From NCBI RefSeq assembly GCF_019972295.1, contig NZ_BLJA01000001.1, positions 2,070,117-2,134,116 of the forward strand: 64,000 nt of DNA, given 5' to 3'. The position numbers and the translations under genes are program-made. The notes under the pieces are model-generated. The model did no database searches, had not been told where the DNA came from, and was given only the letters and a program-made list of their open reading frames with translations. This document shows, one piece after another, positions 1 through 64,000 of the stretch. This stretch comes from Geobacter sp. AOG2. GTDB taxonomy: Bacteria > Desulfobacterota > Desulfuromonadia > Geobacterales > Pseudopelobacteraceae. Numbering within the stretch: the first letter of the stretch is position 1; every line of letters starts with the position of its first letter.

Positions 1-771
1 TGCCGTTTCAAGATTGTTCCCAGCTTCCTTAAGCTTATTCCTCGCCAATTGAACTTTTGCCCATTCCCAAAGAATGAAAGCATTGTCCGGATGACTTACA
101 ACCATTAACGCAAACTCAGAGTCAGCTTGTTCAAGCTGATTACTCCAAAAAAGTGCACGGGCAAATTCCCAGTGAAAGTGAAAATCATTAGGAACTTCAT
201 TTCGAATTTGTTGACCGATACGAAAGGCATCGTTCCACAACCCCTGATAGGCATATGTTCGGAATAATTCTTGCTGGGCAGAAATATCCGAAGGTGAATG
301 GGATAGATGAATAAGCAGATTAGTTATTTTAGTAGTATTATCATCGCTCAATCGGTGACGAATCTCGGCCAAAGCCTGCGACTCCAACATTGTAGTTGAA
401 ATATCCGGAAAAACTCGCCGATATGTTGCGATAGAATCTGTCAGGTGCCCAACAGCCAATTGGTTCCAGCCAAGTCCTTGATAGATAATATCAGTCGATT
501 TTATTCTTGTCAGATTTAAAAAAGCTTTCTCGGCTTCTTCAGAGAAACCATACTCATTAAGAAACCACGCATTATGCTCTCTGTAGCCCGAATTATCGGG
601 TTCCTCATGAATGGCTTCAGCAAAATAATTTCGTGCCTCGAACGTCTGGAGAGATGCTTCAAGTGACAGACCCTTCATAAATAATTTGTTGGCGTTTTCT
701 GTTGCTGCAGATAACTGTGGAGGTAAAACCATAAAAATAATCAGGATGCCTAGCAGACACGGAGGAAACAT
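1..771 (-). CDS. TPR-like exported protein, truncated at window edge
   Basis: Reading the minus strand from an ATG at 771 gives 257 residues without a stop to the window edge, so the C-terminus is missing. The start is preceded by AAAAGGAGAATA, a good ribosome binding site. The N-terminus (MFPPCLLGILIIFMVLP, ending near LSAA) looks like a signal peptide. The rest is helical with TPR-like pieces such as ARNYFAEAIHEEPDN, EEAEKAFLNLTR and QADSEFALMVVSHPDNAF. It therefore probably acts as a periplasmic protein-protein scaffold. It is AT-rich, like the PEP-CTERM gene upstream of it on the same strand. The family cannot be named from the part visible. A link to the exosortase/PEP-CTERM system, which often includes TPR proteins, is possible but only inferred from position. 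Confidence 0.75.
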   Translation of the reverse strand, partial: MFPPCLLGILIIFMVLPPQLSAATENANKLFMKGLSLEASLQTFEARNYFAEAIHEEPDNSGYREHNAWFLNEYGFSEEAEKAFLNLTRIKSTDIIYQGLGWNQLAVGHLTDSIATYRRVFPDISTTMLESQALAEIRHRLSDDNTTKITNLLIHLSHSPSDISAQQELFRTYAYQGLWNDAFRIGQQIRNEVPNDFHFHWEFARALFWSNQLEQADSEFALMVVSHPDNAFILWEWAKVQLARNKLKEAGNNLETA

Positions 772-916
772 TATTCTCCTTTTAGTCCGAACAAGAGTAT
801 TTTTTAAGTAACAACTTGCCAGCTGATCAATGAACTATTCTATTAAATTGAAGTCAAATGTAACTTGATGCTTACAAAATTAAACAAGTAAACAAAATAA
901 GCCTATCAGTAAGATC

Positions 917-1651
917 TTAATATTTAGAAAAGAGATATGTTTTTCGACTTTTCCAATGCAATGTCAACAATATTAACATCCCGGCAAAGAGCATCCAAAC
1001 ACAGGAAGGCTCAGGTACGGGGACAACATCCACCATAACATTATCGAGCCCCCATGATTCATCAAAATATGAAGAGCCATCTAATCCAGTTATATAGTTA
1101 TCTTGTAAACCTTGGCCCCAGAACGTAATGCTGAGGAGGTCAGAAACATTAGGGAGTGTAAGGACAAAGTGGTAAACTGAATCCATGTTAGTATATGTGA
1201 CGTTATATTCTGGAAGGCCATTGTAATATGAGTATCCAAGAGTATAGCGTTCTGAGGCTTGTGATGCATTTGGCTGCACACTGAGGTCTCCATTACTGAA
1301 GGTTTCACTGAGACAGAGGGAGTTGTTAATTGCGACATTAAAATAATCCGGACCAAAAACTTGACTGTTACCGTCCCAAGACCGGATAAAATATACATCG
1401 AACGAAACAGTTGCCAAACCTGCTGAAACACTGTTCAGAGTAAGTGTTGCAGAATCGTTGGAAAATTCACCCAAAAAATGACGGTCGCCTATAGGGGTTA
1501 CAGATATTGTGTTGACCGACCATTCGCTTCCAACTGAATTCTCAAAACTGTTTGTATAAATTGCGGTCGCATTTGCGTCAACCGCTAATGTAAAAAAAAT
1601 TACTAGGACCGTAAAGACAAGATTGGCAAAATTTAAAAATATTAGTTTCAT
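917..1651 (-). CDS. PEP-CTERM sorting-domain secreted protein
   Basis: A 244-residue protein with an N-terminal signal peptide (hydrophobic core LVFTVLVIFFTLAV, likely cleavage near DANA). Its C-terminus has the PEP-CTERM layout: VPEP at 212-215, a hydrophobic helix (WMLFAGMLILLTL), then the basic cluster KSRK. Proteins with this tail are exported, processed at the PEP motif by an exosortase and released to the surface or exopolysaccharide. The body (residues 30-205) is rich in S, N, T and Y, has FDVYF, TFWGQG and LDNV segments, and resembles beta-sandwich PEP-CTERM proteins. No known catalytic motif was seen. The tail runs seven residues past the basic cluster, longer than usual. No exosortase is in this window. 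A sigma-54-like promoter lies about 50 bases upstream. Confidence 0.85.
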   Translation of the reverse strand: MKLIFLNFANLVFTVLVIFFTLAVDANATAIYTNSFENSVGSEWSVNTISVTPIGDRHFLGEFSNDSATLTLNSVSAGLATVSFDVYFIRSWDGNSQVFGPDYFNVAINNSLCLSETFSNGDLSVQPNASQASERYTLGYSYYNGLPEYNVTYTNMDSVYHFVLTLPNVSDLLSITFWGQGLQDNYITGLDGSSYFDESWGLDNVMVDVVPVPEPSCVWMLFAGMLILLTLHWKSRKTYLFSKY

Positions 1652-1953
1652 CTTATGCCCCGTATTTAACTACGCATTCGTCATCAATAAAAATAATTAT
1701 TGCAATTTATACACCAAATGTTACTTAGTACCAAACCTGCTTTTCGGGTCGAATCAAACAGAATATTTCATTAATTTATCGACAAAAAATATACAAATTT
1801 TAGATAACGATTAAATACATAAAAACCTCAAAAATTAAATTGTCAATTTTTTTTACAATTTCAGGACATTCTGACGAGGACATTGTCGAATAAATTAACA
1901 AAATTTCTCAGAAATCATTTCACATGTTCAGGACCTACTCTCCAACCCAGCAT
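1652..1953. other. AT-rich intergenic region
   Basis: This 302-base spacer lies between the PEP-CTERM gene and the acyl-CoA synthetase; both are on the minus strand, so it is downstream of the synthetase. Besides the sigma-54-like site it holds an AT-only inverted repeat at 1837-1861 (AAATTGT and ACAATTT arms). That repeat could be a weak terminator for the synthetase or an activator site. Small ORFs here have no credible start or composition. Confidence 0.4.
1701..1716 (-). promoter_or_regulatory. Sigma-54-like -24/-12 promoter for the PEP-CTERM gene
   Basis: On the minus strand the sequence reads TGGTGTATAAATTGCA. TGG and TTGCA are at the exact spacing of the RpoN consensus (GG to GC 12 bases apart), but the CAC part of the -24 box is poor. 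Transcription would start near 1690, giving a leader of roughly 40 bases before the PEP-CTERM start at 1651. In several proteobacteria PEP-CTERM genes are driven by RpoN with the PrsK/PrsR two-component system, which fits. The activator site was not identified. Confidence 0.5.
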
Positions 1954-3600
1954 TCAATACACATACCTCTCCCGCAGCGCAACTTTATTAATTTTCCCCA
2001 CACTGGTCTTATCAATGCTCTCCACCAGCCGTGTTTTAAGAAGGACTACCTGCTTGGAAATCATTCCTTTGTCGGCATATTCCCGCACATGATGCTGAAT
2101 CTGTTTTTCCGTGACCACTATGCCAGATTTTGGCACCACCAGAGCGAGCGGCCGTTCGCCCCATTTTTCGTCGGGCTGGCCGACAACCGCCACCTCGGCC
2201 ACGGCGGGATGGTGAGCGATGATATCCTCCAATTCCAGGGAAGATATCCATTCTCCGCCGACCTTGATAACGTCCTTGCTCCGGTCGGTAATCTTGATAT
2301 ATCCCCGCTCGTCGCGGACCGCAACGTCGCCGGTGTGCAGGTAGCCCCCCTCCCAGAGTTTCTCGGATGTTTTGTGATCTTTGAGGTACCCTTGGGTCAG
2401 CCAGGGAGCCCGAACAACAATCTCGCCGGCGCTACGACCATCACGAGGCATCTCGTTCCGCCCCTCCCCTACCAATTTCAGGTCCACCAGAGGTAACGCC
2501 AAACCAGTCTTACAGCGAATCTCTGCCTGTTCTTCCAGACTGAGTTCCAGCATCTCGGAGGTCAGTTGAGAAAGGGTCAGGATCGGACAGGTTTCAGACA
2601 TGCCATAACCGGTGAAGATATCGATACCGTGTCGCAAGGCATCCAGACACAGGGTTCGAGACATGGCCGCGCCCCCGATGATCAGTTTCCAACCGCTCAG
2701 GTCGATTCTGGCCGTATGGGGATGTTTGAGCAACATGTGAAGGATGGTCGGCACGCAGTGGGAAAATGTGACCTTTTCGCGTTCGACCAACTCCAGCAGC
2801 ATGTCCGGCGCGTAACGCCCCGGGTATACCTGTTTGAGCCCCAAAGCGGTGGCCACATAGGGCAATCCCCAGGCATGGACGTGGAACATGGGGGTTATGG
2901 GCATGTAGACATCGTTGCGGTGCAGGCATCCCTGAACTATCGTGGAGCAAAGCGCCGCCTGGACCCCCAGGGTATGCAGCACCAGTTGGCGGTGGCTGAA
3001 GTAGACGCCCTTGGGCATGCCGGTGGTGCCGGTGGTATAAAAAGTAGTGGCGCGGGTATTCTCGTCGAAGTCGGGAAATTCGAACTCCGGCGGGGTCGAG
3101 GCCAGCAGCTCTTCATATTCCGCGGTGAATGTGAGGGTTGTCTCGTGGGGGTGGGGGTCGTCGCCCTTGAGGAGTATGAAGTCGCGAACCGTGTCGATAC
3201 GGCCGCGGATCTGTTCGAGAATCGGCAAAAACTCCGAATTGACCAAGAGCACATCATCCTCTGCGTGGTCGATGCAGAAGAGGATCTGTTCCGCGGAAAA
3301 ACGGACGTTGATCGTGTGGAGCACTGCACCGATCATCGGCACGGCGAAAAAGCACTCCAGGTAGCGATGACTGTCCCAATCCATGACCGCAACCGTGTCT
3401 CCGGTCTTTACTCCCATACGGGTCAGAGCAGCCGCAAGGCGGTGAACACGCTCACGAAATTGGCGATAGCTATAACGCACCTGCTGCCGATACACAATCT
3501 CCTGATCCGGCGCATCCACCACCGGGTGCAGAAACAGGCGTTTAATCAACAACTGGTAATCGTGTGCGGATTCGGTGCGGGGGATGGGGATGGATTTCAT
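1954..3600 (-). CDS. Acyl-CoA synthetase (AMP-forming fatty-acid-CoA ligase, AlkK/FadD type)
   Basis: A 548-residue member of the adenylate-forming superfamily. It activates a carboxylic acid with ATP to an acyl-adenylate and transfers it to CoA. Visible core motifs are the P-loop [12 protein letters not shown] (about 190), GYGMSETCP (about 335), [14 protein letters not shown] and [15 protein letters not shown] (about 420-450) and the C-terminal SVGKINK carrying the catalytic lysine. The length and the VGGEWISS hinge match medium/long-chain ligases of the AlkK group. The substrate chain length cannot be read from sequence. The ATG at 3600 follows an AAGGA ribosome site. It stands alone, with no beta-oxidation genes beside it. 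It is cytoplasmic or membrane-associated. Confidence 0.9.
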
Positions 3601-3734
3601 GAGGATGTTGTCCTTTCAGCATCGTTGCTCGTCGCGGCCTGGGTCAACCGCAAACAAAGGCTTCAATACTACCTGCGAGGACACCAAAAGTCCATCCACT
3701 ACGTTACGCTCATGTCACACTTAGTCCTCCTTGG

Positions 3735-4325
3735 TTAGCCGTCACCCTTCCGGAGTTCTTTTCTCAGCCGCTCCAACCCTTTGCAATAACTCTCCGCGTC
3801 GCCGTACTCGAAAAAACGGGGATAACGTCCATGGGCGGCCCGGATGCGGCGGGCATGCTTGATCGGGCACCAATACTGTTCGGTTCGGGCGGCGATCTCC
3901 CGGAAATAGGCTGCCAGGCCGTTGCCGTAAGAACAGTAGAAACAGTTGATTTTCTCGATGATATTGAGATACGGCAGGTCCTCGCGATCAAATAACAGGT
4001 ATTCGGAGCGCTTGACTTTGGGGATGCCGTAGACCGGAAAACAGACCGCTTGGTAGATGGACAGGAAGAGATCGAGCAACAAAAAGGGAACAAACCCGGC
4101 GTAGATGATCGGCGCGGTCAGCACGTTCAGCGGCCGGGATTCGATCAGATAGCGGAAAAGCCCGGTTTTGAGACGGCGCTGCTGACGGGCCACCTCTTCG
4201 GCGAAGCGGACGCGCTTTTCCTCGATGATGAACTGGAACTGCTCGCGTTTGGCGCGAAGCTCAACCTCCAGTTCTTCTTCAAGCCCCCTGATCTTTTCAA
4301 TCAGTTCATCTATTTGTGGCGTCAT
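3735..4325 (-). CDS. Conserved protein with coiled coil, membrane segment and Cys-rich motif
   Basis: About 196 residues from the ATG at 4325. This start is chosen because GGGAGACAGGC precedes it; an upstream in-frame extension to 4379 has no ribosome site. Residues 1-50 form a charged coiled coil (DELIEKIRGLEEELEVELRA). A hydrophobic stretch follows near 75-100 (TAPIIYAGFVPFLLLDLFLS). The C-terminal half is a compact segment with INCFYCSYGNG and RTEQYWCPIKHARR. The CFYCSYGNG and WCPIKH cysteines and the histidine are arranged like a metal site or a redox pair. The protein family is not recognised. It stands between the acyl-CoA synthetase and a region without a clear gene. Confidence 0.75.
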   Translation of the reverse strand: MTPQIDELIEKIRGLEEELEVELRAKREQFQFIIEEKRVRFAEEVARQQRRLKTGLFRYLIESRPLNVLTAPIIYAGFVPFLLLDLFLSIYQAVCFPVYGIPKVKRSEYLLFDREDLPYLNIIEKINCFYCSYGNGLAAYFREIAARTEQYWCPIKHARRIRAAHGRYPRFFEYGDAESYCKGLERLRKELRKGDG

Positions 4326-4733
4326 GCCTGTCTCCCGTTCGGGTAGTGCTGCAAAAAAAAAACGCGCTGTCTGGCACATTCAGGCAGCGCGGTATCGTAG
4401 GAAAAAACATTCTTTTCGTTTATCATAAACCATCATAAAGCCAAACAACAGCGTTTACTTCTACCGGGTTCGCGCTCGTGCCTGGGCACCTTGGGAAATC
4501 AAGGGCGGCTTCCAGTAGTAACGCACCAACCGGAAAAAACACCGGATCGCCCAGCGGTAGCCGATGGCAGGGCGGATCATGTTCGTGCCCCCAGCAGCTC
4601 GGCCACAAGTATGGCACAGGTGCCGGCGATAAAGACATCAGCGCCGTCGGCATGGGGGAAAACATGAAACGTCGGCGCCGCCGGGACGTTCTGGATGTCT
4701 TTCCCGGTTCCCTCATCCCGACATCCAAGAAAG
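4326..4733. other. Region without a convincing gene
   Basis: About 400 bases between two minus-strand genes. Several short minus-strand ORFs overlap here. One ends ...TCAILVAELLGART with its TGA overlapping the ATG (ATGA) of a 39-codon ORF beginning MIRPAIGYRWAIRCFF near 4580. The arrangement looks like translational coupling, but neither product resembles a family I know and no strong ribosome site is present. It may be a decayed gene or chance. No terminator or repeat was recognised. Confidence 0.3.
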
Positions 4734-5396
4734 TCAGAAATAGGTAACCTGCAACAGAGGCGCGAGATTCGCCCGGTTTGCTCCGATGGTATTGTTGATT
4801 TCCACAAGTCCCGGCGCGGCTATCCCCAAATCCCGCAATATGCGGACCTGGAAATCAGGCAGGCCCAGGCGCTGCGCCTCAACCATCAATGCAGTCACAT
4901 CGACCGTTACGTGCCCGCCGAAGTCGGATTGGGAGATGGGGGGTGAGATCGTGGTGGTTGCCAACGCCGGCTGGAGCGTCCGGTCGAAATCCGTCCCCAC
5001 CAAGGTAGGCGGTTGGAAGGATACCAAGTCAACGCGGATCGGGATCGTGCCGCTCAGCGGTTGGGGAAGGATACTGGTGATGACGATATCGAGGAACGCC
5101 GACGCAATGACGGCGTTACCCGGGACACCACCCGCACCCGTCAAGGGGAAGTCGAGGAACGCGCGAAATTCCGCGCCACTCGTCGGATCTATACCGGCAA
5201 ATACACTCTGGACGCTCGACGACATGCCCTGTGTCACCGTGAATGCGCCGGTGATGGAATCCTGTGCAATATTGCCGTCGTAGGTCGGATCACTCAGAAT
5301 CTGGGTAACAACCGACGGTCTGCCGCTGTCATTGCCACACCCTGCCAACGCCATGGTCATGAACGCCACTAGAACCGTTCGGATAAGTCGCTTCAT
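4734..5396 (-). CDS. Predicted lipoprotein of unknown function
   Basis: About 220 residues. The ATG at 5396 sits five bases after a GGGAGGT ribosome site; a GTG two codons earlier overlaps that site and is less likely. The N-terminus MKRLIRTVLVAFMTMALAGC has a classic lipobox (LAGC), so the mature protein should carry a lipid-modified cysteine and sit in a membrane facing the periplasm. The rest is low in charge and rich in S, T, P and V with repeated beta-strand stretches (FRAFLDFPLTG, ASAFLDIVITSI, GHVTVDVTALM). This is similar in style to beta-sandwich carbohydrate-binding or DNRLRE-like domains, but that assignment is uncertain. It is followed by no clear gene and preceded by the P-type ATPase on the same strand. 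Confidence 0.75.
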   Translation of the reverse strand: MKRLIRTVLVAFMTMALAGCGNDSGRPSVVTQILSDPTYDGNIAQDSITGAFTVTQGMSSSVQSVFAGIDPTSGAEFRAFLDFPLTGAGGVPGNAVIASAFLDIVITSILPQPLSGTIPIRVDLVSFQPPTLVGTDFDRTLQPALATTTISPPISQSDFGGHVTVDVTALMVEAQRLGLPDFQVRILRDLGIAAPGLVEINNTIGANRANLAPLLQVTYF

Positions 5397-5499
5397 AGCC
5401 ACCTCCCTGAGAAGCCAAACCTTCCTTTATGTGTCTTTATCAATATAGTACCACACACAACAAGAGCCGCAAGATAAGTACAACGTCATAACGGTGCGG

Positions 5500-8193
5500 T
5501 CATGTAACGTGTTTGCGCTTGATTCGCACGATACTTTTTTCGATCTCCAGGACGACAAACAGCGCCGTCCCCGGAACGAACACCCAGGCCAGCGCCTCGG
5601 CCGACAGGGGGGCGGTTTTAAAGAAGGCCTGCATGGCCGGCAGATAAACGACCATCCCTTGCAGCAGGATTACCATGCCGACCATGGCCAGGAGCAGCGG
5701 ATTGCCCAAGAGCCCCATACGAAAAAAGGAATACCGGAATGAACGCAGAGCCATGGCTTGGCCGATCTGGGCAAAGGCCAGGGAGGTGAACAGAACGGTC
5801 TGCCAGTTTTCGGGATGGAACCGCCAGTGGTGATAGGTCAACAAAATGGTGGAGATGCCGATGCTGCCGCCGGTCAGCAGGGTATGGCGCAGCATGCGGC
5901 GGTCGAAGACCTGGGAGGCCGGTGAGACAGGGGGGCGGGCCATGATGTCCGGTTCGGAGCGTTCCACCCCCATGCCCAGGCCGAGCAGGCCGTCGGTGAG
6001 CAGGTTGAGCCAGAGTAATTGTAAAGGGGTGAGCGGACTGGGCAGCCCCAGGAACGGCAGGGTCAGCACGGCCAGGATCTTGCCCAGGTTGCCGGCCACG
6101 GAAAATTCGATGAATTTGCGAATATTGTCGTAGATGGTCCGCCCTTCGCGCACCGCCGAGACGATGGTGGCAAAGTTGTCGTCCAAAAGCACCATGTCGG
6201 CCGCTTCCCGAGCCACATCGGTACCGGTGATTCCCATGGATACGCCGATATCGGCCTTTTTCAGGGCCGGGGCATCGTTCACGCCGTCGCCGGTCATGGC
6301 CACCACCTCGCCCCGGCGTTGCAGGGCGTCGACAATCATCAGCTTGTGTTCCGGCGAGACCCGCGCATAGACCGATACCTCCCCGCTCGCGGCAGCGAGA
6401 CCATCCGTGCCGGTGCGCTCGATCTCGGCGCCGGTCATCACCCGCACCCCGTCTCCCATACCCAGCGATCCGGCAATGGACGCGGCGGTCAGGGGGTGGT
6501 CGCCGGTGATCATAACCGGGCGGATGCCGGCCTGGCGGCAGAGTTCAACAGCATCCCGCGCCTCGGGCCGCAGCGGGTCCATCATGGCGATCAGGCCGAG
6601 CAGGCAAAGATCGTGGACGTCGGCCGTATCCCGGCCACCGATGCCGCAGGCAACGGCCAGGACCCGTTTTCCCTGGCGCGCCAGCCGATCGGCCGCATCG
6701 GCTGCCTCCCGGCGCTCCATGGCGCCACGTGGTTGCTCACCGGCCCTGCCGCACAGTTCCAGCACCGCATCCAGCGCCCCCTTGGCAACCACGAGATATT
6801 CGCCCGGCTCCAGGTGGACGGGAAGACCAAGCGATACGGCCAGGGCGGCATCAGCCACCGTGTGGAACGTGACCATGCGTTTGACCGTGGAATCGAAAGG
6901 GATCTCGGCCACGCGCGGCAGGCGGACCTCAAGTTCGTGGCGCAATAGCCCTTCGTGTGCCGCCGCCACAAGGAGCGCCGTTTCGGTCGGGTCCCCTACC
7001 CCTTCCCGTTGGTCTTCAGCCAGCACGGCCTCGTTGCAAAGCGCAGCACAGGCGAGTATGCCGCGGAGGCCAACGCCCGTCCCATCGGCAGTCCCCGGCT
7101 CTCTCCCCTCCCCTGGGCCAGGGGTAAGCGGAACAGCCGGTTCAAGGATCTCGACCGCGGTGACGACTTCCGTCACCGTCATGCGATTCTGGGTCAGGGT
7201 GCCGGTCTTGTCGGAACAGATCACGGTTACCGAGCCGAGGGTTTCGACGGCCGGCAACTTGCGGATCAGGGCCTGACGCTTGAGCATGCGCTGTGAACCA
7301 ATGGCCAGGGTAATAGTCACCACGGCCGGCAACCCCTCCGGGATGGCGGCCACCGCCAGACTGACCGCGGTCATCAGCATCAGGCGCAGTTCCTCGCCCC
7401 GCAACAGCCCGACGGCAAAAAACAGCAGCGAAACCGCCACCGCCCCAAGGGCCAGAATCTTGCCCAGGCGGTCGAGCCGCTTCTGCAAGGGGGTCCACTC
7501 CTCGGTCACATTCTGCAACATGCCGGCAATGCGTCCCAATTCGGTATTCATCCCGGTGGCTACCACAACGGCGACACCGCGGCCATAACTGACCGTGGTG
7601 CCCATGAAGACCATGTTCAGACGGTCGCCGAGCGGCGTGCTCCCATCCGTAACAGCCAAAGCGGCGGTACCCTTTTCGACCTCTTCCGCCTCTCCGGTCA
7701 GAACCGCCTCCCGCAGCCGCAGGTTGTGGGCCTCCACTACCCGGCAATCGGCCGGTATCAGGTTGCCGGCCTCCAGAAGGACAATATCGCCCGCCACCAA
7801 ATCGACCGCCGGTATTTCAACGGTGCAGCCGTCGCGGCGCACCCGCACCACCGGCACGGCCAGCCGCTTGAGCGCGCGCATGGCCCGCTCGGCGCGGTAT
7901 TCCTGCACAAACCCTAAAACGGCAAAAAGGCAGACTATGGCCAGAATGGTCACGCTATCCTTGAAAGAACCGACAAAGGCGGAAAGGAGCGCTGCGCCGG
8001 TCAGGATCAGCGCCATGGTCGAGGTAAACTGCTCCCACAGGATCAGCCAGGGCGAAGTGCCGCCCCGCTCAAGCAGTTCGTTGCTGCCGAAGCGGGTCAA
8101 ACGGCGAGCAGCTTCGGAGGATGAGAGGCCGCCGGCGGTGTCGGCCCCCTGCTCTGCCAGGACCGTGGCTATGTCCCGCAGATGCCAGTCCAT
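5500..8193 (-). CDS. Cation-transporting P-type ATPase, type II (Ca2+-ATPase-like)
   Basis: 897 residues from the ATG at 8193, whose TG overlaps the TGA of the upstream gene (TGATG coupling). A longer in-frame ORF to 8538 only reads through that neighbour in the wrong frame. The protein has an N-terminal cation-ATPase domain, the actuator TGEAE at 167-171, PEGLPAVVT in M4 at 285-293, the phosphorylated aspartate D328 in DKTGTLT, and the hinge TGDGVNDAP at 634-642. The M6 region reads [18 protein letters not shown] in M4 with N..TD in M6 is typical of type IIA pumps (PacL/SERCA/SPCA group), so Ca2+ or Mn2+ export is the best guess. TGEAE replaces the usual TGES loop, a mild oddity. It is an inner-membrane protein of ten predicted helices. 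Confidence 0.92.
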
Positions 8194-8936
8194 CAATAGA
8201 CGTGGGGATCGGGATGATCGATCATGGGATTGAGGCGGACTGCGAGGGAGAACAGGTACGGATAATCGACCTTGAGATGCTGCATGTACAGCACCCATTC
8301 GCGGGACAGGTGGCCGAAGACGCGCTTGATGTCGCCATTGATGTGCTCGATGTCGCTCTGGGCCATATCGTCGAAGGACAGACGAGCCTCCAACTCTTCG
8401 ACCAGATGGAAGACGGCCCACAGGAGGTCGGTGAACTGCTCGTGTTCGAGCAGATTCTGATTTTCCAGGAGTCCGACCAGAAACGGTCGTTTTTCGATCA
8501 GGAATTCCTTCAACCGTTTTTTGTCGCAACCGTCGCAACTGACCTTGATATCGGTCCGGCGCAGGTAGTCCAGGGCCGTGGCGAATTCGGCGTCTTTCCA
8601 GACGCCGCTGACCAGGAGATGGCGCTTCAGTTCCGCGCAGGCCTCCACATAGTCGGACAACTCCCTGAGCAGGCGATTGCCCACTTCACTGAAAAAAACG
8701 CCGATCACCATATTCAGCTTGCGCATGACCGCCTGCCGTTCCCGCTCCCGCACAATTTGCTCAACAATCAATGTAATAAATATTACATAAACAGGCAAAA
8801 AAGCTAAGTTTCCAATAAAACTCGAAAAGATGTCACGGCTGTTGCCGAGAACGAAGTAGTCGACAAGGTACAGAACCAGGGATACGCAGGCCAGGACAAC
8901 CAGTACAATGTTCTTTTTAAGAAGGAATCCGTTCAC
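8193..8936 (-). CDS. Two-helix membrane protein coupled to the P-type ATPase
   Basis: 247 residues from a GTG at 8936, chosen because CGGAGAAAAGCGC lies just upstream. Two hydrophobic helices occupy residues 10-30 and 38-62. A long soluble helical region follows with RERERQAVMRKLN at the membrane exit. One notable spot is the SCDGCDKKR sequence near 130, a possible CxxC metal or redox site. The family is not recognised. Its stop codon overlaps the start of the cation ATPase, so the two are probably made in equal amounts. An accessory or regulatory role for the pump is plausible but inferred only from this coupling. It begins 15 bases after the FtsX-type permease ends. Confidence 0.7.
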   Translation of the reverse strand: MNGFLLKKNIVLVVLACVSLVLYLVDYFVLGNSRDIFSSFIGNLAFLPVYVIFITLIVEQIVRERERQAVMRKLNMVIGVFFSEVGNRLLRELSDYVEACAELKRHLLVSGVWKDAEFATALDYLRRTDIKVSCDGCDKKRLKEFLIEKRPFLVGLLENQNLLEHEQFTDLLWAVFHLVEELEARLSFDDMAQSDIEHINGDIKRVFGHLSREWVLYMQHLKVDYPYLFSLAVRLNPMIDHPDPHVY

Positions 8937-8951
8937 GCGCTTTTCTCCGAT

Positions 8952-10118
8952 TCAACTTTCCCGCAGGGCATCGACGATATTCAGCCGACTGGCTCGCAAG
9001 GCGGGGACAACGCCGCCCACAAAGCCCATCAACAAGGAAAACAGCAACGATTTATAGACGATCTCGAAGGTGAGGGTAAATGAAAAGGCAAGCTCGGAAA
9101 AGGTCTGCCAATTCATGGTCGAGATGGTGATAAGTTGCATGAAGGACGCCATGAAAAGACCGGTGACCCCACCGACCAGCCCGAGCAGCAGCGCTTCCAT
9201 CAGAAAGGCCCCCAGGATGCTGCTGCGATGAAAGCCGATGGCCCGCAGGGTGCCGATCTCTCCAACCCGGTTGGCGACGGCGGCATACATGGTGATCATG
9301 GCGCCGATGATGGCCCCCAGGGAGAAGATCACCGTCAACGATGTCCCCAGGATACGCAGAAACTTGGCCATGGCTTCGGACTGGTCGCGGTAGTAACGGG
9401 TTTCGCGTCGCACGTCCAGCGTCAGGCGCGGATCGGCGTCCAGTTTGGCCTTGACCGCCGTAAAATCGCCACTGTCGCGCAGCCTGAAGGTGACCGACGA
9501 ATACACCGGCCGCCGGAAGGCCTGCATCAACTGGATGGAATCTCCCCATATCTCGGAGTTGAAACCGGTGGCGCCGGCGTCGAAGATGCCGACCACCGTC
9601 CAGTCGCGCATGCCGAAACGGAGCGATTCTCCGATCCCGCCGCCTTTGAAGCGCTCTGCGATACTCCTGCCCGCCATGATTTCCGCGGAACCGGGACGCG
9701 GCATGCGCCCCTCCGCCAGCCGGACCTGGGGCCGCAGCTTGAGCGATGCCTGGTCGACCCCCCTGATGACTACATTGGCCGGTTTGTCGCTGCCGCGCTT
9801 GGGGAGGCTGATCAGCACGACCATCTCCTTGGCCACGAGAGGGGCGCCGTCACTTCCGGTGGCGATATCGGGAAGGCTCTCGACGATAGCGGCCTGAGAA
9901 CGCTCCACGCCGCTCTGCACCTCCGAGTTGGCGCCCTTGCGGGTGACGATCACATTATCGTCGGAACCGGTCTCGATCAGCGTTTTCTCCAATCCGGCGG
10001 ACAGCATCAGGATCGAGGCAAAAACAAACACCACCAGCGCCATCCCGGTTGCCGTCAGAAAGGTTGTCAGGCGGCGGGTAAGAAGATTGCGGAAGCTGTA
10101 GGAAATCGGTATCGGCAT
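8952..10118 (-). CDS. FtsX/MacB-type ABC transporter permease (orphan, downstream of pilS)
   Basis: 388 residues with the MacB-FtsX layout: a TM helix at 14-40 (FLTATGMALVVFVFASILML), a large periplasmic MacB-PCD-like region to about 255, then three TM helices and the ending VVPALRASRLNIVDALRES, typical of the FtsX domain. GEIGTLRAIGFHRSSI is the cytoplasmic coupling loop. Such permeases act with a LolD/MacB ATPase to move lipoproteins, peptides or lipids out of the inner membrane without being classical pores. No ATPase gene adjoins it. The ATG at 10118 is one base past the pilS stop, so it is co-translated with pilS. Another permease with an ATPase and adaptor lies at 57.4-60.5 kb and could be its partner set. 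Confidence 0.85.
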   Translation of the reverse strand: MPIPISYSFRNLLTRRLTTFLTATGMALVVFVFASILMLSAGLEKTLIETGSDDNVIVTRKGANSEVQSGVERSQAAIVESLPDIATGSDGAPLVAKEMVVLISLPKRGSDKPANVVIRGVDQASLKLRPQVRLAEGRMPRPGSAEIMAGRSIAERFKGGGIGESLRFGMRDWTVVGIFDAGATGFNSEIWGDSIQLMQAFRRPVYSSVTFRLRDSGDFTAVKAKLDADPRLTLDVRRETRYYRDQSEAMAKFLRILGTSLTVIFSLGAIIGAMITMYAAVANRVGEIGTLRAIGFHRSSILGAFLMEALLLGLVGGVTGLFMASFMQLITISTMNWQTFSELAFSFTLTFEIVYKSLLFSLLMGFVGGVVPALRASRLNIVDALRES

Positions 10119-10119
10119 T

Positions 10120-11757
10120 TCAATCCGTCACCGGGAGCATGATGGTGAAACGGCAGCCCTTTCCGGGCGGCGATTCAACAGAGACGGTTCCGCCGTGAGC
10201 CTCGATAATACGGTAGGTAACGGCCAGACCGAGGCCGGAACCGTCCGTCTTGGTGGTCCAGAAGGGCTCGAACAAGTGGGCCGCAGTAGCGCCGTCAATG
10301 CCGCAGCCGGTGTCGGTCACCGTAATAACCGCCGCCGGGACTTTATGGAAGCCATCGGCGCCGCTGAGTTGAAACCGCGATTCGACCTCCACAATCCCTC
10401 CCTCAGGCATGGCATCGGCGGCATTGCGGAACAGGTTCAGCAAAACCTGGCGCAGTTGATTGACGTCGGCCTGAATCAGTATATGCGCGGCGACGAGATT
10501 ACGAAAGGAAACCTTGCCGAAATGGCTGTCCGAAGCCAGAAACATAATCATATCGTCCACAAGGGGCCGCAATTCGAACCTTTCCTTGCAGGGCGAGGAA
10601 GGACGGGCATAGGCAAGAAAATCGGTAATCAGGCCATTGAGCCGGGCCGCCTCGCGCAAGACGATCTTCAACAGCCGCTGATCGTTTTCCGAAATGGAGC
10701 CATGCTCGGCCAGCAACTGGACCGAGCCGCTCATGGCGGCCAGGGGATTTCGGATCTCGTGGGCCATGCGTGCGGATATCTCGCCCAGGGCCGCCAGCCG
10801 GTCCGCCCTCTTGAGGGCCGCCTCCATCCGTTTCATGGAGGTGAGATCCTTGAAGTTGACAATGGCGCCGGCCTGTACCCCCTGGCTGTCGGTGAACGGT
10901 ACGGCGTTATAGCCGAGGGTCATCTGCTCGCCGTTCTTCAGTGGAAAGTCGAATTCCCCATCCATCCTGGCATCCATGTTTTCCGTAATGCCCGCAAGCG
11001 CCGGGAAGACATCCACAAGCAGGGTGTTATAGGCATCTGCCTGCGTCATGCCGGTAACCATTTCGGCGTAATGGTTGAACACCCTGATCCTGCCGGTCGG
11101 GGTTATGGTGAGTAAACCGCTCTCCAGATTCGACACGATGCCCGTGCTTAAACGTTCCAGTTCGTCATAATTGACGGTTTTCTCCCGAAGGGCTTCCTCG
11201 CTTTCCCGTGCCCGCGCCGAAAGAAAGCCGGTGATGAGCGCTGTCAGGTAGAAACCCATCAGGTTCAAAAAGATTGTGTAGAAAATATGCGTTGCGCCAA
11301 GCTGCTGGGCGTCGGACTGGCTGAGGCCGATCCCGGACAGCAGGCCGAAATACTGCAGATCGGCGATGGAACCGTACAGTATGGTACAGAGGGACGCCGT
11401 GTAAAGCGCTTCCCGGCCTCCCAGCAACAGACCGGCGCTCATGATGGAAAGAAGGTAGAGGAACGAATAGGGACTGAGTATGCCGTTGGTAAACAGCAGA
11501 AGAACCGTTACGAAGAGCAGATCCCAAATCGTCTGGAGGTAGGCGATGAAAGAATGGAATCTCCGAAACCGGAGAAACAGCAGACAGCACAGCGAGAACA
11601 GGAACGAAAACGCCATCAGGCGGATCAAACCGCTCTGAAGGTGTTCATCGGCCAGGGTAAGATCCCGGTAACTCAGCAGTATGGTAGAAGCCAGGAACAG
11701 GAACGACACCACGATCCTGGCATAGATGAAAAGCCTGAGTTTTCGTTCAAGCCCCAT
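10120..11757 (-). CDS. pilS: Sensor histidine kinase PilS
   Basis: 545 residues. Six hydrophobic helices fill residues 8-180, as in PilS. A PAS region follows (about 205-310), then a HisKA domain with phospho-acceptor H333 in ARMAHEIRNPLA. The ATPase domain has the N box NLFRNAADAMPEGG, G1 VTDTGCGID and G2 TDGSGLGLAVTYRI. PilS phosphorylates PilR, which activates sigma-54-dependent pilin transcription. It starts just after the pilC stop and is followed at once by an FtsX permease instead of pilR. Its expected partner pilR lies about 45 kb away next to the pilins. The assignment as PilS rests on the membrane topology and on pilB-pilT-pilC directly upstream. Confidence 0.9.
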   Translation of the reverse strand: MGLERKLRLFIYARIVVSFLFLASTILLSYRDLTLADEHLQSGLIRLMAFSFLFSLCCLLFLRFRRFHSFIAYLQTIWDLLFVTVLLLFTNGILSPYSFLYLLSIMSAGLLLGGREALYTASLCTILYGSIADLQYFGLLSGIGLSQSDAQQLGATHIFYTIFLNLMGFYLTALITGFLSARARESEEALREKTVNYDELERLSTGIVSNLESGLLTITPTGRIRVFNHYAEMVTGMTQADAYNTLLVDVFPALAGITENMDARMDGEFDFPLKNGEQMTLGYNAVPFTDSQGVQAGAIVNFKDLTSMKRMEAALKRADRLAALGEISARMAHEIRNPLAAMSGSVQLLAEHGSISENDQRLLKIVLREAARLNGLITDFLAYARPSSPCKERFELRPLVDDMIMFLASDSHFGKVSFRNLVAAHILIQADVNQLRQVLLNLFRNAADAMPEGGIVEVESRFQLSGADGFHKVPAAVITVTDTGCGIDGATAAHLFEPFWTTKTDGSGLGLAVTYRIIEAHGGTVSVESPPGKGCRFTIMLPVTD

Positions 11758-11760
11758 GGT

Positions 11761-12978
<1,218 letters not shown>

Positions 12979-12997
12979 TGTCCGATACTCCTCGCTT

Positions 12998-14101
12998 TTA
13001 GTGCGCAGGCGGCCGTCTCTGCATGTTCAGGCCGGCAGAGGGGTTGCTGATCATCTGTTTGAGCTCTTCCGGGTCCTGTGAACGCCCAAGGGCCTCTTCC
13101 AAAGATATCATCCGTTTCTGGTACAGGGACAGGAGCGATTGATTCATGGTCTGCATGCCGAATTTTTCCTGTCCCACCTGCATCTGGGAGTAGATCTGGT
13201 GAACCTTGTCCTCACGGATAAGGTTGCGAATGGCGGCATTGGGGACCATGATTTCCAGGGACAGCGCACGTCCCCGCGAATTCATTCTCGGGATCAGCGC
13301 TTGGGACAGGACGCCTTCCAGTACAAAGGAAAGCTGCGCCCGTATCTGGGTTTGCTGATAGGGAGGAAACACGTCCACGATCCGGTTGATGGTCTGGACG
13401 CAGGAGTTGGTATGCAAGGTGGCCAGACAGAGGTGGCCGGTTTCCGACAGGGTCAGTGCCGCCTCGATGGTTTCAAGATCGCGCAATTCCCCGACCAGTA
13501 CGACGTCAGGGTCCTGGCGCAGTACGTATTTGAGGGCATTTTTAAACCCCTTGGTGTCGGCCCCCACCTCGCGCTGGTTGACGAGACACCCTTTGTGTGG
13601 GTGCAGGTACTCGATCGGGTCCTCGATGGTGACGATGTGCTCACGACGGTTTATATTGATGTAGTCGATTATGGAGGCCAGCGTTGTGGATTTGCCGCTG
13701 CCGGTCGGCCCGGTCACCAGGATCAGTCCCCGGGACTTGGCCGCCAGCTCGGAGACTATGGGGGGCAGCCCAAGCTCTTCGAACGTCAGGATCCGGTAGG
13801 GAATAACCCTGAATACCCCGGCCACGGCGCCGCGCTGGACGAATACGTTGCCCCTGAAACGGGAAAGTCCCTTGACCCCGAAAGAGAGGTCCAGTTCGTT
13901 GTCCTCTTCAAATTTGTGTTTCTGGGCATCGGTCAGGACACTATAACAGAGTTGTTTGGTTTCGATCTGGTTCAACGGCGGAAAGTCAAGCGGCGTCAGC
14001 TTGCCGTCGACCCGGATCTGGGGCGCGGTGTTGGTGGTGATGTGCAGGTCGGAACCATTGCTTTCCACAAGAATTTTCAGCAGCTGGTGCAGATTAACCA
14101 T
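12998..14101 (-). CDS. pilT: Type IV pilus retraction ATPase PilT
   Basis: 367 residues, typical of PilT. Walker A GPTGSGKS is at 131-138. The aspartate box region is IVTIEDPIEYLHPH, Walker B is LVGELRDLETIE, and the histidine box is TGHLCLATLHTNS. AIRNLIREDKVHQIYSQMQ near the C-terminus is the PilT-type replacement for the PilB zinc module. PilT is a hexameric cytoplasmic ATPase that powers pilus disassembly and twitching. It lies between pilB and pilC, with an AAGGA site before the start. The conserved AIRNL motif required for retraction is intact, so a working retraction motor is expected. Confidence 0.95.
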   Translation of the reverse strand: MVNLHQLLKILVESNGSDLHITTNTAPQIRVDGKLTPLDFPPLNQIETKQLCYSVLTDAQKHKFEEDNELDLSFGVKGLSRFRGNVFVQRGAVAGVFRVIPYRILTFEELGLPPIVSELAAKSRGLILVTGPTGSGKSTTLASIIDYININRREHIVTIEDPIEYLHPHKGCLVNQREVGADTKGFKNALKYVLRQDPDVVLVGELRDLETIEAALTLSETGHLCLATLHTNSCVQTINRIVDVFPPYQQTQIRAQLSFVLEGVLSQALIPRMNSRGRALSLEIMVPNAAIRNLIREDKVHQIYSQMQVGQEKFGMQTMNQSLLSLYQKRMISLEEALGRSQDPEELKQMISNPSAGLNMQRRPPAH

Positions 14102-14115
14102 TGAGCCCGTCCTTT

Positions 14116-15822
14116 CTAGTCATCGGCAACCGTAACCCGCAGAACCTCTTCGAAGGAGGTAACCCCCTCCTTGAGCTTGGTAAGCCCTGATTGGCGCATG
14201 GTCTTGATGCCCAACCGCATCGATTCACGCTTGATCTCGGCCGTATTGGCGCCATTCAGGATCAATTCGCGGATTTCGTCCAGCATGGGCATCACCTGAT
14301 AAAAGCCGACCCGCCCCTTGTAGCCGGTACTGTTGCAGACGGAACACCCCTTGCCGCGCATGCAGACAAAGGAGGGGGCCTCGTCGGGGGAGACGCCGGC
14401 GTCGATCAGCGCCTGGACCGGGATGTCTTCAGGCTCCTTGCATTCGGCGCAGACCCGGCGGGCAAGACGCTGGGCCGTGATCAGGTTGACGGCGGACGCC
14501 ACCAGAAACGGCTCGATGCCCATATTGAGCAGGCGGTTGATGGTGGCCGGGGCGTCGTTGGTGTGCAGGGTGGAAAGCACCAGGTGCCCGGTCAAGGCGG
14601 CTTTGGTGGCTATTTCGGCGGTCTCGAAATCGCGGATCTCGCCGATCATGATGATGTCGGGGTCCTGCCGCAGAAACGAGCGCAGGGCTGCTGCGAAGTT
14701 GAGGCCGATATCCTCGTGCATCTGCACCTGGTTGATCCCGGCGAAGTTGAATTCGACCGGGTCTTCGGCGGTGGAGATATTCTCCGAAACCTTGTTGAGT
14801 TCGGCAAGGGCCGAATAGAGGGAAACCGTTTTCCCGCTCCCGGTGGGACCGGTGACCAGCACCATTCCGAACGGCTTGTGGATCTCGCGCAGAAAGTGCG
14901 ACAGAGCCTCCGGTTCGTACCCCAGCTTGGTCAGGTCGGTTTGCAGATTGCTCTTGTCCAGAAGCCGCAGGCAGATCTTCTCGCCGAACAGCGTCGGCAG
15001 CACCGAAACGCGGAAATCCATGTCCTTTCCGCCGCCCAGCTTGATCTTGATGCGTCCGTCCTGGGGCAGGCGCCGCTCGGCGATATCCAGTTCCGACATG
15101 ATCTTGATGCGTGAGGTAATGGCGTTTTTCAGCTTGAGCGGCGGCTTCATCACCTCGTAGAGCACGCCATCGATGCGATAGCGGACGCGGAACACTTTTT
15201 CATAGGGTTCTATGTGAATATCGCTGGCTTTTTTCCTGATGGCGTCCTGCAGGATGGCATTGACCATCTTGACGACCGGGGCGTCCTCGGTGGCCTTCTC
15301 CAGGGAGTTGACATCGACGTCGTCGGTGTCGCCGACGACTTCCACATCCTCGAAATCCATATCGCCCATGACATCGGCCAGCGATGCGGACTGGTCGTAG
15401 TGCTTGTCGATGGCGGTCTTGATGTCCATTTCCGACGCGACCACCATCTCCACGTTGTAGCCGGTCATGAACTTGATATCTTCGATGGCGAACAGGTTCG
15501 AAGGGTCGCTGACCGCGACGATCAATGTGGCGCCCGCGCGGTTCACCGGTATAAGCTGGTATTTCTGGACAACTTCCTGGGGAATGACCTTGATGACTGC
15601 CGGGTCTATGTCGTAATCGGACAGGTTTACTGCGGGAACGCCGTATTGTTTGGAGAGAAACGAGGTAAGGTTTTGATCGCTGATGGCATTTTGCTTGATG
15701 AGAATCGTGCCGAGGCGCATCTGGCCGCCGGAAAGTTTCTGCTCCTCAAGCGCCTTGGCAAGCTGCTCTTTGGTGATCAGATTATTTTTTACCAGGATTT
15801 CTCCCAGCCGGCTTGACTGCAT
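14116..15822 (-). CDS. pilB: Type IV pilus assembly ATPase PilB
   Basis: 568 residues. There are N-terminal MshEN-like modules (about 1-140: SRLGEILVKNNLITKEQL, then a second repeat LGTILIKQNAIS), which in related proteins bind cyclic di-GMP. The secretion ATPase domain follows, with Walker A GPTGSGKT at 325-332, TAEDPVEF, Walker B MIGEIRDFETAE and TGHLVLSTLHTND. A tetracysteine zinc site (VCAEC and CMRGKGCSVC) follows near 460-500. PilB drives pilus extension. It is the first gene of the pil operon, with a sigma-70-type promoter directly upstream in the space shared with divergent purM. Confidence 0.95.
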   Translation of the reverse strand: MQSSRLGEILVKNNLITKEQLAKALEEQKLSGGQMRLGTILIKQNAISDQNLTSFLSKQYGVPAVNLSDYDIDPAVIKVIPQEVVQKYQLIPVNRAGATLIVAVSDPSNLFAIEDIKFMTGYNVEMVVASEMDIKTAIDKHYDQSASLADVMGDMDFEDVEVVGDTDDVDVNSLEKATEDAPVVKMVNAILQDAIRKKASDIHIEPYEKVFRVRYRIDGVLYEVMKPPLKLKNAITSRIKIMSELDIAERRLPQDGRIKIKLGGGKDMDFRVSVLPTLFGEKICLRLLDKSNLQTDLTKLGYEPEALSHFLREIHKPFGMVLVTGPTGSGKTVSLYSALAELNKVSENISTAEDPVEFNFAGINQVQMHEDIGLNFAAALRSFLRQDPDIIMIGEIRDFETAEIATKAALTGHLVLSTLHTNDAPATINRLLNMGIEPFLVASAVNLITAQRLARRVCAECKEPEDIPVQALIDAGVSPDEAPSFVCMRGKGCSVCNSTGYKGRVGFYQVMPMLDEIRELILNGANTAEIKRESMRLGIKTMRQSGLTKLKEGVTSFEEVLRVTVADD

Positions 15823-15851
15823 AGACCCCCCGCCAACGTTAGCGTCCTCAG

Positions 15852-15880
15852 ATATTATGCGGAGTCCCCCCTATTGTCAA
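15852..15880 (-). promoter_or_regulatory. Sigma-70-type promoter for the pilB operon
   Basis: On the minus strand, TTGACA (15875-15880) is followed after 17 bases by TAATAT (15852-15857). The -35 box is perfect and the -10 box matches four of six positions. Transcription would begin near 15845, leaving a leader of about 23 bases before pilB. Confidence 0.6.
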
Positions 15881-15942
15881 GTTGTTGTTGGCTGGCAGAG
15901 GCCGCTCCGGGGCGGGACCAAGCGGCTTTCGGCAGTTTGAAA

Positions 15943-15971
15943 TTGACATTTCACGGCCCGTGTTTTACAAA
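15943..15971 (+). promoter_or_regulatory. Sigma-70-type promoter for purM-purN
   Basis: TTGACA at 15943-15948, a 17-base spacer and TACAAA at 15966-15971. The start would be near 15978, just before the AAGGAGG ribosome site of purM. It faces away from the pilB promoter. No purine riboswitch or clear PurR-like palindrome was recognised. Confidence 0.6.
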
Positions 15972-15998
15972 AGTTTCTCATCTAAGGAGGTGGATAGC

Positions 15999-17051
15999 TT
16001 GAGCGAACAAAGGATTACCTATAAGGATGCCGGGGTCGACATCGCAGCCGGCAACAGTTTTGTCAACATGATCAAGCCGTTTGTCAAGGCAACGTCCCGG
16101 CCCGAGGTCATGGCGGATATCGGCGGTTTCGGCGGCCTGTTTTCATTGAATACGGCCAAATACAAAAATCCGGTGCTGGTGTCCGGGACCGACGGGGTCG
16201 GCACCAAGCTCAAAATAGCCTTCATGGCCGACCGTCATGACACCGTCGGAATCGACCTGGTGGCCATGTGCGTCAACGATATTATCGTTCAGGGGGCCGA
16301 GCCGCTCTTTTTTCTCGATTACCTGGCAACCGGCCGGCTCCTTCCCGAAAAAGCGGCGGACATCGTTAAAGGGATCGCCGAAGGCTGCAAACAGTCCGGC
16401 TGCGCCCTGATCGGCGGCGAAACAGCCGAAATGCCGGGCTTCTACGCCGACGGCGAATACGATGTCGCCGGTTTTGCCGTAGGGGTGGTGGAACGTGACA
16501 ACATCATCGACGGCTCGGGCATTGCGGTGGGCAACCACCTGATCGGCATCGCCTCCAGCGGCCTCCACAGCAACGGCTATTCGCTGGCACGCAAGCTCAT
16601 CTTCGAGTGCATGGGGCTGAACCTCGACTCCCAACTGGCCGACACCGGCCGGACCGTCGGCGAAGAGCTGCTTACGCCGACACGCATCTATACCCGCTCC
16701 ATCATGAACCTGCTCAAGGATTTCAGTATCAACGGCATCGCCCATATTACGGGCGGCGGGCTCCTGGAGAACATTCCCCGTATCCTGCCCAAGGGATGCA
16801 AGGCCTCCATCCATCTGAACCGCTGGGAACGGCAGCCGCTTTTCGACATCCTGCGTGCGGCCGGCAACGTTGAACGCAACGAGATGTACCGCACGTTCAA
16901 CATGGGGATCGGCATGGTCGTGGCCGTGTCGGAACAGGAATCCGAAGATATCGTCTACCGCCTCAAGGGCCTTGGCGAACAAGCCTGGATCATCGGCGAC
17001 ATCGCCACCTGCGCGGAAGGCAGCGAGTGCGTCGAGCTGGTGGAGGGGTAA
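15999..17051 (+). CDS. purM: Phosphoribosylformylglycinamidine cyclo-ligase PurM
   Basis: 350 residues from a TTG at 15999. This start is set by a perfect AAGGAGG eight bases upstream and by homology length; an in-frame ORF reaching back to 15882 has no ribosome site. PurM uses ATP to close the imidazole ring of FGAM, giving AIR, in the fifth step of purine synthesis. Visible family features are TYKDAGVDIAAGN at the start, VSGTDGVGTKLKIA, DLVAMCVNDI, GGETAEMPGFY and GLHSNGYSLAR. These are the ATP- and substrate-binding segments of the PurM/ThiL fold. It ends with TAATG, so its stop overlaps the start of purN. Confidence 0.95.
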   Translation: MSEQRITYKDAGVDIAAGNSFVNMIKPFVKATSRPEVMADIGGFGGLFSLNTAKYKNPVLVSGTDGVGTKLKIAFMADRHDTVGIDLVAMCVNDIIVQGAEPLFFLDYLATGRLLPEKAADIVKGIAEGCKQSGCALIGGETAEMPGFYADGEYDVAGFAVGVVERDNIIDGSGIAVGNHLIGIASSGLHSNGYSLARKLIFECMGLNLDSQLADTGRTVGEELLTPTRIYTRSIMNLLKDFSINGIAHITGGGLLENIPRILPKGCKASIHLNRWERQPLFDILRAAGNVERNEMYRTFNMGIGMVVAVSEQESEDIVYRLKGLGEQAWIIGDIATCAEGSECVELVEG

Positions 17052-17671
17052 TGGCCGACGCCGTTCCTGTCAGGCTGGCGGTACTGGTGTCGGGAAACGG
17101 CACCAACCTGCAGGCCTTTATCGACCATATCGAGTCTCACGAGATCAATGGCCGCATCGCCTGTGTCGTCAGCAACAAACGAGACGCCTTTGCCCTGAAA
17201 CGTGCGGAACAATACGGCATTCCGACCATCGTCCACGAGAGCGGCGCTTACGCCGACCGCCGGGACTACGATGCCGCCCTGGTCGCAATCCTGCGGAACC
17301 ACGATGTGCAATTGATCGTACTGGCGGGCTTCATGCGGATACTCACCGATGTGATGGTCGATGCGTTCCCCCACGCCATCATGAATATCCATCCCGCCCT
17401 TTTGCCCGCTTTTCCGGGACTCCACGCCCAGAAACAGGCCCTTGACTACGGCGTTCGCTTCGCCGGCTGCACGGTCCATTTCGTGGACCGCGGGACCGAT
17501 ACCGGCCCCATCATCCTCCAGGCGGTCGTCCCCGTTTTTGAAAACGACAGCGAAGAGACCCTCGCGGCCCGCATCCAGCAAGAGGAACACCGCATCTACC
17601 CCGAGGCCGTGCGCCTCTTCTGCGCAGGGAAGATTTGCGTGGACGGCAGGCGGGTGCGGGTGTCACCATAA
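17051..17671 (+). CDS. purN: Phosphoribosylglycinamide formyltransferase PurN
   Basis: 206 residues from the ATG at 17051, which overlaps the purM stop. An in-frame start 24 bases earlier lies inside purM and is unlikely. PurN transfers the formyl group of 10-formyltetrahydrofolate to GAR. The phosphate-binding VSGNGTNLQ is at the N-terminus. The catalytic set is seen as NIHPALLPAFPG (Asn and His) and TDTGPIILQ (Asp). GCTVHFVD precedes the aspartate, as usual. It is translationally coupled to purM, and the pair forms a two-gene purine operon. Confidence 0.95.
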   Translation: MADAVPVRLAVLVSGNGTNLQAFIDHIESHEINGRIACVVSNKRDAFALKRAEQYGIPTIVHESGAYADRRDYDAALVAILRNHDVQLIVLAGFMRILTDVMVDAFPHAIMNIHPALLPAFPGLHAQKQALDYGVRFAGCTVHFVDRGTDTGPIILQAVVPVFENDSEETLAARIQQEEHRIYPEAVRLFCAGKICVDGRRVRVSP

Positions 17672-17677
17672 TTTTTC

Positions 17678-17707
17678 TTGACAACGCTACCTGACTGGTG
17701 TTAGTAA
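17678..17707 (+). promoter_or_regulatory. Probable promoter of rpsT
   Basis: A perfect TTGACA (17678-17683) is followed after 18 bases by TAGTAA (17702-17707), a weak -10. The predicted leader to the TTG start at 17760 is about 45 bases, enough for S20 autoregulation, although no structure was recognised. Confidence 0.45.
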
Positions 17708-17759
17708 ACTAGCTTCAATTTAGACATTTCACGCAGAAAGAATCATACGGAGGTGCAGT

Positions 17760-18023
17760 TTGGCACATCATAAATCGGCAATCAAAAGGATCAAACAGAA
17801 CGCCAAGAGGAATGCCCGCAACCGGCATGTATCCTCAACGTTGAAGACATATATCAAGCGGGTGCGCGAGGCCGTCGAGGCCAATGACAAGGAAGCCGCC
17901 GCCGCTGCCCTGAAGGCCGCCATCCCGGTCATCGACGCTTCCGCCTCCAAAGGCGTCATCCATAGCTCCAACGCCTCCAGAAACGTATCGCGCCTGACCA
18001 AGCTCGTCAATACCCTGGGCTAA
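17760..18023 (+). CDS. rpsT: 30S ribosomal protein S20
   Basis: 87 residues from a TTG start at 17760, with ACGGAGGTG just upstream. The N-terminus (M)[20 protein letters not shown] is the S20 signature, and the protein is a basic three-helix bundle that binds 16S rRNA. The TTG start matters: S20 genes in several bacteria use rare initiation codons as part of low-efficiency, autoregulated translation, which may apply here. A strong terminator follows the gene. It stands alone after purN, with its own promoter. Confidence 0.95.
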
Positions 18024-18046
18024 GACGCTCGCGACATAACAAACGA

Positions 18047-18081
18047 AAGGGAACTCCCATGCGATGGGGGTTCCCTTTTTT
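18047..18081 (+). terminator. Rho-independent terminator after rpsT
   Basis: AAGGGAACTCCC and GGGGGTTCCCTT form a 12-bp stem with one wobble pair around ATGCGAT, followed directly by a run of Ts. It is the clearest intrinsic terminator in the window. Confidence 0.9.
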
Positions 18082-18205
18082 ATGTCGTGTTCTGAGCAAG
18101 CCTTTGCCGCAACGGCACTGGGCTCCACAATGAAAAACGACTTGAAATCCGCTCTTTTCCCTTGAGCCTTCGTGGTCCTGCCGTATCAGTATCTACAGAT
18201 TCGCA

Positions 18206-19210
18206 TTACGGCGCCAACGACGCCGTGCAGATGCCGACCACAAGACCCTGCATCAGGGTTGCGGGTTGCCCTCCCCCGGTTTTGGACGCCACGTCGCAGC
18301 GATAGAGCTCTTCAAACAGCTTTCCCAATTCCCCCCGCGAGAAGTTTTTCGCCTGCTGGACCAACTCCCCCAGGAAAAACGTGTGGATGTTCAGTTCGCG
18401 GCCGATATCGGCCTGGGGCACCTTGCGATCCAGTAACTCCCTGATCCGCCACAATTGCCGGAAATGCCGCGTCAGGGCGCCGATCATGAGCGGTGCATCC
18501 TCGCCGTTGCGAAAGAGAGCCCCCAGGCTCTTCAGGGCGTTTTGCAGGTCGCGCATACCGGCAAAACGGGCAAGCTCGAAGGCGGTAAAGGCCTTGCTGC
18601 TGCTGGCGATGGTGCGCACGTCCTCCACGGTTATCCGCGGCCGCGCGGCGCAGTACACGGCGAGTTTCTCGATCTGGGACGCCAGTTCCTGAAGGTTGTT
18701 GCCGATCAACTGGGACAGTAACCCGGCGCCGGCCGGGTCGATCGCCTTCCCGTGGGCCACCGCCTCGCTCTGGATAAAACCGCTCAACTTGTTGTCGTAG
18801 AGCCGCTTGAACTCCACCAGGCAGCCCAGCTTCTTGAGTTCCTGGAAGAATTTCTTGCGCTGGTCGACCTTGGCGCCGGTGAACACGAGGCAGGTCGTGG
18901 CCGCGGGATTGCGCACATAGGGCAGCAGGCTGTCCAGGACATCCGCCTTGAGCGCATCCGCGCGCTTCACCAGCACGGCCCGCCGCTCGGCGAACATGGG
19001 CAGGGTCTGGGCGGCGTCGAGGATTTCGACCCCTTTGGTTTCGTTGCCGTAGAAGACGTTGAAGTTGAAATCCTTGAGCGAAGGATCGATGGCCCGCTCC
19101 AGCAACTGGCGGACGCTGCGTTCGACCAGGAACGTTTCCTCTCCGTACAGATAGCAGAGCGGCGGTATGGTCCCCTTGCCTATGGCCGTTTCAAACTCTT
19201 GGGCGGTCAT
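18206..19210 (-). CDS. holA: DNA polymerase III delta subunit
   Basis: 334 residues, matching HolA. The N-terminal P-loop-like region reads LCYLYGEETFLVERSVRQLLE. The middle has ERRAVLVKRADALKADVLDSLLPYV and VFTGAKVDQRKKFFQELKK. The C-terminal half is the helical clamp-loader collar (LKSLGALFRNGEDAPLMIGALTRH quoted in part, RNGEDAPLMIGALTRHF). Delta opens the sliding clamp during loading. It starts two bases after lptE ends, and the leuS-lptE-holA order is common in proteobacteria. It lacks a functional Walker A, as expected for delta. Confidence 0.93.
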   Translation of the reverse strand: MTAQEFETAIGKGTIPPLCYLYGEETFLVERSVRQLLERAIDPSLKDFNFNVFYGNETKGVEILDAAQTLPMFAERRAVLVKRADALKADVLDSLLPYVRNPAATTCLVFTGAKVDQRKKFFQELKKLGCLVEFKRLYDNKLSGFIQSEAVAHGKAIDPAGAGLLSQLIGNNLQELASQIEKLAVYCAARPRITVEDVRTIASSSKAFTAFELARFAGMRDLQNALKSLGALFRNGEDAPLMIGALTRHFRQLWRIRELLDRKVPQADIGRELNIHTFFLGELVQQAKNFSRGELGKLFEELYRCDVASKTGGGQPATLMQGLVVGICTASLAP

Positions 19211-19212
19211 GG

Positions 19213-19740
19213 TCAGTAGGCCTGTTCCACTAACTCGAGAAAGTTGCGGGCCAGGGTGCTGGAGGCGGCCTGGAGGGCGCTCTCTTCGGCATTATGCTGG
19301 AGCGCCAGGTCGGTGGATGCGGGGAAATCCTGCCCTGCCTGGACGGTCCCTTTCCAGACTGGTGCGGCCCCGCCTTTGCGGAGCAATTCCAGATCGACGG
19401 AGATCAGCAGACGGTACTCCTTTACCCGGTCGATCGCGGAATACGAGATCGCCTTGAGGGTATAGGAGGTCAGCTTGCCCCGTATCCTGAGGTCGGCCTC
19501 GGACTCCTTGCCCGCCGGATAGAGCCCCCGCATGGCGTGGCATTCCTCGTACAGCGCCCGCCGGATCACCGTCTGCGCCGTTGGACTGATCGTCTCGTTG
19601 CCAATAAACGCCACCCACAGGGACTGACCCGTTGTGATCCTGTTTTCGGCCGTTCCGGCAAAGCGGTAGCCGCACCCCGCAACAAACGACAGGCAGCAGA
19701 ACAGAAGAAGCGTGAAGCGGCGGAATCCCACGAAAGACAT
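19213..19740 (-). CDS. lptE: LPS-assembly lipoprotein LptE
   Basis: 175 residues. The signal peptide ends in the lipobox VAGC (LLLFCCLSFVAGCGYRFAG); C-G-Y-x-F just after the cysteine is the LptE hallmark. The body has the expected strand pattern: SLWVAFIGNETISPT, EADLRIRGKLTSYTLK and YRLLISVDLELLRKGG. LptE plugs the LptD barrel in the outer membrane and delivers lipopolysaccharide to the surface. GGAGAAGG precedes the ATG at 19740. It lies between leuS and holA, the standard arrangement in many Gram-negative bacteria. Confidence 0.92.
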   Translation of the reverse strand: MSFVGFRRFTLLLFCCLSFVAGCGYRFAGTAENRITTGQSLWVAFIGNETISPTAQTVIRRALYEECHAMRGLYPAGKESEADLRIRGKLTSYTLKAISYSAIDRVKEYRLLISVDLELLRKGGAAPVWKGTVQAGQDFPASTDLALQHNAEESALQAASSTLARNFLELVEQAY

Positions 19741-19751
19741 ATCCTTCTCCC

Positions 19752-22223
19752 CTACCCCACCACGATGTTGACCAGTTTGCCCGGCACGCAGACGACCTTG
19801 CGCACCTGTTTCCCCTCAAGGAAGGGCAGCACCTTCTCATCCGCCAGGGCGCTGGCCTTGAGTTGCTCCTCGCCGGTCCCCGCGGGCACTGTAACCCGGG
19901 AGCGGAGCTTGCCGTTGACCTGGACGACAACCAGCACCTCTTCGTCGACCACCGCATCCCGGTCGTACTCCGGCCAGGCGGTGCGGGAAAGGGGCGTGGT
20001 GTTCCCGAGACGCTGCCACAACTCCTCGCTCACGTGCGGGACGAACGGGGCCAGCAGCAGCACCGTGGCTTCCAGGGCCTCTTTCATGACGGCCCCGTAC
20101 TGGGGCGTCGAGAGATCCGAGGGCTGAAGCGTGTTGAGCAGTTCCATGACCGAAGCGATGGCGGTATTGAAATGGAACCGCTCTTCGATATCCTCGGTCA
20201 CCTTCTTGATGGTCTTGTGCACGGCGCGGCGCAGGGTGCGCTCCTCCGCCGTAAGCGCCGCCAGGTCCGGCGCAGCGGCGTTTTTGACGAGTTCGAGACG
20301 GTCATGGACCAGTTTCCACACGCGGTTGATGAAACGGTACGAGCCGTCCACCCCCTGGTCGCTCCAGTCCAGGTCCTTTTCCGGCGGCGCCGCGAACAGG
20401 GAAAACAGGCGGGCCGTATCGGCGCCGTAACGCTCGATAAGGGCGTTGGGATCGACCACGTTGCCCTTGGACTTGCTCATCTTGGCGCCGTCCTTGATGA
20501 CCATGCCCTGGGTCAGCAGGTTGGAGAAGGGCTCGTCGCAGGAGATATAGCCCAGGTCGCGCAACACCTTGGTAAAGAAGCGGGCATACAGAAGATGCAG
20601 GACCGCATGCTCGATCCCGCCGATATACTGGTCAACGGACATCCAGTAATCCACCCGCTTGCGGTCCAGAGGGCCGTCCTGGAAGTCGGGGCAGCAATAG
20701 CGCAGGAAATACCAGGACGACTCGACAAAGGTGTCCATGGTGTCGGTTTCGCGGCGCGCCGGCTTGCCGCACAGGGGACAGGTGCAGTTGACGAAGGACT
20801 CCAGCTTGGCCAGCGGGCTGCCGCCTTCCCCGCTGAACTCCACGTCCATGGGCAGCCGTACCGGCAGGTCCTTTTCCGGAACCGGCACCACGCCGCAACT
20901 GTCGCAGTAGATGACCGGGATGGGGTTGCCCCAGTAGCGCTGACGGGAGATGCCCCAATCGCGCAAGCGGAAATTGACCGTCTTCTTGCCGATCCCCTCC
21001 TGTTCCAGATAATCGGCGATGGCCTCTTTGGCGGCATCGCTCTTCAGGCCGTCGAACCTGCCCGAGTTGACGAGTATTCCGACCTCGGTAAAGGCGGCCG
21101 GCATGGTGGCGGCATCGAGATGCTCGCCTTCCGGCTGGATCACGACCTGAAGCGGCAGTGAATATTTGCGGGCGAATTCAAAATCGCGCTGGTCGTGGGT
21201 CGGAACCGCCATGACCGCGCCGGTCCCGTAATCGGTCAGGACGAAGTTGGCCAGATATACCGGCATGCGGGCCTTGGTAAGCGGATTGACGCAGTACGAG
21301 CCGGTGAAGACCCCCTCTTTTTCAAAATCTTCGGCGGTCCGCTTGATGCGGTCGGTTTTCTTGACCTTTTCGATAAAGGCATCGACCTCGGCCTTCCTGT
21401 CCGGGGTGGTCACCTGCTGGGCCATGGGATGTTCGGGGGCCAGGGACATGAAGGTGGCGCCGAAAACCGTATCCTGACGGGTCGTGAAGACCCGTACGGC
21501 ACCGCTGCCGTCTTCCAGGGGGAAATCGATCTCGCAGCCGATGCTCTTGCCGATCCAGTTGCGCTGCATGACCAGTACCCGTTCCGGCCACCCGGGAAGC
21601 TTGAAGGTCCAGTCCAGGAGCTCCTCGGCATAATCGGTGATGCGGAAGAACCACTGATCCAGCTCCTTCTGCTTCACTTCGCTGTCGCAACGCCAACAGG
21701 CGCCGTCCTCGACCTGTTCGTTGGCCAGGACGGTCTCGCATTTGGGGCACCAGTTGACAAAGGAGGTCTTTTTGTACGCCAGCCCGCGGTCGAGCATCTC
21801 CAGGAAAATCTTCTGCTCCCAACGGTAATATTCCACGTCGCAGGTCGCAAGTTCGCGGCTCCAGTCGTAGGAAAGCCCCATCTTCTTGAGTTGGCCGCGC
21901 ATGTAGTCGATATTCTCGTAGGTCCACTTGGCCGGATGGCTCTTGTTCTGGATGGCGGCGTTCTCCGCCGGCATCCCGAAGGCGTCCCATCCCATGGGGT
22001 GCAGCACGTTGAAACCGCGCATCTTCTTGAACCTGCCGACCACGTCGCCGATGGAATAGTTGCGCACGTGACCCATATGAATCCTGCCGGAGGGATAGGG
22101 AAACATCTCCAGCAAATAGTACTTTTTCTTATCCTGGTCTTCGGTGACGGCAAAGGATGCCGCTTCCTCCCAGCAACGCTGCCATTTCTGTTCGATATCC
22201 TTGGGGATGTACTTCAGTTCCAC
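19752..22223 (-). CDS. leuS: Leucyl-tRNA synthetase
   Basis: 823 residues from a GTG at 22223 with AAAGGAATAAGATT upstream. Class I features are [16 protein letters not shown] (HMGH at 49-52), the zinc knuckle [17 protein letters not shown], a CP1 editing domain with the [11 protein letters not shown] motif, and [12 protein letters not shown] near residue 580. LeuS charges tRNA-Leu and edits mischarged norvaline or isoleucine. The upstream space holds a palindromic repeat. No T-box or leader peptide was recognised. It is the first gene of leuS-lptE-holA. Confidence 0.96.
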
Positions 22224-22291
22224 AATCTTATTCCTTTCTGGACAATTGGATTAAACCCGCAAAAAGCTTTTGCAACCGTGAAGGCCGACAT

Positions 22292-22418
22292 CTGCCACAG
22301 AGACACAGAGGTCCGCAGAGAAAAGCGAGAAACTATTTTCAGAAAACCGTCATCATGTATCTTTGTTCTTTCTTGCCTTACTCATGGTTTTCTCCGTGTC
22401 CCTGTGCCTCCGTGGCAG
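22292..22418. repeat. CCACAGAG-type inverted repeat, copy A
   Basis: The left arm CTGCCACAGAGACACAGAGG (from 22292) pairs imperfectly with the right arm CTCCGTGTCCCTGTGCCTCC plus GTGGCAG (to 22418) across about 55 bases. A further half repeat (GCTGCGTCTCTGCGG, near 22431-22445) matches CCGCAGAG inside the left arm. Copies B and C are near 36.3 kb and 62.4 kb. It lies between cheB and leuS and contains no ORF of note. Confidence 0.8.
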
Positions 22419-22488
22419 GTTTTGATTTCCGCTGCGTCTCTGCGGCCAAACTTAAACACTTGAAGAGATTACACGGGACGCGGGATGG

Positions 22489-23550
22489 TCACGAAAATGC
22501 GCCTTTCGCCAAAATCTCCCGGTGTACGAGCTGCATGGGCGCAATCCGGTCCACAAGGCCGGTGGCGACCGCCTCGCGGGGCATCCCGTAAACGACGGCT
22601 GTTTCATCGGATTCGGCGATCACGAATCCGCCCGCGTCTTTCACGCTCCGGACGCCCTTGGTGCCGTCATTTCCCATGCCGGTCAGGATTACGGCAATCA
22701 TGCGCTTCCTGTAGACCGCGGCACAGGACTCAAGCATGACATCCACCGACGGCACGTAACGGTCGGCGCTCGTGGGGGGAACGACCCGGGCCGCGACCCG
22801 GCCGTCCTGCAACTCCAGCACGAGGTTCATTCCGCCGGGGGCTATCAGCACTTTTCCCGGCAACACAAGATCCCCATCCTCGGCCTCTTTTATATCGAAC
22901 TTCGAGACCCGGTTCAAGCGCTCGGCAAAGGCATGGGTGAAACCGGACGGCATGTGCTGCGCTACCACCATGGCGAAGGGGTATGACCTCTCGAACGCGG
23001 AGAAGAAAAATTGCAGCGCCGGCGGACCTCCGGTTGAAGCGCCAATGGCGACCAGGTCGAAAGGCGATTGGCCGGCCGGCATGACGGCCGCTCCACGGGG
23101 AGCGTCGTGCCCCCTTTCAGGTGGTTGCAGGTGCGGTTGTTTAAATCTCTGGGGCTCCAGGCTGACGATCTGGAGCACCTTCTGCTGAAGGTCTTCCCTG
23201 ATGAGCAGCAAATCGTTCGACGCACCGCTGGACGGCTTGGCCACAAAATCGAGGGCTCCCAGTTCCAGCGCCTTGAAGACCTTGTCGGCACTGTTCAGGG
23301 CGCTGACGACGATCACCGGGGTCGAATAACGCACCGTCAGGATACGGAGAAGCGTAAAACCGTCCATCTTCGGCATTTCGAGGTCGAGGGTGACAAGGTC
23401 CGGCTTGAGGGTCGCCACCTTGTGTATCCCTTCCTCGCCGTTCGTGGCATAGCCGATCACCTCGACACAGTCAAGCCCTTCGAGCATCCTGGTTATGGTG
23501 CGCCGGCTAAAGGCCGAGTCGTCGACGACAAGCACCTTGAGCTTTTTCAT
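22489..23550 (-). CDS. cheB: Chemotaxis response regulator and methylesterase CheB
   Basis: 353 residues. A receiver domain (VVDDSAFSRR, phospho-acceptor D56 in LVTLDLEMPKMDG, conserved K105 in AKPS) is joined by a linker to the methylesterase domain. The catalytic triad is S172 (IGASTGGPPA), H199 (AQHMPSGFTHAFAERL) and D295 (GMGNDGTKG). CheB removes methyl or amide groups from receptor glutamates and opposes CheR. Its ATG overlaps the cheR stop (ATGA). It is the last gene of the operon. No receptor gene is in this window, so its substrate is encoded elsewhere. Confidence 0.95.
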   Translation of the reverse strand: MKKLKVLVVDDSAFSRRTITRMLEGLDCVEVIGYATNGEEGIHKVATLKPDLVTLDLEMPKMDGFTLLRILTVRYSTPVIVVSALNSADKVFKALELGALDFVAKPSSGASNDLLLIREDLQQKVLQIVSLEPQRFKQPHLQPPERGHDAPRGAAVMPAGQSPFDLVAIGASTGGPPALQFFFSAFERSYPFAMVVAQHMPSGFTHAFAERLNRVSKFDIKEAEDGDLVLPGKVLIAPGGMNLVLELQDGRVAARVVPPTSADRYVPSVDVMLESCAAVYRKRMIAVILTGMGNDGTKGVRSVKDAGGFVIAESDETAVVYGMPREAVATGLVDRIAPMQLVHREILAKGAFS

Positions 23551-24425
23551 GGGCCACCCCCCAATGCGGCACGTTCCGGCTTCTGATAGATCATGTCGTT
23601 TTTGAAGTGGCGCAAGGTAAAAAGCGTGGTGACGTTCATGAGTGACTCGGAATGTCCCAAAAGCAGAAAACCTCCGTCATTGAGGGATCGGTGAAAATCT
23701 TCGACGACCCTTTTCTTGGCGGCCAGGTCGAAATAGATGATCACATTGCGGCAAAAGATGAGGTCCATCTTGCCGAGCATCATCATCCGCGTCTTGTCGA
23801 AGAGGTTGAGATGGCTGATGGTGACCATTTCCCTGATGTCGTCCGTTACCTTGAGCCCGCCGTCGCACTCGTAAAAAAAACGCTTGATATAGCTATCCTC
23901 GGTTACCCGGAACGATGCTTTGGTATAAACGCCGCGCCGTGCATGCTGGAGGACCCGCTGGCTGATGTCGGTGCCGATGATCTCGATTTTCCAACCTCGC
24001 AGGCCGGGTATGTCCTTGAGCAGCATGGCTATGGTATACGGTTCTTCACCCGTGGAACAACCGGCGCTCCAGATGCGCAACGTGCGATCGCCCCGGCCGG
24101 ACTTGACGCTCATGAGTTCCGGGATGATCTCATCTGTAAAGGCGGCAAGCTGGAACGATTCCCGGAAGAAATAGGTTTCGTTGGTCGTGAGGACATCCAT
24201 GATGTCCATCATTTCCTGGTCCTTGTTCCGGTCGTATTTCAGAAAGTGATAATATTCACGGTAATTATTCAGGTTCAGGGCGGACAGACGGCGGGCCAGG
24301 CGCTTCTCCAGAAGGTATTTGGAGTCGTCGTCGAAATAAATGCCGCAATGACTGTAGATGCTGTCCCGTATGTTTCGGAACTCATCATCGGCCATGGGCT
24401 GCCCGGGTTCCAGGGACAAGGTCAT
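23547..24425 (-). CDS. cheR: Chemotaxis protein methyltransferase CheR
   Basis: 292 residues. An N-terminal helical CheR domain includes YLLEKRLARRLSALNLNNYREY, followed by the SAM-binding domain with IWSAGCSTGEEPYTIAML, DISQRVLQHARRGVY, DLIFCRNVIIYFD and LLLGHSESL. TNETYFFRE is the conserved active-site segment. CheR methylates receptor glutamates using S-adenosylmethionine. Start and stop overlap its neighbours by four bases on both sides (HEAT protein and cheB), so the three are tightly coupled. No C-terminal TPR or pentapeptide-binding extension is seen. Confidence 0.95.
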   Translation of the reverse strand: MTLSLEPGQPMADDEFRNIRDSIYSHCGIYFDDDSKYLLEKRLARRLSALNLNNYREYYHFLKYDRNKDQEMMDIMDVLTTNETYFFRESFQLAAFTDEIIPELMSVKSGRGDRTLRIWSAGCSTGEEPYTIAMLLKDIPGLRGWKIEIIGTDISQRVLQHARRGVYTKASFRVTEDSYIKRFFYECDGGLKVTDDIREMVTISHLNLFDKTRMMMLGKMDLIFCRNVIIYFDLAAKKRVVEDFHRSLNDGGFLLLGHSESLMNVTTLFTLRHFKNDMIYQKPERAALGGGP

Positions 24426-26434
24426 GCGAACCCCTTTACCAGGCGTTTCATCAGGTCCCTGACAAGATTGTTTTCTTCTTTCTTCAAGGCAGCCTTCAGG
24501 GCCGCCCGGGTTTTTTGGCCGGGAAGCGCCGCCAGGGCCACCGCCGTATCATATCTGATACCCGCGTAAGGATGGGCAAGAAGCCGTTCGGCATTCCGCA
24601 CGATACGCTCGCCATCGTGACGTGACAGGATGTTGAGGGCCAACTTCACCAGCTCTTCATCGCCGTTCGTGAGGACCGTCTCCACCAACCCCAGGGCAGC
24701 GTCGTTCCCCAACGATGCGAGGACCTCAAGGCAGGTGATCGTGAGCAACCCTCTGGCCGTGGGAAGCAGCGTGCGGACCACCTTGAGGACCTCCTCAGGG
24801 GCCAGACGGGCAATACTCTTCAGGGCGGCGCATTGTACCCGCGAATCGTCATCACGCAATGCCAGCATAAGCGGGGCGACCGCCTCGGCGTTCCCCAATT
24901 CCCCCAAGGCCTCGGCGGCCACCATGCGCACATCCGGGGTTTCATCCACCAGGGCAATTTGCAAAATGCCCTGCAGGGACGAAATCTGAAGTTTTCCGAT
25001 CGCAGCCACCGAAGCCTGACGGACGGAAGGGTCCTCGTCCTTGACGAGCCGTGACAGGTAGCCCCCGTCGCTGAGTGTTGCAAAGAGCAACGCGGAATCG
25101 CGACGATGCTGCGGCTGTTCGGAATCGGCCAATCGGCACGCGACCGCCCTGACAGGGACGCTGTCCTTCCTGGCCAGGATCTGAAGACTGGAGATGATCG
25201 CTCCCCTGAATTCACTGTCCGCCTCGCCGAGCAGTCCGATGATCTCCGGGATGCAGTCCGACAATCCCCGCTGGCCGGCGGCCTTCACCGCGGCCCGGCG
25301 CACCAGCGGCGAAGGATCGTGCAACGCCTCGCGGATCAGGCCGTCCCCCGCTTGATACCCCAGCTCTCCGAACAGCGTGCACATGGCCCCGCACAATTTT
25401 TCATCGGCATGCGGATAGAACCCGCGCAAAGCGTCCATCCCGGCGGGACCTATGGCGGCCAGGGCGTTCAACGCCAGGCTTGAAAGCCGTTCCGTAAGGT
25501 AAGGTGCCAAAAGCGGTACGGCGGCCCGCGCGTCGCCGATAACCCCGAGCAGGTTCGTCACCGCTTCCGCCAGGGCGTTATCCTTCCCCTCCACGTCCAA
25601 TAACGCAATGAAGGCCGGTACAACCTCGCTGCCCGACAAGCGCCGCAAAGAGTCCGAAAGCTCCCGACGCTCCGGGGGGGCGCACCGCTGCAAAATGCGG
25701 TTGAAGGCCTTCACGGCTGCGCACCGGGCGCTCTTCCGGCCGGCAAGGAACCCCTCAAGCAGGATGGGCGCTGCCGTGTGGTCGCCGATGCTCCCGAGGC
25801 AGTCGTAAATGACCTTGCTGAAGATCTCCTGCCCGACGAGCTGTTTGATTTCCTCAGGTACCGGTGCGGGGATACCCAGCTTCCCCAAGGCAGACAGGGC
25901 GCTGAACCGGAAAAAAACCTCCTCGTGGGTAACGATTGCCGCGAGCAGTTCCGGTACGGCTCCCGTATCGCCGATGGTGCCCAGGTGTTCGGCCGCAGCG
26001 GCGGAAACGTTCACATCGGGGTCATGGAGGGCGGCAAGCAGTACCGGGACAAACTCTGCGTTCCCAATGCCGCCCATCATGTCGAGAGCAAACTTCCGGA
26101 CGCCGGGGTCGGTATCGCCGGCAAGCGCTTTCAACTGCCGGGACGCCTGCATACCCAGCATGATAACCGCCTCGGCGGCGGAATTTCTCAATCCGGCATT
26201 GTCTTCATCACGCAACAGTTCCAGAAGCGCCGTAATAAAATCTCCGGAAGGCCCCGCCGCCACAAAGACATTGACCGCTTCCTTGCGCACCCGCCAACTG
26301 TCGTCCCCCATGGCGGTAAAGATGAACTCGCACACGTCGCCCAGGTCCTGGCCGCGCAGGGAATCGATGACGGAGCGGCGCAGCTCTTCGTCGGGAGATT
26401 TGAGGGCGTTACGCACCTTTTCCGGATTATCCAC
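24422..26434 (-). CDS. HEAT-repeat protein within the chemotaxis operon
   Basis: About 670 residues built almost wholly of HEAT-like repeats of about 30 residues (for example DPGVRKFALDMMGGIGN, DPSVRQASVAAIGKLQ, TPDVRMVAAEALGELGN, DSRVQCAALKSIARLA). The likely start is the GTG at 26434, because AGGAG lies seven bases upstream; it overlaps the cheW stop by eight bases. A longer reading to 26455 lacks a ribosome site. Such solenoids bind other proteins; related repeats occur in bilin lyases and in various signalling scaffolds. No enzymatic motif is present. Its place between cheW and cheR with coupled translation suggests a scaffold or adaptor for this signalling array, which is inference. Confidence 0.85.
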   Translation of the reverse strand: MDNPEKVRNALKSPDEELRRSVIDSLRGQDLGDVCEFIFTAMGDDSWRVRKEAVNVFVAAGPSGDFITALLELLRDEDNAGLRNSAAEAVIMLGMQASRQLKALAGDTDPGVRKFALDMMGGIGNAEFVPVLLAALHDPDVNVSAAAAEHLGTIGDTGAVPELLAAIVTHEEVFFRFSALSALGKLGIPAPVPEEIKQLVGQEIFSKVIYDCLGSIGDHTAAPILLEGFLAGRKSARCAAVKAFNRILQRCAPPERRELSDSLRRLSGSEVVPAFIALLDVEGKDNALAEAVTNLLGVIGDARAAVPLLAPYLTERLSSLALNALAAIGPAGMDALRGFYPHADEKLCGAMCTLFGELGYQAGDGLIREALHDPSPLVRRAAVKAAGQRGLSDCIPEIIGLLGEADSEFRGAIISSLQILARKDSVPVRAVACRLADSEQPQHRRDSALLFATLSDGGYLSRLVKDEDPSVRQASVAAIGKLQISSLQGILQIALVDETPDVRMVAAEALGELGNAEAVAPLMLALRDDDSRVQCAALKSIARLAPEEVLKVVRTLLPTARGLLTITCLEVLASLGNDAALGLVETVLTNGDEELVKLALNILSRHDGERIVRNAERLLAHPYAGIRYDTAVALAALPGQKTRAALKAALKKEENNLVRDLMKRLVKGFA

Positions 26435-26891
26435 GCACAGGCTCCTGTTGACCATCGGAGGGACAGAATAGAGAATCGATGTCGAGGATCATGAACATCC
26501 GCTCGCCGGAAAAGCAGATCCCCAGTATGTATTCCATCCCGACCCCTTCGAGGACATCGGGAGCGGGTTTGATCTCGCCGACCGGGACGGTGATGACCTC
26601 CAGAACGTCGTCCACGGCCAGGGCCAGCATCTGCCGCTGGAGGGAAACGATCAGGAGCTTGCCCGGAATACGCTCAACCGCCTTCTGCATGCTGAAACGA
26701 CTGCGCATGTCCATGACCGGAATCACGGCGCCGCGGAGACTGATGACCCCTTCCAGCAGTTCGGATTCCCTGGGCAGACCGGTAAGTTTCTGCGGCAGAA
26801 TGATCTCCTTGATGCGCATGATATCCACCGCAAAGAGTCTATCTCCCAGGCTGAAACAGGCCAGTTGAATATTTTGCACGTCATTCTTCAT
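26427..26891 (-). CDS. cheW: Chemotaxis coupling protein CheW
   Basis: 154 residues, a single CheW domain: IQLACFSLGDRLFAVDIMRIKEII at the start, then VISLRGAVIPVMDMRSRF (the conserved RG..P..D/N segment) and ALAVDDVLEV. CheW links the receptor tips to CheA. It overlaps the start of the HEAT-repeat gene, and a separate, longer CheW lies just upstream. Having two CheW genes in one operon suggests different receptor classes or array geometries, which cannot be resolved here. Confidence 0.93.
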   Translation of the reverse strand: MKNDVQNIQLACFSLGDRLFAVDIMRIKEIILPQKLTGLPRESELLEGVISLRGAVIPVMDMRSRFSMQKAVERIPGKLLIVSLQRQMLALAVDDVLEVITVPVGEIKPAPDVLEGVGMEYILGICFSGERMFMILDIDSLFCPSDGQQEPVRG

Positions 26892-26956
26892 AATCTATCG
26901 GGCGGCTCCGTCATGCCAGCGATCATGGTCCGCAGCGGCCGCAGGCCGGGTACGGC

Positions 26957-27709
26957 TCAGGACAGGTTGATATCGGTTATGTTCCCCACGTTAAGCAGGA
27001 TAATCATCATGGTGGCGGTACGGCCGATCCCGCCGACGAAATCGCGGTCGATCCCCTCGAGAACCGCCGGCGCCGGTTCGCGACCCTCTTTTCCGATACG
27101 CACGACCTTGATGACCTCATCCACCAGGAGACCGGTGAACCCGTCGCCACGCTTCACGATCACGATGCGCTCACGTCCGCTTTGTTCTTCCCGGCAAAGG
27201 CCAAGACGCTCGCGCATGTTTAAGATCGGAATAATGATACCCCGCAACGAAATCACTCCCATGATGAACGGAGGGGTACGGGGGACCTCGGTCGCTTCCC
27301 GGGGCTTGATGATCTCCTTGAGTTCCATGATGTTGATGCCGTAGATCTCGTCGGATATCCGGAAACAGAGAATTTCCTCGTACTCTTCGATCTCTTCGGC
27401 CACCGTGCCTTCCGACGCCAGCGGCAGGTCGTCGTCGCATCCGGCCGCCGCCCGCCCCGCCAGGATGATCTCGAGCGGCTCCATGTTCCTGGCCCGGCGC
27501 GACGGCGTTTCCTGACGGCTCTCGGGGACCGGTGCGGCCGCCGCGCCGGCAGGCGAAGGGCGACCGGCGGCAACGACGGGAGAAGCCGCGGAGTCGTCCC
27601 GCGACGCGGGCTGAGCCACCGGCGCGGCCTGTTCGGGGAGTTCGGCCTCGACAGTCTGCCGGGGCGCCAGTGTGTTCCGGATTTTTTGCCGTATCTTTGC
27701 CAGGTTCAT
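26957..27709 (-). CDS. CheW-domain protein with N-terminal extension
   Basis: 250 residues. The CheW domain is C-terminal (about 108-245: EILCFRISDEIYGINIMELKEII, VISLRGIIIPILNMRERLG, GLLVDEVIKVVRI). About 100 residues precede it: a short basic start (NLAKIRQKIRNTLAPRQ), then a stretch rich in A, P and E that looks disordered. The extension could tether the coupling protein or bind a partner such as the adjacent ATPase, but nothing in the sequence proves it. The start at 27709 follows AGAGGATT and begins 15 bases after the ATPase gene ends. Confidence 0.88.
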   Translation of the reverse strand: MNLAKIRQKIRNTLAPRQTVEAELPEQAAPVAQPASRDDSAASPVVAAGRPSPAGAAAAPVPESRQETPSRRARNMEPLEIILAGRAAAGCDDDLPLASEGTVAEEIEEYEEILCFRISDEIYGINIMELKEIIKPREATEVPRTPPFIMGVISLRGIIIPILNMRERLGLCREEQSGRERIVIVKRGDGFTGLLVDEVIKVVRIGKEGREPAPAVLEGIDRDFVGGIGRTATMMIILLNVGNITDINLS

Positions 27710-27724
27710 TCGTGCCGGAATCCT

Positions 27725-28525
27725 CTACATCATCAGTTCGTCTTTAATCTCGTCGATAACGGCCGAGTCGATCAACGCGGCGTCGTTGCCGTAGGCGACC
27801 AGCAGGGCATTGGTGGCGATGGAGTTGATCTTGCGCGGTACGCCGCCGGTCAATTCAAAGATCTTCTGGACGGCATCGGGGGTGAATAATCCGGGCATGC
27901 CGCCCGCCTTTTCCAGCCTGAAATCCAGATATTCCATGGTCTCTTCCAGCGTCAACGGCTCAAGGTGGTAATTGAGGGCGATCCGCTGCCGCAGGGGTTC
28001 GAAACGGGGCAAAGCCAGCATGGGACGCAATTCCGGCTGTCCCATGACAATGACCGCCAAAAGATTGCGGTCATCCAGCTGGAAATTGGTCAGCAGCCGG
28101 ATTTCGTCGAAGACCTCGGCATCGGAGATCATCTGGGCTTCATCGACCACGATGACCGGGCAGATGCCTTTCTGATAGCTCTGATAAACAACCGTGTTGA
28201 TCTGTTCCAGCAGTTCGTCCTTCCGGGTCGCCGGGGCCTCGACGTCGAGCAGGCGCGCCGTGGTCCGCAGGAATTCCAGGCCGGTCAAGCGGGGATTGAC
28301 GATAAAGCAAAAACGATAGCCTTCCCCCAACCGGTCCATCAGCGCCCGCGAGAGCGTCGTCTTGCCGCAGCCGATCTCGCCGGTAAGAACGGCCATTTCG
28401 CGTTCTTCCAGAACGAACTCCAGGCGGGCCAAGGCCTCTTCATGCCCTGAACTGAGAAAAAGAAAACTGGGATCGGGCGTCTTGCTGAACGGTTTTTCCC
28501 GGAACCCGAAAAAGGCTTTGTACAT
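27725..28525 (-). CDS. ExeA/GspA-like AAA+ ATPase in the chemotaxis operon
   Basis: 266 residues starting MYKAFFGFREKPFSKTPDP, the typical opening of ExeA-type ATPases (F-G-x-x-x-x-P-F). Walker A TGEIGCGKTTL is at 48-58, Walker B is VIVVDEAQ, and sensor regions read VIVMGQPELR and LEPLTLEET. ExeA-like proteins remodel envelope complexes, as in type II secretin assembly, or act as transposition helpers. No peptidoglycan-binding domain or transmembrane helix is visible here. The gene is only four bases from cheA and shares its operon, an unusual setting. An ATP-driven role in array assembly or polar placement is an inference. Confidence 0.88.
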   Translation of the reverse strand: MYKAFFGFREKPFSKTPDPSFLFLSSGHEEALARLEFVLEEREMAVLTGEIGCGKTTLSRALMDRLGEGYRFCFIVNPRLTGLEFLRTTARLLDVEAPATRKDELLEQINTVVYQSYQKGICPVIVVDEAQMISDAEVFDEIRLLTNFQLDDRNLLAVIVMGQPELRPMLALPRFEPLRQRIALNYHLEPLTLEETMEYLDFRLEKAGGMPGLFTPDAVQKIFELTGGVPRKINSIATNALLVAYGNDAALIDSAVIDEIKDELMM

Positions 28526-28529
28526 GACC

Positions 28530-30635
28530 TTAGCTCCCGGACCTCATGGTATCGTTGATCATGCCACCCACATCCAGCACCAGGATCGTGCGCTGGTCCC
28601 CGAGATCGGCTGCTCCGGCGATGCCGGGAAAACGCCTGAAGCCTTCGCCGAGGGACTTGATGACGATGTCCTGTTGGCCGAGGAGCGCGTCGACGATAAT
28701 TCCCAGCCGTTTTTCGGCGACCCCGACCACCACCACGTAGAACTCGTCGGGACGCTCCGAGCGGCGGCTCAGGCAGAGAAACTCCTCAAGCCTGATGAGC
28801 GGCAGGGTGGAATCCCTCAGTTGCGTGACCTCACGCCGCTCCACGGTCTTGATATCGTTACCGGTCAGGATCAGGGATTCCAGCACCGACGTCACGGGCA
28901 GGGCATAGGTTCGGTCGGCGCAGGATATGATCAGGGATTTGATGATGGCAAGGGTGATCGGCAGGGTGATGATGAAGCGGGTACCCGAACCTTGCGTGGT
29001 CTCTATATCGACCATCCCCGAAATAGCGGCGATATTGTTCCTGACCACGTCCATGCCGACGCCGCGCCCCGAAACCTCGCTCACCTGATCGGTCGTGGAG
29101 AAGCCGGGAAGGAAGATAAATTCAAGCGCCTCCTTGTCGGAGACGGCATCCGGATCCTGCACGAAGCCTCTCTGAAGCGCCCGGGCCTTCACCTTCCCGA
29201 TATCTATGCCGCCGCCGTCGTCCTCAACCTCGATGACGACATGGTTTCCCTTCTGGTAGGACGAGATCTTGATGACGCCTTTTTCATCCTTACCCGCCGC
29301 CAGGCGCTTTTCCGGGCTCTCGATCCCGTGATCGATGGCATTCCTGATGATGTGCATCATCGGGTCGGAGATGTCTTCCACGATCAGTTTGTCCAGTTCC
29401 GTATCCGCTCCGTAAAAGAGCAGTTCCACCTTTTTGTTCTGTTCGCGGGAGATGGTGCGGACAATGCGGGACATTTTCTCATAGAGTTGCCCGACCGGGA
29501 TCATGCGAATATCCATGACCCCCTTCTGCAGGTCGGTCAGTTTGCGCTCCAGCACCTTGGCGGACTTGCCGAGTTCGACGGCCATCTGGGAAAAACGCTC
29601 GCTCCGCAGACGCTCCGCCAGGGTGGCGATCGAGGAATGGGCCAGGACAAGCTCTCCGACGATGTTCATCAACTCGTCGAGCTTTCCGATATCCACGCGG
29701 ACCGTGCGACTGATGCTCTTGGCGGACAGGGGCGCCGCCCCGGCGCCGTGATTGTCCGGCACCGGGGCCTGCGCGGCCGGTGCTGCGGAACGCTCTTCCT
29801 CTTGCGGGCTTTCGGGAACGGGACGGGCGCCACCCGACGCTGCAGCCTCCGGCGCGGCGGCCGGTTGCCTCCCCCCGCTCAGGAGCGTCAGAGTCACATT
29901 GTCATGCCGTGTGGCCTGGGAGAACTCATCGAACCCCAGGGAGGAACCGGCCAGGATATCGAAATCGATGTTGGAATCCAGGTTGCTGCTCATGCTGGGC
30001 AGGGTGCTGATGATTTCGCCGCAGGTCTTGATCGCATCGGAAATCTTCGCCAGTTCCAGGTCAAAGGTCGCCAGGTCGAGGGAGGCATGGACGCTGTAGA
30101 TGTTCTTGCCCTTGGAGAGATTCTCCAGCAGCCGGTGTTCCTCGTATTCCGTGAGTGATTTCAGCACCTGTTCGGAAAGCCCCAGCGTATTCAGGGGGGA
30201 AGCGTGCTCCGCACCGGGAGAGGGTTCTTCCAGGCAGGCGTTGATCCTGGCCGCGCATGCCTGGATATTCTCGTCAAGCTCGCCACCCTTCCCCTCGGAC
30301 AGGCCCCGCACCAGGGAAAACAAAACATCGTGGGATTCGAGCAGTATCGCAATGACGCCGGCGTCGAGCTTGAGCTTGCCGAGCCGAAGCCAATCCAGAA
30401 GATTCTCCAGGTTGTGGGACAATTCGGAGATCCCCGAAAATCCGAACATGCCTGCCAAACCTTTCAGGGAATGCGCCCCCCGGAAGATGGAATTCAGCAG
30501 GTCGGGATCGATATCCCCGCCATCGGCCAGATCGGCAAGATCGGCCAACTCCGAACCGAGGTGTTCGACAATTTCCTCGGCTTCGGCCAAAAAATCCCGT
30601 ACGGCCTTGTTCGTGAGCGGATTGTTGTCAGTCAT
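28530..30635 (-). CDS. cheA: Chemotaxis histidine kinase CheA
   Basis: 701 residues. The Hpt domain carries H55 in FRGAHSLKGLAG. A long linker (about 110-320) holds a P2-like or A/P-rich region. The dimerisation helix pair (VDIGKLDELMNIVGELVLAHS) is followed by the ATPase with N box MHIIRNAIDHGIE, G1 DDGGGID and G2 GRGVGMDVVRNN. The C-terminal CheW-like domain starts near 580 (CADRTYALPVTSVLE). CheA passes phosphate to CheY and CheB. All catalytic motifs appear intact. It follows cheY by 12 bases. Confidence 0.95.
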   Translation of the reverse strand: MTDNNPLTNKAVRDFLAEAEEIVEHLGSELADLADLADGGDIDPDLLNSIFRGAHSLKGLAGMFGFSGISELSHNLENLLDWLRLGKLKLDAGVIAILLESHDVLFSLVRGLSEGKGGELDENIQACAARINACLEEPSPGAEHASPLNTLGLSEQVLKSLTEYEEHRLLENLSKGKNIYSVHASLDLATFDLELAKISDAIKTCGEIISTLPSMSSNLDSNIDFDILAGSSLGFDEFSQATRHDNVTLTLLSGGRQPAAAPEAAASGGARPVPESPQEEERSAAPAAQAPVPDNHGAGAAPLSAKSISRTVRVDIGKLDELMNIVGELVLAHSSIATLAERLRSERFSQMAVELGKSAKVLERKLTDLQKGVMDIRMIPVGQLYEKMSRIVRTISREQNKKVELLFYGADTELDKLIVEDISDPMMHIIRNAIDHGIESPEKRLAAGKDEKGVIKISSYQKGNHVVIEVEDDGGGIDIGKVKARALQRGFVQDPDAVSDKEALEFIFLPGFSTTDQVSEVSGRGVGMDVVRNNIAAISGMVDIETTQGSGTRFIITLPITLAIIKSLIISCADRTYALPVTSVLESLILTGNDIKTVERREVTQLRDSTLPLIRLEEFLCLSRRSERPDEFYVVVVGVAEKRLGIIVDALLGQQDIVIKSLGEGFRRFPGIAGAADLGDQRTILVLDVGGMINDTMRSGS

Positions 30636-30647
30636 GCGGGCTGTCCG

Positions 30648-31031
30648 TCATCCTTGGCGATCATCCAGATACTTCACGATGATATTCTTCAGGTCAGAAC
30701 ACACAAACGGTTTAACGATATACTCATTGGCGCCGAGCAGTTTGCCTTTTTCAATATCGCTCTGGCGTCCTTCGGTGGAGATGATAATGACCGGAATATG
30801 CCGGTAATTGTCATTGTTGCGCAGGTAGCTGATGAGTTCAAGCCCGTTGATGTCGGGCATGTTGATGTCCGTGAAGATCAGGTCCACACGTTCCCGCGGA
30901 AGAAGGCGCAAGGCCTCGAAACCATTGGCGGCCTCGACGATGCGAAAATCGCCCAGGGATTCTATGATAGACACCAGCATGGCCCGCAAGGCCGTTGAAT
31001 CGTCCGTTATCAGTATGGTCTTTTTGTTCAC
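30648..31031 (-). CDS. cheY: CheY-type response regulator
   Basis: 127 residues from a GTG at 31031 with AAGGTG six bases upstream, giving the normal single-domain CheY length; a longer reading to 31157 overlaps the upstream gene and is rejected. Receiver features are ILITDDSTALR (acidic pair), phospho-acceptor D in LIFTDINMPDINGLEL, the threonine/serine VIIISTEG, and the conserved lysine ANEYIVKPF. It is the presumed output of the adjacent CheA. Without flagellar genes here, whether it acts on a flagellar motor, on pili or on another target cannot be told. Confidence 0.92.
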   Translation of the reverse strand: MNKKTILITDDSTALRAMLVSIIESLGDFRIVEAANGFEALRLLPRERVDLIFTDINMPDINGLELISYLRNNDNYRHIPVIIISTEGRQSDIEKGKLLGANEYIVKPFVCSDLKNIIVKYLDDRQG

Positions 31032-31113
31032 CCGAGACACCTTTTTGAATATGACGTCATCATTGACTCTTGGCCGGGGTTGGCTTCCGCACACCCCTCC
31101 CCGTCGTTTTCCC

Positions 31114-32175
31114 TTATCCGCGGGCCGCGCCCTCCGCCTCGGAACGGCGGATTTCATCCAGGATCAACGGCAGAAACGCCCGCAGGTTTTCCGGTGAAGA
31201 ACAGTCGGCACGGTGGGGTTTCAGAACACAGCGATAGCCCATGTCGCCGATCTTCTTCTCCGCGTCCGCGTGGTGGTAGTCCGTCATCACCAGGATGGCG
31301 ATATCCTTGAAATTGTTATGCAGGAGCTCCAGCAATTCGATCCCGCCAAGGACACCCGAGCCGTCCATCCGGGGCATGATCAGATCCAGAAGGACCGTGG
31401 GAAGCTGTCCGCCACGGTAGAGGTTGTCAACCATGATCAACGTATCTTCGCTGCTGGTCATGGCATGAACCTCGTAGCCGCTCTCCCGCAACATCTCCGA
31501 CAAACTCCGCAATGTCGTGCCGTCATCGTCGACGATCACCAGCGGCCGGGCGACCGCCTCTTCAGGTACGTCGTCCAGCGAGGTCACCACGTCGGAGAGG
31601 TCGAAGGCAATCTCCACCTCGTCCGCTTCGCCGTCGCCGCTGCGGTCCGTTTCCACGGCGGAGCCGCTCCCGGCGGCGATCCGGGTCCCTTCCATGGCCA
31701 GGAACTGCGGATTAAGCCCCTTGGAAAGCATGAACTGCAACGGATCGACAATACCGCCGTCAATGGTCTCGATATCGTCCCGGGCCTCAAAGTCGAACGT
31801 ACCCTCAGTCCAGCCGAACAGCGACAAGACAACCTGTTCGATCCGCTCCCGGACCACCACTTCGATGGTCTCGCGGGCAACGGCGAAGCGCCTGGAGAGA
31901 ATTACCCCCAAATATTCGCAAAAACCGGCTTCCTCCTGGAACGCAAGAGCGTTGCGCAGAGTCTCCTGATCAATGACGCCTTTCCGGATGAGCACTTCCC
32001 CCAGGCCCATGCGCGAGGTTGAGGAAAGGGCCTTCACCACCAGCCCTTGCTTGAAGACGACCGAACCTTCACGCCCGCTGCTGTGGAGGGACAGCACCCC
32101 GGTTTTCCGGCTGAGGCCGATCAACTGGAGGATCTCGCCCAAACCAAGCTCTTCAAGATTTCCGACAAGACTCAT
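31114..32175 (-). CDS. PATAN (DUF4388) and receiver-domain regulator
   Basis: 353 residues. The N-terminal part (1-70) is a PATAN/DUF4388 domain: SLVGNLEELGLGEILQLIGL, KTGVLSLHSSGREGSVVF. It continues into a helical region with GEVLIRKGVIDQETLRNAL and ending in FDFEARDD. A receiver domain occupies about 210-340 with IVDDDGTTLRSL, phospho-acceptor VLLDLIMPRMDG, MTDYHHAD and LKPHR. PATAN proteins in cyanobacteria and deltaproteobacteria link CheY-like signals to pili, gliding or gene expression. As the first gene of the che operon it hints that this system may steer surface behaviour. GGGCGGGG lies before the ATG. Confidence 0.88.
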   Translation of the reverse strand: MSLVGNLEELGLGEILQLIGLSRKTGVLSLHSSGREGSVVFKQGLVVKALSSTSRMGLGEVLIRKGVIDQETLRNALAFQEEAGFCEYLGVILSRRFAVARETIEVVVRERIEQVVLSLFGWTEGTFDFEARDDIETIDGGIVDPLQFMLSKGLNPQFLAMEGTRIAAGSGSAVETDRSGDGEADEVEIAFDLSDVVTSLDDVPEEAVARPLVIVDDDGTTLRSLSEMLRESGYEVHAMTSSEDTLIMVDNLYRGGQLPTVLLDLIMPRMDGSGVLGGIELLELLHNNFKDIAILVMTDYHHADAEKKIGDMGYRCVLKPHRADCSSPENLRAFLPLILDEIRRSEAEGAARG

Positions 32176-32259
32176 ACGGAAATGCCCCGCCCGTGTGCAA
32201 AAGAGGTAAAAAATCGGCTAAAATAGTAAACTATCACCGTCGACAAAGTAAAGCCTTTA

Positions 32260-33615
32260 TCACCGCCGCTCGCGCCTGGCCAAGGGGCGGCGGGAGGCGC
32301 CGTTTTTCTCGCGCCCCCTGAAGATGATCCGTATCGGCACCCCGTCGAAACCGAAGGCCTCCCTGAATCGGTTAACCAGATAGCGCTCATAGGAAAAATG
32401 GATGCTTTCCGGCTGATTGGTAAAGATGACAAAAGAGGGAGGGCGGGTGCCGACCTGGGTGGCAAAGTAGAACTTTACGCGGCGGCCGTGAGCCAGGGGG
32501 GCATGGTGGGCATCCGTGGCTTCGGAAAAAACCCGGTTCAGGTCCGAGGTGGTCACCCGGTGTATGTACTGTCCCATGACGTCGTCCACGGTGGTCATGA
32601 TCTTGCCGATGCGCTGGCCGGTCTTGGCCGATACGAAGACGATCGGCGCGTATGCCAGGTACTTGAAGCCGGTCCTGACCTTATCCACATAGACGCCCAG
32701 GGTGCTGTTGTCCTTCTCCAGGGTATCCCATTTGTTCACCACGAAGACGCACCCCCTGCCGGCTTCATGCACATAACCGGCGATGCGCTCATCCTGTTCC
32801 GTCACCCCTTCCTCCGCGTCGAGGACAACCAGGACCACGTCGGCCCGCTCGATGCTGCGCAGGGAGTCCACCACGCTGTATTTCTCCAACTTCTCGGTGG
32901 TTTTGCCCTTGCGCCGGATACCGGCGGTATCGATCAGCAGGTAGGACTTCTTGTTGCAGGTAAAGAGGGTGTCCACCGAATCGCGGGTCGTACCGGCGGT
33001 GGGGTTGGCCACCATCCGCTCGAAGCCGAGCAGGCGGTTGACCAGGGAGGATTTACCCACGTTGGGGCGCCCCACCACGGCGATCCGGGTGATCTCGTCG
33101 TCGGCCACGCTGGTATCCGCCGGGGGAAACACCTCCAGCAGTTCCTCCATGAGGTCGATGACGCCGCGATTATGCTCGGCCGAAATGGTATGGAGACGCT
33201 CCACGCCGAGAGAATAGAACTCGGCCGACTCGTTCTCGATCTTTTCGCCGTCCACCTTGTTGACCACGTAGAAGACCGGCTTCGTCACACGGCGCAACAT
33301 CTCCGCCACTTCCATATCGGCCGGGGTCAGGCCGCTCCGGGCGTCCATCAGGAAGATGATGACGTCGGCCTCCTCCATTGCCAGGCGGGACTGTTCCCGC
33401 ATCTGCTGCAACAGGCGGTCCTCGGTCACCGGCTCGAAGCCGCCGGTGTCGATCAGGATGAACGGCTTTTCAAAACGGTTGATGGTGGCGTAGTTGCGGT
33501 CGCGGGTCACGCCGGGCATATCGTCCACAATGGCGCGGCGATGCCCCAACAGACGGTTGAACAGGGTGGATTTGCCCACATTGGGACGGCCGACGATGGC
33601 TACAATAGGTTTCAT
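32260..33615 (-). CDS. der: Ribosome-assembly GTPase Der (EngA)
   Basis: 451 residues with two tandem GTPase domains. The first has [17 protein letters not shown] (8-24), DTGGF and NKVD; the second has [17 protein letters not shown] (about 184), [10 protein letters not shown] and NKWD. A C-terminal KH-like domain ends in a basic tail (PLARRERR). Der is essential for 50S subunit maturation. Its ATG overlaps the era stop (ATGA), so two ribosome-assembly GTPases are translated together. Confidence 0.96.
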
Positions 33616-34502
33616 TCGTATCCCAACTCTCTCAGAACGGCCGTCCGCTCCGTCCAGCGCTCCTGCACCTTGACGAACAATTCCAGATACACCCTGGTGC
33701 CCAGAAGGCGTTCGATATCGCCCCGGGCCGTCTGGCCGATTTTTTTGAGCATGGCGCCCTTTTTACCGATGACGATCCCCTTCTGCCCTTCCCGCTCCAC
33801 CAGGATGGTGGCGCTGATGGCGACCACGCCGTTCTCCCGCTCCTTGAAGGAATCCACCATAACTGCCGTGGCATAGGGTACTTCTTCGCCGGTCAGGCGA
33901 AAAACCTTTTCCCGCACCAGCTCGGCGCAGATGACCTTTTCCGGCTGATCGGTGAGTATGTCGTCGGGAAAATAGGGCACCCCCTCAGGGAGCCGTTCGC
34001 GAATCACCGTCACCAGGCGCTCCACGTTACTGCCGGCCTGGGCCGAGATCGGCACCACCTCGGCAAAGGGGTGCAGGCGCGATAGAGAGGCGATCAGTTC
34101 CAGGAGCCGTTCCTTGGGCTCGACCAGGTCAACCTTGTTCAGCACCAGGAACACCGGGGCTCCGGCCTTGGTTGCCACGTCCCGTATAAAGACGTCGTCC
34201 CGCGGCGCCGTGGCGTCCACCACCAGGAGGAGCAGGTCGATACCCGAAATAGCCCCGTAGGCGGCATCCACCATGGCCCGGTTCATACGGCTTCTGGCGG
34301 CATGAATGCCGGGCGTGTCCACGAAGACGATCTGGCTCGTTTCATCGGAGAGGATACCGCGAATAATGGTGCGGGTCGTCTGCGGCTTATCCGAAACCGC
34401 CACGATCTTCTCACCGAGGATACGGTTCAACAGCGTGGATTTGCCCACGTTCGGGCGGCCGACAATGGAGACAAACCCTGATTTAAATTCTTTGTTTTTC
34501 AT
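33612..34502 (-). CDS. era: Ribosome-maturation GTPase Era
   Basis: 296 residues. G1 [16 protein letters not shown] is at 15-30, the effector region is [12 protein letters not shown]3 is DTPGIH and G4 is NKVDLV. The C-terminal KH domain has the signature [15 protein letters not shown]. Era binds the 3' end of 16S rRNA during 30S maturation. No clear ribosome site precedes the ATG at 34502, and glnS ends in the same strand after a short gap upstream. It is coupled to der. Confidence 0.96.
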
Positions 34503-34528
34503 ATAATTGGATCACACTCTTTCATGTA

Positions 34529-36205
34529 TCACTTTTTGGTCCAGGCATCCCGGAGGGTCACGATCCGGTTGAATATCGGCGTTCCCGGTTTCGAATCCAC
34601 GGGGTCCAGACGGAAATATCCCTGGCGTTCGAACTGGAAACGGGTTTCCGGGTCGGCATCGGCCAGGCTTTTCTCCAGTTTGACGGCCCCAAGGACCTCA
34701 ACGGAGAGCGGATTGAGAAACTGCTTGTAGTCGGCCCCGCCCCGGTCGGGATTGGGGTCGCTGAAGAGGCGGTCGAAGAGGCGCACCTCGGCATCCACGG
34801 CATGGGCCTGGGAAACCCAGTGGATGGTGCCCTTGATCTTCCTGCCGTCGGGCGCCGAACCGCCCCGCGACGCGGGATCGTACTCGCAGTGCACCTCGGT
34901 TACGGCGCCGGTTTCGTCCTTGACCACGCCGGTGCAGCGCACGATGTAGGCGTAACGGAGGCGCACCTCGCTGCCGGGGGTCATGCGGAAGAACCCTTTG
35001 GGCGGCTCCTCCATGAAGTCGTCCTGTTCGATGAACAGTTCGCGGGAAAAGGTCACCCGATGGCTCCCCATCTCCGGTTTCTGGGGATGGTTCGCGGCCT
35101 CGAACTCCTCGGTCCGGCCTTCGGGGTAGTTATCGACCACGACCTTGAGCGGCCTGAGCACCGCCATGGCGCGGGGGGCGCGCTCGTTCAGGTCGGCGCG
35201 GACGCATTCCTCCAGAATGGACATATCGATCCAGGAATCGCTGCGCCCCACCCCGATGAGTTCGCAGAAGGCCCGGACCGCCTCGGGCGTGTAACCGCGC
35301 CGCCGGATGCCCATGAGGGTCGGCATGCGCGGGTCGTCCCAGCCGCCGACGATCCCCAGGTTGACCAGTTCATGGAGCTTGCGCTTGCTCATCACCGCGT
35401 AGGTCAGGTTGAGTCGCGCAAACTCGTACTGCCGCGGCCGGTTCGGTACCGGCAGGTTGTCCAGGAACCATTCGTACAGCGGCTTATGCGCCTCGAACTC
35501 CAGGGTGCAGATGGAATGGGTGATACCCTCGATGGCATCCGACTGGCCATGGGCGAAATCGTACATGGGATAGACGCACCAGGCATCGCCCACATGAGGA
35601 TGCGTGGCGTGAATGATGCGGTACAACACCGGGTCGCGCAGGTTGATGTTGGGAGAGGCCATGTCGATCTTCGCCCTGAGCACCTTGGCCCCGTCGGGAA
35701 ACTCCCCGGAGCGCATGCGCCGGAACAGGTCGAGGTTCTCGTCGACGGTACGGGTGCGCCAGGGGCTTTCCTTGCCCGGTTCGGTCAGGGTGCCGCGGTA
35801 GGCGCGGATCTCATCGGCGGAAAGGTCCTCCACGTAGGCTTTGCCCTGCTGTATCAGGTACTGTGCCCATTCATAGAGCTGCTCGAAATATTCCGAGGCG
35901 TAATAGAGGTTGTCGCCCCAGTCGAAGCCGAGCCAGCGGACGCTCTCCTTGATGGACTCGATATACTCCGTCTCTTCCTTGACCGGGTTGGTGTCGTCGA
36001 AACGCAGGTGGCAGCGGCCGCCGAAATCCCGGGCCAGCCCGAAGTTGATGCAGATGGACTTGGCATGGCCGATATGCAGGTAGCCGTTCGGCTCCGGCGG
36101 GAACCGGGTGACTATGGACGCGTGCTTGCCGTTTTTCAGGTCGTCGTCGATGATGGTGCGCAGGAAATTGTTGGATACCGGTGTTGGTGTCGATTCGGTG
36201 GACAT
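34529..36205 (-). CDS. glnS: Glutaminyl-tRNA synthetase
   Basis: 558 residues. Class I features: [20 protein letters not shown] (HIGH at about 43-46) and VMSKRKL as the KMSKS equivalent. [11 protein letters not shown] and [11 protein letters not shown] confirm the GlnRS rather than GluRS subgroup. The C-terminal half holds the two beta-barrel anticodon-binding domains ([20 protein letters not shown] quoted in part as [17 protein letters not shown]). GlnS presence means direct charging of tRNA-Gln instead of the transamidation route. GAGGCAAGC precedes the ATG. The copy B palindromic repeat lies just upstream. Confidence 0.95.
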
Positions 36206-36230
36206 GCTTGCCTCTTTAAAATAAGTTCAT

Positions 36231-36386
36231 CTGCCACAGAGCCACAGAGGCACGGAGAAATTCAAAGGCGCTTCATAGGGATGAACAGATATTAACGGGA
36301 TAACATCTCAAAAACCAACTATTCCGAGTAACCCCGTTCCTCCCTACCTTTTTGTTTTTCTCCGTGTTTCTGTGGCTCTGGGGCAG
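36231..36386. repeat. CCACAGAG-type inverted repeat, copy B
   Basis: The left arm CTGCCACAGAGCCACAGAGG plus CACGGAGAAA (36231-36260) pairs with the right arm TTTTTCTCCGTGTTTCTGTG plus GCTCTGGGGCAG (to 36386). The reverse complement of the right arm matches the left arm at nearly every base. The 94-base centre is AT-rich without an ORF. It fills almost the whole space between glnS and miaB. Confidence 0.85.
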
Positions 36387-36394
36387 AATTATGG

Positions 36395-37720
36395 TTACGG
36401 GTTTTGTTGCAATTGCCCCAGCAGCGAGTTCTGGTAGGCCGCCACGATGCGCACCGGAACAAAACTCCCGATCAGACCGGGATCGCCGGGGAAATTCACG
36501 ATCCTGCCGCTTTCCGCCTTGCCGGACACCTGGCCGGGACGTTTCCCCTCCCCCTCCACCAAAACCTCCTGGATGGTGCCGAGATACGACTTGTTGATCT
36601 CGAGGGTGATGCGCCTTTGCAGAGCCAGCAGGCGTTCCAGACGTTCCACCTTTTGCTCGCGGGAAAGCTCTTCGGGCAGTTCCGCGGCCTTGGTGCCGGG
36701 GCGCGGCGAATACACGAACAAAAACAGGTCGGCGTAGCGGACCTCTTCCATCAGGGTCAGCGTCTGCTCGAAATCGTCCTCGCTCTCGCCGGGGAAGCCG
36801 ACGATCATGTCGCCGGTGATGGCGATGCCGGGCCGGGCCGCCTTGAGGGCGCGGATCCTGTCCAGATACGCCGCCCGGGAATAGCCGCGGTTCATGCGGG
36901 AGAGCACCGCGTCGCTGCCGGTCTGCGCCGGCAGGTGGATCTGGCCGCACAGCTTGGGTACGTCAGCAAAACAAGCTATCAGTTCATCGGACATATCCTT
37001 GGGATGGGAGGTGGTAAAACGGATACGGCGAATCCCCTCCACCCCGGCAACCTGTCTGATCAACTGGGCGAAACCCGGCTCATCGGCGCTTTTAAGGCCA
37101 TAGGAATTGACGTTCTGCCCCAGCAGCACGACCTCCTGGACGCCCTCGGCGGCAAGCTGCCCGACCTCATCGAGGATATCGGCCGAGCGCCGGCTGATCT
37201 CGCGGCCCCGCACATAGGGCACGATGCAGTAGGAACAAAAATTGTCGCACCCCTGCATGACGGTAACGAAGCGGCTCAGACGGCTGGCTCCCCTGACCGG
37301 GGGAAACAGGTCGAGACGCTGGTCGTTATCGATGAAGGCGGTCTCGCACCGCCGTTCGCCGCTTTCCGCCCCACGCACCATATCGGGGAGCAGGTGCAGG
37401 TTATGGGTGCCGAAGACCAGATCCAGAAAGGGAAACTTTTGCAGCAGATGGTCCCCTTCCTGCTGGGCCACACAACCCCCTACCCCCAAAATGAGGTCCT
37501 TCCTTGCCTTTTTCAGGCTACGGAAATGGATGAGGCGCTTGTAGACCTTCTCCTCCGCCCCACCCCGGACACTGCAGGTATTGAGCAGGATCATGTCCGC
37601 ATCGGTCGGCGTGGCGGTCGGCATATAGCCCAAATCTGCCAGCATGGTGACAATCCGCTCGGAATCATTCACATTCATCTGGCAGCCGAAGGTTTCGATA
37701 AAGAGATGTTTCTTGTTCAT
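36395..37720 (-). CDS. miaB: tRNA methylthiotransferase MiaB
   Basis: About 441 residues from the ATG at 37720. The N-terminal UPF0004 domain has IETFGCQMNVNDSERI and supplies cluster cysteines (TCSVR, GCVAQQ). The radical-SAM cluster motif is CDNFCSYCIVPYVRG, and the TRAM domain is C-terminal (EGKRPGQVSGKAESGRIVNF). MiaB adds a methylthio group to i6A37 in tRNA. An in-frame TTG at 37744 would lie upstream of the -10 box and is rejected. There is no ribosome site, and the predicted transcript starts about seven bases before the ATG. Confidence 0.94.
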   Translation of the reverse strand: MNKKHLFIETFGCQMNVNDSERIVTMLADLGYMPTATPTDADMILLNTCSVRGGAEEKVYKRLIHFRSLKKARKDLILGVGGCVAQQEGDHLLQKFPFLDLVFGTHNLHLLPDMVRGAESGERRCETAFIDNDQRLDLFPPVRGASRLSRFVTVMQGCDNFCSYCIVPYVRGREISRRSADILDEVGQLAAEGVQEVVLLGQNVNSYGLKSADEPGFAQLIRQVAGVEGIRRIRFTTSHPKDMSDELIACFADVPKLCGQIHLPAQTGSDAVLSRMNRGYSRAAYLDRIRALKAARPGIAITGDMIVGFPGESEDDFEQTLTLMEEVRYADLFLFVYSPRPGTKAAELPEELSREQKVERLERLLALQRRITLEINKSYLGTIQEVLVEGEGKRPGQVSGKAESGRIVNFPGDPGLIGSFVPVRIVAAYQNSLLGQLQQNP

Positions 37721-37733
37721 GGTAAAGTGATTG

Positions 37734-37763
37734 TTTATACGCAATTAGCACCTGTAAAGTCAA
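37734..37763 (-). promoter_or_regulatory. Sigma-70-type promoter of miaB, predicting a near-leaderless transcript
   Basis: On the minus strand, TTGACT (37758-37763) and TATAAA (37734-37739) are separated by 18 bases. Each matches five of six consensus positions. The expected start is near 37727, only about seven bases upstream of the miaB ATG, consistent with the absence of a ribosome site. Confidence 0.6.
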
Positions 37764-37969
37764 TTGAATTGGGAAATTGCCGTTGTTCGACGCATCGGGC
37801 CGGACCGCCAAAAAACTTCGTATTTACTCTATACTAACCCCTTTGAAGATGTATGGCCAGATACCTGCGACCGTTTGCCGCCCATCCGCTTAATGAAATT
37901 TTGTTTGAGTTTTGACGCATCTTCGCTACTATTGGACGCAAATTCAGCATTCCGCAAGGGAGGCAGAAC

Positions 37970-39133
37970 ATGGCAAAGGTCTTGATCCCCTTGGCCGACG
38001 GCTTCGAAGAACTGGAAGCGATTACGGTCATCGACGTCCTCCGCAGGGCGGGAATCGAGGTAATCACAGCCGGCCTGCATCCGGGCCCCGTACCCAGCGC
38101 CCGCAAGGTCGCCGTCATTCCCGACACGACCATCGACACCGCCAGGGCCGATGATTTCGACATGATCATCCTTCCCGGCGGCCAGCCGGGCAGCGACAAC
38201 CTTAACGCCGACATCCGCATCGACAAGCTTCTCAAGGATTTTTCCGCAGCCGACAAACTTATCGGCGCCATTTGCGCGGCACCCACCGTGCTTGCCGCCG
38301 CCGGCCTGCTGACCGGCAGACAGGCGACCTCCTACCCCAGCTACCGGGAAAAACTGGGAGGGGCATACTACCTGGACAAAACGGTGGTGGAGGATGGAAA
38401 AATCATCACCAGCCAGGGGCCGGGCACGGCAATCCCCTTTGCGCTGGCCGTCGTTGCCCGGCTGGCCGGCAACCACACGGCGGAAGACGTCGCCAGGGCC
38501 ATGCTCGTCGCTACTGCCGGAAATGACGGGCTATGGGATCAGCGCCTGTTCAACAGCATTGTCCAGGCGCTGGTGGGGGCACTGGAACTGAAAGACAGCT
38601 ATACCCAGGGGCATGCAAAACGCGTTACCGAATATTCACTCGGCATCGGCTCCAAACTTAATTTTTCGGAGGCCAAGCTGCGCGACCTCTACCTTGGGGC
38701 GATTCTCCACGATATCGGCAAGATCGGCACCGAGGAGGAGGTGCTCAACAAACCGGAACGCCTCAACCTGCGCGAGGAAACCCTCGTCCGTGAGCATCCT
38801 CTTAAGGGCACGCTCTTTATCGTGGGGGTCGAAAGCCTGGACAACATCGTCCCCACCATCCTGCACCACCACGAACGTTGGGACGGAAACGGCTATCCCG
38901 CCCGTCTCAAGGGTGAGCAGATCCCCCTCCACGCCCGCATTGTGTGTATTGCCGACGCCTTCGACGCCATGCTCTCCGTCCGTTCCTACCGGCCTGCCCA
39001 GGATAGAGAGGCAGCCATTCGTGAGCTGCACAATAAAAAAGGGACGCAATTCGATCCATTTCTCGTGGACGTCTTTGTCGAGTTCCTCAATGAATCACCC
39101 TTTGAAATCAGAGATTTCAGTTACTATTTTTAG
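37970..39133 (+). CDS. DJ-1/PfpI - HD-GYP fusion protein
   Basis: 387 residues in one uninterrupted frame, with AAGGGAGGCAGAAC before the ATG. Residues 1-185 form a DJ-1/PfpI domain of the YajL type: FEELEAITVIDVLRRAGI, ILPGGQPG, and the nucleophile C102 in GAICAAPTVLAAAGLL. Residues 190-387 form an HD-GYP domain with GHAKRVTEYS (H215), LHDIGKIG (H247, D248), REHPLKG, HHERWDGNGYP (299-310) and IADAFDAMLS, so all metal ligands and the GYP motif look intact. HD-GYP domains hydrolyse cyclic di-GMP; DJ-1 proteins respond to oxidative or carbonyl stress. This points to redox- or aldehyde-sensitive control of cyclic di-GMP, but that role is inferred. It is transcribed away from miaB and its 3' end overlaps znuB. 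Confidence 0.93.
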   Translation: MAKVLIPLADGFEELEAITVIDVLRRAGIEVITAGLHPGPVPSARKVAVIPDTTIDTARADDFDMIILPGGQPGSDNLNADIRIDKLLKDFSAADKLIGAICAAPTVLAAAGLLTGRQATSYPSYREKLGGAYYLDKTVVEDGKIITSQGPGTAIPFALAVVARLAGNHTAEDVARAMLVATAGNDGLWDQRLFNSIVQALVGALELKDSYTQGHAKRVTEYSLGIGSKLNFSEAKLRDLYLGAILHDIGKIGTEEEVLNKPERLNLREETLVREHPLKGTLFIVGVESLDNIVPTILHHHERWDGNGYPARLKGEQIPLHARIVCIADAFDAMLSVRSYRPAQDREAAIRELHNKKGTQFDPFLVDVFVEFLNESPFEIRDFSYYF

Positions 39134-39956
39134 ACCGATGGTTGAGGTAGCGCCGGACCAGAAACGCAAGGCTGAAAAAGAGCAGATTGAGCAGCACGAT
39201 CATCGCGCTGGTGGGCAGATTGGTGATAAACGACAGGAAAATACCGGCCACCACCGAGCAGCCCCCCTGAAGGGCGGCCAAGACGACACAGGCCTTGAAA
39301 CTGCGGGCGAGTTGCAGGGCCGATACCGCCGGCAGGATCAGAAGCGATGAGATCAGCATGATCCCCACCAGCTTCATCGCCAGGACGACCGACAAGGCCG
39401 TCAGCAGCACCAGGACGGCATTGATGGTTGCGGTGCGGATGCCGGAGACACGGGCCAGTTCCTCATCGAAGGTAATGGCGAGCAGGTCGTTGAAATAAAG
39501 CGACAACAGCAGCAGCACCACGCAGAACAGCGCCGCGGCGATGCCGACCTCCTGCGTGGTTATGGACAGGATATTGCCGAACAGGTAGCTCAGCAGATCG
39601 ACATTGTACCCCCCCCCCACGCTTGCCAGGATGATACCCGCCGAAATCCCCAGCGCCGACACGATGCCGATGGCGCTGTCGCCGCTCAGACGCGCCTTTT
39701 CCGTCAGCTTGAGGATTCCCAGCGACGAAAGCATCACGACCGGCAGCGACACCAGCAATGACGAGGCCGAATAAAGTTTGAGCGACAGGGCTATGGCCGT
39801 ACCGCCGAAGGTGACGTGCGCCAGGCCGTCCCCGATCAGGGAAAGCCGCCGCAGCACGAGGAACACGCCCAGCACCGAGCAGAGCACGGCGATCAACGTC
39901 CCCGCCAGGAGCGCCCGCTGGATAAAACCGTATGAGAGGATTTCAATCACATTCAT
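39117..39956 (-). CDS. znuB: Zinc/manganese ABC transporter permease (ZnuB type)
   Basis: 279 residues with about eight membrane helices. The N-terminus reads SYGFIQRALLAGTLIAVLCS, and the family signatures are SLIGDGLAHVTFGG (about 40-54) and FDEELARVSGIR (about 160). It belongs to the ABC-3 family (ZnuB/MntB/AdcB) that imports Zn2+ or Mn2+. With znuC and a Fur-family regulator next to it, zinc is the best guess. The last 17 bases overlap the 3' end of the DJ-1/HD-GYP gene on the other strand. It is separated from znuC by a 300-base repeat array. No znuA-like binding protein is in the window. Confidence 0.9.
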   Translation of the reverse strand: MNVIEILSYGFIQRALLAGTLIAVLCSVLGVFLVLRRLSLIGDGLAHVTFGGTAIALSLKLYSASSLLVSLPVVMLSSLGILKLTEKARLSGDSAIGIVSALGISAGIILASVGGGYNVDLLSYLFGNILSITTQEVGIAAALFCVVLLLLSLYFNDLLAITFDEELARVSGIRTATINAVLVLLTALSVVLAMKLVGIMLISSLLILPAVSALQLARSFKACVVLAALQGGCSVVAGIFLSFITNLPTSAMIVLLNLLFFSLAFLVRRYLNHRSKNSN

Positions 39957-39960
39957 GTTA

Positions 39961-40260
39961 TTAGGAGCCTGTTGAAAAACTCAGGTTGTTCAAAAATAGT
40001 CAGATCGTCGCACCCACAGTATAATCGCCTCCGGCGATTATCGGTGACGAAGCGTAGCGGAGTTCATCCCGCAGGGACAGAACCGGAACGGTTCTGCTAA
40101 ATGCACTGAGGAGGCAGGCCCTCTCTCTATCTCTCCCCCACAGGGGGAGAGCATGCCGTGTCCTCTCCCTCCGGGAGAGGGATTGGGTGAGGGTTTGCAG
40201 CGCTACGCCGCACGAAAGGGCTTTCGAGGACGAAGGCCCGATGGCTGTTTTTCAACAACC
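39961..40260. repeat. Composite array of hairpins bounded by an inverted repeat
   Basis: TGTTGAAAAAC at 39970-39980 and GTTTTTCAACA at 40247-40257 are exact inverted ends. Between them lie at least five hairpins: ATAATCGCC/GGCGATTAT (40021-40041), CAGAACCG/CGGTTCTG (40078-40096), CTCTCCCCC/GGGGGAGAG (40131-40151), CCTCTCCC/GGGAGAGG (40162-40180, a widespread REP-like sequence) and GGGCTTTCG/CGAAGGCCC (40219-40240, one wobble). No transposase ORF is present. It separates znuC from znuB. Confidence 0.85.
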
Positions 40261-40262
40261 TT

Positions 40263-41015
40263 TTAGTGGCGGTGACACATCAAGTGCTGGGAATGTTCCC
40301 CGAACAGGGCCGCCATATCCGTGGAACGGCAAAATTCCTCGAAGTTGCCGTAGAACAGCATGCGCTTGTCCAGATACAGCATCTTCGAGGCGAATTTCCC
40401 TATGGCGCCGGTATCGTGGGTCACCAGCAACACGGTAACGCGCCGGGAACGGTTTATATCTCCGATCAGGGCATAGAAACGTTCACGCATCTCGGGATCA
40501 AGGGCGGCGGTCGGTTCGTCCAGGATCAGGAGTTCGGGGTCGTTGACCAGGGCGCGGGCCAAGAGAACGCGCTGCTGCTGACCGCCGGACAACTCACCTA
40601 TCAGTTTCGATTTTATCGGGTAAATATCCAATTGTTCCAGGACCCTGTCCACCTTTTCCCTGTCGGCGCGCGTCAACCGGCGGGGAAAGCGTTTCAACGA
40701 CAGAAGGCCCAGGCCGACCGTTTCCGCCACCGTAGCCGGAAATATGGGGTTGAGCAGGTGCAGGCTCTGGGGGAGATAGCCGATCCTGGACCAGGAACTG
40801 AAGCGGCTGCAGGGTATCCCGAACAGGGAGGCGGTGCCGTCGCTGATGCCGCACAGCCCCATCAGGGCGCGCACCAGCGTGCTCTTGCCGGAGCCGTTGG
40901 GGCCGACGATCCCGACGTAATCGCCCGCTTCGACCGATATGGAGATATCCTCCAGTACCCGGCCGGTCCGGTAACTGCAACAGAGCCGTTCGGTCCTGAC
41001 TATTTCGTCCGGCAT
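40263..41015 (-). CDS. znuC: Zinc/manganese ABC transporter ATP-binding protein (ZnuC type)
   Basis: 250 residues from the ATG at 41015, chosen for GGGAGGCGTC upstream; a longer frame to 41051 reads back into the regulator gene. Walker A GPNGSGKST, the signature LSGGQQQRVLLARAL, Walker B LLILDEPTAALD and the H-loop VLLVTHD are intact. A C-terminal histidine-containing tail (FGEHSQHLMCHRH) resembles metal-binding tails of ZnuC proteins. It energises the ZnuB permease. The start overlaps the regulator gene by 16 bases. Confidence 0.92.
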   Translation of the reverse strand: MPDEIVRTERLCCSYRTGRVLEDISISVEAGDYVGIVGPNGSGKSTLVRALMGLCGISDGTASLFGIPCSRFSSWSRIGYLPQSLHLLNPIFPATVAETVGLGLLSLKRFPRRLTRADREKVDRVLEQLDIYPIKSKLIGELSGGQQQRVLLARALVNDPELLILDEPTAALDPEMRERFYALIGDINRSRRVTVLLVTHDTGAIGKFASKMLYLDKRMLFYGNFEEFCRSTDMAALFGEHSQHLMCHRH

Positions 41016-41467
41016 GACGCCTCCCGAGGCGGATTGCTGCACGCACCGCATACGCCGTTGACCTGAAGGATATGGGACGTCACGCGCCCGCCCGACCGTT
41101 GAACCGCTTCAACCGCCCCCTCGCCGAGCACGCACTGCCCCAGGTCCTCGACCCTCCGGCAGGACTCGCAGACAAAGTGATGGTGATGCTCCTGATTGGT
41201 GCAAAGAAAGTAGTACTGCTTACGATCGGCCAGGAAGATACGGGTAATGACGCCCGCTTCGGCCAACTCGTCGAGGATGCGGTACACCGTGGGAAGTCCG
41301 ATACTGGCGACCCTGACCTTGATACGCTGCCAGACCTCATCGGCGGAGAGATAGAGCGGCTCGCCTCCCAGACAGCTCATAACCTCCAGCCGTTTGGGCG
41401 TAACCTTCAATTTCAGTCGCTTGAGAATTGTTCGACCCTGCTCTTTGTCCACAAAGGGCACCCGCAA
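41000..41467 (-). CDS. zur: Fur-family metalloregulator, probably Zur
   Basis: 155 residues. The DNA-binding winged helix (LKVTPKRLEVMSCL, GLPTVYRILDELAEAGVI) is followed by a dimerisation domain with HHHHFVCESC and a C-terminal CGAC pair, the structural zinc site. The start is uncertain: TTG at 41467 or nearby GTG codons, none with a good ribosome site. The genes zur-znuC overlap, so zinc sensing is likely, although Fur-type iron or manganese control cannot be excluded from sequence. A Fur-like palindrome just upstream suggests autoregulation. Confidence 0.82.
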   Translation of the reverse strand: MRVPFVDKEQGRTILKRLKLKVTPKRLEVMSCLGGEPLYLSADEVWQRIKVRVASIGLPTVYRILDELAEAGVITRIFLADRKQYYFLCTNQEHHHHFVCESCRRVEDLGQCVLGEGAVEAVQRSGGRVTSHILQVNGVCGACSNPPREASCRTK

Positions 41468-41469
41468 TC

Positions 41470-41490
41470 AAATGAAAATTATTTTTATTT
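41470..41490. promoter_or_regulatory. Fur/Zur-like operator
   Basis: An imperfect AT-rich palindrome, AAATGAAAAT-TATTTTTATT(T), lies directly before the regulator start. Its arms match at most positions. The size (about 21 bp) and composition fit a Fur-family box. It would put zur-znuC under its own control. Confidence 0.5.
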
Positions 41491-41623
41491 GTACACGTTC
41501 TTTTCCTGCAAGTCAAGGCGGGGGCGAATACGATGAAGGATTGACTGAATTCAAGGTAAACAGACACACATGCTAGTTATGACATGGGCAGGACAATTTG
41601 ATCGCCAATTACCCGAAATATTT

Positions 41624-41680
41624 TTGACATTCATTTTGTAATAGGTTGTTATCAATATTATTCTAGGATATATTATATCC
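41624..41680 (+). promoter_or_regulatory. Promoter of the hybrid kinase and adjacent palindrome
   Basis: TTGACA at 41624-41629, a 17-base spacer and TGTTAT at 41647-41652 form a plausible sigma-70 promoter. Just downstream, GGATATATTATATCC (41666-41680) is a perfect palindrome with 7-bp arms placed around the expected start site, a good position for a repressor. The leader to the ATG is about 70 bases. Confidence 0.45.
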
Positions 41681-41732
41681 AATTAATATTATCCCCATAC
41701 GATAAAACGGCAATCGTTATCAGTCGTTATTC

Positions 41733-44282
41733 ATGGAGATCATCCAGGTGCATAAATTTTTCGGGACAAAAGAGCGTTGGCAGGTCTTCAAGATCGTCGG
41801 CATCTATGCAACCTTCAGCCTGCTCTGGATATATCTGTCAGATTCAGCCCTTGAACTGTTTGTTAAAGACACAGCCACTATTGCCCGTATCTCCATCTTC
41901 AAGGGTTTTTTATTTGTTCTCGTCACCGCGACGCTCCTGTCCCACCTCATTGCCCGTTACGTCGTCAGCACACTCGAAGCAAAACACGAGGGGCAGACGA
42001 GCGAGGAACGGTTCCGGAGCATTTTTAACAACATGTACGATGCGGTATTCATCAATGATGTCGAAACAAGCGGATTCATCGACGCCAACCAGACCGCCTG
42101 CCGCATGTTTGGCTATACCCATGACGAACTCATCACGATGACCGTCAATGATATAAGTAGCGGCATTTCCCCCTACTCGTCGAAAGAGGCGCTGGAATGG
42201 CTTCGACAGGCTCTTGAGGGCCATCCCCAAGTGTTTGATTGGACCTGCAAAAGAAAGGACGGGAGCTGTTTTCCGGCAGAGGTCACCTTGTGCAGAACGA
42301 CCCATGACGACAAAGACACCGTCCTCGCCATGGTCCGGGACATATCCGAACGCAAGCGGACCGAGGAAAGGCTCCGCCTCTCCGAGGAAAAATTTTCCAC
42401 CGCATTCCGCATCTCACCGGATTCGATCAATATCAATCGCCTGGAAGACGGCGTCTACGTGGAGGTAAACGAAGGCTTCTGTGCTATTACCGGCTATCAG
42501 CCTGAAGAGGTTGTCGGCAGGTCATCCCTCGAACTGGACATCTGGGTCAACCCCGAGGACCGGGCCCGCCTGGTGCGCGAAATCAAGGCTCACGGGATCG
42601 CATCGAATCACGAGGCCGAATTCAGAAAAAAGGATGGAACGATTATTGTCGGACTGATGTCGGCGCGCCTCATCGATATCGAAGGGGTGCCCTGCATCCT
42701 TAACATTGCCAGGGACATTACGGAGCGCAAGCACGCGGAAGAATTACTGCGGGAAAGCGAAAAGACCCTAAAACTCCTTATAGAGGCAATGCCCGTCGGG
42801 GTCGGCCTGACGGACGGCCAGGGGGTTATCGAATATCTGAACAGCAGCTTCGTGGACCGCTTCGGCTATACCATCGACGACATCCCCACGGTCGATGAAT
42901 GGTACCTGAGAGCCTATCCCGACCCGGTCTACCGTGAGCAAACCACTTCCACATGGACGAAAGATCTGGCAAAAGCCCTGGAGGATGGTACGCCGGTCCC
43001 CCCTCGCGACGTAAAGATTACCTGCAAAAACGGCGCGGTGCGACGTGTCATCGTCAACACACAGATGGCCAGAAACCGTATCCTGGCCATCTTCACCGAC
43101 ATCACCGAGCGCGAGTTCACCCAGAACGAACTCCTGAAGGTTCAGAAACTCGAGTCCCTGGGACTTCTGGCCGGGGGGATCGCGCATGATTTCAACAACA
43201 TCCTCACGAGCATCCTGGGAAACATCTCCTTTGCCCAGATGTTCCTCGATTACACGCACAAGGCCCGCATTCCCCTGGAACAGGCGGAAAAAGCGTCGCA
43301 ACGGGCCGCCGAACTTGCCGGGCAGTTGCTGACCTTCGCCAAAGGCGGCAACCCGGTCAAGAGGCCGGTGGCGATACGGCAGCTGGTGGAAGAGTCCGTC
43401 TCGCTCGTGCTGCGGGGGACAAAGGTGGTCGCCGCCGTCGACATACCCGGCAATCTGCACACCATCGAGGCGGATGCGGGCCAGATCAATCAGGCCTTCA
43501 ACAACATTGTCATCAACGCGGTGCAGGCCATGCCGGGCGGCGGCACGTTGAGGGTCAAGGCCGAAAACGCCCTTCTGGGCGACACGAATGCCTTGGGACT
43601 GGCACCGGGCGCCTATATCAAGGTGGTTTTCTCGGATGAAGGGTGCGGCATCTCAGACGAAGAGCAAAAGCAGATATTCGATCCGTATTTCACCACAAAA
43701 TCGGGCGGTACGGGATTGGGGCTTTCCTCGGTCTATTCGATCGTAACCAAGCACGGCGGCCATATTTCCGTCAACTCCAGCCCCGGCCAAGGGGCCGCCT
43801 TCACCATCCATCTCCCCTCAATGGGCGAGATGCCGATAGGGACGGACCAGGAGCGCAACACCGTGGCAACCGACATTTCGGCCGGCGGCTCCGTGCTGGT
43901 CATGGACGACGACGGGATGATCCTCGATCTTGCCGCGAAGATGCTCAATCTCCTGGGATACGAGGTAACGACCTGCGCCGGCGGCGAAGAAGCCGTTTCA
44001 CATTACAAAGCCGCCTTCGAGACGGGCAAACCGTTTGACAGCGTCATCATGGACCTGACCGTGCCGGGCGGCATGGGGGGCAAGGAGGCGGCCCAGCGGA
44101 TCCTTGAGCTCGATCCCCAGGCGCGCCTGATCGTCTCCAGCGGGTACTCCAACGACCCGATCATGGCCCATTATGAAGAGTACGGTTTCTGTGGCGCAGT
44201 GATCAAACCATACAGGATCAAGGAACTTCTGGAGGTGTTGAGGAGGGTGCGAAGTGAACCGACTTCACAGGACATCCAGTAA
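41733..44282 (+). CDS. Hybrid histidine kinase with three PAS domains and a receiver
   Basis: 849 residues. Two membrane helices lie at 20-42 and 50-75. Three PAS/PAC domains follow (about 90-210, 215-340, 345-470; NNMYDAVFINDVETSGFIDAN opens the first, quoted here only by position). The HisKA box reads GGIAHDFNNILTSILGN, with the HD..N form typical of PAS-rich kinases. The ATPase has QAFNNIVINAVQAMPGGG, DEGCGIS and GGTGLGLSSVYSIV. The C-terminal receiver has LVMDDDGMILDL, the acceptor VIMDLTVPGGMGG and IKPY. A GTG at 41748 with GGAG upstream is an alternative start. Its 3' end overlaps the next gene by 29 bases, so the pair is co-translated. The signal is unknown. Confidence 0.92.
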   Translation: MEIIQVHKFFGTKERWQVFKIVGIYATFSLLWIYLSDSALELFVKDTATIARISIFKGFLFVLVTATLLSHLIARYVVSTLEAKHEGQTSEERFRSIFNNMYDAVFINDVETSGFIDANQTACRMFGYTHDELITMTVNDISSGISPYSSKEALEWLRQALEGHPQVFDWTCKRKDGSCFPAEVTLCRTTHDDKDTVLAMVRDISERKRTEERLRLSEEKFSTAFRISPDSININRLEDGVYVEVNEGFCAITGYQPEEVVGRSSLELDIWVNPEDRARLVREIKAHGIASNHEAEFRKKDGTIIVGLMSARLIDIEGVPCILNIARDITERKHAEELLRESEKTLKLLIEAMPVGVGLTDGQGVIEYLNSSFVDRFGYTIDDIPTVDEWYLRAYPDPVYREQTTSTWTKDLAKALEDGTPVPPRDVKITCKNGAVRRVIVNTQMARNRILAIFTDITEREFTQNELLKVQKLESLGLLAGGIAHDFNNILTSILGNISFAQMFLDYTHKARIPLEQAEKASQRAAELAGQLLTFAKGGNPVKRPVAIRQLVEESVSLVLRGTKVVAAVDIPGNLHTIEADAGQINQAFNNIVINAVQAMPGGGTLRVKAENALLGDTNALGLAPGAYIKVVFSDEGCGISDEEQKQIFDPYFTTKSGGTGLGLSSVYSIVTKHGGHISVNSSPGQGAAFTIHLPSMGEMPIGTDQERNTVATDISAGGSVLVMDDDGMILDLAAKMLNLLGYEVTTCAGGEEAVSHYKAAFETGKPFDSVIMDLTVPGGMGGKEAAQRILELDPQARLIVSSGYSNDPIMAHYEEYGFCGAVIKPYRIKELLEVLRRVRSEPTSQDIQ

Positions 44283-46473
44283 AACAGGACTCGGAGGAAT
44301 AACGGAATACTGTAGATTGAACTGTAATAGACCATTTACTTCCCATATTATTTATATTTTTACACTCTCAATCATGACGATCCTTGTTTTCGGAAATTCT
44401 CTAAAAAACAAATTTGTCTATGATGACAATATATTATTAGTTGGAAATCCTACATATAAATATTTTGATACCTGGAAGCTACTCTTCACACCGTTTAATC
44501 CGGCAAATGGTGTTGAGTACCTTCCCGTACGTGACGTATCATATGCTATCGACTATTTTGTGTGGGGAGAAAATCCAGTTGGTTTTCATTTATCAAATAT
44601 TATTATTTATATTTTTACAGGAATTATTTGTTATTTCTTCAGTTTCAAGCTTTTAAGTATTTTAAAAAATGACTCTCTCCAGAACGAATCATTAAATGAG
44701 ACCTGTTTCGTTTCATTTATTATTACTCTATTTTTTATTATTCATCCTATTCACAGCCAGGTAGTAAGCTTTATCATTCAACGTAACGCGCTACTATCGG
44801 CTTTTTTCTTTTTTTTAACTCTTTATGTTTATCTCCTGTTTGAACAGTCAGAGAATATAAAGATGAAAATAATTTTCTATTGTCTAGCACTTCTCTTCTG
44901 CTTACTTGCTCTTTTTTCTAAAGCCACCTCTGTTACACTGCCCATTCTTCTGCTGATCATTACTACCTTCAATAAAAACAACAAAACATGGTCAGCAAGA
45001 ATGCTCCAACTTGCACCGTTCTTTCTGATGGGGCTTATGGCATTTCGATTAATTAGCTCTGTTGCACGACATACCAATGTTATAAAATCAAATCTCATTG
45101 AATTCGGCGCATACAGCCTGACGACAAAATTGGCAACTGCCATTCAAATACCTTGTTTTTATATATACAAACTCTTTGTTCCGTTCAATCTTGCACCTGA
45201 GTATGATATTGCGTTTGCCAAGAACTTTCTCAGCTTTGCGGTAGTTGGCGCTCTAGGCGCTACAGTCTTTGCATTCTGGTATGCATGGAAGAACCGGGAG
45301 AAGTCTCCCTACCTGCTCTTCTGCCTCTGCTGGTTATTCATAACACTTGCCCCGGTACTCAACCTCATGCCGACTCAACCGGTGGTCGCCGATAGATATG
45401 CCTACCTCCCTTCGTATGCCTTCTGTTTTGCCCTCTCAATCCTGCTGTATCGAACGGCAAAGCTTCGGCACGAAATCTGGTTGAAAGCTGTGTGTCTCTT
45501 TTATCTGGCTACACTTTCAGGTGTGGCATTTTATGAAAACACCATCTGGAAAGATGAAAAAACCCTTTTTACCACCATGATACAAAGAGCGCCTCATATC
45601 TCAAAAGGATATGCAAACCTTGGATATGTGTACTTCAATGAAAAACAATATGACAAGGCGTTTGGTCTACTTCAGCGGGCGTACCAACTTGACCCTACCA
45701 AACCGGACTATGAACTCAAGCGAGGCATGATTGCCTTTCGGAAGAATAATCTTGAGGAAGCAATCGGTTACTACAAAAAAGCCTTGGCAATCAATGAACA
45801 GAGCATGGCGGCCAATTATTTTATGGGGATTTCATATTCAAGACTGGGCGATTACAAATCAGCACTGAGCGCACTACAGAACGTATTGGATTCAACCGAC
45901 GCAGACACTAACTCATTCAAATACAAGACCATGCTTAACATGAATTTATACATATATCCGAAACTGAAACCAGAGCTTGACGTATTGCGGGCATCGACAT
46001 TACAGAACCCGGATGATTTGGGTATACGTCGAAAATTGGCTGATACCCTGCTACAATACGGAATGTTGGATGAAGCGTTGGGGCAATACCAGGAGGTCGA
46101 AAAACGGAATAATACCGATTGGCAGGCACTGTTTTCCATGGCAAAAATCTACCGTCACAAAAAGGATTGGCAGACGGCAATGAATTACGTTAAGCAAGCT
46201 CTATCTCTCAAACCTCAGGAAGAGGTTTTGTTAAGCGAAATGGGAATCCTGCATATGGCAATTCATAATACTAGTGAGGCCATTATGTGGTTTGGTCGAA
46301 TTTCGCCGAAGAAGCACGAATTGTATGCGCTCTCCCGCTATTATACGGCGGTATGCTACTTCCAACGAGGCAATAGAGAAAAGGCAGAATACTATTTTGG
46401 CCTTGTTGACCAAAATTACCCGGAGATGAAATTAAAAACAGCGCCTTATACAAAAAAGCTTGCAGCACTTTAA
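44254..46473 (+). CDS. TMTC-like polytopic membrane protein with C-terminal TPRs
   Basis: 739 residues from a GTG at 44254, set by GAGGAGG seven bases upstream and overlapping the kinase gene. The N-terminal two thirds has about ten membrane helices. Features shared with GT-C/TMTC proteins are NKFVYDDNILL after the first helix, PVRDVSYAIDYFVWG, FIIHPIHSQVVSFIIQRNAL and VADRYAYLPSYAF. The last 230 residues are TPRs (SKGYANLGYVYFNEKQYDKA, NNLEEAIGYYKKALAINEQS). TMTC proteins use dolichyl-type lipid sugars for O-mannosylation; bacterial homologues are mostly uncharacterised. A glycosyl-transfer role is inferred. The gene is much more AT-rich than the kinase before it. Confidence 0.82.
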   Translation: MNRLHRTSSKTGLGGITEYCRLNCNRPFTSHIIYIFTLSIMTILVFGNSLKNKFVYDDNILLVGNPTYKYFDTWKLLFTPFNPANGVEYLPVRDVSYAIDYFVWGENPVGFHLSNIIIYIFTGIICYFFSFKLLSILKNDSLQNESLNETCFVSFIITLFFIIHPIHSQVVSFIIQRNALLSAFFFFLTLYVYLLFEQSENIKMKIIFYCLALLFCLLALFSKATSVTLPILLLIITTFNKNNKTWSARMLQLAPFFLMGLMAFRLISSVARHTNVIKSNLIEFGAYSLTTKLATAIQIPCFYIYKLFVPFNLAPEYDIAFAKNFLSFAVVGALGATVFAFWYAWKNREKSPYLLFCLCWLFITLAPVLNLMPTQPVVADRYAYLPSYAFCFALSILLYRTAKLRHEIWLKAVCLFYLATLSGVAFYENTIWKDEKTLFTTMIQRAPHISKGYANLGYVYFNEKQYDKAFGLLQRAYQLDPTKPDYELKRGMIAFRKNNLEEAIGYYKKALAINEQSMAANYFMGISYSRLGDYKSALSALQNVLDSTDADTNSFKYKTMLNMNLYIYPKLKPELDVLRASTLQNPDDLGIRRKLADTLLQYGMLDEALGQYQEVEKRNNTDWQALFSMAKIYRHKKDWQTAMNYVKQALSLKPQEEVLLSEMGILHMAIHNTSEAIMWFGRISPKKHELYALSRYYTAVCYFQRGNREKAEYYFGLVDQNYPEMKLKTAPYTKKLAAL

Positions 46474-46484
46474 TACGTTGAAAA

Positions 46485-47407
<923 letters not shown>

Positions 47408-47411
<4 letters not shown>

Positions 47412-48271
47412 TTCGATTTCCCTCCGAATGCAAATTTACTGGTGGTTGCCACTTTGCCGTCCGCCTGAAGGTAGAACTGCCCGCCATAGGGATCGACCGG
47501 TGGAGGGGAGAGAAAACCGCCCTGAACCAGTTGTTCGACCGCTGTCGGCAACACTCCCTTAACCTCTTTGAACTTGTCCCGCGCCAATTCGATCCGACGA
47601 ACCTCTTGAAAAGCGCTAAGCCGGGTCTGGTAAGTCTGTTTCAATGCCTGATTCTTCTCATTGTTTTCCATGGCGGTCAGATAGGCAATGGCGAGGTCGG
47701 TCTGACCGGACTCCTGCATGTAGCGGCCGGCCAGGAGCTTAGACAGGTCGGAACCGGACAGTTCTCCTGCACGCCGATAATACTTGGCGGCAGCTGCATA
47801 GTCTTTCAAAAAGTAGGCGCTGTTGAATCCCGCGAAAAAAGGAAGATACCAGTCCCACGTGCGGTATTTCATACCGTAGTCCAGAAGATTGTTGGCGAGT
47901 TTGTACTGTTTCACATCCCATGTGAGGAAGGACTGGGCGAAATAGTAGGCGTCCATGTTGTAGGGATCCAGTTGTACCGCACCGTGGAGAAGCCGCGACA
48001 TCCCAGGATAATCCGGTGGAGCAACAATAACCTTGGCCTGAAGTTTTTCGACTTTCTCCCCGAAGTACATGATGGCCTTCATAACCAGCGAGGCGGCGAC
48101 GAGTTCCTTATGATCGGCGCTAAGATAACGGAGCAGTGTGACGCTCGGCACATATCCTAGCTTCTCCTCCACCGGCTTTTGTTTCATATAGGCGCTGAAA
48201 GGTCCGAGCACGGCCCCATAACATGCCAGCATCAGCAGTAAGACAACTGAAGGACGGAGCACCTTGTTCAT
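47408..48271 (-). CDS. Membrane-anchored TPR-like protein of the ABC operon
   Basis: 287 residues, with an N-terminal hydrophobic anchor (VVLLLMLACYGAVLGPFSAY). The middle is TPR-like (SRLLHGAVQLDPYNMDAYYFAQ, KDYAAAAKYYRRAGELSG). The C-terminus PPPVDPYGGQFYLQADGKV resembles the calcium-binding tail of type II secretion pseudopilins (DPWG..Y...DG.V), although no prepilin start is present. It overlaps both neighbours by four bases (ATGA and GTGA), so it is made together with the ABC-2 permease and ATPase and is probably an accessory subunit. The family is not recognised beyond this. Confidence 0.78.
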
Positions 48272-49062
48272 TTTATCTCTCTCCGGCCAAAAAGGATGGC
48301 GCCGGCCGCCAAGAGGATTGACGTATAGACGATAAAGTAGAGTACCGTCATCAGCAAACCGTTCGAGTTGATCGGAAGGGCATAGATTGCGTTGACCTTG
48401 AAATCAAATGCACTCAGATTCGGCAGTAGGTAATACAAAAATAATGCTGATTTTTTGACAAACAATGTGACCGCATTCTCTGCGGAAGGTGTGTGTAGAT
48501 AATCATAGACCTGTTGCGTGATTGAACCGGCCAGATATGTGCACACCGTCCCGAAGACTGGAAGAAAAAATGAGGTACTCACTGTTGCCAAGAGCATGGC
48601 AACTCCGACCAACAGAATGTATTTTAGCGCACTAAAAACAACAGCGGCAATAATCGCGCTCCAGAGAATCGGTCGGGTTGGAGGACTGAAAACCGAGGTA
48701 ACCTTGATTGCCAGCATCGCCATACACCCCAGGGTCAAGGCGGTCAGCAGCATGAATAGGGCAATACCGCAAAATCGGCCTACAAGATATAGGGTTCGGC
48801 TCATCGGCAGACTAAGAACACTGAAGGTATAACGTCGTTCAATATCTTTCCAAATTGAGGTCGCCCCCAGGAAGACAGACAACAGCAGCAGAATGAAAGA
48901 AATCAGTGACAACGAGAGAGTTATGGAGAGCTCCGCTACCTGGCGCATGGAGAGGGAAGCGGCCGATGGTATGAAGAAGAAGAGTACAGCTAAAGCCATT
49001 ATGCCCTGAAAGATACGGTCGCGAAAGATACCTTTGAGAGTAATGCCGGTAATTGTCGTCAT
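48268..49062 (-). CDS. ABC-2 type transporter permease
   Basis: About 264 residues from the ATG at 49062. CAGAGGAG lies about ten bases upstream; an ATG nine codons earlier (49089) has no ribosome site. Six membrane helices are visible, with ATSIWKDIERRYTFSVLSLP between helices two and three, the segment seen in ABC-2 (NosY/GldF-like) permeases. It would form a channel with the ATPase at 46.5 kb. The cargo is unknown. The operon order is permease, TPR protein, ATPase, all overlapping. Confidence 0.88.
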   Translation of the reverse strand: MTTITGITLKGIFRDRIFQGIMALAVLFFFIPSAASLSMRQVAELSITLSLSLISFILLLLSVFLGATSIWKDIERRYTFSVLSLPMSRTLYLVGRFCGIALFMLLTALTLGCMAMLAIKVTSVFSPPTRPILWSAIIAAVVFSALKYILLVGVAMLLATVSTSFFLPVFGTVCTYLAGSITQQVYDYLHTPSAENAVTLFVKKSALFLYYLLPNLSAFDFKVNAIYALPINSNGLLMTVLYFIVYTSILLAAGAILFGRREIK

Positions 49063-49105
49063 TCTGTCCAAGCTCCTCTGTTTCAGCATGACTATTTTTG
49101 TTGGA

Positions 49106-51049
49106 TTATTGTTTTGGTTTCAGTAGAGATTCCAATAATTTTTCGGCGTTGCGTTTTAGAGGGTCGTTGTGTTCCAATTGTTCAACCGAAACTCTTATTG
49201 CCTTAATGGCTTTATCCCGTTCCCCTATTGAAAGATACGCGAGCCCGAGTCTGTAGCTGGTGTTTGCAGATTTATTAATTTTATATAGGTTCTCATAAGC
49301 GTCAATCTTATTCTGTGCATATTCACGTTTTTTTTGGGCATCCAGTTCCTCATTTTCACGCGTGTTATAGAAATTAATTTCTGATTCATATAATGACGCC
49401 GATTTCCCCTTTGTTTTAGCTTCTACTTCACGATAAACTTTTTCTGCTTCATTAAATTTTTTTTTGAGTATTAACAGTGATGCATATGTCAGATCGTATC
49501 GTTCGTCATATTTCAGACTGTATAGTTTTTTGGCGATAAAATATTGTTTCTCAGCTTCTTCGTACTGTTTTTTATCAACAAGAGCAGAGATATAAAGCCC
49601 TCGAACATTTTTAAATTCGGGAGATTTTTCAACTGCATCTTTAAAAGTAGCTTCATTACTTTGCCAAATAAAATTTCTTTGCAGAGTGATTGCAGCAAAA
49701 AAAGGTAAAATAATCAATGCGGTAATCAATATGCCGCGTCGCCAAAAATCATTGGCCATTGAGTTAATTAAGCCGAGACCGCCAAGAATCCAAAAAGCCG
49801 ATGGCATATAATCGTATCGTTCCGCATACCCTGTCCATGCTATGGTTCCAAAGGAAAGCGGGAATACAGGGGCAAGCATAAAAAACCCTGCAATGATCAA
49901 GGCTGATTCAATACGCCGAAGAGAAATAAGATATATACAACCGAAAAAACAGACCACTCCAAACAATTCATAGAGCGGATCAACTTCGCGAATTGCAATG
50001 TTAAGCGGCAGGGGAATTAGAAACTTTTTGACATAAAATCCGGCCGCTCCCATAAACAACTCAATGGTATAGTTCATATCAGCGGTCATGACTTTAACTG
50101 TATCCGGTATCTTTGAAATATCGGAAACAAATGCGGCTTTTCTCAATCCTTGGTAAACAACAACCAGCAAAACACACGATGCGGCAACTATCAATAGCGA
50201 TCGCATCCTGGTCGAAATGTTCTGAACTTTTTCCGTATTACGAAGAAGGACCAGACTGTGTACCCAGTAAGCAACACCAATAACGATGATGAGGTAAAAA
50301 TTATCCAGGAATAAAGCGGACAACAGAGCTGCTGCCACATAGCAAAAGAATAGGGTCAAGCCTTGCAATCTACCATTGTTTGGAACACTTTCACCGCCTT
50401 TCTGTATGGTTTGGGGCAACGAAAGGAGAATACATACTGACCCCGGGATGAATCCAAGAGCGGTTTCTTTCGCCAATATTCCAAGCAGCGTAATAATGTA
50501 TGCGCCAACAAGTAGTCGTCTATCACCGTTATCACGATATAGTATGAGCATGAACAGAGAGGTGAGAATAAACATGCACGCCATAGCATCCGTTCTTCCT
50601 GAAATCCAGTTCACAGATTCTGTATTGATTGGATGCAGGGCAAACAGGACCGCTGCCAGAAAGGGCAACATCATCGTATTAGCGCTTTTTCCTTGATATA
50701 ATTTAACGCCGATCAGAAACACAAGAACGGTATTGAACAGGTGCATCATAATATTTTCAAAATGCATCATCCTTGCGTCCAGAAACCACCAAAACCGGTC
50801 AACAATATAGCTAAGACCTATAAACGGACGATAGTAACCTCCCTGCTTAACCCCCGGAAAGAAAATTGATTTCAGATTGAACGTCTCAATATTCAATAAA
50901 CCTGAAATGGCGTCTTGGTCATCAAGAAGGCTTATCTCGGCAGATATTGTCGGGTAATAGATTACAAGGACAATGAAGCAAAGAAGACAAATTTGATAAG
51001 GTCTGCCTATTCTCAACTTATTGATATGGTAACTGAAATTATTATTCAT
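49106..51049 (-). CDS. TMTC-like GT-C membrane protein with C-terminal TPRs
   Basis: 647 residues, with about ten membrane helices in the first 440. The GT-C/TMTC pattern is clear: SLLDDQDAISG after helix one, GYYRPFIGLSYIVDRFWW, FENIMMHLFNTVLVF, FALHPINTESVNWISGRTDA and YAERYDYMPSAFWILGGLG. The last 200 residues are TPR-like (DKKQYEEAEKQYFIAKKLY, TSYRLGLAYLSIGERDKA). It probably transfers sugars from a lipid carrier on the periplasmic side, but this is inference. It follows the double GT41 gene by 60 bases and is AT-rich. The protein at 44.3-46.5 kb on the other strand has the same architecture. Confidence 0.83.
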   Translation of the reverse strand: MNNNFSYHINKLRIGRPYQICLLCFIVLVIYYPTISAEISLLDDQDAISGLLNIETFNLKSIFFPGVKQGGYYRPFIGLSYIVDRFWWFLDARMMHFENIMMHLFNTVLVFLIGVKLYQGKSANTMMLPFLAAVLFALHPINTESVNWISGRTDAMACMFILTSLFMLILYRDNGDRRLLVGAYIITLLGILAKETALGFIPGSVCILLSLPQTIQKGGESVPNNGRLQGLTLFFCYVAAALLSALFLDNFYLIIVIGVAYWVHSLVLLRNTEKVQNISTRMRSLLIVAASCVLLVVVYQGLRKAAFVSDISKIPDTVKVMTADMNYTIELFMGAAGFYVKKFLIPLPLNIAIREVDPLYELFGVVCFFGCIYLISLRRIESALIIAGFFMLAPVFPLSFGTIAWTGYAERYDYMPSAFWILGGLGLINSMANDFWRRGILITALIILPFFAAITLQRNFIWQSNEATFKDAVEKSPEFKNVRGLYISALVDKKQYEEAEKQYFIAKKLYSLKYDERYDLTYASLLILKKKFNEAEKVYREVEAKTKGKSASLYESEINFYNTRENEELDAQKKREYAQNKIDAYENLYKINKSANTSYRLGLAYLSIGERDKAIKAIRVSVEQLEHNDPLKRNAEKLLESLLKPKQ

Positions 51050-51109
51050 ATTGGATGGTTAACTCAAAGCTCGTCTGAATGGATTATCTGACATATCGCA
51101 ATGACATGC

Positions 51110-54100
51110 TCACAAACTTTCAATGTGCCGCTCCCACATGTACCGAAAAGCCTTATGCATACTCTCTGCAAAGCCGAACCCGTCACAGATTGCCGACACC
51201 ATCATTTTTTGCCGTAGCGTACCGCGCAGTTCCGCAAGATGGGCATAATCGCTCGCAAGAGCACATGTAAGGGAAACATATTCTTCGGATGTCGAAGCCA
51301 CGCATTCGTCAAGCCCAACATTCATAAGGTGCGTCAATGAATGTCGTGATGAAAACAACTCCCCAGGCAACGTTACGACCGGCACCCCCATCCAGAGTGA
51401 CTCAAGGGTCGTCAGCCCGCCGCTGTATGGTAGCGTGTCCAGTTGGATATCAACCGCCCAATACCGTTTGAACATTTCAACATGTGGTGAGGCACCTTCC
51501 ATAACAAGCCTGTCGCTTGTTATGCCGCGATCCTGGAAGAACATCTGGATTTTTTTCGAGATAATCGGGTCGATCAAGGAAGGGTTCTTCATAAGCAAAT
51601 GCGATCCATCCACCCTATTTAATATCTCAGCCCACAATTCAAGCGCATCGTCGGAGATCTTGGCCATCTTATTGAATGAGCAGAATGTAACATAGCCATT
51701 GGACAGGGCCGGCAAAGGAGAAACATCCGGTGCAAAGTCGGGAGGGCAGTAGGAAATGTAATCACCGGGCAGCCGGATTATTTTTTCCGTGGCAAAGTCA
51801 TCAGCCCCGTCGGGCGATTGATAATGGTCGGATATCAGGTAGTCGATTGACGAAAGACCGGTGGTGCCTATATATCCGGCCCATGTAGCCTGGATCGGAG
51901 CCGGTTTTCTGGCGAACACCAGCAGACGATTGTTGTTTGAGTGTCCAGCCAGATCGATAAGTATATCTATTTCATCATCACGTATCCTTTGTGCAAGATC
52001 CTCGTCCGACATGCCATAGACCCAACGCCATTGGGCTATAGAGTCGCGCAGGATTTCCGTTATCTCATCCTCGATGGTGGCGTCGGAATAGCAGATAATC
52101 TCAAATTCTTCCTGATTGTGCAGCATGAACAACGATTGAACAAAATATCCGACTGGATGACGATAGAGATCGGGGGAGACAAATCCTATGCGAAGCGGAG
52201 ATTTATTTCCGTAGGTCCGCTGACGGGCTTCGCCCTTATAGAGCGGAACAGCATGAGACTCATCCCACTTTTGACTCTCAATGAACAGGTCGCGCGCCTT
52301 GACATGAGAGAGAAAATGCATCGCATACAAAACATTGGAGTGAGCCTGAACATAATCGGGCCGGATTTCAACCGCTTTCCGAAATGCTTCAAGTGCCGCC
52401 TCCGGGCGAGAAAGGTTAAGACTGGCCGTTCCAATATTGTTGTATGCCTCGGGAAGATCAGGCCTTAATAGAAGTGCTTTACTGCAAGAAAGCAATGCTT
52501 CGTTGTTCCGCCCGAGATGGATAAAAACGGTCGAAAGATTCAAGTGGGCATCCACAAAATCGGGGTCAAGAAGAATTGCTTTTTTAAACAACCGGCGGGC
52601 CTCATTTAATGCCCCCAACTTATAGTACACAAGCCCGAGATTATATGACGCCTCAACATAGTTAGGCTTTATCTCCAGAGCTTTTTCATAACACTCTATA
52701 GCTTTGTCGAAACTGCCGCTATCCGAATGGAGATTGCCCCAATCATTGAAATCGATATGATCACCTTGCAACTGGTCCATATTTGTCGAGTTAACGGTCG
52801 GGTTTTCAGTCCTGTCGCTCCTTATCTGGCTTTCGCACCATTTTACCCACATTCCGCGAAAGGCCTGTTGCAGATTTTCCGTGAACCCAAGACCATCGCA
52901 TACCGGCGATTCCATCATTCTTTGCCGCAGTGTACGCCGCAGTTCAGCCAGATATTCAAGATTGTTCGCCAGAGTGCAGGCGATGGAAATATACTCTTTT
53001 CGCGTTGAGGCGACACACTCATTAAGTCCGGCATTCATCAGATGCGTCAGCGAATGACGCGAAGAGAATAATTCCCCCGGCAAGGTAACGACAGGAACCC
53101 CCATCCAGAGTGATTCAAGGGTCGTCAGTCCGCCACTGTAGGGGCGCGTATCCAACTGGATATCAACGAGAGAGTATCGAGCCAACATCTCAGGGTGCGG
53201 ACTTTTCCCTTCAGCGATGATCCTGTCTTCAGATATTCCGTGTGAGGCAAAAAGATCGAGATAGCGCTGGATGGTTCCTTGATCGCTGAACGAAGGGTTC
53301 TTGATAAAAAGTCGGGCACCTGGAACGCGCTTGAGGACTTCACACCACAAGACAACGGCATCTTCCGACACCTTGGAGAGATTGTTGAAACAACCGAACG
53401 TCACATAGCCGTTGGAAAGAGCCGGTAGTGGCGCAACATCGGGAGAATAGTCGGGGGGGCAATAGCATATATAGTCATCCGGCATGCGAACAATCTGTTC
53501 AACCGAGTATTGTTCCGCGTCCTCAGGGGACTGGAACCTGTCGGAAACAAGATAATCGATTGCGGAAAGCCCCGTGGTCCCTACATAGCCGGCCCAGGTT
53601 ACCTGGATAGGCGTGGGCTTCATCATGAACATGCAGAGACGATTCTTGTCGGTATGGCCGGTAAGATCAATCAGGATATCGATGCCATCCCGCTGTATCA
53701 TCTCGGAAAGCCTGAGATCGGTTACGCCGAATATCCGTCTCCAGCTATCCGCCGAATCCTTGAGCAACCCGGTAAGATCATCCTCAGCCTCGACGTCGGA
53801 GTAGCAGATAATCTCGTATTCTTCCCGATCATGGAGCATGAGAAATGCCTGTACAAAATATCCAACCGGGTGGCGACGGAAATCGGGCGAGACCAAGCCA
53901 ATGCGCAGTCGCCGGTCCGGGTCCGGAAAGACATCCCATGAGGTTAATGCCTGGGTCCCGTTTTTCGCCAAGGCTATCGACTCATAGGCGATACTTTCCC
54001 TGTATATCATCTCCCGGGTTGTCCCGGTTTTGTAATTCAGCCAAAACAGTTGTCCTGATAGAGTGTTATATGAATCCGGCTTTATGCCTAACACCCTGTC

Positions 54101-54721
54101 GAGTAGTGGACAGGCTTCCTCGTGGCGTCCCTGGTCCAGAAATATTTTTGCCAAATGGGCAAGTGGATAGATATAATCCGGCTTCAGATCGAGTGCTTTT
54201 TGAAAATGCTGGATTGCGGTTTCAAAACGAAGAAAAGTCTTTTCGAGCAAACCCCGATGATAATGGACACTCCAATTCTTCGGATCGCGATCCAGAGCTT
54301 TATCAAGATACTTTTCCGCTTCGTCATACTGCTTGAGTTCAAGGCAAAGAGAGCCAATTTCCCCCAACACCTCGCTCGATTCGGTATCCAGCGCAAGCGC
54401 TTCCCTATAGGCGTTCACCGCGGCCTGTTTGCAGCCAATATCCTTTAAAATTATTCCCAAACTGATATAGGCATCCCCATAATCCGGCTTGCAAAAAACA
54501 GCTCGCTCAAGATATTCAATCCCTTCCTCACTCTTTGCTTGATGGTGCAAAACCACCCCGACCGCGCGCAACGCGCGGGGATTGTCGGGAGATGCCTGTA
54601 GTATCCGATCATAGCGTGCGCGCGCCTCATCATATTGTCCCTGTTGAAACAAAAGACCCGCGTCATTGAAACACGCATCAATATCTGTGGAAGAGGCGGT
54701 AGATTGGATTTGGTTAGACAT
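51110..54721 (-). CDS. Double TPR-GT41 (O-GlcNAc transferase/SPINDLY-like) glycosyltransferase
   Basis: About 1203 residues from the ATG at 54721; an in-frame extension to 54790 passes through the upstream terminator. The protein is two copies of one module: TPRs (about 10-230), GT41 catalytic domain (about 250-600), TPRs (about 640-760), GT41 domain (about 830-1195). Both GT41 copies keep VSPD.RRHPVGYFVQ-type motifs, DILIDL.GH, ATWAGYIGTTGLS or VTWAGYVGTTGLS, and SGGLTTLESLWMGVPVV followed by LPGELFSSRHSLTHL. GT41 enzymes add GlcNAc or fucose to Ser/Thr of proteins held by the TPRs. Both active sites look intact. It lies just behind the pilin genes, so pilin or another surface protein is a candidate substrate; this is inference. 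Confidence 0.92.
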   Translation of the reverse strand: MSNQIQSTASSTDIDACFNDAGLLFQQGQYDEARARYDRILQASPDNPRALRAVGVVLHHQAKSEEGIEYLERAVFCKPDYGDAYISLGIILKDIGCKQAAVNAYREALALDTESSEVLGEIGSLCLELKQYDEAEKYLDKALDRDPKNWSVHYHRGLLEKTFLRFETAIQHFQKALDLKPDYIYPLAHLAKIFLDQGRHEEACPLLDRVLGIKPDSYNTLSGQLFWLNYKTGTTREMIYRESIAYESIALAKNGTQALTSWDVFPDPDRRLRIGLVSPDFRRHPVGYFVQAFLMLHDREEYEIICYSDVEAEDDLTGLLKDSADSWRRIFGVTDLRLSEMIQRDGIDILIDLTGHTDKNRLCMFMMKPTPIQVTWAGYVGTTGLSAIDYLVSDRFQSPEDAEQYSVEQIVRMPDDYICYCPPDYSPDVAPLPALSNGYVTFGCFNNLSKVSEDAVVLWCEVLKRVPGARLFIKNPSFSDQGTIQRYLDLFASHGISEDRIIAEGKSPHPEMLARYSLVDIQLDTRPYSGGLTTLESLWMGVPVVTLPGELFSSRHSLTHLMNAGLNECVASTRKEYISIACTLANNLEYLAELRRTLRQRMMESPVCDGLGFTENLQQAFRGMWVKWCESQIRSDRTENPTVNSTNMDQLQGDHIDFNDWGNLHSDSGSFDKAIECYEKALEIKPNYVEASYNLGLVYYKLGALNEARRLFKKAILLDPDFVDAHLNLSTVFIHLGRNNEALLSCSKALLLRPDLPEAYNNIGTASLNLSRPEAALEAFRKAVEIRPDYVQAHSNVLYAMHFLSHVKARDLFIESQKWDESHAVPLYKGEARQRTYGNKSPLRIGFVSPDLYRHPVGYFVQSLFMLHNQEEFEIICYSDATIEDEITEILRDSIAQWRWVYGMSDEDLAQRIRDDEIDILIDLAGHSNNNRLLVFARKPAPIQATWAGYIGTTGLSSIDYLISDHYQSPDGADDFATEKIIRLPGDYISYCPPDFAPDVSPLPALSNGYVTFCSFNKMAKISDDALELWAEILNRVDGSHLLMKNPSLIDPIISKKIQMFFQDRGITSDRLVMEGASPHVEMFKRYWAVDIQLDTLPYSGGLTTLESLWMGVPVVTLPGELFSSRHSLTHLMNVGLDECVASTSEEYVSLTCALASDYAHLAELRGTLRQKMMVSAICDGFGFAESMHKAFRYMWERHIESL

Positions 54722-54765
54722 GGAACGATACCCGCAGGATGGAGTGGAGTCACTATGCAATAATA

Positions 54766-54800
54766 AAAAAAAAGCCTGACAAAATGCCAAGCTTTTTTTC
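54766..54800 (-). terminator. Terminator after the pilin genes
   Basis: On the minus strand AAAGCTTG and CAGGCTTT (one wobble) flank GCATTTTGT and are followed by nine Ts. It would stop or attenuate transcription between the PilA-C-like gene and the glycosyltransferase. The A-run on the other side makes it symmetrical. Confidence 0.7.
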
Positions 54801-54821
54801 CGCTAAAGACAAAAATGTAAA

Positions 54822-55142
54822 TTACAGCGTCGTATAACCTGATCCGGTAAAAGATGTGGTTGCATCAGAAATAGTTGTCGGGTCGCTGCCCACGGTCTTT
54901 GCGGTCCAGTAAAGCTTGGGGTCCACGTTGTTGGTGCATATGGATCTGTCACCACTGGTATGGCCCGAACAAGCGGCATAGTTGACAGTCGTTGCAGTAA
55001 CACTGATCTTCACCTTGTTGGAGGGAGAAAAGGTGCCGCCGCCAATTGTTGTTGCGTCGGAGATGGTGGCTCCGAAAGCGCCGGAGTAGGACATGGTGAT
55101 TGCTGCAACCAGGCTGAGTATAAAGATGTGTTTTTTACACAT
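54822..55142 (-). CDS. PilA-C / Spc-like pilin partner protein
   Basis: 106 residues. A signal peptide (KKHIFILSLVAAITMSYSGAFGA) is followed by a mature part beginning ATISDATTIGGGTFSPSNKV, with two cysteines (YAACSG and SICTNN) that could form a disulphide, and DPKLYWTAKTVG. This matches the protein encoded after pilA in Geobacter, which corresponds to the C-terminal domain of ordinary long pilins split into its own gene and is called PilA-C or short pilin chaperone. It is needed for stability of the short pilin. AAAGGAGTAA precedes the ATG. It lies 51 bases after pilA, with no terminator between. Confidence 0.85.
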   Translation of the reverse strand: MCKKHIFILSLVAAITMSYSGAFGATISDATTIGGGTFSPSNKVKISVTATTVNYAACSGHTSGDRSICTNNVDPKLYWTAKTVGSDPTTISDATTSFTGSGYTTL

Positions 55143-55193
55143 TATAAATTACTCCTTTCTTTAAAGAACAAGTTTAAAGATATAAATATCAGA

Positions 55194-55406
55194 TTACATT
55201 GTCGGGTACTGTTGTTGATCAGCGAAAGCCGACTCCATCTGAGTCTTGAAGTTTCGGATGTCGCTGGTTGCAGCCGAGTTGAAGCCCTTGATGCGATAAG
55301 CGGAGAACTGCGGGATGGCAACGGCGGCCAGGATACCGATGATCGCAACAACGATCAGCAGCTCGATCAGGGTAAAGCCTTTTCTGCTACGAAGTTTGTT
55401 AAGCAT
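55194..55406 (-). CDS. pilA: Short type IV pilin PilA (PilA-N)
   Basis: 70 residues: a ten-residue leader MLNKLRSRKG, cleavage by PilD before Phe, and a mature protein of only 60 residues starting FTLIELLIVVAIIGILAAV, with Glu5 and Pro22. There is no globular head, as in Geobacter PilA. Aromatic residues are at mature positions 1, 24, 27, 32, 43, 51 and 57, the pattern linked to conductive pili, with Phe instead of Tyr at 32 and an extra Phe at 43. AAAGGAG lies before the ATG. A sigma-54-like promoter is about 70 bases upstream, fitting control by the nearby PilR. Whether the assembled filament conducts is not shown by sequence. Confidence 0.95.
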   Translation of the reverse strand: MLNKLRSRKGFTLIELLIVVAIIGILAAVAIPQFSAYRIKGFNSAATSDIRNFKTQMESAFADQQQYPTM

Positions 55407-55477
55407 GTTTTTCTCCTTTCGTTGTGTGTGCTTTCATGGAAGCATTAAGCTTCATAAATCGTTATGTGTCAAAATAG

Positions 55478-55494
55478 ATGCAAACAGCGGACCA
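55478..55494 (-). promoter_or_regulatory. Sigma-54-like promoter of pilA
   Basis: The minus strand reads TGGTCCGCTGTTTGCAT: TGG at -24 and TTGCA at -12 in exact register, with CG after the -24 box as in the consensus. The start would be near 55468, leaving a leader of about 60 bases. PilR, a sigma-54 activator, is encoded nearby. Confidence 0.7.
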
Positions 55495-55608
55495 CAAACG
55501 CAACCTTAGTTAACATACTAATATATTAGCCTTTTAAGACCAAGCCATACACAACGCATTGGCGACAGACCATTTATAGGCACTCTGGCTGACAAATATT
55601 GTCACGAA

Positions 55609-55821
55609 TCAAAAAGTTTGATACCCATGATTATCCGCATATGATGACTCCATATTAGCCTTGAAGTTTCTGAGGTCTGCTAGTGCCGCCGCATTGAATC
55701 CTCTTCTCACATGGTATTGGTAATTTGGCACCATTACAGCCACCAAAATACCGATTATTGCAACGACCACCAATAATTCTATCAGGGTAAAACCTTTGAT
55801 GCTCAACCGTTTCATTTTCAT
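55609..55821 (-). CDS. Second short type IV pilin, PilA paralogue
   Basis: 70 residues from the ATG at 55821 (AGGGGATG upstream); a longer frame to 55884 overlaps pilR. It has the same layout as PilA: a ten-residue leader MKMKRLSIKG and a 60-residue mature part starting FTLIELLVVVAIIGILVAV, with Glu5 and Pro22. By direct alignment 35 of 60 mature residues equal PilA without gaps. Aromatics are at 1, 24, 26, 32, 43, 51, 57 and 60. It lacks a head domain and lies between pilR and pilA with its own sigma-54-like promoter. It could be a minor or alternative subunit; it is not a fragment, since reading frame and leader are complete. Confidence 0.9.
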   Translation of the reverse strand: MKMKRLSIKGFTLIELLVVVAIIGILVAVMVPNYQYHVRRGFNAAALADLRNFKANMESSYADNHGYQTF

Positions 55822-55872
55822 GTGGCATCCCCTGGGTAATAAACTGATAACTATTACACACCTGAGAAACCA

Positions 55873-55888
55873 AGCACATATCATGCCG
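55873..55888 (-). promoter_or_regulatory. Sigma-54-like promoter of the second pilin
   Basis: The minus strand reads CGGCATGATATGTGCT, overlapping the pilR stop codon. GGCA-T-G at -24 and TGCT at -12 are 12 bases apart, as required. Differences from consensus are the first base and one T before the GC. The start would be near 55861, giving a leader of about 40 bases. Confidence 0.5.
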
Positions 55889-57251
55889 TTTCACTATCCA
55901 TCCCCAGCTTCGCCAGCCTATAGCGGAACGACCGGAACGACATGCCCAGCAGTTCGGCGGCTTTTTTCTTGGCGCCGCCGGTCTTTTCCAGGGCCTTCAG
56001 GAGGTATTGCCGTTCCAGGTTTTCCAACAGCGGCTCCAGGAACATCCCCTCGTCGGGGATCGTCACGTCCGCGCTCAGACAGGGCGCCCTGCCCGCCGCC
56101 ACCTGCTTCGGGAGATTGCCTTCGGAAATCAGTTCGCTGTCCAGGATCAGGCTGCGCTCGACAATGTTCTCCAGTTCGCGGATATTACCGGGAAAGCCGT
56201 AATTCATCAGCGCCTTGAGCGCGCCGGGGGAGACGGACGCCGGGGTGTCGGGATGGAGCTTGCGGCAGAAATGCTCCACCAGAAGGGGGATATCCTCGAT
56301 CCGTTCCCGGAGCGGCGGCATGACGATCTGCACCACGTTGATACGATAATAGAGGTCCTCCCGGAAGCCGCCGTTTTTGATGTCCTCGTCCAGGTCGCGG
56401 TTGGAGGCGGTCAGCACCCGCACATCCGCCTTATAGACCTTGGCGTCCCCTACCCGCCTGAACTCGCGTTCCTGCAAGACCCTGAGCAGCTTGGTCTGCA
56501 ACAGAAGCGGCAATTCACCGATCTCGTCCAGAAAAAGGGTTCCACCCTCGGCCTGCTCGAAAAGGCCGGGGCGGTCGGCCACGGCGCCGGTGAAGGCCCC
56601 CTTCTTATGGCCGAACAGCTCGCTCTCGATCAGGGATTCGGGGATGGCCCCGCAGTTGACCGCCACAAACGGCTTGGCTTTGCGCGGACTGCACTCGTGG
56701 ATGGCGCGTGCCGCCAACTCCTTGCCGGTGCCGCTCTCCCCCAGGATCAGCACCGAACTCTGGCTGGAGGCGACCTTCTGGATCATGTCGAACAACTCGC
56801 GCATCCTGGCGCTCTTGCCGATGATCCCGCAAAAACCGTCCCGGTGTGCGACCTCCTGCCTGAGGATGGTGTTTTCCCGTTTCAGCCCCTGTTTCTCCAG
56901 CGCCTTGCTGATCAGGATCTTGATCTCCTCGTTCTTGAACGGCTTGGAGATGTAATCGTAGGCCCCCAGCTTCATGGCCTCCACCGCCTGGTCCGCGGCG
57001 GTAAACGCCGTCACCATCAGCACGGCGGTGTCCGGGGCCGTCTGCTTGATCCGGGCGAGCAGGTCGATGCCGTTCAGGCCGGGCATCTGCACATCCGAGA
57101 TGACCAGATCGAACAGGGAGCCGTCGATCTGCCCGAGGGCCTCTTCCGCATTGGCCGCCACCGCCACCTGGTACCCCTCCCGCTCCAGCAGGATCGCCAG
57201 GAATTCGCGCATGCTCAACTCGTCATCGACGATCAGTATTCTGGTTTTCAT
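55881..57251 (-). CDS. pilR: Sigma-54-dependent response regulator PilR
   Basis: 456 residues. The receiver domain has acceptor D53 (LVISDVQMPG) and K103 (SKPF). The AAA+ domain has Walker A GESGTGKE (171-178), the sigma-54 contact loop GAFTGA (218-223), Walker B GGTLFLDEIGE and the arginine-finger region. A Fis-type helix-turn-helix ends the protein (KKAAELLGMSFRSFRYRLAKLG). PilR activates pilin transcription when phosphorylated by PilS. It sits directly upstream of two pilin genes with matching promoters, but its cognate pilS lies about 45 kb away, an unusual separation. Confidence 0.93.
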   Translation of the reverse strand: MKTRILIVDDELSMREFLAILLEREGYQVAVAANAEEALGQIDGSLFDLVISDVQMPGLNGIDLLARIKQTAPDTAVLMVTAFTAADQAVEAMKLGAYDYISKPFKNEEIKILISKALEKQGLKRENTILRQEVAHRDGFCGIIGKSARMRELFDMIQKVASSQSSVLILGESGTGKELAARAIHECSPRKAKPFVAVNCGAIPESLIESELFGHKKGAFTGAVADRPGLFEQAEGGTLFLDEIGELPLLLQTKLLRVLQEREFRRVGDAKVYKADVRVLTASNRDLDEDIKNGGFREDLYYRINVVQIVMPPLRERIEDIPLLVEHFCRKLHPDTPASVSPGALKALMNYGFPGNIRELENIVERSLILDSELISEGNLPKQVAAGRAPCLSADVTIPDEGMFLEPLLENLERQYLLKALEKTGGAKKKAAELLGMSFRSFRYRLAKLGMDSETA

Positions 57252-57279
57252 GGGTACTCCTCATCACGTTTCTATCCTG

Positions 57280-57420
57280 GTTTCCGATTCGGAAAGGAGG
57301 AATTTTGCGTCCAGGCAAGGAAATCGAGGGGTTGCGCGGAGGCGTACATCGGTACGCCGCACAAGCAAGCCCGAAGATTGACGCCGCATGGGCGGAAAAG
57401 AACCCTTTCCGGACGGAAAC
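57280..57420. repeat. 140-bp inverted-repeat element between pilR and the exporter
   Basis: The ends GTTTCCGATTCGGAAAGG (57280-57297) and CCTTTCCGGACGGAAAC (57404-57420) are near-perfect inverted copies. Inside is a palindrome GGCGTAC-ATCG-GTACGCC. There is no ORF. The right end touches the stop codon of the FtsX permease. The structure is MITE- or REP-like. Confidence 0.75.
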
Positions 57421-58577
57421 TAGCCGATTCTGCGCAGGCCGTCGGCAATCCCGATCCTCACCGCCCTCCAGGTGGGAAATACGCCCGCCACCAGCCCGAC
57501 CAGCAGGCAGAACGCCACGTCCAGATACAGGGTCGAGCGCTCGACCTGGAATACGGGGAAAAAGGCGCCCATGACCTGCCCGAACTTCGCCGCCACCGGG
57601 AAGGTCAGGCCAATGCCGACCGCACAGCCGGTCATGGCGATGAACAGCGACTCGCCGAAGACCATGCCGGCGATATAGTAGCCGCGAAACCCCATGGCCT
57701 TGAAGATGGCATACTCGCCGATCCGTTCGCGGGCGGTCATGGCCATGGTGTTGGCCACCACCGCCATGATGATGACGATCACCACATACGATACGATGCG
57801 GATGGCCACCACGATGGCCTCGGTCATGGAGATGAAGCTGAGCTGGAAGGCCTTTTCCGTCTCGGTCAGGGTTTCGGCCAGGGAGTTCTTGAAACGCGCA
57901 TCCACGGCCAGGGATGTTTCAGCCGCCGTTTGCGGGTTTTTCAACCCCACGACGACCACCCCCACCTGGTCGGCCCGGCGGGACACCGTCTTTTTCAGGG
58001 TTTCGTTCAGATAATCCCAGTGGAAGAAGAACTGGTTCTCGTCGGTCGATTTCTCCGCGCCGCGATAGATGCCGCGCAGGACGAAATCCCACGTGCCGGG
58101 ATAGATGGTGCCCTTGAGCGTGATGTTGTCGCCCACCTTCCACCCGAAGCGCTCGGCCAGCTTCCGCCCGGCCACGCACCCCTTGCGGTCGGTCACGAAG
58201 GCCCGCTCGGCTTCGGGCGAGAGCACGAACTCGGGATACAGCTCGAAATAGCTTTTCGGTTCGATGGCGAAATTCGGGAAAAAGTTCTTTTCCGTGATGT
58301 AGACGCCGCCGAACCAGTTGGCATAGGAGACCGACGCGACCCCCTCCACCTGCCGGATCTTTTCCAGATAGGAGATCGGCAGGGAAAAGGTCAGGGAGAT
58401 GGCATTGCGGGTGATCAGGCGTGCGGTCGACGAGGCGTTGACCCCGGCATACCATGCGGTGATCACCGTGCGCAACAGGCCGAAGGCCAGGATGGCGATG
58501 GTGATCCCCAAGATGGTGAGCCCGGTGCGCATACGGTGGCGCAGGGCGTTCCTGGTGAGCAGTTTAAGCAGGAACAT
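57420..58577 (-). CDS. FtsX/DevC-type ABC exporter permease
   Basis: 385 residues: an N-terminal helix (GLTILGITIAILAFGLLRTV), a periplasmic domain, then three helices and the ending AGVFPTWRAVRIGIADGLRRIG. ARERIGEYAIFKAMGFRGYYI is the coupling segment of this family. It overlaps the ATPase gene by 14 bases and forms with it and the HlyD-type adaptor a MacAB/DevBCA-like tripartite exporter. No outer-membrane TolC gene is present. The substrate is unknown. It is a different sequence from the orphan permease next to pilS but has the same fold. Confidence 0.9.
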   Translation of the reverse strand: MFLLKLLTRNALRHRMRTGLTILGITIAILAFGLLRTVITAWYAGVNASSTARLITRNAISLTFSLPISYLEKIRQVEGVASVSYANWFGGVYITEKNFFPNFAIEPKSYFELYPEFVLSPEAERAFVTDRKGCVAGRKLAERFGWKVGDNITLKGTIYPGTWDFVLRGIYRGAEKSTDENQFFFHWDYLNETLKKTVSRRADQVGVVVVGLKNPQTAAETSLAVDARFKNSLAETLTETEKAFQLSFISMTEAIVVAIRIVSYVVIVIIMAVVANTMAMTARERIGEYAIFKAMGFRGYYIAGMVFGESLFIAMTGCAVGIGLTFPVAAKFGQVMGAFFPVFQVERSTLYLDVAFCLLVGLVAGVFPTWRAVRIGIADGLRRIG

Positions 58578-59265
58578 CGCTGAGCACGCCCTTTTCCAGG
58601 TGTCTGACGATATGGGCCTTTTCGGCGGCGCGCGGGTCGTGGGTCACCATGATGATCGTCTTGCCGAACTCGCTGTTCAGTCGTGCCATCAAGTGCAGGA
58701 TCTCCTCGGCGGAAACCCGGTCCAGGTCGCCGGTCGGCTCGTCGGCCACCAGGATGGAGGGATCGCTCACCACGGCCCGGGCGATGGCCACCCGCTGCTG
58801 CTGGCCGCCCGAAAGCTGGGACGGGTAATGCTCCATGCGGTCGGCCAGACCGACCACCTCCAGGGCCGCCTCCACATGTTCGCGGCGTTCGCGGCGGCCG
58901 AGCGGCGTCAAAAGGAGCGGCAACTCCACATTCTCGAACGCGGTCAGGACCGGAATGAGGTTGTAGAACTGGAAGATGAAGCCCACGTGGGCCGCGCGCC
59001 AATCGGCTAGCTCACGCTCCCCCAGGGTAGCGATATCCACGCCGTCCACCACGATGGAACCGCGATCAACCGAATCGATACCGGCGATCAGGTTGAGCAG
59101 AGTGCTCTTGCCCGATCCCGACGGTCCCATGAGCGCCAGGAATTCCCCCTGGAAGATCTCGAAGGAGATATCCTCCAGGACCGGCACCACCTGGCTGCCG
59201 CGCTGGTAGGACTTGGCTGCGTTGCGGATGCTGACGACAATCCGCCGTTCCCCGGAATCAGGCAT
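58564..59265 (-). CDS. LolD/MacB-type ABC transporter ATP-binding protein
   Basis: 233 residues. Walker A GPSGSGKSTLLNLIAGID, Q-loop region IFQFYNLIPVLTAFENVELP, signature LSGGQQQRVAIARA, Walker B ILVADEPTGDLD and H-loop IMVTHDPR are all in place and typical of LolD/MacB/FtsE ATPases. It powers the FtsX-type permease encoded just downstream, probably together with the HlyD-like adaptor upstream. It may also serve the orphan permease at 9-10 kb, which lacks its own ATPase. Confidence 0.94.
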   Translation of the reverse strand: MPDSGERRIVVSIRNAAKSYQRGSQVVPVLEDISFEIFQGEFLALMGPSGSGKSTLLNLIAGIDSVDRGSIVVDGVDIATLGERELADWRAAHVGFIFQFYNLIPVLTAFENVELPLLLTPLGRRERREHVEAALEVVGLADRMEHYPSQLSGGQQQRVAIARAVVSDPSILVADEPTGDLDRVSAEEILHLMARLNSEFGKTIIMVTHDPRAAEKAHIVRHLEKGVLSDVPA

Positions 59266-59269
59266 GTTC

Positions 59270-60484
59270 CTATTTATCCCCGGCCAGGCTGACCCTGGAA
59301 CCGTCTTTCAGTTTATCCAGCGGCTTGAGCGCCACCTTGTCCCCGGATTTCACCCCGCCGACCTCCACCATATCGCCCACGGGAGCACCCCGCGTAACCG
59401 GCGTAAAGACCACCCGGTCCCCCTTGACGAGGTAGACCCCCTCGCGGCCGCCGGAGGTGACGATGGCCTCCGGCTTGACGGCGATGCGCGGACGCTGGTC
59501 CGCCTTTTTGGCCTCACGTTCCAGGAAGGCCACCTTGGCGCTCATCTCCGGCAGGATGTGGGGGTCGGAATCCACGAAGCGCACCTTGACCATGACCGAG
59601 GCCTTGGTGCGGTCGGCCGTCGGGACGATGGTATGCACGACACCGCGGAACCGGGCGTTCGGCAGGGCATCCAGGGTAATCTCGCACGGCTGCCCCGCCT
59701 TGACGATTGCCAGGTTGGATTCGGAGACGTCGGCCTCCACCTCCAGGGAACCGAGGTCCGCTATGGTCACCACGGCCGCCTTGGCATTGGCCGCCGCCCC
59801 CAGGGGGGTGATGAGGTCGCCCACGTCGGCGTTCTTGGTCAGCACCACGGCATCGAACGGGGCCCGGATCAGACTGTAATCGAAATTCACCGTGGCGCCT
59901 CGAAGCGCGGCAGCCGCGGAATGAATGCCGGCTTCGGCGCCCGCAACGCCGGCAACTGCCTTTTTATAACGGGCATAGGCGGCGTCGTATTCGGATTTGG
60001 CGACAATCCCCTCTTTCAGCAATTCCTTTTCACGCTGGAAGGCCTGTTTGGCATCGACCAGTTCCGCCTTGGCCTGTTCAAGCAAAGACTTGGCATTCTG
60101 GACGTTGGCCTCGTTCTGCCGCACGGTCGCATCCAGGTCCTTGTTCTCCAGCCGGGCGATAACCTGGCCGCTCGTAACCCGGCTCCCCTCCTCGACCCCC
60201 AGCCATTCCAGCCGGCCGGTGGTTTTTGCCGCCACCGACGCCTTGCGCTGGGCCACCACGTAACCGCTTGCGTTCAACAGGGTGAAGGACTGGGTAGGAT
60301 ACACCTGGGAAACGTTGATCGTGTCGATGGCGACGGAGTGCCGCTGCACCAGCAGCAGCACGATCCCGGCAAGGAGCACCACGGAAACGGCTGCCACAAG
60401 ACGCGTGCGTTTGCCCGTGCCCCCCTTGGCCGAGGGCTGGCGGGATTTGTCGATGGTGAGACGGTCCAGCGAACCTGATGACAT
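59270..60484 (-). CDS. HlyD/MacA-type membrane fusion protein
   Basis: About 404 residues from the ATG at 60484 (CGGAGAAAA upstream); an earlier ATG at 60544 has no ribosome site. One N-terminal membrane helix (LVAAVSVVLLAGIVLLL) is followed by the barrel-sandwich hybrid (ASGYVVAQRKASVAAKTTG, then FDYSLIRAPFDAVVL), a long coiled-coil hairpin (residues about 120-190) and beta-barrel domains (EVEADVSESNLAIVKAGQP). Such adaptors bridge inner-membrane ABC permeases with an outer-membrane channel. It is the first gene of the exporter operon. Confidence 0.92.
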   Translation of the reverse strand: MSSGSLDRLTIDKSRQPSAKGGTGKRTRLVAAVSVVLLAGIVLLLVQRHSVAIDTINVSQVYPTQSFTLLNASGYVVAQRKASVAAKTTGRLEWLGVEEGSRVTSGQVIARLENKDLDATVRQNEANVQNAKSLLEQAKAELVDAKQAFQREKELLKEGIVAKSEYDAAYARYKKAVAGVAGAEAGIHSAAAALRGATVNFDYSLIRAPFDAVVLTKNADVGDLITPLGAAANAKAAVVTIADLGSLEVEADVSESNLAIVKAGQPCEITLDALPNARFRGVVHTIVPTADRTKASVMVKVRFVDSDPHILPEMSAKVAFLEREAKKADQRPRIAVKPEAIVTSGGREGVYLVKGDRVVFTPVTRGAPVGDMVEVGGVKSGDKVALKPLDKLKDGSRVSLAGDK

Positions 60485-62223
<1,739 letters not shown>

Positions 62224-62263
62224 GATGTAACGGTTGGATATTTAAGGCAGGGCTTTTAAAAAT

Positions 62264-62500
62264 CCGCCACAGGGACACGGAGACGCAGAGGTTCGCAGAG
62301 AAAAGCGAAACAGCATGATTTTGGTCCACGAACGACACGAAATTACACGAACAAATCAGATATAAACCATTAAACACAAAAGGTTTATCTATCTGGATTC
62401 CGGTTTAACATGTTCGTGTTTTTCGTGTCGTTCGTGGACAATTGCTTTTCAATGATTTTACGGTGTTGCCTTCCTCCGTGTCTCTGTGTCCCCGTGGCGG
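62264..62500. repeat. CCACAGAG-type inverted repeat, copy C, with a second palindrome nested inside
   Basis: The outer arms CCGCCACAGGGACACGGAGA (from 62264) and CCTCCGTGTCTCTGTGTCCC plus CGTGGCGG (to 62500) are inverted. A second inverted pair sits inside: TCCACGAACGACACGAAATT plus ACACGAACA (62325-62353) against TGTTCGTGTTTTTCGTGTCG plus TTCGTGGA (62411-62438). The inner arms match almost perfectly. The element fills the space between eno and hrpB. Confidence 0.85.
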
Positions 62501-62517
62501 ATGTAAGGTTTTCGCAT

Positions 62518-64000
62518 TCAGTGACCCCGCGGTTTCGCCCGCCGCGTCGGCTGTGCACTCCAGGGATCGTCCGGCCAGGGGTGTTTGGGGTACCGCCCCT
62601 TCAATTCCTTTTTCACCTCGTGGTAGGCGCCGTTCCAGAACCCCTTCAGATCCCGCGTGACCTGTATCGGCCTCCCGGCCGGCGACAGCAGGTGCAGCAG
62701 CACCGCCACCCTCCCCCTGGCTATGGCGGGCGTATCCGCCAGGCCGAACAACTCCTGCAGTTTGACCGCCAGCACCGGACAATCCCCGGCAGAGTAATCG
62801 AGCCTGATGCGGGAGCCGCTGGGCACTTCCAGATGGGTCGGGGCCAACTCGTCCAACAGCCGCTGGCTGCGGTAGTCCAACAGCCCGAGCAGCAACGGGG
62901 CGACAGGCAACGCCCGCACCTGCTGGGCGGTGCGCACCCCCTCCAGATGGGGCGCCAGCCACTCCTCCAACGTTTCGATCAGGTTCCCGTCCGACAGGTC
63001 GGGCCAGCCCTCCTCCGGCAGGGCCGTGCGCAGCAGCGCCACCCTCCCCTGCAGACGGCGCACCGGCTCACCCATGTCGAGCAGTCCCAAGCGGGACGCC
63101 CGCACCGCCTCCAGGACCACCGGGCAGGCTTCCTCACCGCGGGGCGTGTAGGGTGCGGACGAGAGCCGGAGTTCGCCGAGACGTTCCTCCCTGACCGCCA
63201 CGACCCGCTTGTCCCGCTCGCTCCAGACGATTTCGTTCCGCTGTACGATCAGACCCGCGCATTCCTGGCGCAGGATATCCTCCCCGACCTCCGAGGCCAG
63301 ATGGATGATCCCCTCCCCCTGACCGCCGCCGTCCACATCCACCGCCACGAGGTATTCGGCCTTCCGCGTCACACTGCGGGGCGAAAGCCGCGCGCCCCGG
63401 CCGCTCGCCAGCAGATACCGCCCCTCATCGTCCCCGCGTCGCCGGGCCGGCCGGTCGGGATAGGCGGCCAGGAGCAGCCGGGCTACCGCCTCGTCCAGGT
63501 CGACACGCTTGTCCTCACCCGCTGTGGGCGTCACCAGGCGCTCCAACTGGCGGCTCACCCGCTCGACCGCTTTCAGGGCGGCCGCGTCCGCTCCCGGTCC
63601 CCCGGAGCCGCCCCTGCGCCAGGCATGCAGATATTCCAGGCGTTCGACGATATCCGACGGTCCGACACGGGGAGCATGCCCGTTCCCGGCAGTGCGGAGG
63701 ATGTCCCGCTCGGAGACCAGCGCCGCCAGATCGCACCCGAGCCGGGGACAGCCCAATTCCCCGGCGCGCAGCAAAAGCCGGCTCAGGCGCGGATGGAGCG
63801 GCAGGCGGACCATCATCCCGCCCAGGGGCGTGATGCGCTGTTGGGGGTCGAAAGCCCCCAGGGCGGCCAGCAGGCGCCGGCCCACGGCCAGGGCCGCCGC
63901 AGGGGGCGGGTCCAGCCACGCCAGGGTGTCCGGGTCGTGAACGCCCCAGGCAGCCAGTTCCAGCACCAGGGGCGACAGGTCGGTGTCCAGGATCTCCGGC
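62518..64000 (-). CDS. hrpB: ATP-dependent helicase HrpB, C-terminal part (cut by window edge)
   Basis: The frame is open to the right edge, so the N-terminal helicase core is missing. The visible 490 or so residues begin PEILDTDLSPLVLELAAWGV, the segment after motif VI of DExH helicases. They continue through the HA2-like ratchet region (GGMMVRLPLHPRLSRLLL) to an HrpB C-terminal domain (LAPTHLEVPSGSRIRLDYS, LQELFGLADTPAIARGRVAV, HLLSPAGRPIQVTRDLKGFW, then KGRYPKHPWPDDPW). That ending is diagnostic for HrpB rather than HrpA. It is a large RNA-helicase-family protein whose cellular role is not well defined. Confidence 0.9.
   Translation of the reverse strand, partial: PEILDTDLSPLVLELAAWGVHDPDTLAWLDPPPAAALAVGRRLLAALGAFDPQQRITPLGGMMVRLPLHPRLSRLLLRAGELGCPRLGCDLAALVSERDILRTAGNGHAPRVGPSDIVERLEYLHAWRRGGSGGPGADAAALKAVERVSRQLERLVTPTAGEDKRVDLDEAVARLLLAAYPDRPARRRGDDEGRYLLASGRGARLSPRSVTRKAEYLVAVDVDGGGQGEGIIHLASEVGEDILRQECAGLIVQRNEIVWSERDKRVVAVREERLGELRLSSAPYTPRGEEACPVVLEAVRASRLGLLDMGEPVRRLQGRVALLRTALPEEGWPDLSDGNLIETLEEWLAPHLEGVRTAQQVRALPVAPLLLGLLDYRSQRLLDELAPTHLEVPSGSRIRLDYSAGDCPVLAVKLQELFGLADTPAIARGRVAVLLHLLSPAGRPIQVTRDLKGFWNGAYHEVKKELKGRYPKHPWPDDPWSAQPTRRAKPRGH

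Follow-up and report, generated by a model that had tools for sequence, protein, structure and literature searches.

We identified in Geobacter sp. AOG2 a gene that encodes a DJ-1/YajL domain and an HD-GYP domain in one 387-aa protein (37970..39133, + strand; coordinates are those of the window, the whole 64,000-nucleotide stretch of DNA that was analysed). This architecture is retained in 30 species, and purifying selection acts on each of the two halves. The initial annotation, made from the letters alone, described two complete domains in one frame; Pfam and TIGR01383 matches and the presence of all catalytic residues of both domains bear this out. In this species, the DJ-1 and the HD-GYP half are each probably active. 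We discuss below how the two activities might be connected.

A conserved fusion gene and its locus

The reading frame runs without interruption between the DJ-1 and HD-GYP parts. We found 30 complete fused proteins, that of the window included, of which 29 belong to its own Geobacteraceae-level family and one to a sister family of the order (genome G128, locus L166); the fusion spans several genera. Fused orthologues share ~65-84% identity across the genus and the family, and ~84% within the same genus. This set excludes two genes cut by contig ends (L178 and L179), one with a frameshift (L190) and one from an IMG/VR contig (L244). The frameshift in L190 (L190:4840-6029; G049, a genome 76% complete) lies within the HD-GYP part of a fused orthologue and represents either a sequencing error or a pseudogene. 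L244 (L244:258-1424, IMGVR_UViG_3300040733_000021) is a complete fused gene near the end of a contig of the viral collection, which is probably host DNA or misassigned. Outside the family and G128, the fusion was found neither in 277 genomes of the class nor in a 395-genome sample of the phylum, where DJ-1 was encoded by itself and the other close matches were stand-alone frames of about 180-265 aa.

Within the fused set, mean identity is 75% for the HD half and 63% for the DJ-1 half, the former thus being the better conserved of the two. Median pairwise dN/dS was 0.23 for DJ-1 and 0.13 for HD-GYP among proteins with His at position 215 (H215 group), and 0.15 and 0.07, respectively, among those with Gln (Q215 group). 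A chance join or an assembly error is excluded by the 30 complete fused proteins, their ~84% identity within the genus and the low dN/dS of each half. The initial annotation was to stand or fall with a stop or frameshift between the domains and with orthologues keeping them joined; the 29 other complete fused proteins settled both points in its favor, ruling out an artefact.

The fusion gene stands alone, as miaB upstream lies on the opposite strand. Inspection of the sequence revealed a candidate sigma-70-like promoter (TTGAGT, 16 bases, TACTAT; 37905..37932, + strand) within a stretch that is largely kept in three species of the same genus. Downstream, a convergent gene encodes a znuB-like ABC-3 permease (PF00950; 39117..39956, - strand) that is not part of the fusion system, and the 3' ends of the two genes share 17 bases (39117-39133). 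Synteny with znuB is retained in many relatives, including loci that encode the HD-GYP domain alone, and the 3'-end overlap recurs in several of them, again including HD-only loci. An ORF that is open in the +2 frame across the HD-GYP region (38613-39350) was rejected as an overlapping gene, since this frame contains at least 10 stops in every other orthologue. Elsewhere in the window, several genes between 44254 and 54790 have a third-position GC of 0.38-0.56 compared to ~0.75 for most of the window, which suggests an acquired island.

Catalytic residues and predicted structure of the two halves

The DJ-1/YajL domain corresponds to residues 1-181 (37970..38512, + strand). It matches DJ-1_PfpI (PF01965; residues 2-163, 1.5e-50) in Pfam and the DJ-1 family glyoxalase III model TIGR01383 in NCBIfam (residues 3-176), the latter with 189.7 bits against a curated cut-off of 131.25. 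Residue C102 (38273..38275, + strand) aligns to the nucleophilic C106 of human DJ-1, and the YajL-like domain with a nucleophilic C102 proposed initially was upheld. This position is a Cys in 28 of the 30 fused proteins and a Gly in the two others (L166 and L189), both of which retain the full HD-GYP motif. The residues of human DJ-1 that are essential for hydrolysis of cyclic 3-phosphoglyceric anhydride (cPGA), namely E15, E18, R28, G74, G75, C106 and P158 (PMC12135873), align to E13, E16, R26, G70, G71, C102 and P151 of the window protein, and A103 is the counterpart of A107, whose backbone nitrogen participates (PMC12135873). E13, E16, R26, G70 and G71 are invariant in all 30 fused proteins. 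Tyr122 occupies the position of His126, a dispensable residue since the H126A substitution leaves the activity of DJ-1 unchanged (PMC12135873). Furthermore, R28 works across the dimer interface of DJ-1 (PMC12135873), and the invariant R26 therefore fits a DJ-1-type dimer.

The initial annotation presented DJ-1 proteins as reacting to oxidants or dicarbonyls. The best-quantified activity of the subfamily is cPGA hydrolysis, with kcat/Km values (per M per s) of 5.9e6 for DJ-1 and 1.3e7 for YajL (PMC10915168). In our assessment, the DJ-1/YajL subfamily is better described by this chemistry than by reaction with oxidants alone; methylglyoxal or the oxidation of thiols may also be what the domain responds to.

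The HD-GYP domain comprises residues 189-375 (38534..39094, + strand) and matches HD_5 (PF13487; residues 202-363, 7e-35). The metal site of these domains is defined as H...HD...H...HH...D (PMC8177086), and alignment to PmGH revealed the complete motif in the window protein, made up of H215, H247, D248, H276, H300, H301 and D329. The first ligand, H215 (38612..38614, + strand), is replaced by Gln in a clade of 15 species, while the HD pair H247-D248 (38708..38713, + strand) and the GYP motif G308-Y309-P310 (38891..38899, + strand) are invariant in 30/30 fused proteins. The HD pair, the later histidines and the GYP motif read from the letters were thus all recovered. Tyr211 (Tyr in 27 and Phe in 3 of the 30 fused proteins) sits at the position of the third-metal ligand E185 of PmGH; hence, a dinuclear site is expected, and a trinuclear PmGH-type site was rejected as its extra ligand is replaced. 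Ligand loss is the mark of the metal-free HD-GYP domain of DvhD, which serves as a c-di-GMP receptor in Desulfovibrio vulgaris (PMC13090378). The window protein retains all of its ligands, and the proteins of the Gln clade are without one.

The HD-GYP half may act on c-di-GMP and/or 3',3'-cGAMP. The specificity glutamine close to the active site of PmxA-type, 3',3'-cGAMP-specific HD-GYP domains does not provide a general rule, according to a review (PMC8177086). The genome contains 33 GGDEF and 11 HD_5 matches, as well as 15 matches over cut-off to the c-di-GMP-I riboswitch family. One GGDEF domain of this genome (L229, C1:1990461-1990928) carries a Ser in GHLVGS in addition to the GGDEF motif. 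Ser348 is the Hypr signature of GacA (PMC6456294), which makes L229 a candidate Hypr-type (GacA-type, cGAMP-making) cyclase; together with the 15 riboswitch matches, it suggests a cGAMP network. Given the GGDEF set, the Hypr candidate and the riboswitch matches, both c-di-GMP and 3',3'-cGAMP are plausible substrates. The c-di-GMP first proposed therefore holds as a plausible substrate but not as the sole candidate. The initial annotation also pointed to MshEN-like modules in PilB as possible readers of c-di-GMP. The domain is real, as PilB (14116-15822, - strand) has one Pfam match to MshEN (PF05157, 1.3e-24, residues 60-146), but the gene lies ~22 kb from the fusion gene and nothing connects PilB to the fusion protein. 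Two RLGxxL-type repeats were observed near the N-terminus of PilB, and its sequence features are consistent with c-di-GMP binding.

An AlphaFold2 model built with 43 sequences had a mean pLDDT of 86.2 and a pTM of 0.57, with both domains mostly predicted with confidence. Foldseek matched the DJ-1 part to 4e08 (TMt 0.86) and the HD-GYP part to 9rbz (TMt 0.83). The linker (residues 180-188; 38507..38533, + strand) differs in length by several residues among aligned fused proteins, and residues 180-185 have a pLDDT below 50. With this low linker pLDDT and the pTM of 0.57, structure prediction recovered both folds but did not fix the relative placement of the two domains.

Separate halves and a clade with an altered metal site

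Each half also occurs without the other. Six species of genus g6 encode DJ-1 without HD-GYP, and no HD-GYP match was present in the 1.1-5.9 kb downstream of the gene. All six DJ-1-only proteins retain the catalytic Cys, Glu, Arg and Gly-Gly. In the DJ-1 tree, two of them (L174 and L176) cluster with the fused proteins L167 and L201 (support 99/94), so the absence of HD-GYP is secondary there; such loss from within the fused clade accounts for at least two of the six species, the tree being less clear-cut for the four others. Conversely, a stand-alone HD-GYP protein of 210 aa is encoded in seven species of genus g2. A znuB-like gene lies directly downstream at six of these seven loci, as in the window, and no znuB match was present within the available stretch of the seventh (L258). 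The full HD motif is kept in five of the seven proteins; in the two others (L259:3674-4303 and L260:1830-2459), YD replaces HD, so that a metal ligand was lost independently there. The HD-only proteins of g2 and all fused HD-GYP domains form one group in the HD tree (100/99), a tree that does not give the order of events (fused first or HD alone first). Therefore, with DJ-1 alone in six species and HD-GYP alone in seven, neither half needs its partner everywhere.

The 15 fused proteins with Gln at position 215, hereafter the Q clade, all come from g6 and form a single clade (100/100). Their HD-GYP domains carry three fixed changes, H215Q, I252Y and P277T, to residues never seen in other fused proteins; I252Y is located just past the HD.GK stretch and P277T adjoins the ligand H276. 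The DJ-1 half is intact in these proteins, and the HD half, which has the lowest median dN/dS (0.07), is their most constrained part. Remodelling therefore seems more likely than decay, and the Q-clade HD-GYP domain may have become an enzyme with a modified site or a receptor for nucleotides.

Possible coupling of the two halves and comparison with known systems

We tentatively favor, with a confidence that falls a little short of even, a model in which reaction at, or occupancy of, the DJ-1 site of the window protein alters the HD-GYP domain, thereby coupling metabolic or electrophile stress to cyclic-dinucleotide turnover. The fusion product would be a soluble one-component protein forming a DJ-1-type dimer. 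Its N-terminal domain would act as a Cys/Glu enzyme for a reactive metabolite (cPGA, a 2-oxoaldehyde or an oxidant), and its C-terminal domain as a dinuclear-metal phosphodiesterase for c-di-GMP and/or 3',3'-cGAMP. The short linker and the first HD-GYP helix would relay events at the DJ-1 site to the HD-GYP domain, and metabolic or electrophile stress would then alter cyclic-dinucleotide turnover. The genomic set of cyclic-dinucleotide proteins and riboswitches and the known pairing of N-terminal sensors with HD-GYP domains fit this model; the absence of H215 from half of the fused set, the pTM of 0.57 and the low-confidence linker weigh against it. The stress-gated c-di-GMP hydrolase put forward in the initial annotation is partly supported, in that the domains are complete and the fusion is conserved, while gating of HD-GYP by DJ-1 is a proposal. 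An obligate gate is disfavored, as C102 is a Gly in two of the 30 fused proteins, the halves persist alone and the linker varies in length. Another explanation comes close behind gating, though we regard it with somewhat more doubt: the chain would carry two activities that work independently of each other and were brought together so that they are co-expressed or can dimerise, without allosteric coupling. Each half exists alone with its site kept (DJ-1 in six species, HD-GYP in seven, with the full motif in five), the linker is variable and the model does not predict the domain placement. Yet retention of the fusion in 30 species of several genera and a sister family is unexpected for a neutral join, and the N-terminal partners of HD-GYP domains are commonly sensors (PMC8846402).

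Information could also flow in reverse, with the HD-GYP domain binding a cyclic dinucleotide and regulating the DJ-1 enzyme. We consider this unlikely overall, and likeliest in the Q clade, where H215Q, I252Y and P277T became fixed jointly in one clade with the lowest HD dN/dS and an intact DJ-1 half; DvhD sets the example of an HD-GYP domain that acts as a receptor without metal (PMC13090378). No residue of the motif is missing from the window protein, however, and the Q clade misses a single ligand, so its members may still bind metal and act as enzymes, whereas DvhD lost both the HD and HH pairs. Species with DJ-1 only further indicate that DJ-1 can do without HD-GYP. It is similarly improbable that the two forms divide the roles, the Q-clade HD-GYP controlling the DJ-1 to which it is fused, either as a receptor or as an enzyme with altered metal, while the window form is a metabolite-gated phosphodiesterase; if true, a PARK7-type damage-repair enzyme would fall under second-messenger control in the Q clade. 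Least probable is slow decay of the HD-GYP domain, in which case the protein would amount to a DJ-1 enzyme that could do without its tail. Such decay would account for the repeated HD-GYP loss in g6, the missing ligand of the Q clade and the YD in two HD-only proteins, but the HD half is the more conserved one (75% vs 63% mean identity, dN/dS of 0.07-0.13 vs 0.15-0.23) and HD-GYP survives alone in g2.

In Geobacter, both attachment and extracellular electron transfer depend on control by cyclic-dinucleotide signalling, and the physiological substrate of the DJ-1/PARK7 family is still debated. If the two halves are coupled as in the gating model, the fusion would tie this signalling to DJ-1/PARK7 chemistry, and what DJ-1 senses would become visible in the phosphodiesterase activity. 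One bacterial family offers fused, DJ-1-alone, HD-GYP-alone and altered-metal-site fused forms, and thereby natural variants for tests of coupling.

The initial annotation knew of no characterised protein of this architecture, and we likewise found no description of it in the open literature, where papers mentioning both domains were mostly judged by title. Two papers that mention HD-GYP with DJ-1, PfpI or ThiJ (PMC5504864 and PMC7998248) are unrelated to the architecture, and the main text of a census of c-di-GMP sensory proteins (PMC8846402) mentions neither DJ-1 nor PfpI. The window protein shares the catalytic set E13, E16, R26, G70, G71, C102 and A103 with the DJ-1/YajL subfamily (TIGR01383; human PARK7, Drosophila DJ-1beta and E. 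coli YajL), and its DJ-1 half is 45% identical to Drosophila DJ-1beta (4e08) in a structural alignment. It differs from this subfamily by its C-terminal HD-GYP domain and by Tyr122 in place of His126, and two fused relatives lack C102. The complete motif and GYP, in both sequence and fold, are those of the HD-GYP phosphodiesterases PmGH (4mcw), V-cGAP3 (5z7c) and PA4781 (4r8z), from which the window protein is set apart by its N-terminal DJ-1 partner and, in the case of PmGH, by Y211 instead of E185. DvhD (9rbz, 9rc0) has the HD-GYP fold in common with the window protein but is a PAS-containing membrane receptor in which SQ replaces HD, the HH pair is lost and no metal is bound; the motif is intact in the window protein, and even the Q clade, with one ligand missing, has lost far fewer ligands than DvhD. 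An N-terminal module followed by a C-terminal HD-GYP domain is an established sensory layout, represented by the gas- or redox-responsive globin-coupled HD-GYP of Vibrio fluvialis (PMC10882959) and hemerythrin Bhr-HD-GYP (PMC8846402). These proteins use a heme or di-iron sensor, whereas the module here has the fold of an enzyme. In Ava_4496 (3fse), a DJ-1-like domain is joined to a ferritin-like partner; in the window protein, the partner is a signalling enzyme. DJ-1::HD-GYP thus appears to combine two known families in a new way rather than to be a new kind of system.
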